Positions 1 through 64,000 of a DNA stretch of 64,000 nt are shown here, in pieces (within the stretch, counting starts at the first letter, position 1; each line of letters opens with the position of its first letter). The stretch is taken from the NCBI GenBank assembly GCA_947623505.1, contig CANQGT010000002.1, positions 1 to 64,000 on the forward strand, given 5' to 3'. Below the pieces are notes generated by a model. It did no database searches. It was given only the letters and a program-made list of their open reading frames with translations, and was not told the origin of the DNA. Origin of the DNA: an uncultured Clostridia bacterium. Lineage in GTDB: Bacteria > Bacillota > Clostridia > Oscillospirales > Acutalibacteraceae. The position numbers were made by a program, and so were the translations under genes.

Positions 1-35
1 GAGGGATTTTTGATCCACCGTTTCCAACAAGTTGG

Positions 36-74
36 AAAGCACACCTTTCTATTTTATGAAAAGTGTGCTTTTTT
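36..74 (+). terminator. Rho-independent terminator of a gene left of the window
   Basis: The arms AAGCACAC (37-44) and GTGTGCTT (63-70) form a stem that runs into a T-rich tract on the + strand. A second perfect inverted repeat, TTTCCAAC/GTTGGAAA (21-38), overlaps its left edge. The gene to the right is on the - strand, so this probably ends a + strand transcript that begins outside the window. Confidence 0.7.
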
Positions 75-76
75 GT

Positions 77-844
77 TTAATTAAAAAGTCCCGTTAAATA
101 CTTAAACGAATACAGCAACGCGTATAAAACCGGCTGGTGCGCGAGATAAATCCAAAAACTGTATTTCCCCGCCTTTTGAAAAAATACCGAGCGGCTTTTG
201 TAGGCCGTTTTGGGAAAAGCGCCGTCACGGGCGTATTTTCCGATAAAAGCCCCGACAAGAAAAAGAAAAAGCCACGGCACAAGCGAAAAATAATCCGCGC
301 TGTGAAAGCTTTGGGAATAAAGGCCGAGCGGGCAGAGCCAGTCGCTTTGATAAAGAAAATCCGGAAGCGTTATCAGGCCGAAAAGCAGCTTCTTTTCGGA
401 AATTTTATACGACGCGAGGAAAAGAAATCCGCAAACCGCCGCGCCCGCGCGTTCATCGCATTTCTCGATAAGAGGCGAGGCAAGCCCCGTTATTATCATA
501 CAGCAGCCGAGGCACGAAAGTATGCCGAAATAAATTTCGGCTCCCGTTATTCCGATAAGCGGCATTATAACCGCCGTTGCGACGGTAACGGCAATACCGC
601 CCGAAAGCACGATGATCCCCCTTTTTACGGCGCTGCGCGAAAGGCGCGAGCATATGCCTGAAGTAATAATAAACGCCGACCAGAAAAAAGGCTGAAAAAC
701 GCATAGAGCGTTGAAAATATCATATCCCGCTTTAATATTTAAAACAAATCCCAAATCATAGAAAAAATGATGAAACACCATGCAGATTATCGCAAAACCG
801 CGAATTTCATCAAGCAGCGGTATTCTTCTTACTCCGTCCCTCAA
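77..844 (-). CDS. DUF1624 / heparan-alpha-glucosaminide N-acetyltransferase-like membrane protein
   Basis: This 255-residue polytopic membrane protein opens with LLDEIRGFAIICMVFHHFFYD, the N-terminal signature of the DUF1624/acyltransferase-3-like superfamily (Arg-Gly and a His pair in the first membrane helix). About seven hydrophobic segments follow, and it ends in a YLAHQPVLY-type helix typical of these acyltransferases. The family is thought to transfer acyl groups across the membrane, but the substrate here cannot be told. The start is a TTG preceded by a CAGGTGAT ribosome binding site, and no internal ATG fits as well. The gene is transcribed alone. An unrelated acyltransferase is possible but less likely. 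Confidence 0.75.
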   Translation of the reverse strand: MRDGVRRIPLLDEIRGFAIICMVFHHFFYDLGFVLNIKAGYDIFNALCVFQPFFWSAFIITSGICSRLSRSAVKRGIIVLSGGIAVTVATAVIMPLIGITGAEIYFGILSCLGCCMIITGLASPLIEKCDERAGAAVCGFLFLASYKISEKKLLFGLITLPDFLYQSDWLCPLGLYSQSFHSADYFSLVPWLFLFLVGAFIGKYARDGAFPKTAYKSRSVFFQKAGKYSFWIYLAHQPVLYALLYSFKYLTGLFN

Positions 845-949
845 AATATCACCTGCCCAAACAAAATCATTTTATCACACGGTGGGCGCAAATTCAATCG
901 CATACGCTTATAAATCCGCGCGATTTCGGCGTTTCGCAATTCATTATTA

Positions 950-978
950 TTGTAATAACGGTCGCTTTATGATATACT
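950..978 (+). promoter_or_regulatory. Sigma-A type promoter for the HAD-NUDIX/nifS/thiI operon
   Basis: TTGTAA (950-955) and TATACT (973-978) are separated by 17 bp and lie about 45 bp upstream of the start codon of the first operon gene. Confidence 0.6.
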
Positions 979-1024
979 TTCATTATAAGCTTTGGAAATC
1001 GGCCGAAAAAGGGGCGTGTTTTAA

Positions 1025-2215
1025 ATGAGGTACAAGGCGGTCGTTTTTGATTTTGACGGCACAATATGCGATTCCGGCGAGGGTATAGTAAAAAGCGCGG
1101 CATACGCGCTTAAAAGCTTCGGCTATCCCGTTGCCGACGATCTCAGCGAATTGAACTTTTTTATAGGCCCGCCGCTGCTTGTTACGTTTCAGGAAAAGTA
1201 CTCAGCTCAGCCGTCGGAGGCGGAGGCGCTCGTAAAAAAATACCGGGAGAGATATACGGATGTAGGTCTGTATGAAAGCAGACTTTACCCCGGAATTGAA
1301 AAGCTGCTTGCCGATTTAAAGGAGGACGGCTTCAAACTCGGTGTGGCAACCTCAAAACCGCAGCCGTATGCCGAAACGCTTTTAAAGCATTTCGGAATTT
1401 ACGGGTATTTCGACGCTGTCTGCGGAGTTACGTTTACTGAGGACTGCGTGCCTAAATCCGATATTATATTAAACTGCATTAAGGCGCTTGACACGGCGCC
1501 GAAGAACACGCTTATGGCAGGCGACAAGCATTATGACATAACCGGTGCGAAGCAGAATCATATAGACAGCGCGGGAGTCCTGTGGGGCTATGGCAGCAGA
1601 TTTGAATTTATAGAGGCAGGAGCGAGATTTATTGCCGAAAAGCCGGAGGATATCGAATCGATAGCTTTGGGATTTTTTGAGCAGACGGAGGAATCAAAGG
1701 GCATTTTTCGCGGCAAAATATTCACCGTTCACGAGGATACAGTCACGCTTGCGGACGGCTCAACGGCAAAGCGGGAGATAGTCGACCACCCGGGCGGCGT
1801 CGCCATAGTTCCGCTCACGGACGGCGGCGAGGTTTTGATGGTGCGCCAGTTCCGTGCCCCTTACAGGGAAACGATTTACGAGGTGCCGGCGGGGAAATTG
1901 GAGCGTGACGAGGATCCGCTTTCGGCAGGAATACGGGAGCTTCGCGAGGAATGCGGCGTAACCGCGGAAAAAATGATACCGCTCGGCGAAATATACCCCA
2001 CGCCCGGTTATTGCGGCGAAATAATCCGCATATTCGGCGCCGTGGGATTGAAAGCGGCGGATCAGCAACTTGACGAGGGCGAATTTTTGGACATATATAA
2101 GCTGCCGCTTGAAACGGCGTTTGAAAAATGTATGAACGGCGAAATTAAGGACGCCAAAACGATAATCGGAATACTTAAAACAAGGGAATTGAAGAAAAAT
2201 GGCGGTTTATCTTGA
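1025..2215 (+). CDS. HAD-superfamily phosphatase fused to a NUDIX (ADP-ribose pyrophosphatase-like) hydrolase
   Basis: The 396-residue protein has two catalytic domains. Residues 1-215 are a HAD phosphatase of the phosphoglycolate phosphatase/PpaX type: DFDGT (9-13), ATSKP (108-112) and GDKHYD (166-171) supply motifs I-IV. Residues 225-390 are a NUDIX hydrolase of the ADP-ribose pyrophosphatase group with a complete Nudix box from Gly290 to Val312 (GX5EX7REXXEEXGV) and an upstream VRQFRAPYRETIYEVPAG. A plausible role is cleavage of a nucleoside diphosphate sugar followed by dephosphorylation of the released phosphate ester, but this is inference. AAGGGGC precedes the ATG. The 3' end overlaps the cysteine desulfurase gene by 17 bp, so the two are translationally coupled. 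Confidence 0.9.
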   Translation: MRYKAVVFDFDGTICDSGEGIVKSAAYALKSFGYPVADDLSELNFFIGPPLLVTFQEKYSAQPSEAEALVKKYRERYTDVGLYESRLYPGIEKLLADLKEDGFKLGVATSKPQPYAETLLKHFGIYGYFDAVCGVTFTEDCVPKSDIILNCIKALDTAPKNTLMAGDKHYDITGAKQNHIDSAGVLWGYGSRFEFIEAGARFIAEKPEDIESIALGFFEQTEESKGIFRGKIFTVHEDTVTLADGSTAKREIVDHPGGVAIVPLTDGGEVLMVRQFRAPYRETIYEVPAGKLERDEDPLSAGIRELREECGVTAEKMIPLGEIYPTPGYCGEIIRIFGAVGLKAADQQLDEGEFLDIYKLPLETAFEKCMNGEIKDAKTIIGILKTRELKKNGGLS

Positions 2216-3335
2216 CAACAGCGCGACTACCCGGCCTTGCCGCGAGGCCGTGGAAGCCGTCCGCGTTATGCTTGAGGAAAACTACGGCAACCCGTCAAGC
2301 CTGCACGGCGCGGGAATAGAGGCGGCGAAGGCGCTGATAAAGGCAAGGCAGAGCATAGCCGATAAGCTTGGCTGCGAAAAAGACGAAATTTATTTCACAA
2401 GCGGAGGCACCGAGGCAAATAATCTTGCCCTGTTCGGTGCGGCGCGGGCAAACGGGCGCAGAGGAAACAGAATAGTTACAACCGCGATAGAGCACGAGAG
2501 CGTTATTCAAAGCATCGACGAGCTTGAAAAAGAGGGCTTTGAAACGGTGCGCCTTGAGCCGGACAGATACGGAAACATAACCGCCGCACAGCTCGAAGAG
2601 GCCGTAAACAAACAAACTGTTCTCATTTCGGTTATGTATATAAACAACGAGGTGGGCTCCGTTCTTCCTGTTGATAAAATAAGAAAAATATGCGAAAGGG
2701 CGGGGGCTCCGGCTCTGATACACACCGATTGCGTGCAGGCGTTCGGAAAGGTCGATGTCAGGCCCAAAAAGCTCGGAGCGGATCTTGTTACCGTAACGGC
2801 TCACAAAATACACGGGCCAAAGGGCTGCGGCGCGCTTTATGTGCGCAAGGGCGTCAGAATATTGCCGAGGACTTTCGGCGGAGAGCAGGAAAAACGCCTG
2901 CGCCCCGGAACGGAAGCGTCACCCCTTATAGCCGGTTTCGGCGCGGCGGCGGACGCCTTGCCGGATTTGAAAGAACAGAGCGAAAAAATATCGGCGCTCA
3001 ATGCTTACGCGAGAGCCTCTCTTTCAAAAATAGACGGCGTTGCCTTCAACAGCGGCGAAAGCGCTTCTCCTTACATATTGAATTTATATGTGCCTACCTT
3101 TATGCGCAGCCAAACGGTTATTCAGGAGCTTTCGGCAAATTACGGCATTTATGTAAGCAGCGGTTCCGCGTGCGCGAAGGGCAAAAGGAGCCACGTGCTT
3201 ACTGCCATGCGCCTTGGCGGCGAAACGGTTGACAAGAGCATAAGAGTGAGCTTTTCAAGATTCAGCACTATGGACGATGTTGACGCTCTGTGCGCCGCTC
3301 TTACGGAGATAACAAAAAAATACCCGAGGAACTGA
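2199..3335 (+). CDS. Cysteine desulfurase (NifS/IscS family, ThiI partner)
   Basis: This PLP-dependent enzyme of 378 residues removes sulfur from cysteine as a protein persulfide. It starts with the family signature YLDNSATT. The expected His99 (EHESV), the PLP lysine in AHKIHGPKG (Lys203) and the catalytic cysteine in SSGSACAKG (Cys325) are all present. thiI follows one base after the stop codon. This is the arrangement of the dedicated NifZ-ThiI pair in Bacillus, where the desulfurase feeds sulfur to ThiI for 4-thiouridine in tRNA and thiamine thiazole. A general role in Fe-S assembly is less likely because no scaffold gene is nearby. The start overlaps the upstream fusion gene. Confidence 0.93.
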   Translation: MAVYLDNSATTRPCREAVEAVRVMLEENYGNPSSLHGAGIEAAKALIKARQSIADKLGCEKDEIYFTSGGTEANNLALFGAARANGRRGNRIVTTAIEHESVIQSIDELEKEGFETVRLEPDRYGNITAAQLEEAVNKQTVLISVMYINNEVGSVLPVDKIRKICERAGAPALIHTDCVQAFGKVDVRPKKLGADLVTVTAHKIHGPKGCGALYVRKGVRILPRTFGGEQEKRLRPGTEASPLIAGFGAAADALPDLKEQSEKISALNAYARASLSKIDGVAFNSGESASPYILNLYVPTFMRSQTVIQELSANYGIYVSSGSACAKGKRSHVLTAMRLGGETVDKSIRVSFSRFSTMDDVDALCAALTEITKKYPRN

Positions 3336-3336
3336 T

Positions 3337-4509
3337 ATGAAAGAGATAATACTTGTAAAAAACGGCGAGCTTGTGCTCAAAGGTCTGAACAGAACAACAT
3401 TTGAGGATATTCTTATAAAGAACATAAAAAAGCATCTTTCACCGTACGGCGATTTTGCTTTTGAAAAGAGCCAGTCCACCGTAATGATAGAACCGCAAAA
3501 CGACGACGCGGATCTTGACGAAGCGGTGCAGGCGCTAAAAAAGGTGTTCGGCATAGCGGCGTTTTCACGCGCGGCGGTGTGCGAAAAGAATATGACCGAT
3601 ATAATCCGCACAGCAAAGGAATATCTTTTAGACGAGCTTTCGCTGGCAAAAACCTTTAAGGTTGAGGCAAAGAGAAGCGACAAACGCTTTCCGTTTAAAT
3701 CTCCTGAGATAAGCAGCGAGCTCGGAGGGGAACTTCTCGCGGCGTTTCACAACCTGAAGGTGGACGTTCACAATCCCGAATTAACAGTTACCGTTGAGGT
3801 AAGAGACAGGTACGCTTTCATTCGCGGAAACAATATAAAAGGCGCCGGCGGTATGCCCACGGGAACGAGCGGCAGGGCGGCAGTGCTGATAAGCGGGGGT
3901 ATAGATTCCCCCGTGGCGGCGTATATGATGGCAAAGCGCGGGATCGAGCTTGTGGCCGTTCATTTCGCGTCGCCGCCATATACGAGCGAGCTTGCCGAGA
4001 TGAAGGTGATTGAGCTTTTGAAAAAGGTCGCGGCATACAGCGGCACGGTCACTTCATATATTGTGCGCTTTACGGAAATTCAGGAGGCGATAAGGGATAA
4101 TTGCCCCGAGGATTATTTTACGCTTGTTATGCGGCGGATTATGATGGAAATAAGCCAAATAATAGCGCAAAAGCAGAATTGCAGCGCGCTGATAACCGGC
4201 GAGAGCGTCGGCCAGGTCGCAAGCCAGACGATATACGCCCTTGCCTGCACGGACAGCGCTGTTGATATGCCTGTTTTCCGCCCGTGTATCGGAATGGATA
4301 AGGACGAAATAATCGCGGTGGCGCGAAAGATAGACACATTTGAAACCTCAATCCAACCGTATGAGGACTGTTGCACGGTATTTACGCCGAAGCACCCGAA
4401 AACAAGGCCGAAAAAAGAGGACGTTATAAATGCTCAGCGGCAGATACCCGAGCTTTCGCGGCTCATTGACGAGGCCGTTTCGGGCGCTAAAAAAATTTTT
4501 GTGAGATAG
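3337..4509 (+). CDS. thiI: tRNA 4-thiouridine synthase / thiamine sulfurtransferase ThiI
   Basis: The 390 residues comprise an N-terminal ferredoxin-like and THUMP region (about 1-170) and a PP-loop ATPase domain with SGGIDS at 186-191. The C-terminal rhodanese domain of the E. coli enzyme is absent, as in most Firmicutes, where the partner desulfurase delivers sulfur directly. The conserved cysteine near the C-terminus is present (PYEDCCTVF, Cys345/346). The enzyme adenylates tRNA uridine 8 and replaces oxygen with sulfur. The ATG lies one base after the stop of the desulfurase gene, with GAGGAAC as ribosome binding site, so the two are co-translated. Confidence 0.95.
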   Translation: MKEIILVKNGELVLKGLNRTTFEDILIKNIKKHLSPYGDFAFEKSQSTVMIEPQNDDADLDEAVQALKKVFGIAAFSRAAVCEKNMTDIIRTAKEYLLDELSLAKTFKVEAKRSDKRFPFKSPEISSELGGELLAAFHNLKVDVHNPELTVTVEVRDRYAFIRGNNIKGAGGMPTGTSGRAAVLISGGIDSPVAAYMMAKRGIELVAVHFASPPYTSELAEMKVIELLKKVAAYSGTVTSYIVRFTEIQEAIRDNCPEDYFTLVMRRIMMEISQIIAQKQNCSALITGESVGQVASQTIYALACTDSAVDMPVFRPCIGMDKDEIIAVARKIDTFETSIQPYEDCCTVFTPKHPKTRPKKEDVINAQRQIPELSRLIDEAVSGAKKIFVR

Positions 4510-4510
4510 T

Positions 4511-4535
4511 TTATAGCTGAGGGAAGTTGAACACA
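4511..4535 (+). repeat. 25-bp repeat shared with the hairpin upstream of purL
   Basis: This stretch, directly after the thiI stop, matches the reverse complement of 63369-63393 at 24 of 25 positions by eye (core TATAGCTGAGGGAAG). The rest of 4536-4765 has no recognisable gene. It contains short T-rich runs and a small CGTAA/TTACG hairpin before ACTTTTTT near 4690-4700. Confidence 0.65.
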
Positions 4536-4813
4536 ATAAGGTTTTTGCATCCCACGGTGAGGAGTTTTTAAGGGTTTTTGCTTTTTTCGCCTATCTTCTT
4601 GGTAGGATCCACATCGCGCCGTGTTGAGAAAATTGATTTGTTTTTTACAAAAAAGTGACAAAATACGACAGTAAATATTTCGTAAGAATTACGACTTTTT
4701 TCAGCTTTATTACAGATAAATACGCCGTGTTTATTTTCAGCTTAATAAATGGTAAAATATTCTAAGAAAGAGAAAAAAGTCGGTGTATAATTATTAAAAA
4801 AGCAATTTACATT

Positions 4814-5860
4814 TTGCTTGTTTTTCTGCAAATCCTTTGTGTTCCTTTCACCGCATTCGGAATGGATTCCTCTTTTGTGGACGTTTCGGATATGTGGAGC
4901 TGGTACGAGGAGCAGAGCGCCGTTCATCTCCCCGAGGAAAAGGTTTTTTCTTATTTCGGCGAATACAGCGGCGCTTACAGCTACTTTTCAGACGTGGAAA
5001 ACAAGTGCTTTTATCTTCGCATTTATTACAAAGAAAGCAGTTTAACAAGTAAAAATAAAGATGTGTTTGTTGATTTTAATATTAAGAACCCGAGCCGTGA
5101 ATATCAATTCTCAGTTGATGCCAACGGCTTTTTTAATTATGACGATGATGACAAGAGCGGATTCAAAATACTCACCGATTTCGGCAACGCCTCCGAGCAG
5201 GGGCAAATCATATTGATAGGTATTGAATTTTTGAAAAGCGGCGACAAAAAGCTTGATAATATTCTGAGCTTCAGGCTGATTGTAAACGGAAATGTTTACA
5301 GCCTGTGCGACGGGATTTATCTGAAATATGCCGAGCCTGTCTCGGAAAGCAAAACCGAAACGAAGCCGACTTCGGAGAAAAGCACTCAATCCGATAAAAC
5401 AAAAGACACAACCCGCCAAAGCGGCAAGAGTGAAAAAACGACCTCGGAAAAAACAACGAGCCGGCGAAACGGAGCGGAAGATACCACCTCCAAAGTAAGC
5501 GGCGCATACGATAACCCCGAGAGCGAAAAAAGCACCGAAGAAAAGACCACCAAATTCAAATACACCGGCCCGGCCGCGACCGCCGGAGAGGGCAAATATA
5601 CTCCGGAACACACGGCCGGCGAAAACAGCGAAACCGAAAATGCCGATTTCGGCGATTATACATTTGAAAGCGAAACCGAAATCGAATATTTCGAAGGAAA
5701 GCAGGCCGAAACAAAACAAGCCGAAATAATTACGGCGCAGGAAAGCGCCGAAGAGAAATTTTCGCCCGTGTCAAAAGCGCTGTTCATATCGGCGGGAATA
5801 ACGGCGGCGGCAGGATTTGTAATTATAGTATATTTTTCAAAAAAGGCAAATAAAAAATGA
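4814..5860 (+). CDS. Secreted, C-terminally membrane-anchored protein with Ser/Thr/Lys/Glu-rich stalk
   Basis: No family is recognised. A hydrophobic signal (LLVFLQILCVPFTAFG) is followed by a folded-looking domain of about 140 residues (roughly 20-160). A low-complexity stalk rich in Thr, Ser, Lys and Glu follows (about 165-305), and then a C-terminal membrane helix with a KKANKK tail (about 320-348). The listed start is a TTG without a ribosome binding site. The open frame extends upstream to 4766 and encodes Ile-Ile-Lys-Lys-Ala just before the hydrophobic stretch. A normal signal peptide would therefore need a non-standard ATA/ATT start near 4787-4793. The stop overlaps the radC start (ATGA). 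Surface display is inferred from topology only. Confidence 0.7.
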   Translation: MLVFLQILCVPFTAFGMDSSFVDVSDMWSWYEEQSAVHLPEEKVFSYFGEYSGAYSYFSDVENKCFYLRIYYKESSLTSKNKDVFVDFNIKNPSREYQFSVDANGFFNYDDDDKSGFKILTDFGNASEQGQIILIGIEFLKSGDKKLDNILSFRLIVNGNVYSLCDGIYLKYAEPVSESKTETKPTSEKSTQSDKTKDTTRQSGKSEKTTSEKTTSRRNGAEDTTSKVSGAYDNPESEKSTEEKTTKFKYTGPAATAGEGKYTPEHTAGENSETENADFGDYTFESETEIEYFEGKQAETKQAEIITAQESAEEKFSPVSKALFISAGITAAAGFVIIVYFSKKANKK

Positions 5861-6579
5861 GTGAAAAACAAAATCAAAAGCGAAGGTCTGATGATTACAC
5901 GGCGGGCCACCGAAAAAGAGTGAAAGAAAAATATCTTGAAAAGGGCGCGAACGCTTTTCAAAACGATTATGAATTTCTTGAATTGGCGCTTTTTTATTCA
6001 ATTCCGCAAAAAGACGTTAAGGGTATCGCCAAAAAACTGATAGATGAATTCGGCTCTTTGGAAAACGTTCTCGAGGCCTCTCCGAGCCAGCTTATGAAAG
6101 TGGACGGAGTGGGAGAGCATACCGCCGTGCTGCTGAGTCTGATCCGCGATATAAACAAAAGGGCCGCGAGCACACGAAAAAATTACAGGGAAATAAAAAA
6201 TTTCGATATGGCACTCGACTATTTCGTAAATATGTTTGAGTTTGAGGAAAACGAAAAATTCGCGGTGCTGTTTTTGGACAATATGAACAAGCCTGTTTTT
6301 TCAAAGATTTTGTGCGAAGGAATAGTAAACACCGCGCAAGTGCCGATAAGGCTGATGACAAGATACGCGATAGACAGCAACGCGGCAAATCTTATAATCT
6401 CTCACAATCACCCGCACGGAGCCGCCGTTCCTTCCGCCGCCGACGTGGAGGTAACTCTTAATATCAGAAATTTTATGAAAGCGATCGGTGTAAAGCTGAT
6501 CGACCATATCATAGTGGGTGAAAACGACGTTTTTTCAATGCGCTCAAGTATGGAATACAACACCTTTTTCACCGGCTAA
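5857..6579 (+). CDS. radC: RadC-family JAMM/MPN+ protein
   Basis: The 240-residue protein has an N-terminal helix-hairpin-helix-like region (GVGEHTAVLL near 84-93) and a C-terminal JAMM metalloprotease fold. The zinc signature is complete: His183, His185 and Asp196 in SHNHPHGAAVPSAAD. RadC proteins were named for DNA repair, but their biochemical role is unsettled. The start overlaps the stop of the stalk protein by four bases, so the pair is co-translated, an unexpected partnership. The usual flanking shape genes (mreB, maf) are absent. Confidence 0.9.
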   Translation: MSEKQNQKRRSDDYTAGHRKRVKEKYLEKGANAFQNDYEFLELALFYSIPQKDVKGIAKKLIDEFGSLENVLEASPSQLMKVDGVGEHTAVLLSLIRDINKRAASTRKNYREIKNFDMALDYFVNMFEFEENEKFAVLFLDNMNKPVFSKILCEGIVNTAQVPIRLMTRYAIDSNAANLIISHNHPHGAAVPSAADVEVTLNIRNFMKAIGVKLIDHIIVGENDVFSMRSSMEYNTFFTG

Positions 6580-6708
6580 CAGAAAAAAATATAACAATGA
6601 AAATCCATTTCAATCCAATCTAAATCACCTATATCTTTATATTTCAATATTTATGTGATCAGGCATTCTATCATATTATTGAATTTACTTTTCATGCCGG
6701 TCTCTTAA

Positions 6709-8214
6709 TTAATATTTATAAGAAAACACTTTGAGTTTTTGATTATCCGGTGATGTGTCGTCTATATTGAAGCTGTACAAATAATCACCGATAATAATGC
6801 AGTTTCCTTGATACATCAAATCAGTATCATTATTTATAAATTCATTTGTTATTACGATTTGATTATTCTTTATTTCAAATGTTACCACACTGTAACAGCG
6901 TTTTGTTTCATCTGTAAAATACGCGGGAACAGCATATATATTTTTTTCTTTACTTATGGCGAGGCTGCCCAATGTTGCGGATATATGCGTTTTGTTGAAA
7001 GTTTTGCTGTCTAATTGTTTTAAATTCTTATCCAAAAGTATAATCTCTTCTTCCGATTGCTCAACATTTTCTCCAATACTCAATAGATATTCGCCCGCGG
7101 AATAAATAACATTTGAATAATTATCGCCTTTTCCTATATCAACGCTGAAGTTTAAATACTTATCGGCTTCTTTTTTTGTGGCATAAGAGATTTTATTGTT
7201 TTTGAGGTTTATCTTTATGGCGGAGGTATTGCCGCTTATAAATTTACTATTATCTTCTTCCTCAATATATTCACCGATATACATACAGTCTTTTGTGAAA
7301 TAAATATTTTCCGAACCGCCTAAAACGGCTTTTAAGTTTGCGGATTGTTTTCCCGTAACAATATCAATGGTGTTAATTACAACATATCGGGCAATTTTTA
7401 CATCCTCGAAAAAGCTGATATCCTTTGCAGAAGAAAAGGCAGTCTCACCATTTTGTTTTACATAAGGAAGAGAATTTTCACTGCCATTTGGCAGAACATT
7501 ATAATTTGTTACAATATATAATGTTTTATCGACTATTCGTGATTCGGAATATTTACCGCTTTGCTCAAATTCCGATATCAACGCCGGACTCGTTTTATCG
7601 CTTATATCATAAATTTGGGTTACGGTTTTTGAATCGGTTGACGCGTTTACAACTAATCTGTTTTCGTCGGCAAACAAGTCTTCAATACAATAATCATCAG
7701 TGATGAAATTGTTTATAACCGAAACAAGCTCTGATTTTTCATCAGCGGTTTTATATATATATACCTTGTTTCGACCGTTGGCATTATTGTGATCATAATA
7801 CGCATAAAAAATATAGTTATCAACCGATTTGATCGTATCAGGTTCCTCAACACCGTCTTCTTCTATATATTTAACCGATTTGAATTCCCCGCTTCCTCCT
7901 TCTGCCTGCGGTGGGATTTTTCTCAATGTTGATATTTTTGAATTAAACTCATCATAATTGCCGAATGAAGCGACCTTGTTAGAATTAAAGATATCGGTGT
8001 TTGCTGAAAATACCGCACCTAAAATCAATATAAAGCAAGCCGCCGCGGCCAAAACAGACTTGAAATATCCGTTATTTTGTTTGAATTTTACTGCCCTGTG
8101 TTCATCCTTTGATAAGATTTTTTGTTCAATTATCTCTTTATCAAGATTGTGCGGTAATTCAGGCTGAGCCTTTTCAAATTTATGTTTTATAAAATCAAAA
8201 TCATTATTTTTCAT
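6709..8214 (-). CDS. Membrane-anchored secreted beta-propeller protein (anti-sigma-like partner of the ECF sigma factor)
   Basis: The 501-residue protein has a charged cytoplasmic N-terminus (1-50), one membrane helix (about 52-70) and a large extracellular region typical of the Beta_propel family of clostridial secreted proteins (EEDGVEEPDTIKSVDNYIFYAY is the entry signature). It sits 14 bp downstream of an ECF sigma gene, and its N-terminus faces the cytosol like an anti-sigma factor. A role in sensing an envelope signal and holding the sigma factor is therefore likely, but this is inference from context. ATG at 8214 with AAAGGAG was chosen over an upstream TTG. The gene is clearly more AT-rich than its neighbours. 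Confidence 0.8.
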   Translation of the reverse strand: MKNNDFDFIKHKFEKAQPELPHNLDKEIIEQKILSKDEHRAVKFKQNNGYFKSVLAAAACFILILGAVFSANTDIFNSNKVASFGNYDEFNSKISTLRKIPPQAEGGSGEFKSVKYIEEDGVEEPDTIKSVDNYIFYAYYDHNNANGRNKVYIYKTADEKSELVSVINNFITDDYCIEDLFADENRLVVNASTDSKTVTQIYDISDKTSPALISEFEQSGKYSESRIVDKTLYIVTNYNVLPNGSENSLPYVKQNGETAFSSAKDISFFEDVKIARYVVINTIDIVTGKQSANLKAVLGGSENIYFTKDCMYIGEYIEEEDNSKFISGNTSAIKINLKNNKISYATKKEADKYLNFSVDIGKGDNYSNVIYSAGEYLLSIGENVEQSEEEIILLDKNLKQLDSKTFNKTHISATLGSLAISKEKNIYAVPAYFTDETKRCYSVVTFEIKNNQIVITNEFINNDTDLMYQGNCIIIGDYLYSFNIDDTSPDNQKLKVFSYKY

Positions 8215-8228
8215 TTTACATACTCCTT

Positions 8229-8741
8229 TCAAGATAGACAGCGTCTCATCTTAGCAAGGCTTCTGCTAAGTTTTTGTCTGACATTTCCGGATGTAAAGCC
8301 GGTTATCTTTGCGATTTCCTTACTGTTGAGTCCGACAACTACGGATAATAAAACTATATTTCTTTCATCTTCATTTAATATTGATAATGCCTGTTTGAGT
8401 TCCTCTCGCTCAAACGCAATATCATTATCAAATGAAAGTATATTTTTATAGTTTTCAATATCATCGGTGTTTCGCCGCTTTATTTGTTCCTTTACGGCGC
8501 TCATACAGCCATAATATAAGATTTTAAATAGCCATGATGAAAACGCCTCGGGTTTCTTTAGTTTGCTTATTTGCTCGAATGCCGTAAGAATACTGTCCTG
8601 CACTATATCCTCCGCATCTTCGCTGTTGCCAAGCTTAAAATAAGCGTAGTTATACATTTTTCTTTTATAATTATCATAAAGAACACAAAAGGATTTTACA
8701 TCTCCGCCCTTTGCTTTTAAAACTAATTCTTTTTCGTTCAT
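8229..8741 (-). CDS. RNA polymerase ECF-type sigma factor
   Basis: The 170-residue protein has sigma region 2 (YNYAYFKLGNSEDAEDIVQD) and region 4 with a helix-turn-helix (LNSKEIAKITGFTSGNVRQK), and no region 1 or 3, as in the ECF group. The ATG at 8741 follows an AAAGGAGG site, and longer upstream readings lack one. The beta-propeller gene follows in the same transcript and probably encodes its regulator. An inverted repeat (8782-8801) in the promoter region may mark autoregulation. Confidence 0.92.
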   Translation of the reverse strand: MNEKELVLKAKGGDVKSFCVLYDNYKRKMYNYAYFKLGNSEDAEDIVQDSILTAFEQISKLKKPEAFSSWLFKILYYGCMSAVKEQIKRRNTDDIENYKNILSFDNDIAFEREELKQALSILNEDERNIVLLSVVVGLNSKEIAKITGFTSGNVRQKLSRSLAKMRRCLS

Positions 8742-8781
8742 TAGCTGACCTCCTTTGACGCCGTCATAATTATAGTGTAAA

Positions 8782-8801
8782 TGTAACATAAAAGTGTTAC
8801 A
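8782..8801. promoter_or_regulatory. Perfect inverted repeat upstream of the ECF sigma gene
   Basis: The arms TGTAACA and TGTTACA are separated by six bases. The repeat lies about 40 bp upstream of the sigma gene start, just ahead of a TATAAT-like hexamer on the - strand. It could be an operator or part of an autoregulated promoter. Confidence 0.5.
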
Positions 8802-8819
8802 ATAGCTTGTAATAAAAAA

Positions 8820-8842
8820 GGAGCCGAATTTTTTTCGGCTCC
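8820..8842 (-). terminator. Second terminator hairpin downstream of the alpha/beta hydrolase
   Basis: GGAGCCGAA/TTCGGCTCC form a nine-base-pair stem. On the - strand it is followed by a run of Ts (TTTTTTATT), which separates the hydrolase from the ECF sigma operon. Confidence 0.75.
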
Positions 8843-8866
8843 TTTTCGGCATTTATCTGCACCAAA

Positions 8867-8913
8867 GGCAAAAACCGCCGATAATGCTGACGCATATCGG
8901 CGGTTTTTAACAC
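8867..8913 (-). repeat. 47-bp hairpin repeat, copy 1, acting as terminator
   Basis: The hairpin CCGCCGATA (8875-8883) / TATCGGCGG (8895-8903) lies directly after the hydrolase stop. The 47-bp block matches the reverse complement of 39899-39945 at 44 of 47 positions by eye, including the loop, which plain convergence of terminators would not explain. Confidence 0.7.
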
Positions 8914-8926
8914 GGTCTCATCTATA

Positions 8927-9976
8927 TTATTTTGCCGTCTGATTTTCACTTGAAACGCATTTATCAATGAAATCCGTTACGGTTTTCATAACATCCGGAT
9001 CTTCCCGAACTATAAGCTCATAGTCTATATCGTACAGCTTTGCTTTTTCGTTTTCGGGTATTCCTTTTTTACCGTAACGCTTTTCGGCTTTCGATATTTC
9101 CGCAAAGACACCGCTCAGATATTTTTCCGATTCCTTCGTCTGATAGACGTTATGGGCTTTCCCCTCATAAATTATGCCGGTTATATTTTTCTTTGCCGTA
9201 ACCGCGGGGACCGAAAGAGGCGAATTTTTCAGCGGCACCGAAGTATCCGAATCGCCCTGCAAAATCAAAACCGGCACTTTTTCGGTTTTCATAAGAGCCG
9301 AAGATACCTTGCGCCCTGAGCCTTTTCCTCCCCTGATAACCGAAGCCGCCCACAGAGCGGGACGCAGCCACGGCACGGAAACGCCGATAATTTGCTTTAT
9401 ACTGTCACACAAGGCTCCGACGGAGCTGTTTGGGGGAGAGAGCGCGACAACGCCCGAAATAAATTCTTCGGCAGACGGTGAGATTTGGCAGACGGAGTAC
9501 GCACCCCACGAATGCCCCGCCAATACGATTTTGAATTGTGAAAGCTCGGGACTTTTGCGGGCAAAATCAAGAGCGGCTCCCACGTCCTTTACCGCCTGAT
9601 AAAAACCGCGAAGGGATTTTCCGTCCGAAGCCATCGTGCCTGTATTGTCATATGCCAAAACGGCATATCCCGCCTTGGCGACAGTGCGGATATTCGTTGT
9701 GTAGCTCAGATGCCCGCCGCCCATTCCGTGCGAAAAAATAACCAGCGCTTTCGGCTTTGACGCGCGGCAGGTGTAAACCGCCCCACGCAGCATACAGCCT
9801 TTATCGTTGGGAAATTCAACGGGCGAAGCGTCCAGATCGTCAAAATCTTCGCAGGTAAAATATTTGAGCGACGGATTGCCCTCGCACCTTGCCCCGAACG
9901 CGATTTGCAGGCATATGTGAGCAAGCAAAAGCATAAGCAGGGCAACAATTATAAACGCCGCGATAATCCAATACAT
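8927..9976 (-). CDS. Alpha/beta hydrolase with N-terminal membrane anchor
   Basis: The protein has 349 residues. One hydrophobic helix (about 3-28) anchors an alpha/beta hydrolase domain with an oxyanion-type HGMGGG motif (SHGMGGGHLSY), the nucleophile elbow GHSWGA, an acid-bearing LQGDSDTSVP and a likely catalytic His in GKAHNVY. The family includes serine esterases and peptidases, and the substrate cannot be predicted. AAAGGAGC lies 13 bases upstream of the ATG, a longer spacing than usual. The gene is followed by two hairpins and appears monocistronic. Confidence 0.8.
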   Translation of the reverse strand: MYWIIAAFIIVALLMLLLAHICLQIAFGARCEGNPSLKYFTCEDFDDLDASPVEFPNDKGCMLRGAVYTCRASKPKALVIFSHGMGGGHLSYTTNIRTVAKAGYAVLAYDNTGTMASDGKSLRGFYQAVKDVGAALDFARKSPELSQFKIVLAGHSWGAYSVCQISPSAEEFISGVVALSPPNSSVGALCDSIKQIIGVSVPWLRPALWAASVIRGGKGSGRKVSSALMKTEKVPVLILQGDSDTSVPLKNSPLSVPAVTAKKNITGIIYEGKAHNVYQTKESEKYLSGVFAEISKAEKRYGKKGIPENEKAKLYDIDYELIVREDPDVMKTVTDFIDKCVSSENQTAK

Positions 9977-10027
9977 TTTTAATCAGATAAGCTCCTTTCA
10001 TATTTTGCCGATGAAACATATCTCAAA

Positions 10028-10064
10028 ATAAGGTGAGAAAGAAAAATCTCTCCCACCTTGATTT
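10028..10064 (-). terminator. Terminator of the leu operon
   Basis: A hairpin with AAGGTG/CACCTT arms and a partly paired GAGA/TCTC interior lies directly after leuB. On the - strand it is followed by TTATTTT, a weak U-tract. Confidence 0.55.
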
Positions 10065-10065
10065 T

Positions 10066-11136
10066 TTAAATCAGAGACGAGACGAGGTCGCCCATCTGCG
10101 ACGTTGTTACCGTTTGGATGCCCTCTTCAAAAATATCGGGAGTCCTCGCCTTTTTTAGAGCGGCGTCTACCGCCTTTTCGATCGCGTCCGCCGCCTGCGA
10201 TTCGCCGAAAGAGTAGCGCAGCATCATAGCGCCCGAAAGTATCGTTGCAAGCGGATTTGCCTTTTGCTGCCCCGCAATATCGGGCGCGGAGCCGTGGATA
10301 GGCTCGTAAAGCCCGAAAGTGCCCTCCGCGAGTGACGCCGAAGCCAGCATACCTATAGAGCCGCTTATCATAGACGCCTCATCGGAAAGAATATCGCCGA
10401 AAATATTTGAGGTTACTATCGTGTCAAACTGACCGGGATTTCTCACAAGCTGCATGGCGCAGTTATCAACATACATATACGACAGCTCGACCTCGGGGTA
10501 ATCCTTGGCGACTTCCTCGGCTACCTTTCGCCAGAGCCTTGAAGATTCCAGAACGTTCGCCTTATCAACGCAGGTGAGCTTTTTGCCGCGTTTCATCGCG
10601 TATTCAAAGCCCGCTTTAACGATGCGTTTTATTTCGGGAACGGTGTAGCGTTCCGTATCGTAAGCGCCGACAACGCCGTTTTCCTCATAAGTTGCCCTGT
10701 CGCCGAAATAAATGCCGCCGGTGAGCTCGCGCACTATAAGAATATCAAGCCCGCCGCCGATTATCTCCTCTTTTATGGGAGAGGCGTTTTTAAGCGGCGC
10801 GAAGATTTTCGCGGGGCGGAGATTAGCGAAAAGCCCCAGATCCTCGCGTATCGCGAGCAGACCTTTTTCAGGTCGGTTGTTTCCGGGCTGAGTATCCCAC
10901 TTGGGGCCGCCTACCGCGCCCAAAAGCACCGCGTCCGAAGCCTTGCATGCCGCCGCCGTTTCGGCGGGATACGGCACGCCCGTTTCGTCTATCGCGCATC
11001 CGCCCAAAAGCCGATAAATATATTCGATTTCAAAGCCGAATTTTTCACCCGCTCTGTCAAGCACCTTTACGCACTCGTCAACGATTTCGGGGCCTATCCC
11101 GTCGCCCTTAAGAACGGTTACCTTATATTTTTTCAT
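10066..11136 (-). CDS. leuB: 3-isopropylmalate dehydrogenase
   Basis: The 356-residue protein is the usual length for LeuB, which oxidatively decarboxylates 3-isopropylmalate to 2-oxoisocaproate with NAD+. It has the N-terminal [11 protein letters not shown], the substrate-loop arginines in ANLRPAK and [10 protein letters not shown], the catalytic lysine in CVDKANVL, the metal-binding Asp cluster ([13 protein letters not shown]) and the [14 protein letters not shown] cofactor segment. The start overlaps the methyltransferase gene by 14 bp. It is the last gene of the T-box controlled leu operon. No leuC or leuD is present here. Confidence 0.96.
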
Positions 11137-11902
11137 ATTTATCCTCCAAAGACTGATTTTTTATCGCTTTCATTCTAAGCCTGACATAATCGGCATACCA
11201 CTTGCCGTCCCTGTAAAGAACGGGGCGGCAGAGTTCCTCGACGCGGGCAATTATTTCGCCTTTTGTCTTTGCGTCTATACCCATAAACGCGCCGCCTCTG
11301 AACATATTTATCCAATCAGCGAGTCCGCTTTCGCCCGCCAATTCGGTCGGTCTCTCAAAAAGCGAGGCGTATTTTACCGTGAAGCCGCTTTTTTCGAGCA
11401 GCGCTCCGAAAGCGCCTATCGAGCCCGTGTTGGAATTGTGGGAATATTTCAATCCGCGCTCCTTAAAGGCTTCCGAAAGCGCGCTGTGAATTGCCGAAAC
11501 ATTGCTCTTTCCGCCGAATTCAAAAACAAGCTCGCCGCCCGGTTTCAAATTTCGGGCAATATTCTTCACAAGCGCTTTGTGGTCGTCTATCCAGTGAAAA
11601 ACGGCGTTTGAAAAAATCACATCCGCCTTTTCGTCAAGATGAAAGCCGCAGGCGTCACCCTGAAAAAACTTTATTTGAGGGTGTAGCGCCTTTGCCTTTT
11701 TAACCATTTCGGAATCGGCGTCTATGCCGAAAGTCCTGTAACCTCTCGCACAAAGCGCCTCGGTGAGCGCTCCGTTGCCGCAGCCCAAATCCAGAACAAG
11801 ACTGCCGCCCGGCGCGGTGATAAGCTCCAAAAGCTCCTCGCCGTACTTATGCACAAATTTAAAATTATCCGTGTAGCCGTCGGCGTTCCATTTGATATTC
11901 AT
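11123..11902 (-). CDS. SAM-dependent methyltransferase (trans-aconitate methyltransferase-like)
   Basis: The 259-residue class I methyltransferase has the SAM-binding motif [15 protein letters not shown], an acidic motif II (GIDADSEMV) and a post-[13 protein letters not shown] segment that resembles trans-aconitate 2-methyltransferases. It lies between leuA and leuB, overlaps leuB by 14 bp and starts 19 bp after leuA, so it is part of the leucine transcript. Methylation of a tricarboxylate-like intermediate or by-product of isopropylmalate metabolism is conceivable, but this is inference. The usual position of leuC/leuD is taken by this gene. Confidence 0.85.
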
Positions 11903-11921
11903 AAGAAAGTTTTCACTTCTT

Positions 11922-13658
11922 TCAGCATATGTCGAATATGCCGGGCATCGTATCGTCGCGCATCGTATCCGCCTGATCGCGGTTTACGGCGCACACTATG
12001 CCTTTCATTGAGGCGTAGCTGATATTATGGCTTACGCCGATACCGAAAACGTCCTTGCCCTGCGGATTTTTAAGATGAATATAGCTTATCGCCTTTGAAT
12101 CGCTGCCGACCGAGATAGCGTGCTCGCTGTAATCCACAAATTCGTAATCGGTTATGCCGATCTCTCTTATGGCAGAGAAAAACGCGCCGATGGGGCCGCT
12201 GCCCGTGCCCTCTATTTTTACGGGTGCGCCGTCCTTATACTTTATCTCACCGCTGAAATGGACGGTGGTGAGATAATCTTCCTCGTTCTTTTCTTCGTAG
12301 ACCTTATAGTTGAGAAGCCTGTAAGGGCCGCAAACATTTCTGTATTCCTTTTGGAAGAGATCGAACACCTCCGAGCTCAGAAGCTCCTTTCCCTTGACAT
12401 CGCAGGCGTGTTTTACGACGGCGCCGAACTCGGCGTGCATCGCCTTCGGCATTTTTATGCCGTATTCATTCGCGAGAACAAACGCCGCGCCACCCTTTCC
12501 GCTTTGGGAATTTATGCGGATAACGGGTTCGTATTCCCTGCCCACATCCGCGGGATCTATCGGCAGATAAGGCACCTCCCAATAGTCGGAATGCGTTTCA
12601 TCCATATAATTTTTGCCCTTGTTGATAGCGTCCTGATGAGAGCCCGAAAAAGCGGTGAACACCAGCTCGCCCGCGTACGGCTGACGCGGCGGCACCTTCA
12701 TTCTCGTGGTGCGCTCGTAAACCTCTTTAATTTCGTTTATATTGCTGAAATCAAGCTTAGGGTCAACGCCCTGAGTCCACATATTAAGGGCAAGAGTAAC
12801 CATATCGACGTTGCCCGTGCGCTCGCCGTTGCCGAAAAGGGTGCCCTCCACCCTGTCCGCTCCCGCCATAAGAGCGAGTTCGGTAGCCGCGACGCCCTCG
12901 CCTCTGTCGTTATGCGGGTGGAGCGAGATTATGGCGCAGTCGCGGTTTTTAAGATGACGGCAGAAATACTCTATCTGATCCGCATAGCCGTTTGGCGTTG
13001 AACATTCAACGGTCGACGGCAGGTTGAGGATTATGGGATTTTCCGGAGTAGGCCGCATAACATTCATTACCTCTTCGCAAATCTTTACGGCGTTATCCAT
13101 TTCGGTGCCTGTAAACGATTCGGGCGAATATTCATACCTGATATTCATATCGGGATTTTTTTCAAGCTCTTTATCGGTAAGCTCCTTTATGAGCTTCGCG
13201 CCGTTTACGGCAATATCTATAACGCCCTGCATATCGGTTCTGAATACCACCTTGCGCTGAAGCGTAGAGGTGGAATTATAGAAATGAACGATCACGTTTT
13301 TCGCACCGCGTATAGCCTCAAACGTCTTTTTGATAAGATGCTCGCGAGCCTGAACAAGCACCTGAATCGTAACGTCGTCGGGAATATAGCCGCCGTCTAT
13401 AAGCGTTCTTAAAATTTCGTACTCGGTTTCGGAGGCGGACGGAAATCCCACCTCGATTTCCTTTACGCCTATTTTCAGCAGAGTGTTGAAAAGCTCTAAC
13501 TTTTCCTGAAGATTCATAGGATCGACAAGCGCCTGATTGCCGTCTCTCAAATCAACGGAGCACCATATCGGCGCTTTGGTGATCACCTTATCCGGCCACG
13601 TTCTGTCCGGAATGTTGATGGGTTTGAACGGGATATACTTTTTGTATCCGCTGAGCAT
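11922..13658 (-). CDS. leuA: 2-isopropylmalate synthase (LeuA type 2)
   Basis: This 578-residue enzyme condenses 2-oxoisovalerate with acetyl-CoA, the committed step of leucine synthesis. It opens with LSGYKKYIPFKPINIPDRTW, typical of the yeast/actinobacterial LeuA2 subfamily. It has the metal-binding SVDLRDGNQAL and HPHNDRGEG and the NGERTGN segment, and a C-terminal LeuA dimer/regulatory domain. The ATG at 13658 (GGAG at usual spacing) was chosen because an upstream start at 13688 would lie inside the leader terminator. Expression is controlled by the T-box leader immediately upstream. Confidence 0.96.
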   Translation of the reverse strand: MLSGYKKYIPFKPINIPDRTWPDKVITKAPIWCSVDLRDGNQALVDPMNLQEKLELFNTLLKIGVKEIEVGFPSASETEYEILRTLIDGGYIPDDVTIQVLVQAREHLIKKTFEAIRGAKNVIVHFYNSTSTLQRKVVFRTDMQGVIDIAVNGAKLIKELTDKELEKNPDMNIRYEYSPESFTGTEMDNAVKICEEVMNVMRPTPENPIILNLPSTVECSTPNGYADQIEYFCRHLKNRDCAIISLHPHNDRGEGVAATELALMAGADRVEGTLFGNGERTGNVDMVTLALNMWTQGVDPKLDFSNINEIKEVYERTTRMKVPPRQPYAGELVFTAFSGSHQDAINKGKNYMDETHSDYWEVPYLPIDPADVGREYEPVIRINSQSGKGGAAFVLANEYGIKMPKAMHAEFGAVVKHACDVKGKELLSSEVFDLFQKEYRNVCGPYRLLNYKVYEEKNEEDYLTTVHFSGEIKYKDGAPVKIEGTGSGPIGAFFSAIREIGITDYEFVDYSEHAISVGSDSKAISYIHLKNPQGKDVFGIGVSHNISYASMKGIVCAVNRDQADTMRDDTMPGIFDIC

Positions 13659-13690
13659 AAAAATTTCTCCTTTCTTTTTTAGGAGCATTA

Positions 13691-13972
13691 AAAAAACGCC
13701 CCTATATGATATAGGGGCGTAGCAAAATACTACACGGTACCACCCTACTTCAGCGGATGCCTCCGCCCTTTAGCATCATACAATGCCTTAACGCTTAACG
13801 CCGTTACGCGTCTGCTCCTATTATCGGACACGCCGAACTTTCAAAGCAGCGACTCCACGGAGAGCTATACATTATAATTCCCGTATCGGCTTTCACCTGC
13901 CGCCGACTCTCTGCAACTGAAAACTATAATCTTTTTCCGCTTCACAGTCTTTATGGGTACTGTTTTATTCAG
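13691..13972 (-). promoter_or_regulatory. T-box leader (predicted leucine tRNA sensing) of the leu operon
   Basis: Read on the - strand, the leader carries a stem I with the conserved AGAGAG and GGTGAAAGCC distal elements (about 13880-13912). It also has the T-box antiterminator motif AGGGTGGTACCGTG (about 13735-13748) and a strong terminator ACGCCCCTAT/ATAGGGGCGT followed by seven Ts (13691-13720). A CTC triplet at 13862-13864 is a candidate Leu specifier, but the specifier loop was not resolved with confidence. Uncharged tRNA-Leu would stabilise the antiterminator. This explains the gene-free stretch 13659-14016. Confidence 0.9.
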
Positions 13973-13979
13973 TAAATTT

Positions 13980-14007
13980 ATTATAGCATTATTTTTTTGA
14001 TTGTCAA
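13980..14007 (-). promoter_or_regulatory. Consensus sigma-A promoter of the leu operon
   Basis: On the - strand a perfect TTGACA (14007-14002) and a perfect TATAAT (13985-13980) are spaced by 16 bp, about ten bases before the start of the T-box leader. Confidence 0.85.
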
Positions 14008-14016
14008 GCCCCGACT

Positions 14017-14658
14017 TTAAAGCTGCGAATAGCCGTAGCCGTTGGCGATAGCGTCCACCTGAACGCCCTGCCTGCAAAGCGGGCAGTTTCTTGAATTGTA
14101 GACCTCGTATCCGGGCAGATCCTCCTCGGTAAAGATCGAGTTCACCTCTATGCCCCTTATCATATGCGCGGCACTGAAAGCCGCCGATATGCCGACTACC
14201 GTGCCGCCGTAGTAACCGACGCTCTCTATCGCCCTTTCAACGGTTCTTCCGCTCGTGATGCAGGACATAAGAATTATCACACGGCAGCCCCTTATCATTC
14301 TTTGCAGGTTATCGCGGAAGATGAGATTGCCCTGAGCGTCATATTCCGAGCCGAGGACGAAAAGATTCGGATTCGGATTGGGCGACATCATAGTGGGGCG
14401 CGCGAGCTCATGGGCGAGATATGCGCCGAGAGTCTGCGTTTCATAAAGGCAGAGCACCGTATCGGCCTCAATGCCCCTTGTGTTGTAGTATTCGGCAAGC
14501 AGCATCGCCGCGTCGGTGGAAACTCCGTGATTGTGCTTTATATCCGAAGTGCCTACATAGTAATTTATATGAGCGTTGGCAGTTATGAAATGCCCGTGTT
14601 TTACCCTTATGAACACCCTTTCGTCTCTGGGTGAGGTTATTCTTATAACATTATCCAT
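14017..14658 (-). CDS. Phosphoribosyltransferase-fold protein (PyrE-like, atypical)
   Basis: The 213-residue protein resembles the clostridial group annotated as orotate phosphoribosyltransferase-like. The PRPP-binding loop reads VIILMSCITSGRT, where true enzymes have two acidic residues before I-T-T-G, so phosphoribosyl transfer is doubtful. The C-terminus has a CPLCRQG pair of cysteines followed by DAIANGYGYSQL, both typical of this group and absent from PyrE. It has its own promoter (14678-14706). A ligand-sensing or regulatory role is possible. No pyrimidine gene is adjacent. Confidence 0.75.
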   Translation of the reverse strand: MDNVIRITSPRDERVFIRVKHGHFITANAHINYYVGTSDIKHNHGVSTDAAMLLAEYYNTRGIEADTVLCLYETQTLGAYLAHELARPTMMSPNPNPNLFVLGSEYDAQGNLIFRDNLQRMIRGCRVIILMSCITSGRTVERAIESVGYYGGTVVGISAAFSAAHMIRGIEVNSIFTEEDLPGYEVYNSRNCPLCRQGVQVDAIANGYGYSQL

Positions 14659-14677
14659 AAAATCGCCTCTTTATTTA

Positions 14678-14706
14678 ATTTTACAATATGGGAAACGGCT
14701 TTTCAA
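14678..14706 (-). promoter_or_regulatory. Sigma-A promoter of the PRTase-like gene
   Basis: On the - strand TTGAAA (14706-14701) and TAAAAT (14683-14678) are separated by 17 bp, and the start codon is 20 bp downstream. Confidence 0.6.
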
Positions 14707-14850
14707 CAATGCCGCGTGTAGAAAAGTATTAAACGATTTTAGCAATTTTATACAAACGGCTCTAATCTCCGCAAACCGGTTTACCGACAAAAAGGGGCGC
14801 TCGGCTTTTTATCGACGCATAAGGAAGTAAATATGCGGGGGCAAAAGTTA

Positions 14851-15747
14851 TTACGGCTGTTTCATATCGTATTCCCCAAAGCCCGTTTTGACTTCGGTGA
14901 GAAAACGCTCCGCAACCGAGGTGAAGGTCTGGTACTTGTTCCAAATGAGAAAGAGCTTTGTTTCAAGTCTCGGCGTCAGCGGGCGGAACACAAGCCCGCT
15001 CTCAGGGGCGGTGTTTACAAGCCCGGCAAAGGTGAGTTGATAGCCGAGTCCCTCTTTTACAAAGACCGACGCATTATACGCAAGCCTGAAAGAGCCTTCC
15101 AAATGCAGGTCATGGATCCGCTCGCCGCACCATTTTGCAATGTCGTTTTGCCACCCCTGTTCCGAGGAAAACAGCGGCAGCCCCAAAAGGTCGTCAACAG
15201 TGACGGCTTTTTTCTTCGCAAGCGGAGCGTCATGCGGCATCACCACGCCCCAAATATCCGCCTCCGGAAACGGAAGATACTCGTATTTTCGGGCGTCTGG
15301 CGTATCGCACACGACGGCAAAATCCAAAAGTCCGCGATCCAGCTTTTCGGTGACCTGCTCTGTATCCCCGCTTGTAATGTGATAATTTAAGTCCGGGTAA
15401 ACGGTTTTCAACTTGCGTATCTCCCTTGCAAGATAGCGAATCTGATATGACTCAGCCAGCCCCAAAAACAGCTCGCCTCCGGTGATATCGTCCAGCGAAA
15501 GGAATTCCTTTTCGATTTTGTCCGCCATAGTGACAAGGCTTTCCGCCCGATCACGAAGGAGTATTCCTTCATCGGTCAGGGAAATGCTGAAGCTGTGCCG
15601 TTTGAACAGCTTTTTTCCAAGCTCATCCTCCAATGCCCGAAGCGTTTTGGACAGCGTTGGTTGTGTGACATGCAGAATCTCCGCCGCCTTTGTCATATTT
15701 TCTTCTCTTGCAATGGCTAAAAAATAGCGAAGAGTGCGAATTTCCAT
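14851..15747 (-). CDS. LysR-family transcriptional regulator
   Basis: The 298-residue protein has the N-terminal winged helix (MEIRTLRYFLAIAREENMTKAAEILHVTQPTLSKTLR pattern, residues 1-37) and a periplasmic-binding-protein-like effector domain (about 90-290). It is divergent from the small protein/hydrolase/flavodoxin operon. A perfect inverted repeat (15762-15782) lies between the gene and that operon and overlaps the leader of lysR itself, so autorepression and activation of the neighbour are likely. A second copy of the site precedes a paralogous hydrolase at 30 kb. Confidence 0.93.
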   Translation of the reverse strand: MEIRTLRYFLAIAREENMTKAAEILHVTQPTLSKTLRALEDELGKKLFKRHSFSISLTDEGILLRDRAESLVTMADKIEKEFLSLDDITGGELFLGLAESYQIRYLAREIRKLKTVYPDLNYHITSGDTEQVTEKLDRGLLDFAVVCDTPDARKYEYLPFPEADIWGVVMPHDAPLAKKKAVTVDDLLGLPLFSSEQGWQNDIAKWCGERIHDLHLEGSFRLAYNASVFVKEGLGYQLTFAGLVNTAPESGLVFRPLTPRLETKLFLIWNKYQTFTSVAERFLTEVKTGFGEYDMKQP

Positions 15748-15761
15748 ATTGGGCCCTCCTT

Positions 15762-15782
15762 GATATTCTCAAAAAGAATATC
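15762..15782. promoter_or_regulatory. Predicted LysR operator, site 1
   Basis: GATATTCT-CAAAA-AGAATATC is a perfect inverted repeat with eight-base arms and fits the LysR T-N11-A rule. It ends 20 bp upstream of a -35-like TAGCAA (15803-15808), which pairs with TATACT (15826-15831) at 17 bp. The core ATTCTCAAA recurs at 30121-30129. Confidence 0.75.
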
Positions 15783-15871
15783 ACGATATTCATTATAGCC
15801 ATTAGCAACGAAGAGGTCAATATGCTATACTGTGAATGTCAGAAAAAACCGTACTCGGAAAGGATGAGATG

Positions 15872-16099
15872 ATGAGCGAACAAACGGAGAGTCTGCTCTC
15901 GGGTATGGCAGACGCGGGATGCCGGGCGGAAGAAATATGCAGAGCCGAGCGCATATTGAAAGAGGGCAGCCCGAGCGAGCTTACCAAATTTCTCAAACAA
16001 TGCCGCTGCGACCTGCTTGAGCAGATGCACGAAAGTCAAAAACGGGTAGACCTTATGGATTATCTGATACGGAAAGCGGAAAAGCTTTCAATGAAATAG
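15872..16099 (+). CDS. Small conserved protein of unknown function
   Basis: The 75-residue protein is mostly helical and charged, with no membrane segment. Its C-terminal half (LTKFLKQCRCDLLEQMHESQ and onward) looks like an amphipathic helix that could form a coiled coil, similar to effector tails of MerR-type regulators, but no DNA-binding domain is present. An ATG at 15869 or 15872 fits the ribosome binding site GGAAAGGA. It lies 20 bp upstream of the hydrolase, in the operon divergent from lysR. No function is assigned. Confidence 0.65.
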   Translation: MSEQTESLLSGMADAGCRAEEICRAERILKEGSPSELTKFLKQCRCDLLEQMHESQKRVDLMDYLIRKAEKLSMK

Positions 16100-16118
16100 C
16101 GAAAGGATGGCATACATT

Positions 16119-17117
16119 ATGAAAAAAGAAGAACTGAAACTGACGGCAAAATGGGATAAGACCTTCCCGAAAAGCGAAAAGGTAGACCACAGCAAGGTGA
16201 CCTTTGTAAACCGTTACGGCATCACGCTGGCGGCGGATTTGTATGTTCCGAAAAATGCGGAGGGCAAGCTATCGGCGATTGCGGTTTGCGGCCCCTTTGG
16301 AGCGGTGAAGGAGCAGGCGGCGGGTCTTTATGCTCAGACCATGGCGGAGCGTGGATTTCTGACGATTGCCTTTGACCCCTCGTTTACCGGCGAGAGCGGC
16401 GGCAATGTCCGTTATATGGCATCGCCCGATATAAATACCGAGGATTTTATGGCGGCGGTGGATTTCCTGTCGCTGCATGATAAAGTCGATCCGAACCGCA
16501 TCGGGATCATCGGCATCTGCGGCTGGGGCGGCATGGCACTCAACGCGGCGGCGCTGGACACGAGAGTAAAAGCGACCGTGGCTTCCACAATGTACGATAT
16601 GACAAGGGTAAACGCCAACGGATATTTTGACAGTGAGAACAGCGAGGAAGCCCGCTATCAGAAAAAGTCGGCTATATGCGCTCAACGGCTTGCGGACTTA
16701 AAGGCGGGATATTACGCTCTCGGAGGCGGCGTTGTCGATCCGCTGCCGGATGACGCTCCGTTTTTTGTAAAAGATTATTATGATTACTACAAGACCGAGC
16801 GCGGCTATCATCCCCGCAGCCTTAATTCCAACGGCGGCTGGAATGTGATCGGCTGTGAATCCTTTATAAACCAGCCGATTTTAAAATACAGCAATGAAAT
16901 CCGCAGCGCCGTGCTGATCATGCACGGTGAAAAGGCGCACTCCTGTTATTTTTCAAAGGACGCATACGCCAATATGACCAAGGACAGCAAATACACGGAA
17001 AACAAGGAACTGATGATTATCCCAAATGCCGTTCACACCGATCTGTATGACGGCGGCGGGAAGAACGCCATTCCGTTTGATAAGCTGAAATGTTTCTTCA
17101 CGAAATATTTAAAATAA
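16119..17117 (+). CDS. Alpha/beta hydrolase (dienelactone hydrolase / YcjY-like), paralogue 1
   Basis: The 332-residue hydrolase has a Cys at the nucleophile elbow (GICGWGG, Cys134), as in dienelactone-hydrolase-like enzymes. It also has a conserved DPSFTGESGG segment, an acid region near HGEKAHS and a catalytic His in AVHTDLYD. The substrate is unknown. It is highly similar to the protein at 29044-30027. The ATG at 16119 was chosen because GAAAGGA sits at normal distance, whereas the ATG at 16107 overlaps that site. The operon continues with the flavodoxin-reductase fusion, which suggests a redox or detoxification pathway. Confidence 0.85.
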   Translation: MKKEELKLTAKWDKTFPKSEKVDHSKVTFVNRYGITLAADLYVPKNAEGKLSAIAVCGPFGAVKEQAAGLYAQTMAERGFLTIAFDPSFTGESGGNVRYMASPDINTEDFMAAVDFLSLHDKVDPNRIGIIGICGWGGMALNAAALDTRVKATVASTMYDMTRVNANGYFDSENSEEARYQKKSAICAQRLADLKAGYYALGGGVVDPLPDDAPFFVKDYYDYYKTERGYHPRSLNSNGGWNVIGCESFINQPILKYSNEIRSAVLIMHGEKAHSCYFSKDAYANMTKDSKYTENKELMIIPNAVHTDLYDGGGKNAIPFDKLKCFFTKYLK

Positions 17118-17152
17118 AAATATATCAAAAGGGCAGAAACGGAGGAATTAAA

Positions 17153-18619
17153 TTGAAACGGCTTATTCCTGTTATTCTCTTGTTGACGCTGCTTTTCTGC
17201 TGTGCCGCCTGCGCCGGGAATGCAAAACAAGAAGAAATTTCAAGCGGTGAAAATTCAGCTTTTGAGTCCGATATAAAAAACAACGGTGAGGACTTGAGCG
17301 AGATTTTAGTGGCTTATTTCTCGGCTACCGGCACTACTAAGGTACTTGCCGAATATGCCGCCGATATTCTGAATGCCGATATATACGAAATCGTGCCGCA
17401 AGATCCCTACACGGATGAGGATTTGGCCTATTACACCGGAGGCCGTGCGGATCAGGAACAGAAAAATCCGTCCGCTCGTCCGGCAATATCCGGCTCGGTA
17501 AAGGATATGAGTCAATACGATACCGTTTTGATCGGCTATCCCATTTGGCACAGTCAAGCGCCGAAAATTATCTATACTTTCCTTGAAAGCTACGACTTTT
17601 CCGGCAAGACGATCCTTCCGTTCTGCACTTCGCACTCCAGCGGGATCGGTTCCAGCGCAAGCGATCTTCATCCCCTTGCATCGGGAGCGAACTGGCTTGA
17701 CGGAAAAAGATTTGCCGGCGGCACTTCCAAAGAAGAAATTGAAAGCTGGCTTAATGAAAATAACATAAAACCAAATGAAACGACTGTTGCAGCCGAGATT
17801 GGCAAATTTGACTTTGAAAAGAAAACTGTTTTGCTTAACAGCGGTTATGAAATGCCGATTATGGGGCTGGGAACATACAGCCTTTCCGATGAAGAATGCT
17901 ACAACTCGGTGACGGCTCTGCTTGAATCCGGCGGGCGGCTCATCGACACGGCGTATATGTACGGCAACGAGGCCGCAGTCGGTCGGGCGGTACGGGATTC
18001 CGATGTGCCGAGAGAAGATATTTTCGTCATTACGAAAATTTATCCCGGTGAACAGTTTGCCGATCCCGAAAAGGCGATACAGGATGCGCTTGACAAACTG
18101 GGCATCGGCTATATCGATATGATGTTGCTTCATTACCCCGGCGAGAACGATGTAAAAGCCTACCTTGCGATGGAAAAATTCGTGGAGGACGGAAAAATCC
18201 ACTCTATTGGTCTTTCAAATTGGTATGTGGAGGAGCTTGAAGAATTTTTGCCACAGGTGCATATCACCCCGGCGTTGGTGCAAAACGAGATCCACCCGTA
18301 CTATCAGGAAAACGATGTTATCCCGTATATTCAAAATCTTGGGATCGTCGTGCAGGGATGGTATCCCTTTGGCGGCAGGGGGCATACCTCGGAACTTCTT
18401 GGCGACAGCGTGATAGCCGACATTGCCAAAGCACACGGCGTTACCTCGGCGCAGGTGATTCTGCGATGGGATCTGCAAAAGGGTGTTGTTGTCATTCCCG
18501 GTTCAATCAATCCCGATCATATTAAGGAAAATCTTGACCTGTTTGGCTTTGAACTCACGGACGCGGAAATCCGGCAAATCAATGGACTTGACAGACACGA
18601 AAAGCACGATTGGTACTGA
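17153..18619 (+). CDS. Lipoprotein fusing flavodoxin to an aldo/keto reductase
   Basis: The 488-residue protein starts at a TTG after GGAGG. A signal peptide ends in a lipobox-like FCCAAC, so the protein is probably membrane-tethered outside the cell. A flavodoxin domain (about 35-190) has the FMN phosphate loop YFSATGTTK and GYPIWHSQAPK. An aldo/keto reductase domain (about 205-485) follows with the full tetrad: Asp and Tyr in DTAYMYGNE, Lys in VITKIY and His in MLLHYPG. Joining an FMN electron carrier to a nicotinamide reductase is unusual, and how NADPH would be available outside the cell is unclear. It is the third gene of the LysR-linked operon. Confidence 0.88.
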   Translation: MKRLIPVILLLTLLFCCAACAGNAKQEEISSGENSAFESDIKNNGEDLSEILVAYFSATGTTKVLAEYAADILNADIYEIVPQDPYTDEDLAYYTGGRADQEQKNPSARPAISGSVKDMSQYDTVLIGYPIWHSQAPKIIYTFLESYDFSGKTILPFCTSHSSGIGSSASDLHPLASGANWLDGKRFAGGTSKEEIESWLNENNIKPNETTVAAEIGKFDFEKKTVLLNSGYEMPIMGLGTYSLSDEECYNSVTALLESGGRLIDTAYMYGNEAAVGRAVRDSDVPREDIFVITKIYPGEQFADPEKAIQDALDKLGIGYIDMMLLHYPGENDVKAYLAMEKFVEDGKIHSIGLSNWYVEELEEFLPQVHITPALVQNEIHPYYQENDVIPYIQNLGIVVQGWYPFGGRGHTSELLGDSVIADIAKAHGVTSAQVILRWDLQKGVVVIPGSINPDHIKENLDLFGFELTDAEIRQINGLDRHEKHDWY

Positions 18620-18642
18620 TAATAACATTAAATAAAACAAAC

Positions 18643-18687
18643 GAGCCGATGAATTTGCGAGAGACATCACAAATCATCGGCTTTTTT
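18643..18687 (+). terminator. Terminator of the LysR-linked operon
   Basis: AGCCGATGA/TCATCGGCT arms with a 22-base loop are followed by a run of Ts on the + strand, just after the flavodoxin-reductase gene. The rest of 18688-18776 shows nothing else. Confidence 0.8.
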
Positions 18688-18776
18688 GTCGTCCAAAACA
18701 CCGGCTATGGCTGAGCGGCAAATAGAGATACGCCAAGTGCCCGTGTTTTTAATTTTATATATCTATTTTTATATAC

Positions 18777-20303
18777 CTATTTTATTATGCTTTTTCCCGT
18801 CATTTCCTTAGGCCGGGGCAGACCCATAACCTTTAATATCGTGGGGGCAATATCACACAGTTTACCGCCGCCGCGAACCTCGCAGGGGTAATTTACCACG
18901 ATAAACGGAACGGGATTTGTGGTGTGCGCCGTGAAAGGCTCGCCGTTTTCGTCAAGCATCTTATCGGCGTTTCCGTGGTCGGCGGTAACAAGAAGCACGC
19001 CGCCCGTTTCAAGCACCGCCTCGGTGAGCGTGCCCACGCATTCGTCAACCGTTTCAACGGCTTTTACCGCCGCGGGAATTATTCCCGTGTGGCCCACCAT
19101 ATCGCAGTTCGCGAAATTGACGATTATAACGTCATACTTTCCGCTTCTCACGGCGGCGTTGAGCTTTTCGGAAACGCCGTAGGCGCTCATTTCGGGCATA
19201 AGGTCAAAGGTGGATATCTTCGGGGAATCAACAAGTATCCTGTCTTCCCCCTCGTACTGCTTTTCCTCGCCGCCGTTAAAGAAGAACGTGACATGCGCGT
19301 ATTTTTGGGTTTCGGCTATACGAAGCTGCGTTTTGCCGAGTGACGAAAGATATTCGCCGAGGGTGTTTGTAAGCGCTTCGGGGCCGAAAGCGACATCGAC
19401 GTTCGGCATTTCCGCGTCATACTGAGTCATACAAACGTAATTCAGCTTGAAAAAGCCGTATCTTCTCTCAAAGCCGCTGAAATCGGGATCCACGAACGCC
19501 CTTGTTATTTCCCTCGCGCGGTCGGGGCGGAAATTGAAGAAAATAACGCTGTCGTTTTCCTTTACTCTGCCGCCCTCCCCGATAACGGTGGGAAGCACAA
19601 ATTCATCGGTGAGATGTTTTCCGTCCTCGTCTATCGTTTCATACGAAGCTCTCACCGCAGCAACGGCGTCGTTTGCGTGTATGCCCTCGCCGTAAACTAT
19701 TGCGGCGTAGGCTTTTTCAACTCTGTCCCATATATTATCACGATCCATAGCGTAAAATCTGCCCATAACGGATGCGATTTTTCCGACACCGATTTCCTTG
19801 AGCTTTGCCTCAAGCTCGGCAAGATATTCGTCCGCCGACGCGGGCGGAACGTCGCGCCCGTCGAGCAGAGCGTGAATGTAAACGTTCTTTACACCGCTTT
19901 TCTTAGCCATTTCTACAAGGCCGTAAAGGTGATCGGTATGGCTGTGGACTCCGCCGGGGGAGACAAGACCGATAAGGTGAAGCGCGCTGTTTTCGGCATT
20001 TTTCATCGCTTTACACAGAGCGGTATTTTCAAAAGCCTCGCCGTCCTCAAAGGCTTTCGTAATGCGGGTGAGCGGCTGATAAACCACTCTGCCCGCGCCT
20101 ATGTTGGTGTGGCCGACCTCGCTGTTGCCCATCTGCCCGTTCGGCAGACCGACATCCATACCCGACGCGCCTATCTGAGTCATAGGGCATTCCGCCATAA
20201 GCCTGTCAAGATTGGGAGTTTTCGCCATCGCGATGGCGTTGCCGTGCTCGGACGGGTTTATGCCGAAGCCGTCCATTATACATAAAACTACGCTTTTTTT
20301 CAT
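18777..20303 (-). CDS. gpmI: 2,3-bisphosphoglycerate-independent phosphoglycerate mutase
   Basis: The 508-residue enzyme interconverts 3- and 2-phosphoglycerate in glycolysis. It shows the alkaline-phosphatase-type metal and nucleophile motifs MDGFGI, MGNSEVGHTNIGAGR (catalytic Ser), LDGRDVPPASADEY and the C-terminal TADHGNADKML. The ATG at 20303 with GGAGG was chosen over an upstream in-frame TTG. It is the third gene after pgk and tpiA, separated from tpiA by a hairpin. A second, unrelated-type phosphoglycerate mutase gene (apgM) lies at 58.3 kb. Confidence 0.96.
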   Translation of the reverse strand: MKKSVVLCIMDGFGINPSEHGNAIAMAKTPNLDRLMAECPMTQIGASGMDVGLPNGQMGNSEVGHTNIGAGRVVYQPLTRITKAFEDGEAFENTALCKAMKNAENSALHLIGLVSPGGVHSHTDHLYGLVEMAKKSGVKNVYIHALLDGRDVPPASADEYLAELEAKLKEIGVGKIASVMGRFYAMDRDNIWDRVEKAYAAIVYGEGIHANDAVAAVRASYETIDEDGKHLTDEFVLPTVIGEGGRVKENDSVIFFNFRPDRAREITRAFVDPDFSGFERRYGFFKLNYVCMTQYDAEMPNVDVAFGPEALTNTLGEYLSSLGKTQLRIAETQKYAHVTFFFNGGEEKQYEGEDRILVDSPKISTFDLMPEMSAYGVSEKLNAAVRSGKYDVIIVNFANCDMVGHTGIIPAAVKAVETVDECVGTLTEAVLETGGVLLVTADHGNADKMLDENGEPFTAHTTNPVPFIVVNYPCEVRGGGKLCDIAPTILKVMGLPRPKEMTGKSIIK

Positions 20304-20327
20304 AATTATTCTTTCCTCCAAAACAAA

Positions 20328-20352
20328 GCCCTCCTGCGCGGGGCAAGAGGGC
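20328..20352 (-). terminator. Intercistronic hairpin between tpiA and gpmI
   Basis: On the - strand GCCCTC/GAGGGC arms enclose a GC-rich loop and are followed by TTTGTTTT, which overlaps the gpmI ribosome binding site. It could be a partial terminator or an RNA-stability element that lowers gpmI expression relative to tpiA. Confidence 0.55.
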
Positions 20353-20365
20353 GAACATTAAAATA

Positions 20366-21133
20366 TTATCTGCTTGCCGCCTTTACGATAACGGAAAAAT
20401 CCTGCGCTTTAAGCGACGCTCCGCCGATAAGACCGCCGTCAACATTCTCTTTAGAGAGAAGCTCCTCGGCGTTTTTGGCGTTCATCGAGCCGCCGTACTG
20501 AACAACGAACGCGTCGGCCGCATCCTTGCCGTAAAGCTCGGCGATAACCTCGCGGATATAGCCGTTCACCTCGTCGGCCTGATCGGCGGTGGCGGTTTTG
20601 CCCGTGCCGATCGCCCAAACGGGCTCATAGGCGATAATTACGTTTTTGAGTTCCTCTTCCGTTACGCCCTGAAGCGCGATTTTCGTCTGGAGGCCGACTA
20701 CCTCGAAGGTTACGCCCTGCTCTCTTTCACGAAGTACTTCGCCGACGCAGAGAATCACCTTGAGGCCGTTGTCAAGAGCCGCGCGAACGCGCTTGTTAAC
20801 GGTTTCGTTTGTCTCGCCGAAATACTGGCGGCGCTCGGAATGGCCTATAATAACATACGGCACGCCCATTTCTTTGAGCATCGGCGCTGAGATCTCGGCG
20901 GTGAAAGCGCCGCTTTCAGCCCAGTGGCAGTTTTGAGCGCCGATTTTTATGTTTGAGCCCTCTGCCGCGTCCATTGCCGCCTGCAAATCAACAAACGGCG
21001 CGCAGATAACAACGTCGCAGTCCGCATCCGCAACAAGGGTTTTCATTTCGTTTATCAAAGCGGTGGTCTGAGCAGGAGTATTGTTCATCTTCCAGTTGCC
21101 CGCGATGACCGCCTTACGAAGCTTTTTGTTCAT
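20366..21133 (-). CDS. tpiA: Triosephosphate isomerase
   Basis: The 255-residue TIM barrel interconverts dihydroxyacetone phosphate and glyceraldehyde 3-phosphate. It contains AGNWKMNN (catalytic Asn/Lys), IIGHSERRQ (His), the signature AYEPVWAIGTGKTA (catalytic Glu and flexible loop) and YGGSMNAKNA for phosphate binding. It begins 24 bp after pgk in the same operon. Confidence 0.97.
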   Translation of the reverse strand: MNKKLRKAVIAGNWKMNNTPAQTTALINEMKTLVADADCDVVICAPFVDLQAAMDAAEGSNIKIGAQNCHWAESGAFTAEISAPMLKEMGVPYVIIGHSERRQYFGETNETVNKRVRAALDNGLKVILCVGEVLREREQGVTFEVVGLQTKIALQGVTEEELKNVIIAYEPVWAIGTGKTATADQADEVNGYIREVIAELYGKDAADAFVVQYGGSMNAKNAEELLSKENVDGGLIGGASLKAQDFSVIVKAASR

Positions 21134-21157
21134 TGCTATACCTCTTTTCGCTGTTAC

Positions 21158-22357
21158 TCAGTCTTTATCGTTAAGAGCGGCGATACCGGGAAGCTCCTTG
21201 CCCTCAAGAAATTCGAGGGATGCGCCGCCGCCCGTTGAAATATGGCTCATCTTATCGCTGAAGCCAAGCTTTGTTACGGCCGCAACGGAATCACCGCCGC
21301 CAACAATGGAGATAGCGCCCGATTCCGCAACGGCATTAGCGACTGCGATCGTGCCGCCCGCGAAATTATCCCATTCGGAAACGCCCATCGGTCCGTTCCA
21401 GATAACGGTGCCCGCGCCCTTGATGGCGTCGGTGAACAATTTCTGCGTTCTGGGGCCGATATCAAGCCCCATCCAGCCGTCGGGTATATTGTCGCTGTCA
21501 ACGATCATTGATTCCGTGTTTTCATCGTATTCCCTGCCGAGCTTGTTGTCAACGGGAATAAGGAATTTAACGCCCTTTGCCTTGGCGTCATTCATCATTT
21601 TGGCGGCGTTTTCAACCTGCTCCTCCTCAAGGAGAGAAGTGCCTATTGTGTAGCCGAGCGATTTCATAAAGGTGTATGCCATACCGCCGCCGATTATCAG
21701 CGTGTCACACTTATCGAGAAGATTCGTGATAACGCCTATCTTGTCCGAAACCTTGGCTCCGCCCAAAATAGCGACGAGAGGACGCTTGGGATTCGCGAGC
21801 GCTCCGCCCATAAATTCTATCTCTTTCTGAATCAGATAGCCGCAAACGGCGGGGAGATACGCGGCAACGCCCGTTGTTGAGCAGTGGGCTCTGTGCGCGG
21901 TGCCGAAAGCGTCGTTTACAAAAATATCGGCAAGGGAAGCAAGCTCTTTTGAGAAGTTTTCCTCGTTTTTCGTCTCTTCTTTTCTGTAGCGCACGTTTTC
22001 AAGCAGCATAACGTCGCCGTCGTTTAACGCGGCAGCCATAGCCTTCGCGTTTTCACCGACAACCTCGGCGTCCTCGGCAAGCTTTACCTCTTTTTCAAGA
22101 TATTCCGAAAGCCTCTTCGCCACGGGGGCAAGGCTGAATTCGGGCTTGTATTCCCCCTTCGGTCTTCCGAGATGAGAGCAAAGTATGACCTTCGCGCCGT
22201 GACCGATAAGATATTTTATCGTCGGAAGCGCGGCGACTATTCTCTTGTCGTTTGTTATCTCTCCGTCCTTGAGCGGAACGTTGAAATCGCAGCGGACAAG
22301 AACCTTTTTGCCGTTGACCTCGATATCCTCGACAGTCTTTTTATTCAATGCGTTCAT
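21158..22357 (-). CDS. pgk: Phosphoglycerate kinase
   Basis: The 399-residue enzyme makes ATP from 1,3-bisphosphoglycerate. It has the N-terminal [12 protein letters not shown], the ligand motif [10 protein letters not shown], the [12 protein letters not shown] segment and the C-terminal nucleotide-binding GGGDSVAAV. It is the first gene of the pgk-tpiA-gpmI operon. No gap or eno gene is adjacent. Confidence 0.97.
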
Positions 22358-22398
22358 TGTGATACCTCTCTTAAATAATTTTATAATTACTTTTTAAT

Positions 22399-22427
22399 AT
22401 TATAGTGTATATGTAATTCAAAATCAA
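22399..22427 (-). promoter_or_regulatory. Sigma-A promoter of the glycolytic operon
   Basis: On the - strand TTGATT (22427-22422) and a perfect TATAAT (22404-22399) are spaced by 17 bp, about 40 bp upstream of pgk. The rest of 22428-22560 shows no further feature. Confidence 0.75.
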
Positions 22428-22560
22428 TACATATTTTTCCACATAGTTAAGCGCAATATTCGTTAATATTTTGTCAAAGTTAATTAAAATCAACGGCGTT
22501 TGTGACCTTGACGTGCCATATAACGAGCCGAGGTCTTTACTTTGGTTTTGAGGGCCGGAT

Positions 22561-24789
22561 TCACTTATTATAAGAACCTCCCAGCGCTTTAACCAGCTTG
22601 CCTCTGAAAGTTTTATAGAAAGCGCCGCGTCGTTTTTCCTCTTCTTTCCTTACTTTTTCGGCCTCATTTCTTGCCTTCTCGTCCATGGCCTCTTTTTCTT
22701 CATATTCCCTGCATTTTGAAATATAATAATTCAGTTCGCCGAGCCGCTCTTTATCCTTACAGTCTCGGTAACATTTATCGGTAAACGCCTTTTCTTTTTG
22801 ATTTTTCAAATCAAGCCTGAACCTTTCCCGCGCGGCTCTCAGCTCCGACGCTGCTGCCACCGAAAAGCAGTATTCAAAAGCGTCGTTTATATCAAGGCTC
22901 ATTATAAACTTTTCCATATCTTCGGGCGAGGCGGCCGAGGCGCTGTCCGCTCCCAAATATAATGTTCTTTTAAGCTGAACGAGCAGAGCGGCGTAAAAAT
23001 CCCCGTCGCTGTCAAATCTGTTTTGCTCGGCAAGTTTTTTTACGCATTTTATAACATTGAAAAATCCGTATGAGCTTTGCAGACCTGTTATTCCCGTCAT
23101 TACGGAGTTGCGGCGTATTCTTCTATTATAAAGGTTTATATTGTCGTAACGCACGCGGTCTGCGAAGAAAAGGCACTGTACCGTAAAGGGATTATCCTCA
23201 TAAAATATACCCTCCACAAATTTTATCCCGTTTTCACCGAGCAGATCCCTGCGTACAATCTGCAGGCAGGCCGACGGCTTAAAATCGGCGTTTTTGCTCA
23301 TTTTAACAAAAAACTCGCGCCCTGTCATAACTCCGTCGTAAACTGCATTTCTTTCATAATTGCCTATATTCGAGGCGCTCTCTGCGTCAACACCGTCCAA
23401 AAACGAACGGGCGCAGAAGAAAAGCTGATCAAGACGGTTTGCCTTTGCCTCGCAATAAAGATATTCTATGGCTTGCGGCTCAAGATAATCGTCGCTGTCC
23501 ACAAAAAGGAGATATTCGCCCGACGCTGCTTCGATACCGGCATTTCTCGCGGAGGAAAGGCCGCCGTTTTCCTTTGATTTCGCGTTTATTCTTTTATCTT
23601 TTTTCGCGTATTCCGCGATAATTTCGGCTGTTTTATCCGTTGAACCGTCGTTTATAACAATTATTTCAATATCTTTCAGAGAATTGTTTAAAACAGAATC
23701 AATACATTCCCCAATATATTCTTCAACGTTATAAGCGGGAATTATAACGGATACTTTGATTTTTTCGTTATCCTCGGGCAGAGCGGGGCGTTTCCAATCC
23801 GATATGCTGATTTTTTCACAACGCTTTTCATTCTGTTTTTTGATTTTCTTGTTCCAAATCTCCTCGGGATCTTTTTCTAAAAGTTCAATCAGCCTGTCAT
23901 AATTCTTTATTCCCTTTGAAAAGTATTTTCTTGAATGGCCAAGTATTCCGAGCTTGTAAAATCCGCAATCCCTGAGCATAAGAGCGCGCGCGGAAAACGA
24001 TTCAAAATCGGCGCTGCGATCGAGAGCGTCAAAGCACACACAAAGAGCCATATCGGCAAAGCCCTTTTCAAAATTACCGAAAACGCGCCTTTTCAAAAGC
24101 GTTTCCTTTAAAGAATAAAGAGCGGTATAAAAATCAAGCGGATTTCCGCAGCTTTCACGGCGGCACACCGAAACCGAACCTATGGGATCACCGTTTACCA
24201 AAGTGATTGAATCGGCGCGGGCGGCAGCATCATATACGAAAAGAAAATCACCGCAGCTTTCAAGAGAAGTAAAGGCAGAACCGTTTTTCGCAAGAAATTC
24301 TCTTTTAAACAATTTATCATAAAGAAAAGGCGAGACGGAAGTAAAAATAAGACCGCCTGCGTCCGCGGCGGAAAAAGGAGTTTTTTTCGGCAACGCGGAA
24401 ATATCAAATCCGTTATCCGTGTTGCGAACGCCGCCGCAAATGCAAATATCGGCGTTATCCTCTTTGCTTTTTTTATACATAGAGGCAACAACACCGCCGT
24501 CCGCGCGAAAATCCGGGTTAAAGAAAAAAACATATTCTCCGTTAGCCCGCGTCAAAGCGGCGTTTCCGAGAGCCCCGAGGCCGCGGCTTTCTTCTGTTAC
24601 GATTTTTATTCTTGAATCATTTTTCGCGTATTCAGCAAGTGATTCGATAACCGATTCGTCATCGGCGCAAACGGCGCATATTATTTCAATCTCCCCGTCC
24701 GCGAAACCGATTTTCGCAAAGCTCTCAACACAAGGCACGATGTTGCTGTCTCCACTCAAAACGGGTAATATCGCAGAAACTTTTATCAT
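22561..24789 (-). CDS. Bifunctional-looking glycosyltransferase with two GT2 domains
   Basis: The 742-residue protein carries two GT-A family 2 domains. The second (about 345-560) is canonical: VSVIIPAYNVEEYI, INDGSTDKT and the metal-binding FVDSDDYLEP. The first (about 1-240) has a similar start (VSAILPVLSGDSNIVPCVES), but the aspartates of the DXD motif are replaced by NPDF, so it may be inactive or structural. The C-terminus (about 665-735) is a highly charged Lys/Glu coiled coil. No membrane helix is present, so the enzyme is cytosolic or peripheral. It probably builds a cell-surface polysaccharide or teichoic-acid-like polymer. It is monocistronic. Confidence 0.85.
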   Translation of the reverse strand: MIKVSAILPVLSGDSNIVPCVESFAKIGFADGEIEIICAVCADDESVIESLAEYAKNDSRIKIVTEESRGLGALGNAALTRANGEYVFFFNPDFRADGGVVASMYKKSKEDNADICICGGVRNTDNGFDISALPKKTPFSAADAGGLIFTSVSPFLYDKLFKREFLAKNGSAFTSLESCGDFLFVYDAAARADSITLVNGDPIGSVSVCRRESCGNPLDFYTALYSLKETLLKRRVFGNFEKGFADMALCVCFDALDRSADFESFSARALMLRDCGFYKLGILGHSRKYFSKGIKNYDRLIELLEKDPEEIWNKKIKKQNEKRCEKISISDWKRPALPEDNEKIKVSVIIPAYNVEEYIGECIDSVLNNSLKDIEIIVINDGSTDKTAEIIAEYAKKDKRINAKSKENGGLSSARNAGIEAASGEYLLFVDSDDYLEPQAIEYLYCEAKANRLDQLFFCARSFLDGVDAESASNIGNYERNAVYDGVMTGREFFVKMSKNADFKPSACLQIVRRDLLGENGIKFVEGIFYEDNPFTVQCLFFADRVRYDNINLYNRRIRRNSVMTGITGLQSSYGFFNVIKCVKKLAEQNRFDSDGDFYAALLVQLKRTLYLGADSASAASPEDMEKFIMSLDINDAFEYCFSVAAASELRAARERFRLDLKNQKEKAFTDKCYRDCKDKERLGELNYYISKCREYEEKEAMDEKARNEAEKVRKEEEKRRGAFYKTFRGKLVKALGGSYNK

Positions 24790-24932
24790 TTTAACATCCC
24801 CAAATCCGCGTTTGCAGTATTCAAGATACTGTAAAACGCGGTAAATATATATTTAATTGTAATATTATAACCGTTGCCTGTCAAACAATATATTTTTAAA
24901 TCTGTTAAAATATTACAAAAGGTTAAATTTGA

Positions 24933-24960
24933 TTGACAAAATAGTTTCATTTGTGATAGA
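24933..24960 (+). promoter_or_regulatory. Promoter of the wall hydrolase gene
   Basis: A perfect TTGACA (24933-24938) is followed after 16 bp by GATAGA (24955-24960). The -10 element is weak, which suggests regulated or low expression. Confidence 0.5.
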
Positions 24961-25001
24961 GTGTTTTATGAGCACACAATACAACAGGAGTGATCTTACA
25001 T

Positions 25002-28000
25002 ATGAAAAAAAGAATTTTGAGTTTTCTTCTTTCAATTATTACGATCCTTTCCGCAATCGCGCCCACCGCTTTTGCGGCATATGCGGCGGATTTTGAAACC
25101 CAGATGCGAAACGCGGGCTATCCCGAATCATATATTCCCGCGCTTATTGCTCTTCACGAGCAGCACCCGAACTGGAGCTTCAAGCCTCTTATGACAAACG
25201 AGAACTTCAGCACCGCTGTTGACAATGAGCGCAAGCCCCACAATCAGCAGCTTATACAAAAATGGTCGGGAAATGACGGTAAGGGCTACTACTGCACATG
25301 CGAAAACGATTACAAAAACGGAAATTATGTGCCGCGCGAGGGCTCGGACTGGATCTCCGCGTCCAAAACAGCGGTTGAATACTATATGGATCCGAGGAAT
25401 TTCCTCAACGAGCAGTATATTTTCCAGTTTTTATCTAACGAATACAATTCCTCTCACACCCAGTCCGGCGTTGAGGCTATACTCAAGGGTACATGGATGT
25501 ATGATTCTATCATCACCTATAAGGATGCCGGCGGCAAGACCGTTACATACAAGGATTCAAACGGCAACACCGTAAAATACTCAAAAGCAATAATGAACGC
25601 CGCAAAAGACAGCGGGCTTTCCGCTTACTACATTGCGTCCAAAATAAAGCAGGAGGTCGGCGGAGCGAACCCGACCGCCGGCGGCGCCAGAGGGACCGGC
25701 AACAGCGACGGAAATTACAAAGGAATTTATAATTATTATAATATCAACGCAACTACCGGCTACTCCGCCGGCCTGAAGTGGGCTGCCGCAACGCCTTCAA
25801 AAAAATGGCTTTCATACGGCGGATGCAATATGAGAAAAGAGCCGTCCAAAAACAGCGATATACTTATTTATTTGGAAGACGGCACGGAACTGACCTATAT
25901 CGATACGACCGCTACACAATCGGACGGCTACAAGTGGGTTCATGTTTCCGCCACCGTCAAAGGCAAGACTTACACAGGATATATCCGCGAGGACCTTGTA
26001 GTCAAGCCCTATAACAGACCGTGGACAAATCCGTATCTTTCAATTTACAACGGTGCACAGTGGATCGCAGATAACTATAAAACGCAGAACACGGGCTACC
26101 TTCAGAAATTCAACGTAAACCCCGCTTCCTCCAACAGGCACGAGCATGAATATATGGCAAATGTTCAGGGCGCCGCTTCTGAGGGAAACAGCGTATATAA
26201 GGCATATAAAAACAACGGAATGCTTGACGAAAATTTGACTTTCCTTATCCCCGTTTATATGAATATGCCCGTTGGAAATCTTAAAATACCGGAAGGCATA
26301 TCCCTGAGCAACGGAACCGCCGGCGTTAAGGTGAGCTGGAAGAGCGTGAGCGGAGCCGAGCAATACACCGTATTCCGCAAAACCGCAAGCACGGGCTGGA
26401 CTCCTTTGGGAAATACGCTGCACACAAATTACACCGACAAAACGGCTAAAAGCAACGTAAAATATTATTATTCCGTTTGCTGCACCTCGGCCGACGGCAA
26501 ATCCTACACCAGCGGATACGACAGCACGGGCAAGAGTATAACCTTCATCGCCGCGCCGGTTATTTCATCAATTTCGGGTAATAACAGCGGAACGGAAATC
26601 AAGTGGAACAAGCCCGCCGGAGCCGTAAAATTTAAAGTTTACAGAAAAACAGGCAGCAGCGGCTGGAAAGCGCTCGGCACAACGACCTCGACAAGCTTTA
26701 TCGATAAAACCGCGGCAAAGGGCACCAAATACGGCTACACCGTTCGCTGCATAAGCAAGGACGGCAAAAGCTTCACAAGCGGATATTATACCGACAAAAG
26801 CTTTAAACTTGTCGCCGCTCCCAAAATAACCTCGATATCCCACAATGTCGACAGCATTAGTATAAAATGGGACAACGCATCGGGCTCCAAGAATTTCAAA
26901 GTTTACCGCAAGACCCCCTCTACGGGCTGGAAGGCCATTAAGAATGTTTCCGCGACCTCCTACACCGATACTTCGGTAAGCAGCGGCACCACTTACACTT
27001 ACACCGTTCGCTGCCTCACGGACGACGGCAAAGTTCTTACCAGCGGATATGACACCGCCGGGAAGAGCATAACATATGTCACCGCGCCGGTTATTTCATC
27101 AATTTCGGGTAATAACAGCGGAACGGAAATCAAGTGGAACAAGCCCGCCGGAGCCGTAAAATTTAAAGTTTACAGAAAAACAGGCAGCAGCGGCTGGAAA
27201 GCGCTCGGCACAACGACCTCGACAAGCTTTATCGATAAAACCGCGGCAAAGGGCACCAAATACGGCTACACCGTTCGCTGCATAAGCAAGGACGGCAAAA
27301 GCTTCACAAGCGGATATTATACCGACAAAAGCTTTAAACTTGTCGCCGCTCCCAAAATAACCTCGATATCCCACAATGTCGACAGCATTAGTATAAAATG
27401 GGACAACGCATCGGGCTCCAAGAATTTCAAAGTTTACCGCAAGACCCCCTCTACGGGCTGGAAGGCCATTAAGAATGTTTCCGCGACCTCCTACACCGAT
27501 ACTTCGGTAAGCAGCGGCACCACTTACACTTACACCGTTCGCTGCCTCACGGACGACGGCAAAGTTCTTACCAGCGGATATGACACCGCCGGGAAGAGCA
27601 TAACATATGTCACCGCGCCGGTTATTTCATCAATTTCGGGTAATAACAGCGGAACGGAAATCAAGTGGAACAAGCCCGCCGGAGCCGTAAAATTTAAAGT
27701 TTACAGAAAAACAGGCAGCAGCGGCTGGAAAGCGCTCGGCACAACGACCTCGACAAGCTTTATCGATAAAACCGCGGCAAAGGGCACCAAATACGGCTAC
27801 ACCGTTCGCTGCATAAGCAAGGACGGCAAAAGCTTCACAAGCGGATATTATACCGACAAAAGCTTTAAACTTGTCGCCGCTCCCAAAATAACCTCGATAT
27901 CCCACAATGTCGACAGCATTAGTATAAAATGGGACAACGCATCGGGCTCCAAGAATTTCAAAGTTTACCGCAAGACCCCCTCTACGGGCTGGAAGGCCAT

Positions 28001-28853
28001 TAAGAATGTTTCCGCGACCTCCTACACCGATACTTCGGTAAGCAGCGGCACCACTTACACTTACACCGTTCGCTGCCTCACGGACGACGGCAAAGTCCTT
28101 ACCAGCGGATACGATACCGCAGGGAAGAGTATAAAATATGTCACTCCTCCCGTCATTAACTCTGTAAAGGCCGAAAATGAAGGCATAGAAATAGTATGGA
28201 ACAAGGTAAACGGCGCGGAAAAATACAAAATATACCGAAAAACCGAAAACAGCGGCTGGACTTCAATAGGGCTTACATCATATACTTATTTCACCGATAA
28301 ACAGATTACAAAAGGCACAAACTATATCTATACCGTTCGGTGCGCCGATAAAAACGGCACATATATAAGCGATTATGACCATGTTGGAAAAAGCGCTGTG
28401 GCGTTATCGTCACCATCGCTGAAAAATGATATGGTGCAGGTGGCTGAAAAAGAAGTTGGGAAAAACAAGGGAGGCAAAAAATTCTGGTCCTGGGCCGGTT
28501 ATTCGAGCAGAGTGCCGTGGTGCAATCTATTTGTTGCATGGTGCGCCGATCAGTTAGGTTATTATCCGAGCAAAGTGCCTCTTTATCAAAAGCCAAAAGA
28601 TACGGCAAAATGGTATCAGAAAAAAGGTCTTTTTAAGAATACAAGTTATATCCCGAAGGCCGGCGACCTTATAATATTTGACAACACATGGGGAGACGGC
28701 AGCCCCACACACATCGGAATTGTTGAAAAATATCAAGACGGCAGAGTTTACTGCATAGAAGGTAATAACGGGGATGATGTTAAAAGGAAAAACTATCTCC
28801 GCAATGATCGGGAAATTTACGGCTACGCCACTCCCGATTACGGTCACAACTGA
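25002..28853 (+). CDS. Secreted peptidoglycan hydrolase: glucosaminidase, SH3, FN3-like repeats, CHAP
   Basis: The 1283-residue protein begins with a signal peptide (MKKRILSFLLSIITILSAIA, cleaved near AFAAYA). An N-acetylglucosaminidase-type domain (about 30-425) carries the catalytic region YYIASKIKQEVGG. A bacterial SH3 domain (about 272-336) is inserted within it. Eight fibronectin-III-like units follow (about 426-1135), each near 88 residues, with the pattern V-Y-R-K-T-x-x-x-G-W. Six of them form three identical pairs. The C-terminus (about 1142-1283) is a CHAP amidase/endopeptidase with Cys in VPWCNLFVAWC, His in THIGIVEK and Asn in IEGNNGD. It would cut both glycan and peptide bonds of the wall. 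ATG at 25002 follows CAGGAGTG. Confidence 0.92.
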   Translation: MKKRILSFLLSIITILSAIAPTAFAAYAADFETQMRNAGYPESYIPALIALHEQHPNWSFKPLMTNENFSTAVDNERKPHNQQLIQKWSGNDGKGYYCTCENDYKNGNYVPREGSDWISASKTAVEYYMDPRNFLNEQYIFQFLSNEYNSSHTQSGVEAILKGTWMYDSIITYKDAGGKTVTYKDSNGNTVKYSKAIMNAAKDSGLSAYYIASKIKQEVGGANPTAGGARGTGNSDGNYKGIYNYYNINATTGYSAGLKWAAATPSKKWLSYGGCNMRKEPSKNSDILIYLEDGTELTYIDTTATQSDGYKWVHVSATVKGKTYTGYIREDLVVKPYNRPWTNPYLSIYNGAQWIADNYKTQNTGYLQKFNVNPASSNRHEHEYMANVQGAASEGNSVYKAYKNNGMLDENLTFLIPVYMNMPVGNLKIPEGISLSNGTAGVKVSWKSVSGAEQYTVFRKTASTGWTPLGNTLHTNYTDKTAKSNVKYYYSVCCTSADGKSYTSGYDSTGKSITFIAAPVISSISGNNSGTEIKWNKPAGAVKFKVYRKTGSSGWKALGTTTSTSFIDKTAAKGTKYGYTVRCISKDGKSFTSGYYTDKSFKLVAAPKITSISHNVDSISIKWDNASGSKNFKVYRKTPSTGWKAIKNVSATSYTDTSVSSGTTYTYTVRCLTDDGKVLTSGYDTAGKSITYVTAPVISSISGNNSGTEIKWNKPAGAVKFKVYRKTGSSGWKALGTTTSTSFIDKTAAKGTKYGYTVRCISKDGKSFTSGYYTDKSFKLVAAPKITSISHNVDSISIKWDNASGSKNFKVYRKTPSTGWKAIKNVSATSYTDTSVSSGTTYTYTVRCLTDDGKVLTSGYDTAGKSITYVTAPVISSISGNNSGTEIKWNKPAGAVKFKVYRKTGSSGWKALGTTTSTSFIDKTAAKGTKYGYTVRCISKDGKSFTSGYYTDKSFKLVAAPKITSISHNVDSISIKWDNASGSKNFKVYRKTPSTGWKAIKNVSATSYTDTSVSSGTTYTYTVRCLTDDGKVLTSGYDTAGKSIKYVTPPVINSVKAENEGIEIVWNKVNGAEKYKIYRKTENSGWTSIGLTSYTYFTDKQITKGTNYIYTVRCADKNGTYISDYDHVGKSAVALSSPSLKNDMVQVAEKEVGKNKGGKKFWSWAGYSSRVPWCNLFVAWCADQLGYYPSKVPLYQKPKDTAKWYQKKGLFKNTSYIPKAGDLIIFDNTWGDGSPTHIGIVEKYQDGRVYCIEGNNGDDVKRKNYLRNDREIYGYATPDYGHN
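26551..28143 (+). repeat. Three tandem 531-bp coding repeats
   Basis: The units are 26551-27081, 27082-27612 and 27613-28143. Each encodes 177 residues, that is two FN3-like domains. The first two copies and the third up to about 28096 appear identical at nucleotide level. The last approx. 47 bases of the third copy diverge. Such identity points to recent expansion or ongoing homogenisation. Confidence 0.95.
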
Positions 28854-28983
28854 TAAAAATTTTTCGGCAAAAAAATAACGGCCTCTTACGAGGACGTCTC
28901 AAACCGCCGATAAAGAAACGCCGAAATAAAACGGAAATAATAATATTTAACCGCTTATTTATCAATGATTTTTATTTGAAAAA

Positions 28984-29023
28984 GCCGCTTGAACATCTGA
29001 TTCAAGCGGCTTTCGGCTTTTTT
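28984..29023. terminator. Bidirectional terminator between wall hydrolase and hydrolase paralogue 2
   Basis: A perfect ten-base-pair stem (GCCGCTTGAA/TTCAAGCGGC) with a seven-base loop is flanked by T-rich tracts on both strands. The stem and the adjacent GCCGAAA box are the same as a hairpin inside the 277-bp elements at 43.1 and 49.26 kb. The rest of the gap (28854-28983) contains only a small CCTC/GAGG hairpin. Confidence 0.85.
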
Positions 29024-29043
29024 GCCCGTAAATTTTTTGACGT

Positions 29044-30027
29044 TTATTTAAGATTTGCCCTGAAAAATTCTTCTATTTTGCCAAAGGGAATAATATCCGT
29101 TTTATCGTAAAGATCCGTATGAACCGCGCCCGGTATTATCATAAGCTCCTTGTTATCGGTATATTTGCTGCCCTTTATCATATCGGCGTAAGCGTCTTTT
29201 CCGAAATAGCAGGAATGCGCGTTTTCACCGTGAACGATCAGGACGGCGCTTCTTATTTCGTTGCTGTACCGCATTATCGGCTGATTTATAAAGGACATAC
29301 AGCCTATTTTGTTCCAGCCTCCGTTTGAATTGAGCGAACGCTCGTGATATCCGCGCGGAGTTTTGTAGTAATCGTAATAATCCTTAACGAAAAACGGCGC
29401 GTCTTCGGGCAAAGGATCGACAACTCCCCCTCCGAGCTCATAGCTTTTGTTTTTGAAATCGGCCGTTCGCTGCCTGTTCAGCACGGTTTTGGCGGCGAAT
29501 CGCTCCTCTTCGCTGTCCGCGGCGTCAAAATACCCCTTCGCGTTCACCCTTGCCATATCGTACATTGTTGAGGCAACGGTGGCCTTTATCCTTGTGTCGA
29601 GCGCGGCGGCGTTGATTGCCATTCCTCCCCAGCCGCATATGCCGATAATTCCTATCCTGTCGGGATCAACGCATTCCTGAACGCTCAGAAAATCCACAGC
29701 CGCCTGAAAATCCTCGGTGTTTATATCCGGCGACGCCATATATCTCGGTTCACCGCCGCTTTCTCCCGTAAACGAAGGATCGAACGCTACGGTAAAGAAA
29801 CCGCGCCGCGCCATAATGTTGGCATACAGCCCGGAGGCCTGCTCCTTAACTGCGCCGAACGGCCCGCAAACGGCAATGGCGGGCAGCTTTTCCTCGGCGT
29901 TTTTCGGCTTATACACATCTGCGGCCAGCGTTATGCCGTACCTGTTAGGAAACACGGCCTTGTAATGCTCAACACCCTCGGCAAGACTGAACGTTTTATC
30001 CCATTTTTCAGTGAGCTTTATATCCAT
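29044..30027 (-). CDS. Alpha/beta hydrolase (dienelactone hydrolase / YcjY-like), paralogue 2
   Basis: The 327-residue protein is a close paralogue of the hydrolase at 16119-17117, sharing long identical stretches such as YMASPDINTEDF, GIIGICGWGGMA and DAPFFVKDYYDYYKT. The nucleophile position is again Cys, and the His lies in AVHTDLYD. The ATG at 30027 is preceded by GGAGG. Upstream are a promoter (30069-30096) and a copy of the LysR operator found beside paralogue 1. No flavodoxin-reductase partner lies next to this copy. Confidence 0.85.
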   Translation of the reverse strand: MDIKLTEKWDKTFSLAEGVEHYKAVFPNRYGITLAADVYKPKNAEEKLPAIAVCGPFGAVKEQASGLYANIMARRGFFTVAFDPSFTGESGGEPRYMASPDINTEDFQAAVDFLSVQECVDPDRIGIIGICGWGGMAINAAALDTRIKATVASTMYDMARVNAKGYFDAADSEEERFAAKTVLNRQRTADFKNKSYELGGGVVDPLPEDAPFFVKDYYDYYKTPRGYHERSLNSNGGWNKIGCMSFINQPIMRYSNEIRSAVLIVHGENAHSCYFGKDAYADMIKGSKYTDNKELMIIPGAVHTDLYDKTDIIPFGKIEEFFRANLK

Positions 30028-30068
30028 AATTATTACCTCCATTTTATTTTTACGAATTTTTCGTATAT

Positions 30069-30096
30069 ATAATATCACGAAAAGAAATATTTGCAA
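30069..30096 (-). promoter_or_regulatory. Promoter of hydrolase paralogue 2
   Basis: On the - strand TTGCAA (30096-30091) and TATTAT (30074-30069) are separated by 16 bp, about 42 bp upstream of the start codon. Confidence 0.6.
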
Positions 30097-30101
30097 AATA
30101 C

Positions 30102-30245
30102 TTATAAAATATTGTTAGTTATTCTCAAACGGAATAACCCGGCAGATGGCTTCCATTGGGTAATTGTACTGCCTTCCCGCAAAACATTAAACTTTATATT
30201 TGAACCGTGATACCAAATTCCGTCATCTTTGATTTCTATTATCAT
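30102..30245 (-). pseudogene. 47-residue ORF, probable 5' remnant of a small ADP-ribosyltransferase-like gene
   Basis: An ATG at 30245 opens a 47-codon frame reading MIIEIKDDGIWYHGSNIKFN, then VLREGSTITQWKPSAG and LFRLRITNNIL. The YHGS...F.VL..GS.IT pattern resembles the start of small ADP-ribosyltransferase-fold proteins (DUF3990-like), which are much longer. Similarity stops near residue 36, and the remaining codons overlap the LysR operator of the hydrolase promoter. This suggests that a deletion joined the gene fragment to that promoter. The family assignment is from memory and weak. It could be a real short peptide. Confidence 0.4.
30118..30138. promoter_or_regulatory. Predicted LysR operator, site 2
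   Basis: GTTATTC-TCAAACG-GAATAAC is a perfect inverted repeat with the same core as site 1 (ATTCTCAAA..GAAT). It lies 21 bp upstream of the -35 hexamer of hydrolase paralogue 2; site 1 is 20 bp from its -35. Confidence 0.7.
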
Positions 30246-30293
30246 ATTTGCTTTCTCTGTTTCATTTTGTTAAAACTTAATTCCGCTCTGATT

Positions 30294-32885
30294 TCAGAAA
30301 ACGCCGGCAGACTCGCCCAAAACGTCGATACCGCTTGTGTCAACGTCTTTCGGAACGTTTTTATTGTAAACATAACCGCCGAGATTGACGGGCATAAGGA
30401 GTACGCGCAGTCTCGTAAGACTGTCCGCAAGGCGGGAGCCCTTCGGCTCAACATCGCAGATACTGCGCACCGAGAGGCCGGAAACGTACTTTTCGACGTT
30501 TGTGCCTTCGGGCAGTTCCTGAGTTATGACGACCTCCCTTTGAGGCAAAAGGTCAAAATAATTGTCGCTGAAAGGAAGCGTGTTTTCGTCCGACTCCACG
30601 CGGACAAGGCGCATAAACGCATTGCTTTTTAAAAAGATATGGGCGGTATTTCCCTTTATTTCCGCGCGCATCGAGCATTTTGCCTTAGGCAGATGAAGGT
30701 CTTTTTCGGATTTCGGCAGATATGTTTTTTCGTTTACCGCCGCGCCGTTTTTCAAGAGCCTCGCTTCAAGCACATATTCTTTTGCTTTTATATCGGCTCT
30801 GTCTACCGTGTAAACAATTTGCGAGGACAGCGGTTTTGCCGTTACCGTTTTGCTCTCTTTCGCGTATTGAGCGCCGTCAAAGCCGTAAATCCCGTATTCT
30901 ATCTCATACTCGCCGCCGTTGAGCGTATCGTTCAGGAGGAATATTTTTATATCTTCTTTATCATCCTGTATCGAAACGCTGACGGGGGCGTTAAAATGGC
31001 GTGAGGCATACTGAAGCGCCTTGTAATTGCCGTAATAATCCATTCCCGCCCAACTGCACACCGGCCAGCAGTCGTTCATCTGCCAGTATATCGCTCCGTT
31101 GCATCTGCCTTTGTTTCTGCGCCAGTGCTCCGTTGCGTCCTTTATACATTCCTGCTGGCTTATCTGCGAGAGGTAGATATAATCCTCAAAATTTTTCGGG
31201 AGCCTGAACCGCGACGCGATATAGTATATCATCTTCATATTTCCGCTCAGGCATTTCTGGTGTGACAAAAATACCTTTGAATTGAGCGAATAATCCTTAG
31301 GTTCGGCAAATCTGCGCACGGTTTTTATATCCGGCAGGCTTTCAAAACCGAATTCGCTGCAAAACCGCGTAAGGCGCTTTCTGTAATATTTCATAGGCTG
31401 CAGGCCGTGCCATACCGCCCAAAGGTGGGTGTCGCCCACATTGTCTCTGTCGTGCCCTTTCATATGGCCTACTCCGCAGGGCGTGCCCGGGATATAAGGT
31501 GTTACGCCGTCAAATTTACGCAGGGTTTTCGGCAGAATACCGTAAAAGAATTTTTCCGTCCATTCAATATAGTTTTTGCTGAGCAGCCAGCCCGTGCTCA
31601 TTGCCTCTATCTCGTTGTTGCCGCTCCATACGGCAAGGCAGGCGTGGTGACGCAGACGCTTTACGTTGTATTCAACCTCTTTTTTGACGTTTTCGGTGAA
31701 CGCCTCGTCGAAAAACGGGTACGCCTGGCAGGCGAACTGAAAATCCTGCCACAAAAGAATGCCGTATCTGTCGCAGAGCTCATACATAAGATCGCTTTCG
31801 TAATAGCCGCCGCCCCAAATCCTGAGTATATTCATATTTGAAAACAGCGCCGCTTTCAAATCGTATTCAAGACGCTCCCGCGTATATCTGTTAATGAAAC
31901 TGTCGGCGGGTATCCAGTTTGCGCCTTTGGCGAAAATCGGAACGCCGTTCAGAATAAAACGGAAATTAAAACCCCATTTGTCCTTGCTTCTGTCAAGCTC
32001 AATCGTTCTTAGCCCTATTTGCTTAGAGACTTCGTCCGTCACCTCGCCGCTTGAGTTTTTCAGTCCAAAAGAGACTGTGTAAAGAGGCTGATTTTCAACG
32101 GGATTGAGCTCGTGAGTCCACCAAAGCTTCGGATCGCTCACGGTTATTCTGCGCGAAATGCTTTCGCTGACGCCGCATTCAAATTTTTCGATTTCAGCGC
32201 CGTCGGGATCAAGAACCGTAAGAATCGCGCGGCATTCGGAACCGCTCAGAATTTTTAAAGACGCGGAAAAATCGAGAAGCACACAGCCGTCCGAATGCGT
32301 TTGCGTTATCAGAACATCGTCGATATACGCGCCGCTCTGCGCGATTATACCTATATCGCGGCTTATGCCGCTCGGAGGGAGTACGGGCCCCCAGTCCCAG
32401 CCGAAATGGCTCTGCGGCTTGCGTATATGCGGAATGCCGTTTTGCCCGTTGCTGTTGGGCGGGCACTTTTCTTTCGCGTATTTTTTTTCAACATAGCGAA
32501 CGGGCGAGTAAAACAGCACGCGAATATCGTTTTCTCCCTCGCGGGCATATTTTTTTATATCCCATTCATAACGCCTGTGGCAGTTTTCGGCGCTGCCCAA
32601 AAGCTCGCCGTTTATGTATATATCGCAGACGGTGTCAAGCATATCGCAGAAAAGCACAAGCCGATCGCATTCTGTCATATCCCTGCTCAGTGAAAAATTC
32701 CTGCGGTATTCCCAATCCTCCAAAGCAACCCAATAAGCGTCCTTTTCATTGAGCCCGTAAAACGGATCTTTCAGCTTGTTTTGGCGCATAAGATCAAGGT
32801 AATTACAGCCCGGCACCTGCGCGGGCAGCCATTCGCCCTTGCCGCTTTGCCGAAACTGCCAGTCGCCGTTCAGTGATAATTTCAT
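30294..32885 (-). CDS. GH2 beta-mannosidase-like glycoside hydrolase
   Basis: The 863-residue enzyme has the GH2 layout: N-terminal jelly roll (1-180, WQFRQSGKGEWLPAQVPGC), Ig-like domain, TIM barrel (about 290-600) and C-terminal beta domains. The acid/base Glu lies in VWSGNNEIEAM and the nucleophile Glu in CSEFGFESLP, both typical of beta-mannosidases. NSNGQNGIPHIRKPQSHFGWDWG matches the family N-terminal region. There is no signal peptide, so it acts on imported oligosaccharides. GGAGAGG precedes the ATG. It follows the uronate genes after 97 bp and has its own possible promoter. Confidence 0.9.
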   Translation of the reverse strand: MKLSLNGDWQFRQSGKGEWLPAQVPGCNYLDLMRQNKLKDPFYGLNEKDAYWVALEDWEYRRNFSLSRDMTECDRLVLFCDMLDTVCDIYINGELLGSAENCHRRYEWDIKKYAREGENDIRVLFYSPVRYVEKKYAKEKCPPNSNGQNGIPHIRKPQSHFGWDWGPVLPPSGISRDIGIIAQSGAYIDDVLITQTHSDGCVLLDFSASLKILSGSECRAILTVLDPDGAEIEKFECGVSESISRRITVSDPKLWWTHELNPVENQPLYTVSFGLKNSSGEVTDEVSKQIGLRTIELDRSKDKWGFNFRFILNGVPIFAKGANWIPADSFINRYTRERLEYDLKAALFSNMNILRIWGGGYYESDLMYELCDRYGILLWQDFQFACQAYPFFDEAFTENVKKEVEYNVKRLRHHACLAVWSGNNEIEAMSTGWLLSKNYIEWTEKFFYGILPKTLRKFDGVTPYIPGTPCGVGHMKGHDRDNVGDTHLWAVWHGLQPMKYYRKRLTRFCSEFGFESLPDIKTVRRFAEPKDYSLNSKVFLSHQKCLSGNMKMIYYIASRFRLPKNFEDYIYLSQISQQECIKDATEHWRRNKGRCNGAIYWQMNDCWPVCSWAGMDYYGNYKALQYASRHFNAPVSVSIQDDKEDIKIFLLNDTLNGGEYEIEYGIYGFDGAQYAKESKTVTAKPLSSQIVYTVDRADIKAKEYVLEARLLKNGAAVNEKTYLPKSEKDLHLPKAKCSMRAEIKGNTAHIFLKSNAFMRLVRVESDENTLPFSDNYFDLLPQREVVITQELPEGTNVEKYVSGLSVRSICDVEPKGSRLADSLTRLRVLLMPVNLGGYVYNKNVPKDVDTSGIDVLGESAGVF

Positions 32886-32919
32886 AATTTTCCTCTCCGT
32901 TAAAAAGTTTTACGGTTTA

Positions 32920-32948
32920 ATTATAATAAATAAAACGCCGACACGCAA
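32920..32948 (-). promoter_or_regulatory. Possible internal promoter for the GH2 gene
   Basis: On the - strand TTGCGT (32948-32943) and a perfect TATAAT (32925-32920) are 17 bp apart. The -35 element is poor, so read-through from the uronate operon may contribute. Confidence 0.45.
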
Positions 32949-32982
32949 CAGGAATTGTAAAAGCGGCTGATTTCAGCGGCGC

Positions 32983-34452
32983 TTACATTGTTACCCCGTT
33001 TTTGAAAACGGCTATTTCGCGTTGAGAGTTAATCTCGTTTTTCGTTTTCTTTCCGTTTGCCGTTTCGATAACGAGTGAAAGGAGCTCATCGCTCAGAGCG
33101 CCTATCGGCGTGCCGTTTATCAATCTGCCGGCGTCGAAATCAATCCAGCTTCTCTTTTTGTTGAAAAGCGCGGTGTTTGAGGATATTTTTAACGTGGGGA
33201 CGGGCGCTCCGAGCGGAGTGCCTCTGCCCGTGGTGAAAATTATCATATGCGCTCCGGCGCAGGTCAAAGCCGTTGTTGAAACTATATCGTTCCCCGGCCC
33301 GGCGAGAAGATTGAGCCCCTTTTTAACGCAGCGGCCGCCGTAATCCAGCACGTCGGTTATAACACCGCCGCCGCCCTTTTGCACGCAGCCGAGAGATTTT
33401 TCCTCCAAAGTGGTTATGCCTCCCGCGTGATTCCCGGGAGACGGGTTTTCATAGCATTCGGCGTTGTTTAAAGCAAAATATTCTTTGAAATCCTCTATCA
33501 TTTTTACCTGCTTATCAAAAATCTCCCTGCTCTCGCTTCGGGACATAAGGATATGCTCCGCGCCGAACATTTCGGGCGTTTCGGTAAGCAGAGAGGCCGC
33601 GCCCGCGCCTGTAAGAATATCATTTACCCTGCCGCAGATAACGTTTGCCGTAATCCCCGAAAACGCGTCCGAACCGCCGCATTTAAAACCGACCGTAAGG
33701 TTTTCTATGCCGACTTTTTCTCTTCTGCGGTTTTTAATATTGCCGTAAAGCTCGGATAAAAGCAGAGCGCCCTGCGCCAACTCGTCCTCGGTATCCTGAG
33801 CCACAAGAAATTTAACGCGGTTTTCATCGATTTTTCCGAGATATTTTTTAAGTGAGGAAATATTTGTGTTTTCGCAGCCGAGTGATACCACGAGCACGCC
33901 GCCGGCGTTCGGGTGATTTATCAGCGCGGCGAGTATTTTTCTTGTGTTTTCCTGATCTTCGTTCATTTGACTGCACCCGTACGGGTGGGTGTAGGCGAAA
34001 ACTCCGTCGCAGCCATCTCCTATAATACTGCGGCCTATCTCTTCAAGCCGGAGCGCCGTTTTGTTTACACAGCCCACGGTGGGGATTATCCAAATCTCGT
34101 TTCTTATACCGATTGCGCCGTTTTCCCATCGATACGCGTTTACCGTGAGATCCGTTTTTTTGGGGCGGTATGGTACGCCGCCCGAAAAGCGGTATTCTTT
34201 CTTTTCGTCAAGGTCGGTTTTCAGGTTGTGTGTGTGAACGTAACTTCCCGCAGGCGTGTTTTCCGTGATATGGCCGATGGGAGAGCCGTATTTTATAATC
34301 TTTTCCCCTGCTTTAAGGCTTTTTAGCAGTATTTTGTGCCCGACCGGAATATCTTCAAGCGCCGTAACGCCGTTTTCCGAATATCCGGCTTTTATTTCGC
34401 AAAGCGCCACAGCGACATTGTCTCCCGCGTCTGTTTTAAGCAGTCTGTTCAT
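32983..34452 (-). CDS. uxaA: Altronate dehydratase
   Basis: The 489-residue protein matches full-length UxaA, which dehydrates D-altronate to 2-keto-3-deoxygluconate. The N-terminal SAF-like domain (1-95, with GSPIGHITENTPAGSYVHTHNL) precedes the catalytic region with PTVGCVNKTA, THPYGCSQ and VVSLGCENTNI, whose cysteines bind iron. The gene overlaps uxaB by 17 bp, so tight coupling is likely. uxaC, kdgK and kdgA are not in the window. Confidence 0.93.
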   Translation of the reverse strand: MNRLLKTDAGDNVAVALCEIKAGYSENGVTALEDIPVGHKILLKSLKAGEKIIKYGSPIGHITENTPAGSYVHTHNLKTDLDEKKEYRFSGGVPYRPKKTDLTVNAYRWENGAIGIRNEIWIIPTVGCVNKTALRLEEIGRSIIGDGCDGVFAYTHPYGCSQMNEDQENTRKILAALINHPNAGGVLVVSLGCENTNISSLKKYLGKIDENRVKFLVAQDTEDELAQGALLLSELYGNIKNRRREKVGIENLTVGFKCGGSDAFSGITANVICGRVNDILTGAGAASLLTETPEMFGAEHILMSRSESREIFDKQVKMIEDFKEYFALNNAECYENPSPGNHAGGITTLEEKSLGCVQKGGGGVITDVLDYGGRCVKKGLNLLAGPGNDIVSTTALTCAGAHMIIFTTGRGTPLGAPVPTLKISSNTALFNKKRSWIDFDAGRLINGTPIGALSDELLSLVIETANGKKTKNEINSQREIAVFKNGVTM

Positions 34453-35761
34453 ATAAAACCTCTTTCACGGCGTTCGTTATGCCGTTTTCTTTTATTTCGC
34501 AAAGGCGTTTTTCAACTTCTTCGCAAAAGCCGCAGATTTTCGTAAGATCTGTTTCCCAAAGCGTTTCGGAACTCATTATTTCCTTAACGCTCGGCTTTTT
34601 CGCGAAAAACGCGAGCGTTTCCTCACTGTCCTTTATCTCGTATTTTCTTTCGGGCAGACTCAGATAAAACGCGATAAGCGCCGCCAAAGAAAAGGTGAGT
34701 ATCTTTGGCAAAACGCCGAATTTTCCGTAATAATCGGTTATCGTGCCAAGGCAGCGCTCTTTGAATTTTGAAACGCTGTTGAGCGAAATGTCAATCAATC
34801 GATGCTCGATAAACGGGTTTGAAAAACGCTCCAGCACACCGTCGGCAAAGCTGTCAAGCTCCGCTTTCGGCATATCGAGAGAGGCTTTTATCTCTTCAAG
34901 CCCCCGCCTTATATATTCGCCGAAAACACCGTCGCTCACGGCTTCGCGCACGGTTGGAATACCCGCCGACAGCGCCGCGGGGGCGGTCATCGTGTGAATG
35001 CCGTTAAGAATTTTTACTTTTCGCGCGCGGTATGGCGCAATGTCGCTTACATAAACGATATTTTTAAAGGGGATAGCCGCCTTTGCCTTTTCGTCCGCGG
35101 AGACTATCCAGCTTCTGTAAGGCTCGCAGGCAACGGAGCAGGGGTCTTCGTCTGACGCGATATGGCCTGTAACAATCCTATCCACAAGCGTATTGCAAAA
35201 TGAACATTCGTTTTTAACATAAGAAACGAAATCGCCGCCGAGCTTCCACAGAGCGGCGTATTTTATTATACACTCACACAAAGCGCTCCCGTTATTTTCA
35301 ATAAGCTCCGCCGGCAGAAAGACAAGCCCTGCCTTTTCGCTTTTGAAGCGAAGGTGTAAAAGCACCGTGAGCTTTGCCGGAAAGGAAATATCGGGGTAGT
35401 TTTCGGGGCGTTCGGCTTTATTAAAACAAATTCCCGATTCCGTGGTATTTGAGATAACTATTTTAAGCTCCGCCGAGCAAAAGAGCTTTTGAAGCTCACC
35501 GTATTCCCCGCAGGAATCTATGCACCTTGAAACACAGGAAACGGGCAGGCGCCCGTCTGTAAGCCTGCCGTCAAGTTTGCCGCGCACAATTATATCGTAT
35601 CGGCAGCCCCGATCTTTCAGCGCGTTGATAACGGCTGTATTCTTTCTCGGCTGGCAGATAACGACGCGCCCCTCATAGCCTTCGTTTACCGCGTCCTGTA
35701 TGTAATTTTCGGCAAAGGCGCGCAAAAATGCGCCCTCCCCTATTTGCAGAATCGTTTCCAT
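34436..35761 (-). CDS. uxaB: Tagaturonate reductase (altronate oxidoreductase)
   Basis: The 441-residue long-chain dehydrogenase reduces D-tagaturonate to D-altronate with NADH. It opens with ILQIGEGAFLRAFAENYI (nucleotide binding) and contains VISNTTESGI and KVKILNGIHTMTAPAALSAG, characteristic of UxaB. The ATG at 35761 is five bases after the GH28 stop and was preferred to an upstream start inside that gene, so translation is probably coupled. It forms the middle of the GH28-uxaB-uxaA block. Confidence 0.92.
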   Translation of the reverse strand: METILQIGEGAFLRAFAENYIQDAVNEGYEGRVVICQPRKNTAVINALKDRGCRYDIIVRGKLDGRLTDGRLPVSCVSRCIDSCGEYGELQKLFCSAELKIVISNTTESGICFNKAERPENYPDISFPAKLTVLLHLRFKSEKAGLVFLPAELIENNGSALCECIIKYAALWKLGGDFVSYVKNECSFCNTLVDRIVTGHIASDEDPCSVACEPYRSWIVSADEKAKAAIPFKNIVYVSDIAPYRARKVKILNGIHTMTAPAALSAGIPTVREAVSDGVFGEYIRRGLEEIKASLDMPKAELDSFADGVLERFSNPFIEHRLIDISLNSVSKFKERCLGTITDYYGKFGVLPKILTFSLAALIAFYLSLPERKYEIKDSEETLAFFAKKPSVKEIMSSETLWETDLTKICGFCEEVEKRLCEIKENGITNAVKEVLYEQTA

Positions 35762-35766
35762 AGCGC

Positions 35767-37263
35767 TCAATTCTTTAAAAAAACGAGAGGCAATTCGCTG
35801 CATTCCCTCGGTTTGCAGAGATAGCCCGAATATTTTACGTTTTTCGCGTATCTTATAAACAATCCGTAGCAGGGCAAATCAAAATAATCGCTCTGCTCGT
35901 GGCTTCCTTTGTAAATATGCGAAACGCGCACTATATCGGGGTAATCCGCCGCGGACCATTCGGGGGCCTCGGCGGGAATATTCAGCTTTTCTTTTGTATC
36001 GCGGTATGAAACGCGGACGTTTTCAAAAACGATATTTTCAGGTCTGTATATCCTGCCGCCGTCCCGGCAGCCTGTTATCGCGGAGGGCAGCTCGGTATCG
36101 ACGGCAAAAACGTTTTTAATTATTATATCTTTTATGCCGCCGATCTCGCGTTTTCCGTAGCGCAGGCGCTTTCCGAGCCAAATGAGAACGGGCGAGCTTA
36201 CGCCGAACATTTCTATGCCATCTATTTCCACATCGGAAATATTGCTGCCGTCCGCCGATTCCACAGCGATTCCCGAATAGCCGTAGGTCATACCGCGTGG
36301 GATAAAAAATTTACAGTTTTTTACGGTGATATGCTTTGCGTCATACGCGCTTTCGGTGCCTATCTTAAAGCAGTTGGCAAAGCTGGAAACAACGCAGTCA
36401 AAAACGCGCACGTTTTCTATTTCCCCGTCAACGGGTTTTAGGCATATTCCGTCGTCCGCGGTGGCGATAAAGCAATGCTCTATTTCAACGTTTCTGCTGA
36501 AAAGAACGTCTATTCCGTCCGTGTTCGCGACGTGCATATGGTTGTCTATAACTGCATTGCGGATACAAACGTTTTCGCAGCCGTCGGCGACAAGGCTCCA
36601 AAAAGCGCTTTCGCGCAGAATTATACTGTTCACCTCAACGTTTTCGCAGTTTTTAAAATAAACAAGATACTGCCGCCTTATTCCCTTTTTGCCGAATCTT
36701 ATCCGTTTTCTCGCCTCTGTTACCCTTTCATACGTGTTGAACTTTTCAAGGGGATAAAGCGGCGTTTCGTCTTTTGGGGGCTCGGTATAGCTCACGCCGC
36801 TGCCGCAGATAACTCCGCTGCCTGTTATTCTTATGTTTTCAGCGTTTTCGGCGTATATAACGCCGCTTCCGATATGATCCTCCGACGGCGCGAACGCCGC
36901 TTTCGGCTCGTCAAAATATCTTATTTTGCCGCTTTTTTCTTTTTCCTCAAACGTCTGCGCCGTAAGCGACGCTCCGGAGGACACAAAAAGGGTGACGTTG
37001 CTTTTAAGCCTTATTTCGGTTATTTTGTAATCTCCCGCCGGTATCGTCACCGTTTTTCCGCCGCAATCGCAGGCGGCCGCTATCGCGCCGTTTATTGCCT
37101 CGCTGTTTTTTTCGGCGGTGTATTCGGGCGAAATATCGGGAACAAGAGCGTCTTCGGCGGCATCGCAGGGAAGAATATAATCGTTATACGGAATATTCGT
37201 TATACGGGAGCCGGTAGTATCGGTTTTGAATTTAAAGGAAAAAGTGTTGCTGTTTTTTATCAT
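35767..37263 (-). CDS. GH28 polygalacturonase-type glycosidase, cytoplasmic
   Basis: The 498-residue right-handed beta-helix protein has the GH28 active-site motifs NTDGIDVLFSRNVEIEHC (first Asp), TADDGICLKP (paired Asp) and the later YGYSGIAVES region. It has no signal peptide, so it probably trims imported oligogalacturonides or rhamnogalacturonan pieces from an end to give galacturonate, which the uxaBA genes then use. CAGGAG precedes the ATG. It starts 26 bp after the MATE gene. Confidence 0.9.
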   Translation of the reverse strand: MIKNSNTFSFKFKTDTTGSRITNIPYNDYILPCDAAEDALVPDISPEYTAEKNSEAINGAIAAACDCGGKTVTIPAGDYKITEIRLKSNVTLFVSSGASLTAQTFEEKEKSGKIRYFDEPKAAFAPSEDHIGSGVIYAENAENIRITGSGVICGSGVSYTEPPKDETPLYPLEKFNTYERVTEARKRIRFGKKGIRRQYLVYFKNCENVEVNSIILRESAFWSLVADGCENVCIRNAVIDNHMHVANTDGIDVLFSRNVEIEHCFIATADDGICLKPVDGEIENVRVFDCVVSSFANCFKIGTESAYDAKHITVKNCKFFIPRGMTYGYSGIAVESADGSNISDVEIDGIEMFGVSSPVLIWLGKRLRYGKREIGGIKDIIIKNVFAVDTELPSAITGCRDGGRIYRPENIVFENVRVSYRDTKEKLNIPAEAPEWSAADYPDIVRVSHIYKGSHEQSDYFDLPCYGLFIRYAKNVKYSGYLCKPRECSELPLVFLKN

Positions 37264-37289
37264 AGATTTCTCCTGCGGTTCACGGCCTC

Positions 37290-38675
37290 TTACGGCGTTT
37301 TTCGAGCGTCGGGCAGGCCTTCGCGCTCTGCTTCAAGCGCCTGCTTTTTGAATTTTTTGCTTTTGACAATGTAAATCACGGTTATCGGTATATCCGCCAA
37401 CAGCCACGCCGCGGGCGCGGAATAGCATACGGCGTTAAAACCTATGAGCGGGGTGAATATGAAAGCAACGGATATTCTGCCGAAAAATTCGCCCGCTCCG
37501 GCTATCATATTCGCATACGTGAAGCCGAGCCCCTGAAGCGTGTTTCTCATAACGAACAGCACCGCAACAAGGCTGTAGCACTGCGCCGTAGCGAGTAGAT
37601 AACGCTTCGCGGCATGCATAATGCTTTCGCTGTACTCACTCATAAAAAGGCGCACCATAGGCGCTCCGATAAGCAGCAAGGCGGCGCTCATCAAAACGGA
37701 AACGGCCACGTCCAAAATAAATATCTTTTTTACGGACGAGGTTATCCTTTTATATTTTTTCGCGCCGTAATTCTGCCCCACGAAGGTTTGGGTGGCGACG
37801 CCGAGCGCGGACATCGGCAGATTAGTAAGATTTTCTATTCTCCCGGCCGCTGTAAATCCCGCTATAACGTCGGAACCGAAGGAATTTACCGCGCTTTGCA
37901 TACACATTGAACCGATGGAGGTAACGGTAAACTGAATTGAAACGGGCACTCCGAGCGTTATCTGCCTGAGCGAAGTTTTCAAATCGGGCTTCAAATCCTT
38001 TTTCCCGATTTTCACGTTTTTGTTGAATTTTATGATATATATTCCCGTCATAAGAGCCGCCGCCGCCTGAGATATAAGCGTTGCCGCCGCCGCTCCCTCA
38101 ACCCCGAGCAAAAGCGATTTTACGAAAACGAGATCGAGAATGAAATTTAAAATAACGCTTACAACGTAAAAATAAAGCGGCTTTTTGCTTTCGCCCACCG
38201 CCCTCGAAATGGCGGTGAAATTATTTGAAAGCATCTGAAACGGCACGGCGTAGTAAAGAATATTCACATATGCCGCCGACAGGCCGATAATATCGCCCGG
38301 CGTGCCTATAAGCCTTAAAAGCGGCGTTGAAAAAACATGTGCCGTTACGGCTATTACAACGCCGATTATGAAAGCGAGCGAAATGCTGTTGCCGGCGTAA
38401 CGCGAAACCTTTTTGCCGTCGCCCGCGCCGAAGCCGTGGGCAACGGGAATGGTAAAGCCGCTTGTAAGCCCGAGCGCCGCGCCGATTACAAATGAATTTA
38501 CGGGCGCGACGCTGCCGACCGCGGCAAGCGCCGACGTGCTTACATATCGGCCCACTATTATATTGTCAACAAGTGTGTAATTGTACTGCAAAAGGGAAGA
38601 AAACATTATCGGCACCGCAAAAGCGATTATGCTTTTTACCGGATTTCCCTCAAGCATATTGTTCTTAGTTTTCAT
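37290..38675 (-). CDS. MATE-family efflux transporter
   Basis: The 461-residue protein has twelve predicted membrane helices and MATE signatures (GNPVKSIIAFAVPIMFSSLLQ at the start and GFTIPVAHGFGAGDGKK in the first repeat). These are sodium- or proton-coupled exporters, usually of drugs or organic cations. It is the first gene of the transcript that continues into GH28, uxaB and uxaA. Its relation to pectin use is unclear: it could export a toxic plant compound, or the link may be incidental. Confidence 0.9.
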   Translation of the reverse strand: MKTKNNMLEGNPVKSIIAFAVPIMFSSLLQYNYTLVDNIIVGRYVSTSALAAVGSVAPVNSFVIGAALGLTSGFTIPVAHGFGAGDGKKVSRYAGNSISLAFIIGVVIAVTAHVFSTPLLRLIGTPGDIIGLSAAYVNILYYAVPFQMLSNNFTAISRAVGESKKPLYFYVVSVILNFILDLVFVKSLLLGVEGAAAATLISQAAAALMTGIYIIKFNKNVKIGKKDLKPDLKTSLRQITLGVPVSIQFTVTSIGSMCMQSAVNSFGSDVIAGFTAAGRIENLTNLPMSALGVATQTFVGQNYGAKKYKRITSSVKKIFILDVAVSVLMSAALLLIGAPMVRLFMSEYSESIMHAAKRYLLATAQCYSLVAVLFVMRNTLQGLGFTYANMIAGAGEFFGRISVAFIFTPLIGFNAVCYSAPAAWLLADIPITVIYIVKSKKFKKQALEAEREGLPDARKTP

Positions 38676-38702
38676 TTTATTTCCCGTATCGGATGAATTT
38701 AC

Positions 38703-38722
38703 GGCTCGAAACCGAATTCGAG
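38703..38722 (-). other. Hairpin in the leader of the MATE operon
   Basis: GCTCGAA/TTCGAGC arms with a short loop lie between the promoter and the MATE start codon. A second GC-rich hairpin (CCCG/CGGG) follows at about 38729-38752. No known riboswitch was recognised. Confidence 0.4.
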
Positions 38723-38768
38723 CGCAGATTTTTCCCGCTCCCTACGGCAACGGGACGATTCGCTTTAA

Positions 38769-38797
38769 ATACTATAATTATTCAATAATAAAGTCAA
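38769..38797 (-). promoter_or_regulatory. Promoter of the MATE-GH28-uxaBA operon
   Basis: On the - strand TTGACT (38797-38792) and TAGTAT (38774-38769) are separated by 17 bp. Confidence 0.6.
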
Positions 38798-38944
38798 TAG
38801 ATTTTGCGCAATTTGCTTTATTTTTTGCAAAAGTTTTTATCTAAATCTTTAATTGTCTTACGGGATATGGTATTCTGAAAATATATCGGCCCGCCGCGAA
38901 AGGTATCGGGCGGGCGGGAGCAGGGTTTTACAGGAGTTGGTAAA

Positions 38945-39793
38945 ATGGACAGGGAACTTAAATCTTTTCAGCTCGCAGAGCAAAGCATAAACAAGAAATT
39001 CAGAAAAGCCATATGGAACCCTTTTGTGGCCGCCGTTAAAAATTACGAGCTTATAAACGCGGGCGACAGGATAGCCGTCTGCATATCGGGCGGCAAGGAT
39101 TCAATGCTTATGGCAAAGCTTTTGCAGATGCTGCAAAGGATAAGCAAGGAGCCGTTTGAGCTTGAATATATCGTTATGGACCCGGGGTACAGCGAAAAAA
39201 ACCGCCGCCTTATCGAAAAAAACGCGGCGCTGCTCAATATACCGATAAAGTTTTTTCAAACCGATATTTTTTCAGTTGCTTTTAAGGCAGAAAAATCGCC
39301 GTGCTATCTCTGCGCGAGAATGAGGCGGGGGCATCTCTACGCCAAAGCGAAGGAGGCGGGCTGCAATAAGATAGCGCTCGGCCACCATTTCAACGACGTG
39401 ATAGAGACAACGCTTCTCGGTATGCTTTACGGTTCGCAGCTTCAGGCGATGATGCCGAAGCTGCACAGCCTTAATTTTGAGGGAATGGAGCTTATACGGC
39501 CGCTTTACCGAATACGTGAGGACGATATAATAAGGTGGAAAAATTACAACGGCCTTGAATTTCTGCGATGCGCCTGCCGTTTTACCGAAAACCAGAACGC
39601 GGCGGACGGAGGGGAAAGCGATTCCAAACGGCTTGAGGTAAAAACGCTGATAAAGGAGCTTAAAAAGAAAAATCCCGATATAGAACAGAGCGTTTTCAAC
39701 AGCATTCACTGTGTTTGCCTTGACACCTTTCCGTCATACAAAACAAACGGGGAGCGCCATTCGTTTCTTGAGGATTACGAAAAGCGGGGATAA
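38945..39793 (+). CDS. ttcA: TtcA-family tRNA 2-thiocytidine synthase
   Basis: The 282-residue PP-loop ATPase has SGGKDS at 48-53 and the TtcA cysteine pair in SPCYLCARMRRG, with a further CACRF near the C-terminus that could bind an Fe-S cluster. TtcA-type enzymes thiolate cytidine 32 of tRNA, though some Firmicute homologues act on other positions. It is the second tRNA sulfur-transfer gene here, with thiI at 3.3 kb. CAGGAG lies upstream of the ATG. A GC-rich hairpin (38890-38917) precedes it. Confidence 0.85.
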   Translation: MDRELKSFQLAEQSINKKFRKAIWNPFVAAVKNYELINAGDRIAVCISGGKDSMLMAKLLQMLQRISKEPFELEYIVMDPGYSEKNRRLIEKNAALLNIPIKFFQTDIFSVAFKAEKSPCYLCARMRRGHLYAKAKEAGCNKIALGHHFNDVIETTLLGMLYGSQLQAMMPKLHSLNFEGMELIRPLYRIREDDIIRWKNYNGLEFLRCACRFTENQNAADGGESDSKRLEVKTLIKELKKKNPDIEQSVFNSIHCVCLDTFPSYKTNGERHSFLEDYEKRG

Positions 39794-39825
39794 TCGGGTT
39801 ATAGACTAATAAAGCGGAACACAAT

Positions 39826-39957
39826 AAAAAGGGTACGGGTTTAGCCGAGCGCCGATAAGGCAGTATTTCTTTAAAACACGAAATTTTTGCGCAATAACGC
39901 GTTAAAAACCGCCGATATGCGTCGGCATTATCGGCGGCTTTTGCCCGTATCCTTTTT
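39826..39957. repeat. Palindromic intergenic element containing 47-bp hairpin repeat copy 2
   Basis: Outer arms AAAAAGGGTACGGG (39826-39839) and CCCGTATCCTTTTT (39944-39957) pair with one mismatch. They enclose the hairpin CCGCCGATA/TATCGGCGG (39909-39937), and 39899-39945 is the inverted second copy of the 8867-8913 repeat. It lies between convergent ttcA and GH51 genes and can serve as a bidirectional terminator. The GAACACAATAA at 39817-39827 also occurs after thiI (4529-4539). Confidence 0.7.
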
Positions 39958-39987
39958 GCGTTAAATTCGGCAAGCCGAACGTTTTGC

Positions 39988-42756
39988 TTATTTCGCTTTC
40001 GCGATGCGTATTGCCGTTGCGGAATATTTCGGAACGGTGAAATTGAATTTATCCTTTATCCCGTTCAGGTCAAATTCTTTAAGAACGCTCTTTTCGGGTT
40101 CTCCGAAAACATTTTCGTCCTCAAGGTTTTCGCCCGCTACCTGGTAAGCTTTCGCGGTATCCGAAACGCCGCCGCCCGCGATGTCTATCGCGAAAGTCCT
40201 CGGCTCGCCCGTAACATTGACCAGCTTTATTATAACGTCGCCGCTGTCGTCCGTGCTTACCACCTGATAAGCCTCCGAATTTACGGTGTCCGCGTCAAAA
40301 TCAACATAGAGCTCATCGTTGATGTAGCACTTTACCTTCGTGCCGCTTACCTCTATCTTTAATTTATAAAGCTCGTCTGTCTCGATAACGCAGTCTTTGA
40401 CGGTGCCCGCTACTTGCCCCGTTTTAACTCCGTCCGTAAGTGACTGAAGGCAGGAAAGCGTGTTGTTCCACCCGCCGATGTTCCAAAAATAATTCGTATT
40501 CTTATCCTTAACGGCAAACGGTATTATAAAGCCCTCGTCGCCGTCCGTTTTAACGGCGTCAACGGTGTAGGTGTAATTTGTCCATTCCTCTTCGCCGAAA
40601 TACGCCACCGAGCCGGTTTCGCTGTAATCCATTTCAATGGAGGTCTGGGCAAGCCTGCCGTCATCGATTTCCCAATCGCCGTCGGTGGGGGTGTCCCATT
40701 TCATATTAAAGTGCAGCTTGCCTGATGAAAAATCGTCCTCGCCAAGCACCTCGCCGGTGTCGTTATTCACTATTTTAACGTTGTCAAATTCCGCGGAGGT
40801 GTTCCATGTGCCGACGCCCACCTTGCCTGTAAGCGGGCCTTCCTCTATTTCCGCGCCCTCAAGCGAGGACGAAAGCAGCTTTTTGCCCGTATTGTCGGAA
40901 AACAGTTTCTGAATATAGTAGTTGATCGAGCCCATGGAGGCCGCATTGTTGTACCAAATAAGATTGGGAGCCCAGTGGCGCGCCGTTACGCTTGAGAAAA
41001 GAGGCGCGTAGGTGGCCATACGCACTATATCGCCGTTTCTTTCAAGCCCCGTCATATACGCCGCCTCGGCAAGAGCAGATTTAAGGGTGTTTGAAAGGGA
41101 GGCGTACTCTCCGAGGAATACGTTTATGGCTCCTCCGTATATCGTATCGGTCATATTATTGACCGAGCGGCGGTAATTGGCCTCGTCGTAGTAATCCGCG
41201 TTTTGCAGTAACCAGTCCGGCTCTTTGTAATAATGGTGGTCTATCGCTCCGGCAAAATCCTCCGCATTGCCGTTTTTGATATGCTCTTTGGCATACTGAT
41301 ACGCAAGCAGATAATCGGAGCTGTTGGTGCCGTCGGTAAGTCCGGCGGAATAAATCAGATTTATGCCGTCGTAAAGCTTGGGATCGGCCTTTTTCGCGGC
41401 GTCAAAGGCATCGCGGAACGCCTGATAACGGACAAAGTAATCGTTGCCGAAATTTTCGTTTCCTATGCAGATATATTTCAGCTCAAACGGCGCTTTGTGC
41501 CCAAGCGCGATTCTCACCTTGCCCCAAACGGTGTTTTCGCCGCCGCGGCAAAACTCAACAAGGTCAAGCATATCCTGTATGTATTCCCTGAATCTTGCCG
41601 AATCCATATCAACAGGCTGCATACCCCTCGACTGGCAATACAGACCGCAGTTGAGCACGGGAACACCGAGCGCCCCTATATCCTCGGCAAGCTGAAAATA
41701 TTCGTAAAAGCCCAAGCCGTAGGACATAAAGCCCGGCCACGGATCGTCCGAGGCGCTTTTATCCGTCCAGATATTTATATCCTGCTTTCTCGCGGCAACG
41801 TCGCCGTAGGTTCCGTTAAACAGCAGCGGAAGTCCGTTCTTTCCGGCGCCGACCGAGTTTTTCCAGCTGTAGTCGCTGTCGTCATTCTCGCCCTCTATGG
41901 CGCAGCCTCCCGGAAAACGTATGAATTTCGGGTGAAGCTCCTCCAGCTTTTCGGCAAGATCTTTTCTAAGGCCGTTTTCCCTGCCCTTGTATGTATCCTT
42001 CGGGAAAAGGGAGATCATATCGAACGCCGCGCTGCCGCCGTCTATAAGCACCTGAAGCGTAACCGTTTCCGACGCGGTAACCGATGATTTGAGCGTGAGC
42101 TCGTACTTTTCCCACTTATCGCTTATTTTATCTATTTTTGCCTCAGCGGCGATCTCGGGCGGAGTGTTTGAGCCCTGATTTACGGCAAGACGCACCGTTA
42201 CGCCGCCTTTATATCCGTCAATCGCTTTCGCGTAAAGGGAAAATTTGTATTCCGCGTCTTTTTCTATGGACATTCCCTCAAGAAATCCCTTATTTTCTAT
42301 TCCCGCGGGCTCCGCTTTGCCGTTTTTCAGCACAAGATAGTTTGTGTTGTTCTCGTTCAGAGCGTTTTTCGCGTCGTTTATTTTTACCTCGGCGTTTGCG
42401 CCGTTTACCGCGCTCCAATGATAAAGCTGATCGCCCTCGGCAAGTTCGGTAAACTCAAACGAGCGGTTTGCCACTTTTTCCGCGTAAAGCCCGCCGTCCG
42501 CCGAAAAATTTATATCCTCAAAGAAAATACCGAAAAGCAGATCGCTTATATCGTGCATTTCCTTTGAAACGTCGACGCTGAGCCGATAATCCGATTTTGC
42601 CTCGTCATAGTCGGTCGCGGTGTTGACTATGGCGTTGAGCGCGTCAATATCCTTACCGCTCTTCTGCGACGAAGAGCAGCCGGCAAAGCCGATAACGGAC
42701 AGCGCCAAAAATACGGCGAGAACCGCCCGTATTCCCTTAAAACGAGAATTTTTCAT
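39988..42756 (-). CDS. GH51-like alpha-L-arabinofuranosidase lipoprotein
   Basis: The 922-residue protein has a lipoprotein signal ending in VIGFAGC. The GH51 start motif LLFGIFFEDINFSADGGLYAE follows, then an inserted carbohydrate-binding domain (about 105-260) and the catalytic barrel with acid/base Glu in CIGNENFG and nucleophile Glu in VFLGEYAS. A further beta-sandwich insert (about 650-830, GDWEIDDGRLAQ) precedes the C-terminal domain. It would release arabinose from arabinan or arabinoxylan at the cell surface. The ATG at 42756 follows AAAGGGG. GH51 enzymes are often cytoplasmic, so an anchored multi-domain form fits polymer attack. Confidence 0.88.
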   Translation of the reverse strand: MKNSRFKGIRAVLAVFLALSVIGFAGCSSSQKSGKDIDALNAIVNTATDYDEAKSDYRLSVDVSKEMHDISDLLFGIFFEDINFSADGGLYAEKVANRSFEFTELAEGDQLYHWSAVNGANAEVKINDAKNALNENNTNYLVLKNGKAEPAGIENKGFLEGMSIEKDAEYKFSLYAKAIDGYKGGVTVRLAVNQGSNTPPEIAAEAKIDKISDKWEKYELTLKSSVTASETVTLQVLIDGGSAAFDMISLFPKDTYKGRENGLRKDLAEKLEELHPKFIRFPGGCAIEGENDDSDYSWKNSVGAGKNGLPLLFNGTYGDVAARKQDINIWTDKSASDDPWPGFMSYGLGFYEYFQLAEDIGALGVPVLNCGLYCQSRGMQPVDMDSARFREYIQDMLDLVEFCRGGENTVWGKVRIALGHKAPFELKYICIGNENFGNDYFVRYQAFRDAFDAAKKADPKLYDGINLIYSAGLTDGTNSSDYLLAYQYAKEHIKNGNAEDFAGAIDHHYYKEPDWLLQNADYYDEANYRRSVNNMTDTIYGGAINVFLGEYASLSNTLKSALAEAAYMTGLERNGDIVRMATYAPLFSSVTARHWAPNLIWYNNAASMGSINYYIQKLFSDNTGKKLLSSSLEGAEIEEGPLTGKVGVGTWNTSAEFDNVKIVNNDTGEVLGEDDFSSGKLHFNMKWDTPTDGDWEIDDGRLAQTSIEMDYSETGSVAYFGEEEWTNYTYTVDAVKTDGDEGFIIPFAVKDKNTNYFWNIGGWNNTLSCLQSLTDGVKTGQVAGTVKDCVIETDELYKLKIEVSGTKVKCYINDELYVDFDADTVNSEAYQVVSTDDSGDVIIKLVNVTGEPRTFAIDIAGGGVSDTAKAYQVAGENLEDENVFGEPEKSVLKEFDLNGIKDKFNFTVPKYSATAIRIAKAK

Positions 42757-42805
42757 AATTTTTACCCCTTTCAGATACACGGATTTCAACCGTATTTGTG
42801 AGAAT

Positions 42806-42835
42806 ATTTTATCATAAACAAAAGTATGTTGTAAA
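42806..42835 (-). promoter_or_regulatory. Promoter of the GH51 gene
   Basis: On the - strand TTTACA (42835-42830) and TAAAAT (42811-42806) are separated by 18 bp. The gap from here to 42977 has only a GCCGT/ACGGC hairpin at about 42920-42950. Confidence 0.55.
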
Positions 42836-42977
42836 CAATAAATTAGACGTATGTAAAATTAAAGGGGTTTTATATTACTTTCATATAAATCGAAACGCCG
42901 AAATTTAATAAAAATCCTCCGCCGTAAAAACGTCTTTTGAAAACGGCGCGGAAAAAGTTTTGCATTTACGGACAAAA

Positions 42978-43004
42978 AAGACCTTTCGTTCAGCGAAAGG
43001 CCTT
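42978..43004 (-). terminator. Distal hairpin repeat of element copy 1, probable terminator of the fadD-like gene
   Basis: The 27-bp unit forms a CCTTTCG/CGAAAGG stem and is followed on the - strand by a T-tract (about six Ts). It is identical to 43282-43308. Confidence 0.75.
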
Positions 43005-43281
43005 CAGACTGTCGATAAAGCGGTCTGAACCGCGCCGAGAAAATAAATATGCTTGCGTTATCGGTATCACCTACAAAAATTCAGTCTGTATAATTTTTAA
43101 TAACTACTGCAATAAGAAAGCCGCTTGAATATCGAATTTAAGCGGCTTTTGGCGCTTTCGCCTTTCGGCAACTCTACCGTACCTATGTACGCCGACGAAT
43201 TGCCGAAAGGCAAATTCAGTTCCGTTTCTCGAAGTCTGCCGGCGTGTAGAATTATGTTTCCCTGACTTTTTCTACACGCTG

Positions 43282-43308
43282 AAGACCTTTCGTTCAGCGA
43301 AAGGCCTT
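43282..43308 (-). repeat. Proximal hairpin repeat of element copy 1
   Basis: This exact 27-bp copy of 42978-43004 lies 12 bp after the fadD-like stop codon. It lacks a T-tract because the element core starts at the base of the stem. Confidence 0.85.
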
Positions 43309-43319
43309 TTAGATAAAAA

Positions 43320-45002
43320 TTATTTAAGCATTTTGAAATCCACCTTGCCGATTTTAGTCCTCGGAAGAGCGTCAATAAAAGCGACCTCCTTCGGAACCGA
43401 CCATTTTGAGAGATTCTGCTCACCGAAACGCTTAATTTTCTCAATTAAATCCGCTTCGCTGTCACTCGCGAATTTTCTGTTCTTAACAACAAAGAGCTTC
43501 AGCGTGGTTTTTCCCTCGTCGCCTACGCCGATAACGCAGCAGTCGAATATCTCGGCCATAGCGCGGTAGGTCTCTTCGATAAACGACGGGTAAACGAGAT
43601 AGCCGCTTATCTTGTAAACCCTCTTGAGGCGCTGGCGGTAATAAATATCGCCGCGTTCATCGATAAAGCACATATCGCCCGTGTGGAGCCATACCCTGCC
43701 GTCGTCCTCGTGCTTGATAAGCACTTTCGCCGTTTCGTCGGGATCGTTCCAATAGCCCTGCATAAGGGTGGGGGCATATATACATAGCTCGCCGTCTTCG
43801 CCCTCGCATTTTTCGGTGGTGCCCGGTTTAACCGTCATAGCCTCAACATTGTAGCACGGAACGCCTATGCAGCCCTGCGGGGCCTCGCGGCGCGGATCGG
43901 TAAAGGTGCAAACGGTAACGCATTCCGTAAGTCCGTAGCCCGAAACGAAATGGACTCTCGCGCCGTTTTCTTTAAGTAATCTGTCCATCTTCTCGGTGAG
44001 CGAATAGGGAACGACGTCGCCGCCGGAGCCTATAAGCTTCATCGTGCTCATATCAACGCCCTTGAGATAACCGGCGTTGTAGACCTTTTCAAAGAAATCC
44101 GGAACGCCGAAGATATAGTTGATATGATATTTCTTTATGGATGCGGAGCACATTTTAGCGTCAAACTGCGGAAAAAGCGCCTGCGCCATTCCGACGCACA
44201 TCGAAACGTGCATGCAAAGAGCGAAGCCGAAACCGTGGAAAACGGGAAGAGCCGTGAGCATTGCGTCGTTATCCTGATCTATTTTCATATTCAGCACCTG
44301 CTCGACAACGTCCACAAGCTGATACGAAAGATTGTTTATCGCCTCAGAGGTGAGCATAACGCCCTTGGGGTTGCCCGTTGTGCCGCCCGTCATCATAACG
44401 GCGGCGGTGGCAAGCGGATCGGAAGCCGTTTCGGGGACGCCGTTTTCCTTGATATATTCCTCGCCCTCTTTGAGGAAATCCGCCCAATCTATGAGCTTTT
44501 TGACGTTTTCGGCGGGAGCCGTTTTGCCCTTTATCTTCTTCTTATAGAGCATATTCGCTATCATTCCGTAGGCGTTTTTCGGAAAATACTGCGCGGTTCT
44601 GCACTTTATAAGCGTGAGATCGGGATTTTCGGTAAACGACTTTTCGGATACGTCAAAGCAAAAAGCGTATTTCGCACCGACAAGATTTATTGTATAATCC
44701 GCCTCGGATTTAACGGAAAGCGGGTGGAGCATCGAGGCCACGGCGCCGATTTTGTTTACGGCGTAGATCGCTGTTATACACTGCGGCATATTCGGCAGGC
44801 AGATAACGACTCTGTCTCCCTTTTGAACGCCGTTCGCGACGAGGGCGGCGGCGCATTTGTCCACCATATCCGAAACAGCGTTCCAGCTGAGGGTGTTGTT
44901 GTAATAGTAAAGGCAGGGATTATCTCCCCTTTCCTTTACGGAATTTTCAAATTGGCGGTACATTGTTGTTTTAACATTGTAGATCGTTGTGTAATCAATC
45001 AT
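43320..45002 (-). CDS. AMP-binding acyl-CoA synthetase (FadD-like)
   Basis: The 560-residue adenylate-forming enzyme has the P-loop MMTGGTTGNPKGVML, the A5-A7 region VSGYGLTEC and WLHTGDMC, and the C-terminal RLKRVYKISGYLV and catalytic-lysine region PRTKIGKVDF. It activates a carboxylic acid, probably a fatty acid, as acyl-AMP and then acyl-CoA, but chain length is not predictable. It has a sigma-A promoter and stands alone. Its transcript runs into the 277-bp element directly after the stop. Confidence 0.92.
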   Translation of the reverse strand: MIDYTTIYNVKTTMYRQFENSVKERGDNPCLYYYNNTLSWNAVSDMVDKCAAALVANGVQKGDRVVICLPNMPQCITAIYAVNKIGAVASMLHPLSVKSEADYTINLVGAKYAFCFDVSEKSFTENPDLTLIKCRTAQYFPKNAYGMIANMLYKKKIKGKTAPAENVKKLIDWADFLKEGEEYIKENGVPETASDPLATAAVMMTGGTTGNPKGVMLTSEAINNLSYQLVDVVEQVLNMKIDQDNDAMLTALPVFHGFGFALCMHVSMCVGMAQALFPQFDAKMCSASIKKYHINYIFGVPDFFEKVYNAGYLKGVDMSTMKLIGSGGDVVPYSLTEKMDRLLKENGARVHFVSGYGLTECVTVCTFTDPRREAPQGCIGVPCYNVEAMTVKPGTTEKCEGEDGELCIYAPTLMQGYWNDPDETAKVLIKHEDDGRVWLHTGDMCFIDERGDIYYRQRLKRVYKISGYLVYPSFIEETYRAMAEIFDCCVIGVGDEGKTTLKLFVVKNRKFASDSEADLIEKIKRFGEQNLSKWSVPKEVAFIDALPRTKIGKVDFKMLK

Positions 45003-45041
45003 AGCAGCATCTTCTCCGTTTCTTCTGTAAACTATAAAACT

Positions 45042-45070
45042 ATTTTAAAATAAGGATAATACCGTTGCAA
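45042..45070 (-). promoter_or_regulatory. Promoter of the acyl-CoA synthetase gene
   Basis: On the - strand TTGCAA (45070-45065) and TAAAAT (45047-45042) are separated by 17 bp. Confidence 0.6.
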
Positions 45071-45133
45071 CACGGCAAAAAGATTATTTATCTTTTGTTT
45101 ATCTTTGATTTTGGATTTTGGCAATAAAGGCGA

Positions 45134-45161
45134 TTGACTTTTTTTAAGCCTGTGATATTAT
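45134..45161 (+). promoter_or_regulatory. Promoter of the integral membrane protein gene
   Basis: TTGACT (45134-45139) and TATTAT (45156-45161) are separated by 16 bp, 38 bp before the start codon. Confidence 0.55.
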
Positions 45162-45198
45162 TGTAGTTGACATTAAAAAAGGATGATAAAACTGCTTT

Positions 45199-45876
45199 AT
45201 GGCTTATAAAATCAAAAAGGATCCCGTGGGCAGGGTGCCGAAAGCGCAGCTCACGTTTTGGATAATAGTAAGGCTTTCGATGATAATTTGCGCCGCGTAT
45301 TCGTTTGTAAACGGCGATCTCGTTATGGGCTTCGAGTCCGTTTTTTGCTTTATTTTCACGCATCTCTGGGATATGTTTCAGGTTTTCGGCAACGGCTCGT
45401 TTATCGAAGAGGTGCCGCCCCTTTCGCAGACGCTGCTCAATCTGATAATTTTTATCGGCATAGTTTTCGGCTCGTATCTTGAGCTTTTTGACAGACTGCC
45501 GTGGTTCGATAATTTTATGCACATTCTTTCGGGCTTCGTGTGCGCTTCGTTCGGATATGATTTCGCCTGCATAATTCAAAGAAAGATCGGGCGCTGCGCC
45601 GCGACTCTTGCCGCGATTTTTTCGCTTATGTTTGCCCTTTCCATCGCGGTGGGCTGGGAATTTTACGAATTTCTTATGGACACTCTGCACGGCACGAATT
45701 TGCAGCTTGCGAAGCAGGGGCCTGAAACGGCTATGTTCGATCTTGCCAAATACAACGGCGAATACGGTTATATCGGGCTCGTCGATACGATGATTGATAT
45801 GATGATGAACGCGGCCGGCGGTGTTGCGGGAATGATATTTATGATAATTTTACGCAACAGAAAAAAGAAAAAATAA
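45199..45876 (+). CDS. Integral membrane protein, YjdF/DUF2238-like
   Basis: The 225-residue protein has about six membrane helices. The pattern LPWFDNFMHILSGFVCASFGYD, WEFYEFLMDTLHG and GLVDTMIDMMMNAAGG (acidic residues and a His in membrane helices) resembles the YjdF/DUF2238 group of small membrane proteins, whose function is unknown. AAAGGATG serves as ribosome binding site. It is separate from the divergent acyl-CoA synthetase gene and is followed by DUF1846 with its own promoter. Confidence 0.7.
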   Translation: MAYKIKKDPVGRVPKAQLTFWIIVRLSMIICAAYSFVNGDLVMGFESVFCFIFTHLWDMFQVFGNGSFIEEVPPLSQTLLNLIIFIGIVFGSYLELFDRLPWFDNFMHILSGFVCASFGYDFACIIQRKIGRCAATLAAIFSLMFALSIAVGWEFYEFLMDTLHGTNLQLAKQGPETAMFDLAKYNGEYGYIGLVDTMIDMMMNAAGGVAGMIFMIILRNRKKKK

Positions 45877-45887
45877 ATCAAAAACTA

Positions 45888-45916
45888 TTGATAAGCTATC
45901 CGTTTTTCTGTATAAT
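45888..45916 (+). promoter_or_regulatory. Sigma-A promoter of the DUF1846-pyrG transcript
   Basis: TTGATA (45888-45893) and a perfect TATAAT (45911-45916) are spaced by 17 bp. Confidence 0.8.
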
Positions 45917-45922
45917 ATATAA

Positions 45923-45938
45923 GTACAGACGGCTGTAC
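45923..45938. promoter_or_regulatory. Inverted repeat at the predicted transcription start of DUF1846
   Basis: GTACAG-ACGG-CTGTAC is a perfect repeat located seven bases after the -10 hexamer, a typical repressor position. It could also form a short 5' RNA hairpin. Confidence 0.5.
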
Positions 45939-45979
45939 CTCGGTGCGGCCGTTATATTTTTATATGGGTGCAGGAGAAA

Positions 45980-47443
45980 ATGTTTAAAATCGGTTTCGAC
46001 AATGATAAATATCTGAAATTGCAGTCCGAAAGAATAAAGGAGCGCATATCGGAATTCGGCGGCAAGCTGTATCTTGAATTCGGCGGCAAGCTGTTTGACG
46101 ATTATCACGCCTCGCGCGTTTTGCCGGGCTTTCAGCCGGACAGTAAGCTGCAAATGCTGCTTCAGTTAAAGGAGCACGCCGAAATAGTTATTGTAATAAG
46201 CGCACAGGATATAGAAAAGAACAAGCGCAGGGGAGATCTCGGTATAACATACGATTCAGACGTTATCCGGCTTATAGACGCGTTTTCGGGAATAGGGCTT
46301 TATGTCAGCAGCGTAGTGCTTACGAAATATGAGCCGAATCCCAAAGCGCTCGCGTTTGAAAACAGGCTGAAAAAACTCGGCGTTTCCGTTTATCACCACT
46401 ATGTTATAGACGGCTATCCCTCAAACATATCCCATATCGTGAGCGACGACGGATACGGAACGAACGATTACATAAAAACGAGCCGCTCGCTTGTTGTTGT
46501 AACCGCCCCCGGCCCCGGAAGCGGAAAAATGGCCACCTGCCTTTCACAGCTTTATCACGAAAACAAAAGGGGCATAAAGGCGGGGTACGCGAAATTCGAG
46601 ACTTTTCCCATTTGGAATCTGCCGTTAAATCACCCGGTAAACGCGGCGTATGAGGCCGCCACCGCGGATCTTAACGATATAAATATGATTGATCCGTGGC
46701 ATCTTGCGGCTTACGGAAAAACGACGGTGAATTACAACAGAGACGTTGAGATATTCCCCGTTTTAAAGGCCGTTTTCGATGAGATTTACGGGGCGAGCCC
46801 CTATAAATCGCCGACGGATATGGGCGTTAATATGGCGGGCAGCTGCATAATAGACGACGAAGCCGTTCGCGAAGCGGCAAAGCAGGAAATCATCAGAAGA
46901 TATTTTACCGCTCTGCGCGCGGAAGCGGCAGGCGAAAGCAAAAGCTCAGAAATATACAGGCTGGAGCTGCTTATGAAGCAGGCGGAAATAAGCGTAAATT
47001 CCCGAATCTGCGCCGCCGCGGCAAGGAAAAAGGCGGAGGAAACGGGCGAGCCGGCCGCGGCGATAGAGCTTAACGACGGCACGGTGGTCACCGGCAGAAC
47101 GTCAAAGCTGATGGGGTGCGCGTCCGCGATGCTTTTGAACGCGCTGAAGCGCCTTGCCGGCATAGACGACGATGTGCTGCTTATCGTGCCGGAGGTAATA
47201 ATCCCCGTTCAGGAACTCAAGGTAAACCACCTCGGCAATCACAATCCGCGCCTGCATACGGACGAGGTGCTGCTTGCGCTTTCAATTTCTGCAGTAACGG
47301 ATAAAAACGCCGCTCTCGCGATGGAACAGCTCTGCAATCTTAAAAACTGCGAAATGCATTCATCGGTAATGCTCGCGCAGGTTGACGAAAATCTGCTAAG
47401 AAAGCTGGGAATACGCCTTACCTGCGATCCGAAAAGAAAATAA
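45980..47443 (+). CDS. DUF1846 family protein
   Basis: The 487-residue protein belongs to the DUF1846 family, common in Firmicutes, with the family opening KIGFDNDKYLKLQSERI and the central VVVTAPGPGSGKMATCLSQL. The glycine-rich GPGSGK resembles a phosphate-binding loop, which suggests nucleotide binding, but its enzymatic role is not established. ATG at 45980 follows AGGAG at short spacing, and an upstream GTG has no such site. pyrG follows after 21 bp, so the two are probably co-transcribed. Confidence 0.93.
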   Translation: MFKIGFDNDKYLKLQSERIKERISEFGGKLYLEFGGKLFDDYHASRVLPGFQPDSKLQMLLQLKEHAEIVIVISAQDIEKNKRRGDLGITYDSDVIRLIDAFSGIGLYVSSVVLTKYEPNPKALAFENRLKKLGVSVYHHYVIDGYPSNISHIVSDDGYGTNDYIKTSRSLVVVTAPGPGSGKMATCLSQLYHENKRGIKAGYAKFETFPIWNLPLNHPVNAAYEAATADLNDINMIDPWHLAAYGKTTVNYNRDVEIFPVLKAVFDEIYGASPYKSPTDMGVNMAGSCIIDDEAVREAAKQEIIRRYFTALRAEAAGESKSSEIYRLELLMKQAEISVNSRICAAAARKKAEETGEPAAAIELNDGTVVTGRTSKLMGCASAMLLNALKRLAGIDDDVLLIVPEVIIPVQELKVNHLGNHNPRLHTDEVLLALSISAVTDKNAALAMEQLCNLKNCEMHSSVMLAQVDENLLRKLGIRLTCDPKRK

Positions 47444-47464
47444 GGCGAAAAAAGGAGGACAAAT

Positions 47465-49084
47465 ATGGAAAAGAAAACGAAATATGTTTTTGTAACGGGC
47501 GGAGTTGTAAGCGGGCTCGGAAAAGGAATTACAGCCGCCTCCCTCGGCAGACTTTTAAAATCCCGCGGGCTTAAGGTGACGGCTCAGAAGCTTGATCCGT
47601 ATCTGAACGTTGACCCGGGAACGATGAATCCCGTTCAGCACGGCGAGGTTTTCGTTACGGACGACGGGGCGGAAACCGATCTCGATCTCGGCCATTATGA
47701 AAGATTTATAGACGAAAGCCTTTCCCAAAACTCAAATCTCACTTCCGGCAGGGTTTACTGGAAGGTGATAACGGACGAGCGCAAGGGCGTTTACGGCGGC
47801 CAGACGATACAGATAATCCCGCACGTTACAAATGAAATAAAGCGCTTTATCGCGAAGAACGCGGAAAGCGAACCGGATGTGTGCCTTGTTGAAATCGGCG
47901 GCACGATAGGCGATATAGAGAGCCAGCCGTTTCTTGAGGCGATACGCCAGTTTTCGGTTGAATACGGCAGGGAAAACTGCCTTTTTATTCACGTTACTCT
48001 CGTGCCGTATCTCGCCGCGTCGGACGAGCTTAAATCAAAGCCCACGCAGCACAGCGTTAAGGAAATGCTTTCTCTCGGCATTCAGCCGGATATAATCGTT
48101 TGCAGAACGGAGCACGCGCTTTCGGAGGAAATCAGAAGAAAAATAGCGCTTTTCTGCAACGTGGGAAAGGAATGCGTTATTGAAAACAACAACTGCGACG
48201 TGCTTTACGCCGTGCCGATGATGCTTAAGGAGGAGGGGCTTGACAAGGTAGTTATCGGAAAGCTCGGCCTCAAATGCGGCGAGCCCGAACTCGGCGACTG
48301 GCAGGAAATGCTTGAAGCTTTGAGAAATCCCGTGCAAACGGTCAAAATAGGTATGGTAGGCAAATATGTCGAGCTGCACGACAGCTACATATCGGTAAAC
48401 GAAGCGCTGAAGCACGGCGGCATACCCACGCGGTCGGCGGTCGATATAAACTGGATAGATTCCGAAAGCCTTGAGGACGAAAACGCGGATCTTGACGCGG
48501 TGCTCGGCGATATGGACGGAATACTCGTTCCAGGCGGCTTCGGCAGCAGAGGAATCGAGGGAAAAATAAAGGCCGCAAATTACGCGCGCACCCATAATAT
48601 ACCGTATCTCGGCATCTGCCTCGGGATGCAGACCGCGATAATCGAGATAGCGAGGAACGTTCTCGGCTTCAAGGGAGCAAACTCGGCGGAAATAGATCCC
48701 GAAACGCCTTATCCCGTTATTGATATTCTTCCGGAGCAGAAAAACGTTGAGGAAATGGGCGGAACGATGCGCCTCGGGCAATACCCCTGCGTGCTCAACC
48801 CAAAGTCCAAAGCGTTTGAGCTTTACGGAGCGTCTATGATATATGAGCGCCACCGCCACCGCTATGAGGTAAACAACGAATACAGAGCCGATCTGCTGAA
48901 AAGCGGGCTGATCTTCGCCGGAACCTCTCCCGACAATCACATAGTTGAAATGATAGAGCTGCCGTCGCACCCGTGGTTTGTGGCCGGCCAGTTCCACCCC
49001 GAATTTAAAAGCCGTCCGAACAGACCGCACCCGCTGTTTCGCGGATTTGTTACCGCGGCGGCCGAGCTCAGAAAAAGTAAATAA
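47465..49084 (+). CDS. pyrG: CTP synthase
   Basis: The 539-residue enzyme aminates UTP to CTP with glutamine and ATP. The amidoligase domain starts with [20 protein letters not shown], and the glutaminase domain has the nucleophile Cys in YLGICLGMQ and the His/Glu pair in [19 protein letters not shown] precedes the ATG. It is co-oriented with DUF1846. The common pyrG attenuator sequence (a run of Gs at the transcript start) was not seen because no separate promoter lies in the 21-bp gap. The element copy 2 begins 12 bp after the stop. Confidence 0.97.
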
Positions 49085-49095
49085 AACAAAAATAA

Positions 49096-49122
49096 AGACG
49101 GGCGGTTCAAACCGTCCGTCTG
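49096..49122 (+). repeat. Proximal hairpin repeat of element copy 2
   Basis: An exact 27-bp copy of 49401-49427, 11 bp after the pyrG stop. The T-tract expected of a terminator is absent because the element core begins immediately. Confidence 0.85.
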
Positions 49123-49400
49123 CAGCGTGTAGAAAAAATCAAAGAAATAGATTTCTACACGCAGGCAGACTTCGAGAAACGGAACTGAATTCGCCTTTCG
49201 GCAATTCGTCGGCGTACATAGGTACGGTAGAGTTGCCGAAAGGTGAAAGCGCCGAAAGCCGCTTGAATTCGATATTCAAGCGGCTTTCTCAATGCAGTTA
49301 TTATTAAAATCTATAATAGACTAAATTTTATCGGCGATACAAACAACGCAAGCATATTTATTTTTATCGGCGCGGTTCAGACCGCTTTATCGACAGTCTG

Positions 49401-49427
49401 AGACGGGCGGTTCAAACCGTCCGTCTG
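49401..49427 (+). terminator. Distal hairpin repeat of element copy 2, probable pyrG terminator
   Basis: A stable stem with one G-U pair is followed by TTTTATTT. It would end the pyrG transcript beyond the element. Confidence 0.75.
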
Positions 49428-49467
49428 TTTTATTTATATACATTTTATGAAATTGCTTGGTACCAGG

Positions 49468-50949
49468 CTAAGCTTCGGAGGATTGTGAAATTTCCTCCGC
49501 ATCATTGTAATTTACGGCGTCGTCAAACAGCTTTTCAACCTCTTTTGAGGGCTTTTTCGTGCAGAGGGTAACGACTACCGCCGCGAGCAAACCGGCCGCG
49601 AAGCCCGGGATAAGCTCATAAATGCCCGTTGAAGAAAGAAACGCTATCCAAAGAATATCGACCGCGGCGCCTGTAAGTATTCCGGCTATCGCGCCCTTGA
49701 AATTGAAGCGCTTCCAGAAAAGGCTGAGCAGAATGCTCGGGCCGATCGACGCGCCGAAGAGCCCCCAAGCGTTTGTAACAAGATCCATTATTCCGCCCGT
49801 GTTGGGATTTGAGGCAATGACGAGCGCAACAACCGAAACGGCAAGCACAACGAATCTGCCCGCCCAAAGCATTTCCTTGTCCCCCGCCTTGTTTTTGCGG
49901 AAAACCGGCTTATACACGTCGCTCGCAAAGGAAGACGCGGCGGAGAGGAGCTGACTGTCGGCCGTGCTCATAGACGCCGCGAGCACCGCGGAGAGCAGAA
50001 TGCCGGAGATAATTCCCGGGAAAATTTTTCTTACCATACTGATGAAAACGAGCTCGCCGTTCGCCGTTTCCTCGCTAAAGCCGAGGAACATACGGCCGAT
50101 AATGCCTATCGCGGCGGCAAAGATAACTATGAACACCGTCCAAGTTATGCCGATGCCGGCGGATTTTTTAAGCTCCTTTTGCGAACGTATGGACATAAAG
50201 CGGATTATGATATGCGGCATTCCGAAATATCCGAGACCCCACGCAAGGCCGGAGACAACCTCTTTCCAATCCGCGAAGGCGTTCCAGTAATCCGCCGGAA
50301 CGGGCGCGGAGGAAGCGGAGTTCAGCATTCCCACGGCGAAAAGCGGGGCGATGAGCATACCGCCGAAAATCAGCATACCCTGGAAAAAGTCGGTCCAACA
50401 TACGGCGGAAAAGCCCCCGAGAAACGTGTAGCCCACGATGATGATCGCCGCGATATACATAGCGACGCGCGCGTCCATACCGATAACGGTGTTGAAAAGA
50501 GTGCCGCAGGCTTTAAGGCTTGAAGCGGCGTAAATCGTGTAAGCGACAAGGAAAACAACGGCGCATATTATTTGCAGCGCGTGCGATTTTGAAAGAAAAC
50601 GGTTTGTAAGATACTGGGGAATCGTGATAGAATCGTTTGCCACTATCGAAAACTTACGCAGACGCGGAGCCTCTACGAGCCAGCTTACGGTGTAGCCTAT
50701 CGCAAGGCCGACGGAAATCCAAACCTGGCCGACGCCGAGCGCGTAAATCGAGGTGGGCAAACCCATAAGCACCCACGCGCTCATATCCGAAGCGCCGGCG
50801 GACAGGGCGGCAACCCACGGCCCCATTTTTCTTCCGCCGAGGAAGTACGTTTTTTCACCGCCGTTTTTGCTTTTAATGAAGAAATACACGCCTATTCCGA
50901 GCATAAACGCCAAATAGACTATGAAAACCGCAACTTCTGAAATATCCAT
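49468..50949 (-). CDS. putP: Sodium/proline symporter
   Basis: The 493-residue transporter has the sodium:solute symporter fold with about 13 helices and PutP-type motifs: SAGASDMSAWVLMGLP, PQYLTNRF and the AASMSTADSQLLSAASSFASD helix that holds the Na+ site. It imports proline with sodium. The ATG at 50949 with GGGAGG was chosen over an in-frame TTG. It is divergent from a LysR gene that may control it. Confidence 0.92.
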   Translation of the reverse strand: MDISEVAVFIVYLAFMLGIGVYFFIKSKNGGEKTYFLGGRKMGPWVAALSAGASDMSAWVLMGLPTSIYALGVGQVWISVGLAIGYTVSWLVEAPRLRKFSIVANDSITIPQYLTNRFLSKSHALQIICAVVFLVAYTIYAASSLKACGTLFNTVIGMDARVAMYIAAIIIVGYTFLGGFSAVCWTDFFQGMLIFGGMLIAPLFAVGMLNSASSAPVPADYWNAFADWKEVVSGLAWGLGYFGMPHIIIRFMSIRSQKELKKSAGIGITWTVFIVIFAAAIGIIGRMFLGFSEETANGELVFISMVRKIFPGIISGILLSAVLAASMSTADSQLLSAASSFASDVYKPVFRKNKAGDKEMLWAGRFVVLAVSVVALVIASNPNTGGIMDLVTNAWGLFGASIGPSILLSLFWKRFNFKGAIAGILTGAAVDILWIAFLSSTGIYELIPGFAAGLLAAVVVTLCTKKPSKEVEKLFDDAVNYNDAEEISQSSEA

Positions 50950-50971
50950 TTTTATAAATACGCCTCCCAAA

Positions 50972-50985
50972 CAAGCAAACGCTTG
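50972..50985. promoter_or_regulatory. Inverted repeat in the putP leader
   Basis: CAAGC-AAAC-GCTTG is a perfect repeat between the promoter and the putP ribosome binding site. It could be an operator or an RNA hairpin. Confidence 0.35.
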
Positions 50986-51001
50986 ATTTTTTACGAGGAT
51001 T

Positions 51002-51030
51002 AGTATATCATTAAAACATCAATGCGTAAA
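51002..51030 (-). promoter_or_regulatory. Promoter of putP
   Basis: On the - strand TTTACG (51030-51025) and TATACT (51007-51002) are separated by 17 bp. Confidence 0.6.
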
Positions 51031-51044
51031 GTGAATATTTCAAA

Positions 51045-51056
51045 TAATAATTATTA
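51045..51056. promoter_or_regulatory. Candidate LysR binding palindrome between putP and lysR
   Basis: TAATAATTATTA is a perfect 12-bp palindrome 15 bp upstream of the putP -35 element, an activator-like position. AT-rich palindromes arise by chance, so support is modest. Confidence 0.35.
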
Positions 51057-51082
51057 CAAAATCAGATAGTTGGTGCATTGTT

Positions 51083-51949
51083 ATGGATATGAATTTGCAA
51101 AAATATATGTCGTTTGTCAAAACGGTTGAATACGGCAGCTTCACGAAAGCGGCAGAAATGCTTAACTATTCGCAATCGGGAATAAGCCGAATGATAGCCG
51201 ACCTTGAAAAGGAGTGGAAGGTGGTTTTGCTTGAGCGCAGCAAGGGCGGCGTAAAACTCACGTCGGACGGGCTGAAGCTGCTGCCTTACGCGAAAAACCT
51301 TGTTTCGGATTACGAAAAACTTCAAATGCAGGTGGACGAGCTGAACGGTCTGCAGTCGGGGCTTATCAGAATAGGCACGTTTTCAAGCGTGGCCACCCAC
51401 TGGCTGCAAAATATCATAAAGGAATTCGGGAAGGATTATCCCCATATCGATTATGAATTTATGCTCGGCGATTATACTGAGATCGAGGAATGGATCCTTG
51501 AGGGGCGTGTTGACTGCGGCTTTTTGAGGCTTCCGGCGCACCCCGACCTTGAAACGATTTTTCTTGAGCAAGATCAACTTGTGGCGATAATTCCGGAAAA
51601 TCATCCGCTTGCCGACTGCGAAAAGTTTCCCGTTTCCGCCCTATGCAACGAGCCGTTTATGCTGCTTGAAAAGGGCGCGAAAGCAGAGGTTACGGAAATT
51701 TTTGAAAAATGCAATCTCACGCCGAAGGTGCATTTTACAACCTGGGACGATTACGCAATTATGGCCATGGTGGAAAGCGGGCTCGGAATAAGCATAATGC
51801 CCCAGCTTATTTTAAAAAGAACGCCTTATAAAATAATCGCCAAGGAACTCGACGTGCCGGCTTACAGAAAGATAGCCTTTGCTCTGCGAAGCAAAAAGAA
51901 CGCTTCGCTCGCCGTAAAAAGATTTTTGGAATATCTGAAATACAGATAA
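51083..51949 (+). CDS. LysR-family transcriptional regulator, likely regulator of putP
   Basis: The 288-residue protein has the LysR helix-turn-helix (YMSFVKTVEYGSFTKAAEML and SQSGISRMIADLE) and the effector-binding domain (about 90-288). It is divergent from putP, the classic arrangement for a LysR regulator and its target, so control of proline uptake is inferred. No strong ribosome binding site precedes the ATG at 51083, and an ATG six bases later is an alternative start. Confidence 0.9.
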   Translation: MDMNLQKYMSFVKTVEYGSFTKAAEMLNYSQSGISRMIADLEKEWKVVLLERSKGGVKLTSDGLKLLPYAKNLVSDYEKLQMQVDELNGLQSGLIRIGTFSSVATHWLQNIIKEFGKDYPHIDYEFMLGDYTEIEEWILEGRVDCGFLRLPAHPDLETIFLEQDQLVAIIPENHPLADCEKFPVSALCNEPFMLLEKGAKAEVTEIFEKCNLTPKVHFTTWDDYAIMAMVESGLGISIMPQLILKRTPYKIIAKELDVPAYRKIAFALRSKKNASLAVKRFLEYLKYR

Positions 51950-52054
51950 ATTAGCTGTTTTTTATAAATAAAATTGATTTTAGAGCACACCTTGCCGCCT
52001 TTAGGCAATTTTCGCCGCAGGCTTATGACGCGCTTTTATTTATGCGGTTTCGGC

Positions 52055-52903
52055 TCATTTCAATACGGCAAGCGTTTCGCCTATATCCGCGTCTACGCAT
52101 GCGCTGCGCCCGCTTATTTCGGCAGGAGCATAAGCCTCGCCGAGATTTAGACAGGCGTAAAATGCGTTTTGATTTTCGGCAGTCATTTTCCAAAACGGAT
52201 ATTTAATTATCGAAGGAGTGTTGAAGCCCACGCCAAGCTCCAAAAACAGGATACGCTTATCCCTATTCGCGCGGAGAAATTCTTCGTACCGCCGCGCGGC
52301 TCTATGCCAGTCGGCGTCCTCAACGAATTTATCGTCGGAGCGCAGATTTACCGTCATCGGTTTTCCGCAATGCGGGCAGAGCGGGATAAGCTCCGACGGA
52401 ATACGCATATTTTTTTGCAGACGCACCATTTGGCTGATAATATCGGCGTTGTCATACGTTTCGTTACGGCACGGTACTGAGCACTGAAACAGACCGTAAT
52501 CACCCTGCGTGTAGAAAAGGCGCGTTTTATCAAATCCCGCTTTTTGGAAACAATGGTCAACATTTGTCGTTATTACAAAATAATCTTTCCCTTTCAAAAG
52601 CGCAAGCAAATCGTTATAAACCGGCTTTTGCGCTTCGGTATAGCGGTTGATAAAAATGTAGCGGCTCCAGTACGCCCAAAATTCTTCCGGCGAAGAAAAC
52701 GGATAAAATCCGCCTGAATACATATCGTTAAATCCGTAAGCAGCCGAGAAATCGGAAAAATATTTTTCAAATCTTTTTCCGTTGTAAACAAAGCCGGCGG
52801 AAGTCGAAAGACCGGCTCCCGCTCCCACGGCAACGGAGTCGCATTCCTCAAGCGCCTTTTTAAGCCTGCCTATCTCTTCCGAGTAATTTTGAATAGATTT
52901 CAT
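52055..52903 (-). CDS. Class M sirtuin (SirTM), predicted protein ADP-ribosyltransferase
   Basis: The 282-residue NAD-binding Rossmann protein has the sirtuin loop GAGAGLSTSAG (27-37) and the NAD-site TTNVD (Asn114). A zinc ribbon is formed by Cys141, Cys145, Cys176 and Cys179. The catalytic His of deacetylating sirtuins is replaced by Gln133 (YTQGDYG), which is the hallmark of class M enzymes; these ADP-ribosylate lipoylated GcvH-L in pathogens. It overlaps the macrodomain gene by 44 bp, which is the known SirTM-macrodomain pairing. ATG at 52903 follows AAGGA. The GcvH-L and lipoate ligase partners are absent here. Confidence 0.85.
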   Translation of the reverse strand: MKSIQNYSEEIGRLKKALEECDSVAVGAGAGLSTSAGFVYNGKRFEKYFSDFSAAYGFNDMYSGGFYPFSSPEEFWAYWSRYIFINRYTEAQKPVYNDLLALLKGKDYFVITTNVDHCFQKAGFDKTRLFYTQGDYGLFQCSVPCRNETYDNADIISQMVRLQKNMRIPSELIPLCPHCGKPMTVNLRSDDKFVEDADWHRAARRYEEFLRANRDKRILFLELGVGFNTPSIIKYPFWKMTAENQNAFYACLNLGEAYAPAEISGRSACVDADIGETLAVLK

Positions 52904-53648
52904 AATCTTCGTCCTTAAAAACATTGAATATTATTTTAATTTCGCCATTTGCCCGCGAAAGATATTTTCTTACGGTATCGACCGCTATACGAGCGGCTTG
53001 CGCGCGCGGAAAATGAAATTCCCCGGTTGAAATGCAGCAAAACGCCACGCTTTTTAAGTTGTTTTGTTCGGCAAGCTCCAAGCAGGAACGGTAGCATCGG
53101 GCAAGCGTTTCACGGTCTTGCCCGTTTGGCTTTCCGCTTACGACAGGGCCGACCGTGTGCAGGATATAATTACTCGGCAGATTGTAGGCCGGTGTGATTT
53201 TCGCGTTTCCCGCAGGTTCTTCAAAGCCCTGCTTTTCCATTATTTCGGCGCATTTCAGCCGAAGCTGCACTCCCGCATAGGTGTGAATGCAGTTATCAAT
53301 GCATCCGTGATTCGGAAAAAAACAGCCCAAAAGCGCCGAATTGGCGGCGTTTACAACAGCGTCGCAGCGAAGCGCCGTAATGTCGCCCTGCCAAAGATAA
53401 ACGCCGTTTTCAACGGGCTCAAGATCGCTTATATCGGTTATGCCCTTTCTGATTGTTTCTTCCCGCAGATACAAATCCTGAACACGAAGAAAATCCGGAC
53501 TTATCGGTTTTGCGGGGCGAACGTTTAAAAGAGCGCGTAGCATTTTCTTTTGCTCTTGCGCAACTTGCGGAATTTCAAAATCGGAATGCCCGCCGTATTC
53601 CGAAAGCAGATATTTGATAAGAAAAAGACGTTTTTGCTCCTGAGTCAC
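52860..53648 (-). CDS. Zinc-type macrodomain protein ADP-ribosyl hydrolase
   Basis: The 262-residue protein has an N-terminal helical extension (1-80) and a macrodomain with GDI (88-90), NAAN (100-103) and the zinc-macrodomain signature GCFFPNHGCIDNCIHTYAGVQ (108-128), whose Cys and His residues bind zinc. Such proteins remove ADP-ribose added by the linked SirTM enzyme. The start is a GTG at 53648 with AAAAGGAG. It is the first gene of the pair and overlaps the sirtuin gene, so both proteins are made in step. Confidence 0.88.
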   Translation of the reverse strand: MTQEQKRLFLIKYLLSEYGGHSDFEIPQVAQEQKKMLRALLNVRPAKPISPDFLRVQDLYLREETIRKGITDISDLEPVENGVYLWQGDITALRCDAVVNAANSALLGCFFPNHGCIDNCIHTYAGVQLRLKCAEIMEKQGFEEPAGNAKITPAYNLPSNYILHTVGPVVSGKPNGQDRETLARCYRSCLELAEQNNLKSVAFCCISTGEFHFPRAQAARIAVDTVRKYLSRANGEIKIIFNVFKDEDYEIYSKLLGRDRQA

Positions 53649-53697
53649 CGTGAATCTCCTTTTATTCCGATTTGAAAGCCCGAACGCCGCAAAAGCG

Positions 53698-53735
53698 GCA
53701 AACACGGCGGTGCATACAGCGCCACCGTGTTTTTC
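53698..53735. terminator. Strong hairpin between pduL and the macrodomain gene
   Basis: AAACACGGCGGTGC and GCGCCACCGTGTTT pair over about 14 bases with a short loop. The + strand side runs into TTTTTCC. It lies after pduL and before the macrodomain gene on the - strand, so it may end the pduL transcript despite a poor U-tract in that direction. Confidence 0.55.
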
Positions 53736-53760
53736 CGTGTTTTTATTGATTAGAAGATAA

Positions 53761-54342
53761 TTATTTTACGATTTTGCCTATTGTGTTAGGAGCCATTCCC
53801 GCCGCGTTTGCCTCATCGGTATCGATGTGCATCGCAAGCGCGTATGAATCCGAAACTCTTACCACAACGTCGCCGAACACAAGATTTCTGCCGTTTGAGG
53901 TGGGTATCTCCACGTTTACGATTTGGCCGTTTTCAAGCCCCATTCTTTTCGCGTCGGCGGTGGTGGCGTGGATATGCCTTTTTGCCGCGATAACGCCCTG
54001 CTCAAGCTCTATCTCCCCCTTGGGGCCGACAAGGCGGCAGCTTCCCGAACCTTCAATATCTCCGCTTTCCCTTACGGGTGCCGTTACGCCGATAGAGCGC
54101 GCGTCCGTAAGAGATATTTCAACCTGAGTGGCGTTTCTTACCGGGCCGAGAATCGACACGCCTGGAAATTCACCCTTTGAGCCCACAACCCTCACTCTTT
54201 CCTCGCACGCGAACTGCCCCGGCTGCGAAAGAGCCTTTTTAACGGTGAGCTGATAGCCTTTTCCGAAAAGAGTTTCAAGATCCGCCTGCGAAAGATGAAG
54301 ATGACGGGCGGATATTTCAACCAAAACCTCGTTGTTTTCCAT
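53761..54342 (-). CDS. pduL: PduL-type phosphate acyltransferase
   Basis: The 193-residue enzyme transfers an acetyl or propionyl group between CoA and phosphate. The zinc-binding His motifs ARHLHLS and KRHIHATTADAK and the MHIDTDEANA segment are present. There is no N-terminal extension of the type that targets PduL to microcompartments, and no shell protein gene is nearby, so a cytosolic phosphotransacetylase role is likely. ATG at 54342 follows AAGGAG. Confidence 0.92.
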   Translation of the reverse strand: MENNEVLVEISARHLHLSQADLETLFGKGYQLTVKKALSQPGQFACEERVRVVGSKGEFPGVSILGPVRNATQVEISLTDARSIGVTAPVRESGDIEGSGSCRLVGPKGEIELEQGVIAAKRHIHATTADAKRMGLENGQIVNVEIPTSNGRNLVFGDVVVRVSDSYALAMHIDTDEANAAGMAPNTIGKIVK

Positions 54343-54375
54343 ATGTATTCTCCTTAACAAAAAAATCTTGCATAT

Positions 54376-54404
54376 ATTTTATAACTATTTTAATTGTTTT
54401 TCAA
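54376..54404 (-). promoter_or_regulatory. Promoter of pduL
   Basis: On the - strand TTGAAA (54404-54399) and TAAAAT (54381-54376) are separated by 17 bp. It overlaps the opposing promoter of the uracil-DNA glycosylase gene. Confidence 0.6.
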
Positions 54405-54422
54405 TATGCAATTTGATATACT
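54394..54422 (+). promoter_or_regulatory. Promoter of the uracil-DNA glycosylase/GH110 pair
   Basis: TTGTTT (54394-54399) and TATACT (54417-54422) are separated by 17 bp. The -35 regions of this and the pduL promoter overlap face to face, so the two may interfere with each other. Confidence 0.6.
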
Positions 54423-54440
54423 TTTATATGGTGATGAGAA

Positions 54441-55004
54441 ATGACGCTTCAAGAGCTTAAAGCAAAATGTGCAGACTGCACAAAATGCCCCCTCTGCGAG
54501 GGAAGAACAAACGTTGTTTTCGGAACGGGGAAAGAGGACGCCGATATTATGCTGATAGGCGAGGGACCCGGCGAAAACGAGGATATCCAGGGCAAGCCGT
54601 TCGTAGGCAGAAGCGGGCAGCTGCTTGATAAATTTCTTGCCGCGGTCGGCCTGAGCCGTGAAAAAAACGTGTATATAGCAAATATGGTGAAATGCCGCCC
54701 GCCGAAAAACAGAGATCCGAAACCGGAGGAGCAGGATATATGCATCGACTGGCTGAGGGAGCAGTTTAAAATAATCAGGCCGAAAATAATAGTGTGCGTG
54801 GGCAGAATATCTGCTCAAAGGCTGATAAGCCCCGATTTCAGGGTGACTAAGGAGCACGGCGAGTTCATTGAGAAAAACGGAGTGCTTATGATGGGCACCT
54901 ATCATCCCGCGGCCATACTTAGAAATCCGAACAACAAGGAAGCGGCGTTTCGCGACTGGCTGGCGTTGCGGGACAAAATCGGGGAAATGGGTATTGAATT
55001 ATGA
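54441..55004 (+). CDS. Type 4 uracil-DNA glycosylase (Fe-S)
   Basis: The 187-residue enzyme removes uracil from DNA. Cysteines in CADCTKCPLC (residues 10-19), in VKCRPPKNRDP and in QDICIDWL fit the [4Fe-4S] ligands of family 4. The active-site motif GEGPGENEDIQGKPFVGRSG and the C-terminal GTYHPAAILRN are present. Its stop overlaps the start of the beta-helix glycosidase (ATGA), an unexpected partner. Confidence 0.93.
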   Translation: MTLQELKAKCADCTKCPLCEGRTNVVFGTGKEDADIMLIGEGPGENEDIQGKPFVGRSGQLLDKFLAAVGLSREKNVYIANMVKCRPPKNRDPKPEEQDICIDWLREQFKIIRPKIIVCVGRISAQRLISPDFRVTKEHGEFIEKNGVLMMGTYHPAAILRNPNNKEAAFRDWLALRDKIGEMGIEL

Positions 55005-56647
55005 CAGAGAACGCAAAAACGATCAAAGCATCGGATTACGGAATTGTTCCCGGCGCTTACGTTGGAAAGGCGTTGGCGGGGCTTTTCGGTTCTCTTTCCG
55101 AAACACGTGGGGAAAAGACGCTTGTTTTTGACAGCGGCGTATATTATATAGATTCCGAAGAGCTTGAAGCCGAAACGGCTTTTATAACAAACACTGTCGG
55201 CGACGGTGAATTTTCCGCGGGCGAGACTCCGCACAGGGTAAAATTCGCGTTCGCCTTAAAAAACATAAGAGATCTTACCGTTGAGGGAAACGGCGCTGAA
55301 TTTCTGCTTAGGGGCAAGGCGACTAACGCCGCGATAAGAAACTGCGAAAACATAACTCTTAAGGATATTGAATTTGACGTTGAGGCGCCCGATATGCAGG
55401 AGCTTACGGCGGTAAAAAAAGGCGCGTTTTACGTTGATTTTCGTCCCGACGCGGAAAGCAGATTCAAAACGGAAAACGGAAGGCTCGTTTTTTACGGCAA
55501 GGATTACAGCGCCGACGTTATAAAAGCCTACAGATATTCGGGATACCTTGCCTGCATAAGAAAGGAAACTCCCGAAACCGTTAAACGCGGTTCGCACCTT
55601 TTCCGCTTTGCGCTTAAAGCAAAGGCGCTTGGCAACGGGTGCGTTCGCGTCTATTACATAAACACTTCTAAAATACGGGAGGGCGACAGATATTATATTT
55701 TCAACGACCGACGCGACAATGTGGGTATATTTATCGACAGTTCAAAGAACGTTATCTTTGAAAGACTTTCTCAGCGGTTCAATTACAGCCTCGGAATAGT
55801 GGCGCAAAACTGCGAAAATCTCACTTTTCACGCGCTTGATCTCTCTCCCTCCCCAAAAAGCGGAAGAAAGATTGCCTCCACGGCCGATTTTCTGCATATC
55901 TGCTCCTGCCGCGGAAAGGTGTCGGTAACCGACAGTAATTTTGACGGCGCGTGCGACGACTGTATGAACGTCCACGGAGTTCATCTTAAAATAAAGAAGA
56001 TCGACGGCAACACCGTTACAGCCGAATTTATGCACCCCCAGACTCACGGTTTCAACACCCTTCGAGACGGCGATACCGTTGTTTTTACCGATCCCTCCAC
56101 TCTTTTGGAAAAAGGCAGGGCAAAGGTCGTTTCAAGCAGGCTGACAGATGAGCATCGGCTTGAGATAATTACGGATTCGGTAAGCGGCGCGCGGGAGGGC
56201 TTCTGCGTAGAGAATATTTCTGCCTGCCCGCGGGTTGAATTTAAAAACAATACCGCCACACGTATAATTACAAGAGGTCTGCTTATGACCACCCGCGGCA
56301 AAGTGGAAATAGAGGGAAATCGTTTTGTAAGCACCTCGATGAGCGGCGTGCTTCTTTCGGATGACGCGTCATCCTGGTACGAGAGCGGCCCGTGCGCCGA
56401 CGTTACGATAAAAGACAATATTTTTGATTACTGCGGCGAAAACGGAGTGCTTATAAAGCCCGAAAACAGCATTCACGCGGGAGCCGTTCACAAAAACATA
56501 AAAATTATCGGCAACGAATTTAAAAAATGCGCAAAAACCTGCGTTTGGATAAAATCATCGGAAAATATTGAAATAAAAGGCAATGCTTTCGGAAACGAAA
56601 ACAGGCTTTACACAGAAAACTGCGAAAATATCGAAAAAGATTTCTGA
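55001..56647 (+). CDS. Right-handed beta-helix protein, GH110 alpha-galactosidase-like
   Basis: The 548-residue protein is built of parallel beta-helix coils (repeated N-x-I/V-x-F-x-x-N-x patterns). The block TADFLHICSCRGKV...GACDDCMNVHGVHL (Asp296, Asp319, Asp320, His325) and RGLLMTTRGKVEIEGNRF closely resemble GH110 enzymes that remove alpha-1,3-linked galactose, as in blood group B antigen. No signal peptide is present, so it would act on imported sugars. The assignment is from motif memory and could be another beta-helix family. It is translationally coupled to the uracil-DNA glycosylase gene. Confidence 0.75.
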   Translation: MTENAKTIKASDYGIVPGAYVGKALAGLFGSLSETRGEKTLVFDSGVYYIDSEELEAETAFITNTVGDGEFSAGETPHRVKFAFALKNIRDLTVEGNGAEFLLRGKATNAAIRNCENITLKDIEFDVEAPDMQELTAVKKGAFYVDFRPDAESRFKTENGRLVFYGKDYSADVIKAYRYSGYLACIRKETPETVKRGSHLFRFALKAKALGNGCVRVYYINTSKIREGDRYYIFNDRRDNVGIFIDSSKNVIFERLSQRFNYSLGIVAQNCENLTFHALDLSPSPKSGRKIASTADFLHICSCRGKVSVTDSNFDGACDDCMNVHGVHLKIKKIDGNTVTAEFMHPQTHGFNTLRDGDTVVFTDPSTLLEKGRAKVVSSRLTDEHRLEIITDSVSGAREGFCVENISACPRVEFKNNTATRIITRGLLMTTRGKVEIEGNRFVSTSMSGVLLSDDASSWYESGPCADVTIKDNIFDYCGENGVLIKPENSIHAGAVHKNIKIIGNEFKKCAKTCVWIKSSENIEIKGNAFGNENRLYTENCENIEKDF

Positions 56648-56678
56648 TTTCGGAATAAAAGGACGGCGCGGAGGCATT

Positions 56679-58079
56679 TCAGGCGCGGTTTTCCCGTGTT
56701 GTTCCGTTATCCTTTGCCGTTTCGCTTTCGTCTTCCCGTTCGGCGGATAGGAATTTTTTAACTTCACCGAATGATTTTGTGCCCTGCGCGTATTGAAGCA
56801 GAACGTCGCCGAAAGCGTTTTCCGCCTCGTCGGACGGAAATTCCACCCAATCAAGCGTAACGGAGCTTATGCCGTCTCTGCCAAGCCATTCCGCCGACTG
56901 CCTCGCGAGCGGATCGTCGGGAGTGTCGGCGCTTGCAAAAGAACCGAACGGCGCGATAAGGCCGAGTTCGTTTGAAATAAAGCCCTTGCCTTTTTCGTTT
57001 GAATAGAGCCAGAAGAGAAAATCGCGCGCGGCTTTTTGGGCTTCGGCGCTTGCTTTTGAATTGACGGCAAAATAGTTTTCGGCTTTAACGCAAAGCCCCT
57101 GATTATTTTCGCCGTCTATTCCCATATATAACGGCAGGAATTTTATATCCTCCTGCGAAACGGTGTTTCCGGCGGTGTTTTTGATTTGCTCCCAAGTACG
57201 GCTGCCGCCGATAGTCATCGCCGATTTTCCGTGGGCAAATTCGGATATGGCGTTGTCGGCCGTCTTATTGCCCAAATCCTTTTTGCCGGAAACGGAATAC
57301 GCCGTGCAGAGATCGAAAAAGTTTTTGAAATTTTCCGCGTACTGAAATTCCACGTCGTCCGTTTTGCCCGAAGTCGGTTTTGCGCCTTTGTTTTTCAACT
57401 CGTAATATATCGCGGTTTTCGCAATATCCGTCTGAAGCGCTCTGTCCTCCTCCGTTTTAAGCGGAGCGGATGAAAAAACGCCCTCTATACCCAGCTTCCC
57501 CGCGTTTTTCTGCATATCCTTAACGATTGCCGAAAGCGATTCAAAGCCGTTTATTTCATCCATGGATTTGAAATCGGCGGATTTATCCGGCAGCGCGAAA
57601 TATCTGCCTGTTATCGCGCCGTTGTAAATTATGCCGAAGCATTCCACACCGCTCGGTATGCCGTAAACTACGCCGTCGGCGGTCAACGCGAAATCTTCGT
57701 CGATAAGACTTTCATAAAGCCGGGAATCGGAGAGATCGGCGCAGTAGTCCTCCCATAGGGCAAGATCATTTTGCCCGTTCAGCAGGAAAATTACGGGAGC
57801 GCCGTCGGTTTTCATTTTTTCGGCCAAGGTTTGACCGTAAGCGTTTTCTTCGGCGCTTTCAACGGCTATTTTTATTCCCGTTTCCTTTTCGTACTCAGCC
57901 GCCGCCTGCCTGTATTTTTCCGCCGCTTCGCCGCCCGAAGCGAGATAGCGAACCGCCGTTTGGGGAGCGGTGTTCCCGGTGCCTTCGTTTTCTTCGCCTT
58001 TTTTTGCGCAGCCCGCAAAGGCGGCTGCGGTCATAAAAACGGCGATAATCAAAGCGAGCGTCTTTTTTAAATTGATCAT
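56679..58079 (-). CDS. Extracellular solute-binding lipoprotein (family 1 type)
   Basis: The 466-residue protein has a lipoprotein signal (lipobox AFAGC) and a sugar-type ABC binding-protein fold. Typical segments are YEKETGIKIAVES, LWEDYCADLSDS, GVVYGIPSGVECFGIIYN and FAHGKSAMTIGG. It would capture oligosaccharides, but the ligand is unknown. No permease or ATPase genes are adjacent, so it is an orphan that must share a transporter. GGAGG precedes the ATG. The C-terminal tail is acidic and unstructured. Confidence 0.88.
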   Translation of the reverse strand: MINLKKTLALIIAVFMTAAAFAGCAKKGEENEGTGNTAPQTAVRYLASGGEAAEKYRQAAAEYEKETGIKIAVESAEENAYGQTLAEKMKTDGAPVIFLLNGQNDLALWEDYCADLSDSRLYESLIDEDFALTADGVVYGIPSGVECFGIIYNGAITGRYFALPDKSADFKSMDEINGFESLSAIVKDMQKNAGKLGIEGVFSSAPLKTEEDRALQTDIAKTAIYYELKNKGAKPTSGKTDDVEFQYAENFKNFFDLCTAYSVSGKKDLGNKTADNAISEFAHGKSAMTIGGSRTWEQIKNTAGNTVSQEDIKFLPLYMGIDGENNQGLCVKAENYFAVNSKASAEAQKAARDFLFWLYSNEKGKGFISNELGLIAPFGSFASADTPDDPLARQSAEWLGRDGISSVTLDWVEFPSDEAENAFGDVLLQYAQGTKSFGEVKKFLSAEREDESETAKDNGTTRENRA

Positions 58080-58188
58080 ATGTTTTTTCCTCCGTTTTTA
58101 TTTGCGGTGCGGGGAAATTCGCCCGCAAAATACTTTTGTTTCCGTATATTGATTATCGGTTTTATTTTCCTTTTTATTCGTAAAAAAC

Positions 58189-58229
58189 AAAAAAGATGAA
58201 AGTCCGCGGGGATTTTCATCTTTTTTCGT
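58189..58229 (-). terminator. Terminator, second hairpin after apgM
   Basis: AAAAAAGATGAAA/TTTCATCTTTTTT arms surround a short GC-rich loop, and T-runs flank both sides. Confidence 0.75.
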
Positions 58230-58242
58230 ATATGATATGTAA

Positions 58243-58273
58243 TTTTAAGGCGGTCGGAGCCGTTCAGACCGTC
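58243..58273 (-). terminator. Terminator, first hairpin after apgM
   Basis: On the - strand AAGACGGTC/GACCGCCTT arms are followed by AAAATT. The stem resembles the CGGTC/GACCG hairpin at the end of the 277-bp elements, but the context is not shared. Confidence 0.55.
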
Positions 58274-58280
58274 TTAAAAA

Positions 58281-59489
58281 TCAGTCTTTTATAAAACGGC
58301 TCATAATCCCGGGGCCGTATTCGATAAACAGCCCCGTCGCGGCGGCGGTTTCTTCGTTTATTGTGTCAACGCCGCTTTTCTCTCTGCTTTTATGATAGAT
58401 AAGATACGGCACGGGATCGGAGGCGTGAGTTCTCGTAACTATCGGGGTGGGGTGATCCGGCAGTATCATTATCTTGTAATCGTCATATTTTTTAAGTCCG
58501 TCAAATAGTATCGGCAGCACGCGCTCGTCTATAAGCTCTATCGCCCTTACTTTGTTTTCGGGTTCGTTTCGGTGGCCGCATTCGTCGGTGGCCTCAAAAT
58601 GGATATAAACAAGATCGTTTCTTTCAAGAATATCAAGCGCTGCCTGCGCCTTGCCCTCAAAATTCGTGTCTATATATCCCGTAGCGCCCTCAACGCTCGC
58701 AACTTCCATTCCGGCGCAGCGGCCTATTCCTTTTATAAGATCCACGGCGGAGACCACGCCGCCCTTTATGCCGTTTATCTCCTCAAAACTGCTTATTGAG
58801 GGCCTTGTGCCCTCGCCCCAAAGCCAAATGGAATTTGCTGGACGCTTTCCCCTTGCCTTGCGGGCGAGGTTTACGGGGTGATCTTTAAGTATATCGTAAG
58901 ATTTTTTCATCATATCTATCAGCACGCGGGCGTTTTCGCTTTTTGAAAGATATTCGGTTATCACCTTGCCCGTTATATCGTGAGGCGGGGTGAGATTTCC
59001 GAGATCGGTAGTTCCGTTTTTCCATATAAGGCAATGGCGGTACGACACTCCCGCGTAAAATTTGAAAACATCGTTTCCGAGTTCTCTGTTTACGGCCTCT
59101 ATGAGCTGAGCGCCCTCATTTGACGAAATATCGTCGGCGCAGTAGTCCTCAATGGTTTTTTCCTCATACGGCTTGCCGTCCTCCGAAAGGGTGACGAGAT
59201 TGCAGCGCAGGGAAACGTCGGTTGGCTTCATATCTATGCCGATAGACGCGGCTTCAAGCGGGCTTCTTCCCGTGTAATATTTAGCGGGATCAAAGCCCAT
59301 AACGCTCATATTCGCAACGTCCGAGCCCGGCTTCATTCCCTTGGGAACCGTGCGCACAAGCCCCACCTCCGCTTTTTTGGCAAGGCTGTCGAGATTCGGT
59401 TTTTTCGCCAGCATCATCGGCGTTTTTCCGCCGAGAGCGGGAACGGGATAATCCGCCATCCCGTCGTAAAGCACAACAACATATTTCAT
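58281..59489 (-). CDS. apgM: Archaeal-type cofactor-independent phosphoglycerate mutase / homoserine-kinase-like protein
   Basis: The 402-residue protein belongs to the alkaline phosphatase superfamily subgroup of ApgM. Typical motifs are VVLYDGMADYP, SDVANMSVMGFDPAKYYTGRSPLEA (catalytic Ser) and ILPDHPTPIVTRTHASDPVPYLIY. Members interconvert phosphoglycerates, and some are proposed to act as homoserine kinases (ThrB-like). Since gpmI is also present, the homoserine kinase role deserves weight. AGGAGG precedes the ATG. It follows purL by 66 bp on the same strand and may share its transcript. Confidence 0.9.
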   Translation of the reverse strand: MKYVVVLYDGMADYPVPALGGKTPMMLAKKPNLDSLAKKAEVGLVRTVPKGMKPGSDVANMSVMGFDPAKYYTGRSPLEAASIGIDMKPTDVSLRCNLVTLSEDGKPYEEKTIEDYCADDISSNEGAQLIEAVNRELGNDVFKFYAGVSYRHCLIWKNGTTDLGNLTPPHDITGKVITEYLSKSENARVLIDMMKKSYDILKDHPVNLARKARGKRPANSIWLWGEGTRPSISSFEEINGIKGGVVSAVDLIKGIGRCAGMEVASVEGATGYIDTNFEGKAQAALDILERNDLVYIHFEATDECGHRNEPENKVRAIELIDERVLPILFDGLKKYDDYKIMILPDHPTPIVTRTHASDPVPYLIYHKSREKSGVDTINEETAAATGLFIEYGPGIMSRFIKD

Positions 59490-59555
59490 ATCACATTATC
59501 CTCCTGATTTATGATACGCCTGAAAAGATATTTCGTTATAATAATTTTTCGCAGA

Positions 59556-62500
59556 TTATTTAAAATATTTTACGCCGCTCTCGAATATTTTCATATCCTT
59601 TTCAAACGGAACGTTGGCGTAAAGATTTTCGCCCTTTCTTTCGGCGTGGCCCATTTTTCCGAAAACTCTGCCGTCGGGAGAGGTTATGCCCTCCACGGCG
59701 CAGACCGAGCCGTTCGGGTTAAACGGCATATCGGCCACGGGCTCACCGCTCGGATCGACGTACTGCGTCGCTATCTGCCCGTTTTCGGCAAGCTTTTTGA
59801 TAACGGCGTCGTTCGCGACAAATCTGCCCTCACCGTGGGAAATCGGAACGGCGAAAACATCGCCTGCCGAGACCTCCGAAAGCCACGGGGATTTTACGCT
59901 TGTTACCCTTGTGTAGGCCATACAGGATATATGCCTGCCTACTGTGTTGAAAGTAAGCGTCGGATCGTCCGGCTTTATGTCAACAATCTCGCCGTAAGGA
60001 ACGAGACCGAGCTTGATAAGCGCCTGAAAACCGTTGCATATACCGAGCATAAGCCCGTCGCGGCAGTTGAGAAGCCTTGAAACCGCCTCTTTGACCCCGG
60101 GATTGCGGAAAGTGGTGGCGATGAATTTCCCCGAGCCCTCGGGCTCGTCGCCGCCGGAAAATCCGCCGGGGAGCATAACTATCTGGCTTTCGTTTATTGA
60201 TTTTATCATTTTGTCTATCGTCTCGTTTATCGCCGAGGCGGAGAGGTTGTTTACAACGAGTATTTCGGCTTGAGCCCCCGCTTTTTCAAATGCCCGCGCG
60301 GTGTCGATCTCGCAGTTGGTGCCGGGAAATACGGGTATGAATACCTTGGGACGGGCGACGCGGTTTTTCGCTATGAATATCGACCGCTCTTTAAACAGCG
60401 GTATTTCGCGCGGCATCGCGGCGGAGACCCCGCTGTCGGTCGGGAAAACGCTCTCCAGCCTGCCGAGCCACGATTCAATAAGCTCGTCCGTGGTGAGCAC
60501 GTCGCCGTCTATGATGAACACGCCGTTGTCGTTGACGGTTCCAAGCTCAACCGTTTCGGCATAGAGCTCCGGTTTTTCGCCGGCCGATATTTCCAAAACC
60601 ATATTGCCCTGCTTCGCGGCGAAAAGCGTTTCCTTATCAAGATTTTCGGCAAAGGTAAAGCCCGTCTTTTCCCCGAACGCCATTTTGCAAACGCAGGCGG
60701 CGGCTCCTCCCTCTTTTACAACGCTTGCCGAGAGAATGCTTTTGTTTCTTATGCCTTCATATACCGAGCACATAAGGCGCATAGCGTTTTCGTATTCGGG
60801 CATTCCCGTTTCCTCGTCAACGGGCAGTTTCGCCATAATCACCCTTGAGCCCGCCTGCTTGAACTGCGCCGAAACCGTTTTCGACGCTTCGCTTACGCCA
60901 ACGGCAAAGGATACGAGCGTGGGCGGAACGTCAAGATCGTTGAATGAGCCGCTCATACTGTCCTTTCCGCCGATAGACGGAACTCCGTAACCTATCTGCG
61001 CCGATATCGCGCCCAAAAGCGCCGCGGCGGGCTTGCCCCAGCGCTTAGGATCGTCGTTCAATCTCTCAAAATACTCCTGAAAAGTCAGCCTTGCCCTGCT
61101 TGGATCGCAGCCCACGCACGCCAGCTTTGCCAAGGATTCGGTAACGGCAAAGGCGGCGGAATGGAACGGACTCCAGCGTGAAAGCTTCGGAATAAAGCCG
61201 TACGCCATAACGGTCGCGGTGTCGGTTTCGCCCTTGAGCAGCGGAATTTTCGCCGCCATAGCCTCCTCGGGCGTAAGCTGATAAGTTCCCGCATACGGCA
61301 TAAGCACGGTCGCCGCGCCTATCGAGGAATCGAAACGCTCCGCGAGACCCTTTTGGCAGCAAACCTCAAGTCTTGAAAGATTGCCGCAAAGGGCGCGGGC
61401 ATTCGTTTTTCCTTTAAGCTCGGGAGGAACAAGGTTTCTGTAATTCTCTTTTTCGTCAACCGCGGCAATCAAAGCGTTCGCGTGCTGCGTAACGCCGTTT
61501 GTGTTGAGAAAATCCCTGCTTATATCAACTATTTTGTCCCCGCGCCACGTCATTACAAGGCGGTTTGAGTCCGTCACACGCGCAACGGGGGTGGCCTCAA
61601 GGTTTTCACCGTTTGAAAGCGCGGTGAATTTTTCCACGTCGTCTTTATCAAGCACAACGGCCATTCTCTCCTGCGATTCCGAAATGGCAAGCTCCGTTCC
61701 GTCAAGGCCGTCGTATTTTTTAGGCACTTTATCAAGGTCTATATCAAGCCCGTCGGCAAGCTCGCCTATGGCAACGGAAACACCGCCCGCGCCGAAATCG
61801 TTGCATCTCTTTATCATTTTTGCCGCCTCGGGATTGCGGAAAAGCCGCTGTAATTTCCTCTCGGTGGGCGGATTTCCCTTTTGCACCTCGGCGCCGCAGG
61901 TTTCTATCGATGAACTGTCGTGCGCTTTTGACGAGCCTGTTGCGCCGCCGCAGCCGTCGCGCCCCGTGCGCCCGCCGAGAAGAACGATAATATCCCCGCT
62001 CTTAGGAACTTCGCGTATTACGTTTTCCCTCGGAGACGCGCCGATAACAGCGCCTATCTCCATTCTCTTCGCCACATAGCCCTCGTCGTAAAGCTCCGTT
62101 ACCTGGCCGGTGGCAAGCCCTATCTGGTTGCCGTAGCTGGAATACCCCTGGGCGGCTCCCGTCGTTATTTTTCTCTGCGGCAGTTTGGCCTCAAGCGTAT
62201 CCTCAAACGGCGTTGTGGGATCTCCCGAACCGGTGACGCGCATAGCCTGATAAACATAAGCTCTGCCCGAAAGCGGATCGCGTATAGCGCCGCCGAGGCA
62301 GGTTGCCGCGCCGCCGAACGGTTCTATTTCGGTGGGGTGATTGTGCGTTTCGTTTTTAAACTGAACGAGCCACTGCTCCTCTTTTCCGTCTATTACGACA
62401 GGCACCTTTATCGAGCAGGCGTTTATCTCTTCGCTTTCGTCAATGTCGTCCGCAAGGCCGCGCTTTTTAAGCGTCTTTGCTCCGATGCAGGCCATATCCA

Positions 62501-63317
62501 TAAGGCAAACGTCCTTTTCACGGTCGCCGTAGACCTCGCGCCTTATGTCGAAATACTGCTCCAACGCATCCTCTATCGCTTTGTTGTATTTGCTTTTTTC
62601 AATTTCTATGCTGTTAAGCCTTGTGCTGAACGTCGTATGGCGGCAGTGGTCGCTCCAATATGTGTCTATAACCTTCAGTTCGGTAATGCTCGGATCGCGC
62701 CCCTCGGTTTTGAAATAATCGCGCACCCAGCACAAATCGGCAACGCTCATGGCAAAGCCCATACGGGCGTGGTAAGCGGCCGTTTCTTCGTCCGTTTTTT
62801 CGGTAAAGCCGTTTACACGGGCAATATCGGCAGGTATATCCGAGGAAATATCAAGCGTTTCTGGCAATTCCGCGGACGCTTCGCGCGACTCCACGGGATT
62901 TATCATATAAGCCTTTATTTTGAGAAATTCCTCATCGCTTATCTCGCCTTTTACCGCGATTATTTTCGCGCTTGAAACAAGCGGGCGGTCGCCGGCCGTC
63001 AAAAGCTGAATGCATTGCGCCGCGCTGTCCGCTCGCTGGTCATACTGGCCGGGCAGATATTCCGCCGCGAAAAAGCGCCAGCCGTTCGGCATCTCAAGTT
63101 CATAATACACGTTATCGAGATTGGGCTCCGAAAAAACCCCGCGCACCGCGTCCTTAAATTCCGATTCGGTAATGCCCTGAACGTCGTATCTGTTGATCAG
63201 CCTCAGGCTTTCAAGCCCTACGATACCGACGTTTGTTTTAAGGTCATCAAGAATATGCCGCGCCTCAATGTCGTTTCCGCTTTTCTTTTCAACGTAAACA
63301 CGAAATACCTTTGCCAT
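59556..63317 (-). CDS. purL: Phosphoribosylformylglycinamidine synthase, single-chain
   Basis: The 1253-residue enzyme converts FGAR to FGAM in purine synthesis using glutamine and ATP. It combines an N-terminal PurS-like part, two AIR-synthase-type domains with DTYWSDHCRHTTF, NETHNHPTEIEPFGGAATCLGG and GGKDSMSGSF, and a C-terminal glutaminase with VFPGTNCE, nucleophile Cys in GICNGFQ and PISHGEGRF. Clostridia often use this fused form. AAGGAG precedes the ATG. A perfect hairpin (63349-63392) lies in its leader. Confidence 0.96.
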   Translation of the reverse strand: MAKVFRVYVEKKSGNDIEARHILDDLKTNVGIVGLESLRLINRYDVQGITESEFKDAVRGVFSEPNLDNVYYELEMPNGWRFFAAEYLPGQYDQRADSAAQCIQLLTAGDRPLVSSAKIIAVKGEISDEEFLKIKAYMINPVESREASAELPETLDISSDIPADIARVNGFTEKTDEETAAYHARMGFAMSVADLCWVRDYFKTEGRDPSITELKVIDTYWSDHCRHTTFSTRLNSIEIEKSKYNKAIEDALEQYFDIRREVYGDREKDVCLMDMACIGAKTLKKRGLADDIDESEEINACSIKVPVVIDGKEEQWLVQFKNETHNHPTEIEPFGGAATCLGGAIRDPLSGRAYVYQAMRVTGSGDPTTPFEDTLEAKLPQRKITTGAAQGYSSYGNQIGLATGQVTELYDEGYVAKRMEIGAVIGASPRENVIREVPKSGDIIVLLGGRTGRDGCGGATGSSKAHDSSSIETCGAEVQKGNPPTERKLQRLFRNPEAAKMIKRCNDFGAGGVSVAIGELADGLDIDLDKVPKKYDGLDGTELAISESQERMAVVLDKDDVEKFTALSNGENLEATPVARVTDSNRLVMTWRGDKIVDISRDFLNTNGVTQHANALIAAVDEKENYRNLVPPELKGKTNARALCGNLSRLEVCCQKGLAERFDSSIGAATVLMPYAGTYQLTPEEAMAAKIPLLKGETDTATVMAYGFIPKLSRWSPFHSAAFAVTESLAKLACVGCDPSRARLTFQEYFERLNDDPKRWGKPAAALLGAISAQIGYGVPSIGGKDSMSGSFNDLDVPPTLVSFAVGVSEASKTVSAQFKQAGSRVIMAKLPVDEETGMPEYENAMRLMCSVYEGIRNKSILSASVVKEGGAAACVCKMAFGEKTGFTFAENLDKETLFAAKQGNMVLEISAGEKPELYAETVELGTVNDNGVFIIDGDVLTTDELIESWLGRLESVFPTDSGVSAAMPREIPLFKERSIFIAKNRVARPKVFIPVFPGTNCEIDTARAFEKAGAQAEILVVNNLSASAINETIDKMIKSINESQIVMLPGGFSGGDEPEGSGKFIATTFRNPGVKEAVSRLLNCRDGLMLGICNGFQALIKLGLVPYGEIVDIKPDDPTLTFNTVGRHISCMAYTRVTSVKSPWLSEVSAGDVFAVPISHGEGRFVANDAVIKKLAENGQIATQYVDPSGEPVADMPFNPNGSVCAVEGITSPDGRVFGKMGHAERKGENLYANVPFEKDMKIFESGVKYFK

Positions 63318-63348
63318 TATTTAAATTCTCCTTGAATATATTTATATG

Positions 63349-63392
63349 TATAGCTGAGGGGGTTGAGCTGTGTTCGACTTCCCTCAGCTATA
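63349..63392 (-). repeat. Perfect hairpin in the purL leader, related to the repeat after thiI
   Basis: TATAGCTGAGGG (63349-63360) and CCCTCAGCTATA (63381-63392) pair perfectly over 12 bp with a 20-base interior. Its right half, reversed, matches 4511-4535 at 24 of 25 positions. No U-tract follows, so termination is unlikely. A leader-RNA or repeat-element origin is possible. The gap to the PAS gene otherwise shows only its promoter. Confidence 0.7.
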
Positions 63393-63491
63393 ATATCACA
63401 AACTCTTTTTTTTGCCTATACAATTTCTTAAATTTTCATCAATTATTTGTAAAAAAGCAGTTAATAGTAAGATTTTTTTTAAATAATATGC

Positions 63492-63497
63492 TATACT
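63492..63497 (+). promoter_or_regulatory. Extended -10 promoter of the PAS-domain gene
   Basis: TATACT is preceded by TGC, giving the extended -10 TGnTATACT. No good -35 hexamer is seen at 17 bp. The start codon is 60 bp downstream. Confidence 0.5.
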
Positions 63498-63556
63498 GTT
63501 CATATGAATTAAAGAAAAGCTTTTCTTTTATATATTCCGAAAGGAGTCACCCAACC

Positions 63557-64000
63557 GTGGCGGATAACGTTTTTGACGAATCAACTTATGAAGTGGAATT
63601 TTTAAACTGCGTTGTCGACAGAGGCAGCGATTTCGTAATCGTTGATTCGGACAGTCATTTCGCCGATTTTGTCGGCGTTCACATTTCAAAAATAAGGCAG
63701 AGAAAGCTGTTTTTAAAGGATATTATCGTTCCGGCGGACAGAGATATGTTTTTCAAACGGCTTTGCAAAAAAGATTCAAAGTATATTTACATAGATTTAA
63801 ACATCATAAATAAGGACGGCGCGCCCGTGCTTATCCACTGCACCGCGCAGAATATAGGCGATTCAAAGCTCAGCCGCCTTGTTTTCGCCGACGTTTCAAA
63901 AAGCCGTGAGAAAACGAGGGCCCTCGCCGAAAAAGCAAGCGAGGTAAATCATCTGATCGATTTGGTGACGGGCGGCGTATGCCTTTTCAAGGTGACGCCT
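63557..64000 (+). CDS. PAS-domain signalling protein, N-terminal part (cut by the window edge)
   Basis: A GTG at 63557 with AAGGAG starts a frame that is open for 148 codons to the window end. The first 110 residues look like a PAS fold: RGSDFVIVDSDSHFADFVG, VPADRDMFFKRL and a LIHCTAQNIGDSKLSRLVFADVS strand. A linker follows, and a second PAS domain seems to begin at LIDLVTGGVCLFKVTP. Such tandem PAS proteins usually end in a GGDEF, EAL or kinase domain, which lies outside the window, so the output is unknown. Confidence 0.75.
   Translation, partial: MADNVFDESTYEVEFLNCVVDRGSDFVIVDSDSHFADFVGVHISKIRQRKLFLKDIIVPADRDMFFKRLCKKDSKYIYIDLNIINKDGAPVLIHCTAQNIGDSKLSRLVFADVSKSREKTRALAEKASEVNHLIDLVTGGVCLFKVTP

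Follow-up and report, generated by a model that had tools for sequence, protein, structure and literature searches.

An apparently non-coding element flanked by duplicated terminator hairpins in a Clostridia genome and its probable IS1182-family partners

The closest described systems are IS1272 and TnSha1 of staphylococci, members of the IS1182 family. They target hairpins whose sequences are unrelated and of which several are confirmed terminators, and IS1272 deletes or replaces the target hairpin without duplicating it, according to the accessible sections of the two reports (PMC4923244, PMC5678879). In the same sections, duplication of the whole hairpin by IS1272 is drawn as a possible pathway b and not as an observed outcome (PMC5678879). 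As far as the available text of another study goes, the action of IS1182-related transposases can but need not involve target duplication, and what they recognise may be either a target sequence or a DNA structure (PMC12056078), and in the excerpts at hand PMC4923244 credits palindromic targets in the family to a 2015 review (Siguier 2015). That review aside, the accessible parts of the literature covered gave no per-site data on hairpin duplication for the IS1182 family at large, and autonomous members that duplicate hairpins may already have been described. The element analysed here resembles IS1272/TnSha1, as portrayed in those sections, in its hairpin targets of unrelated sequence and in the IS1182-family transposase of its presumed partner, and differs from them in that the whole hairpin is duplicated.

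Family tables for IS1182 permit target duplications of up to about 60 bp. Like bacterial MITEs, the element is short, apparently non-coding and multi-copy, with IS-type terminal inverted repeats and a target duplication; unlike them, it duplicates a target of 20-36 bp that is itself a hairpin, and compensatory changes conserve a fold in its interior, which includes a further copy of the end sequence and occurs in numerous genera of a single order. REP/BIME sequences are structured, intergenic and mobilised in trans by RAYT (HUH) transposases, traits that the element shares (the last in the reading proposed below), but it has long direct repeats and the inverted repeats of a DDE-type IS, whereas RAYT elements, to our knowledge, make no target duplication. 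Group IIC introns prefer terminator hairpins too; we know of no target duplication by them, while the element duplicates its target, and no intron family was matched in the Rfam scans.

Element copies and their duplicated hairpins

The window (the whole stretch of 64,000 nucleotides that was analysed) contains two copies of the element, A and B (Table 1). A sequence-only reading had delimited two cores and four flanking repeats, and a direct check confirmed them, together with the identity of the repeats within each copy (27/27) and their hairpin form in both. It had also placed a T-tract at the distal repeat and none at the gene-side repeat; this is what both copies have, and it is the pattern to be expected from duplication of a hairpin that left out the T-tract. 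The gene beside copy B, when read by eye, is presumably a CTP synthase. The repeats had been given as exactly 27 bp, which is right for both window copies but not as a fixed length: a third locus (L002) also has 27 bp, a coincidence, since clean repeats span 20-34 bp in the same genome and 20-36 bp in the genus. IS1202-type elements make 27-bp duplications; an assignment to that type was dropped, because repeat lengths vary and an IS1182 gene was found.

Table 1. Parts of the two element copies in the window
Feature	Position	Strand	Remarks
T-tract of copy A left hairpin repeat	42974-42977	-	
Copy A left hairpin repeat, 27 bp	42978..43004	.	far side from gene 43320-45002
Copy A non-autonomous element, 277 bp	43005..43281	-	copy B is 90% identical
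Copy A right hairpin repeat, 27 bp	43282..43308	.	adjoins gene 43320-45002 (-)
Copy B left hairpin repeat, 27 bp	49096..49122	.	adjoins gene 47465-49084 (+)
Copy B non-autonomous element, 278 bp	49123..49400	+	
Copy B helix 1	49123..49164	+	left terminal inverted repeat and its own inverted copy
Copy B helix 2	49166..49179	+	internal copy like the inverted repeat, CAGACTTCGAGAAA; pairs with right terminal inverted repeat
Copy B helices 3 and 4	49191..49247	+	long hairpin, conserved GTAC...GTAC tip
Copy B helices 6 and 7	49254..49288	+	terminator-like hairpin, A- and T-rich flanks
Copy B right terminal inverted repeat	49386..49400	+	TTTATCGACAGTCTG
Copy B right hairpin repeat, 27 bp	49401..49427	.	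followed by T-tract 49428-49431

The host genome holds 13 copies of this family of about 277 bp with both ends, 12 of them 276-278 bp long and one 262 bp. Direct repeats with 0-1 mismatch lie exactly at the element boundary in 12 of the 13, and in 12 of the 13 the repeats are terminator hairpins. Genus-wide, clean repeats were found in 40 of 61 two-ended copies, 25 of these 40 without any mismatch and 32 centred exactly on the dyad of the hairpin. Hairpins with a stem of at least 8 bp and a loop of at most 10 abut the element on its left side in 51 of the 61 copies and on its right side in 53, compared with 41 of 1,635 random positions; this strict test was adopted after a laxer version gave a background of 48%, and fuzzy patterns were matched by Hamming scan. 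Taken together, the 13 copies, the boundary-exact repeats and the hairpins in the genus show that the arrangement is not due to chance. The length of the repeat correlates only loosely with that of the longest stem that could form (r = 0.41; in 23 of 40, each of the two ends agrees to within 2 bp), so any exact cut rule would be provisional. Insertions showed no orientation bias relative to the terminators (T above A in 26 of 61 and the reverse in 24), which is what a symmetric target would predict.

A scripted search recovered no clean repeat in the remaining 21 of the 61 genus copies; in some of these the hairpins differ in the loop only, and for L036, L254 and L258, among others, no matching flank pair was found. 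The element apparently carries no gene: the longest complete ORF wholly inside the core has 77 aa (median 46 across 61 cores), and short ORFs overlap both window copies.

The sequence-only reading had interpreted the copies as mobile, non-coding DNA whose targets are terminator hairpins and whose insertion duplicates the stem, and had named two observations that would speak against it, namely shared or non-duplicated flanks around other copies and the lack of single-hairpin empty sites at orthologous loci. The proposal withstood both. Flanks are duplicated and differ between copies in 12 of the 13 host-genome copies, the exception being L007, where the left hairpin is inverted and the flanks are unequal; furthermore, a sister genome of the same genus (G019) has an empty site with a single hairpin at both window loci (2/2). 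With 13 short, apparently geneless two-ended copies (262-278 bp), target duplications and empty sites, the element has several features of a MITE. The sequences themselves establish its many copies at unrelated sites, the empty sites, the duplication of whole hairpins and the symmetry about the hairpin dyad.

Insertion sequences with the same ends and target rule

Besides the variable length of the repeats, their centring on the dyad and the occurrence of the fold across the order, the present analysis adds to that proposal a set of probable partners, IS1182-family insertion sequences that behave in the same way. The ends of the element match those of insertion sequences that likewise duplicate whole hairpins. 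Among 16 matches to the IS-end pattern in the host genome, 14 lie at contig ends and form 7 pairs, each of them a duplicated hairpin (22-39 bp), C5 and C8 being away from contig ends and outside the pairing analysis. A second genome (G007) gave 15 matches, of which 14 were analysed, and 12 of these pair into 6 hairpin duplications of 19-30 bp. An intact IS of 1,599 bp was found in G028, with inverted repeats CAGACTGTCGAAAAAG / CAGACTGTAGAAAAAC and identical 26-bp hairpin repeats. Its transposase scores 410.8 bits against NF033551 (NCBIfam IS1182, cut-off 270) and has the Pfam domains DDE_Tnp_1_6 and DUF772; its hairpin target likewise agrees with the hairpin or palindromic targets reported for some IS1182 members. 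The terminal inverted repeats are common to the element and its presumed partner IS (TTTATCGACAGTCTG against TTTTTCGACAGTCTG / TTTTTCTACAGTCTG), as in a MITE. At the sequence level, ends and target rule are common to the element and the IS copies, one intact copy in the genus having an IS1182 gene.

We found 25 IS loci and examined 21 by script: besides the G028 copy, five have a hairpin repeat of 22-36 bp. Inspection by eye showed a hairpin repeat at L190 and two unrelated flanking hairpins at L184, L186, L188, L194 and L197. In a search of 60 genomes, a 72-base IS end matched the host genome only.

The assembled host genome yielded no match to an IS1182 transposase gene, its IS being known by the ends alone and by a 24-residue match to the IS1182 C-terminus at one contig end. 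Since 14 contig ends lie inside IS copies, the missing genes are at least partly an effect of assembly. Across the order, the element was not associated with IS1182 matches of any score (9 of 32 element-positive and 61 of 213 element-negative genomes), nor did it co-occur with matches over the cut-off (2 of 32 and 16 of 213). Element carriers with fewer contigs, such as G047 and G054, have IS1182 fragments only, and the carriers G013 and G019 gave no IS1182 match.

The conserved core fold

As a single strand, the core forms a fold of several helices that compensatory changes maintain; the left end pairs with its own inverted copy, and the partner of the right end is a copy of the end sequence inside the element. 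Compensatory changes are found in helix 3 of the long hairpin, and the hairpin of helices 6 and 7 keeps its stem while its sequence varies. Of 245 genomes sampled across the order, 32 contain the element, and they span many genera; among 299 genomes sampled from the phylum, it was found only in the host genome. A scan of the window against Rfam at gathering score gave no match over the element and only a T-box elsewhere, and in nine further loci (five plus four), scanned at E up to 1, all matches over the element were below gathering score. One tRNA lies beside the element among the matches of these nine loci.

The + strand is more stable than the - strand in 15 of 16 order-wide elements, by a mean of -12.7 kcal/mol, yet dinucleotide shuffles alone give -7.5 kcal/mol (13 of 16 elements lie below their own shuffle mean), and within the genus the difference is -3.4 against -2.1 for shuffles (10 of 14). 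As a test for RNA, this asymmetry is largely explained by base composition. Counts of G-U versus A-C cells (79 vs 23 observed, 153 vs 102 expected under independence) lean to the + strand, although they are not independent of relatedness. Complementarity between the internal end copy and the right end is hardly specific to one and the same element (mean 7.2, against 6.3 across families), so helix 2 could be explained by conserved inverted-repeat copies alone.

In our view, the fold most likely serves the element itself and not the host, either through termination and a benign folded transcript or by presenting paired ends. A rather unlikely extension is that it takes part in transposition, its ends being double-stranded within one folded strand and its target itself a hairpin. 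If true, both substrates of the DDE transposase would be folded, the donor as a single strand, and they might be joined at a replication fork, for instance; the core would then be more than a shrunken IS, namely a new kind of structured mobile nucleic acid that occurs order-wide.

Mode of insertion and alternatives

From these comparisons, we consider it very probable that the element, about 277 bp long, is a non-autonomous (MITE-like) transposon and that DDE transposases of the IS1182 family mobilise it in trans. The transposase would act in trans, recognise the target hairpin as a cruciform and attack its 5' foot; gap repair would copy the whole hairpin, leaving one hairpin on each side and the T-tract with one of them. 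Counting against such a passenger of IS1182 are the lack of co-occurrence with the gene and its absence from the assembled host genome, and also the loose relation of repeat length to stem length, the copies without a clean repeat and the IS relatives between unrelated hairpins.

The first two of these points would suit a different mover with the same terminal repeats and hairpin rule, such as an integrase resembling Cas1, which likewise copies an entire palindromic repeat when CRISPR repeats are duplicated. We regard this as unlikely, because the inverted-repeat sequence and target rule are common to IS copies with IS1182 genes, and the missing genes at least partly reflect the 14 contig ends inside IS copies. 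A host structured RNA gene or regulator always standing between paired terminators would explain a fold conserved by compensation across the order, but it does not account for the many unrelated sites, the target duplications, the empty sites or the lack of orientation preference, and is very improbable; the structured RNA that the sequence-only reading offered as an alternative may instead be part of the answer, since the fold occurs across the order. Just as improbable is a replacement in the style of IS1272, with the second hairpin coming from elsewhere. It has a precedent in the same family, IS1272 replacing target hairpins without duplication in the accessible sections of PMC5678879 and PMC4923244, but here each side bears a near-identical copy of a hairpin specific to that site, and there is only one such hairpin at the empty site. 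The IS1272-type outcome itself, a hairpin lost with no duplication, was set aside for the copies with clean repeats, hairpins being duplicated in both element and IS copies. Least probable of all is the other alternative of that reading, recombination between hairpins (or tandem duplication) with no transposition: the IS copies between unrelated hairpins and the inverted left hairpin and unequal flanks of L007 would fit it, but not the many unrelated sites, repeats private to each site and boundary-exact in 12 of 13 host-genome copies, or the empty sites in a congeneric genome.

Mobilisation by IS1182-family transposases would make these dozens of insertions, with duplicated hairpins and dyad-centred repeats, a natural data set on how a DDE transposase chooses its targets by shape, independently of their sequence. 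They supply the duplication outcome that, in the accessible part of their report, the authors of the IS1272 study sketched as something that might happen instead of replacement (PMC5678879). They also reveal a folded element, conserved through compensatory changes in many genera of a single order and unmatched in the Rfam scans made, so that what a conserved structure does within a non-autonomous transposon becomes directly testable.

Hairpin duplication at insertions of the element

By DNA search of the element's own genome (1,824,825 bases in 24 contigs) we found 13 two-ended copies, 12 of 276-278 bp and one of 262 bp, together with several fragments. The two cores in the window, each read from the sequence alone as flanked by 27-bp direct repeats, were confirmed as described. 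The expectation that further copies would carry such flanks was borne out as well, with a direct repeat of 20-34 bp (0-1 mismatch) exactly at the boundary in 12 of the 13 copies. The exception, L007, is listed in the table with other features of the genome.

Features of the window and of its genome (contigs C1 and C19 where stated)
Feature	Position	Strand	Remarks
Copy A core	43005-43281	-	27-bp repeats at 42978-43004 and 43282-43308
Copy B core	49123-49400	+	27-bp repeats at 49096-49122 and 49401-49427
Copy L007	C1, near 248361-248637		left hairpin inverted; flanking hairpins differ and are unequal
Locus L018	C19:7120-7159		left-end hairpin of the element by itself, next to a terminator hairpin
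T-box leader	13710-13954	-	109.8 bits; gathering score 93

The element was matched (E <= 0.001) in 30 of 98 genomes including its own, some with fragments only; 29 of these belong to the genus, for which 60 genomes were searched. Among the loci and stretches selected from matching genomes, 74 were scripted, of which 66 yielded paired ends and 61 satisfied the criteria set for ends. Defined as a stem of at least 8 bp with a loop of at most 10, a hairpin abutted the left boundary in 51/61 copies and the right boundary in 53/61, against 41 of 1,635 random control positions no closer than 120 bases. In 40 of the 61 (12 of them own-genome copies) a clean repeat, 20-36 bp long, was present, without mismatch in 25; in 32 of the 40 its centre fell exactly on the dyad of the hairpin that a separate search located in the modelled empty site. 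Since many stems are lengthened by A and T pairs, repeat length correlates only loosely with the longest possible stem (r = 0.41). The script found no clean repeat in the other 21 copies; by eye, several of these share the same stem with the loop changed or inverted, and others lack a matching pair. Under a laxer hairpin definition, the flanking hairpins of one copy agreed by at least 75% in 46 of 55 copies, compared with 0.7% of 2,970 between-copy pairings. Some copies are not independent of each other, as L005 and L031 seem to share a single insertion. At two loci (L239 and L223) the copies of the duplicated hairpin seem by eye to differ by an inverted loop, as if hairpin loops could flip.

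Empty single-hairpin sites, looked for at both window loci, were present in the sister genome G019. At the copy B locus, the match to the window runs to 49120 and resumes at 49469; the stretch between holds a single hairpin and a short T-run but no core. The copy A locus likewise holds one hairpin without the core. The hairpins at both loci have diverged between the two genomes. The target duplication speaks for insertion at the window loci; loss in G019 is the less likely reading. In the terminator region of the gene that corresponds to window 47465-49084, a second genome has a related element with the end CAGGCTGTCGATAAAG (L160 in G029) and a third has the remnant of an element (L171 in G055), which suggests that one site was hit repeatedly.

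A presumed IS1182-family partner

A pattern search with the element's right end, allowing two mismatches, gave matches at contig ends of its own genome. Inspection of both ends of all 24 contigs revealed two multi-copy IS and showed that the assembly had broken within them. Fourteen IS ends can be matched up as seven insertions, whose hairpin repeats measure 35, 39, 31, 32, 22, 27 and 23 bp and differ by at most one mismatch; in genome G007, 12 of 14 ends examined pair into six insertions. The assembly also breaks at two more multi-copy elements (contig ends L115 with L107 and L113 with L119); their ends hold CCACCCGTT..ACGGGTGG hairpins, and we take them to be perhaps IS605-like. The starts of contigs C11 and C13 (L096 and L098) show by eye a repeated GGGGAGCTGTCTGCCGTCAGGCAGACTGAGGGGTTG-type unit.

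An intact IS of 1,599 bp, with identical 26-bp hairpin repeats on both sides, was found on a contig of an uncultured Eubacterium sp. from red deer (L189 in G028). Its frame encodes 533 aa with domains DDE_Tnp_1_6 and DUF772, and the protein scores 410.8 bits against the IS1182 family model (cut-off, 270). Used as query, it yielded 25 loci in named genomes (Oscillospiraceae, Clostridia, Eubacterium and the like), 21 of which were scripted for repeats (all but L198, L202, L207 and L208). Six of the 21, the red deer copy being one, showed a hairpin repeat of 22-36 bp, including those in the complete genome of Oscillibacter valericigenes (L200) and in Flavonifractor sp. An10 (L191). By eye, the L190 copy also has a hairpin repeat, and five IS1182-type copies (L184, L186, L188, L194 and L197) are flanked on both sides by hairpins of unrelated sequence, which may stem from recombination between copies or from assembly error.

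With its matching ends and duplicated hairpins, we presume this IS to be the autonomous partner. A different mobilising enzyme is less likely. The element and the IS1182 gene fail to co-occur, and assembly loss accounts for part of this. Our search recovered no assembled IS1182 gene in the own genome, which holds a 24-residue match to the IS1182 C-terminus. Within the genus, 7/60 genomes gave any IS1182 match and 3/60 one above cut-off, fewer than the 29/60 with the element. Across 245 genomes of the order, taken as the same in both samples as their handles agree, there was no IS1182 excess with the element: any match occurred in 9/32 element-positive and 61/213 element-negative genomes, and a match above cut-off in 2/32 and 16/213.

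Possible mechanism and precedents

DDE transposases join 3′ ends to the target. PMC5678879 likewise frames transposition in this way and draws hairpin duplication as a possible pathway b, its authors concluding that IS1272 follows replacement. Our data match the prediction of pathway b. In this reading the target hairpin would extrude as a cruciform, a cut rule would fix the exact break points, and the element would be mobilised in trans.

In the literature searched, with most subscription papers outside its scope, neither an IS1182-type MITE nor an observed whole-hairpin duplication was described. Tables of the IS1182 family admit long duplications as well as palindromic targets, so duplication by autonomous members may already be on record. 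Hairpin targeting by IS1182 elements has been published (PMC4923244, PMC5678879), and PMC12056078 states that target duplication accompanies the action of this family in some cases and is absent in others.

Spread and fold across the order

With a covariance model built on the left 171 positions, the element was detected in at least 32/245 genomes and at least 17/126 genera of the order, counts that are lower bounds with 11 candidates scored per genome. In a phylum sample of 299 genomes, a few from the same order, the model found it only in its own genome. Of 29 loci taken from other genomes of the order, 24 were scripted, and 12 of these have 23-36 bp hairpin repeats (0-3 mismatches); the target rule therefore holds outside the genus.

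The copy B region, repeats included, folds as RNA with z = -14.2 relative to shuffles. When 40 of the 61 genus copies are aligned, 96.6% of cells form the pairs of a 58-pair structure, both sides have changed in 28 of the 58 pairs, and all five measures lie above each of the 500 shuffles and each slid control. These counts depend in part on related sequences, and the structure itself was taken from that alignment. In minimum-energy folds, the left hairpin, the closing helix (internal end copy with right end) and the GTAC hairpin each form in 40/40 genus elements and in 16/16 two-ended elements from across the order. For the long-range helix the figures are 33/40 and 8/16, and its sides are complementary over at least 7 bases in 14/16, against 22% of cross-family pairs; the closing helix has little own-element specificity (7.2 versus 6.3 bases across families). 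With composition controlled, the case for the plus strand as RNA is weak. The terminator-like hairpin, set between A-rich and T-rich stretches, would allow the element to stand in for the split terminator in either direction, a possible role that leaves helices 1-5 unexplained. The order-wide fold is the most surprising part of the finding.
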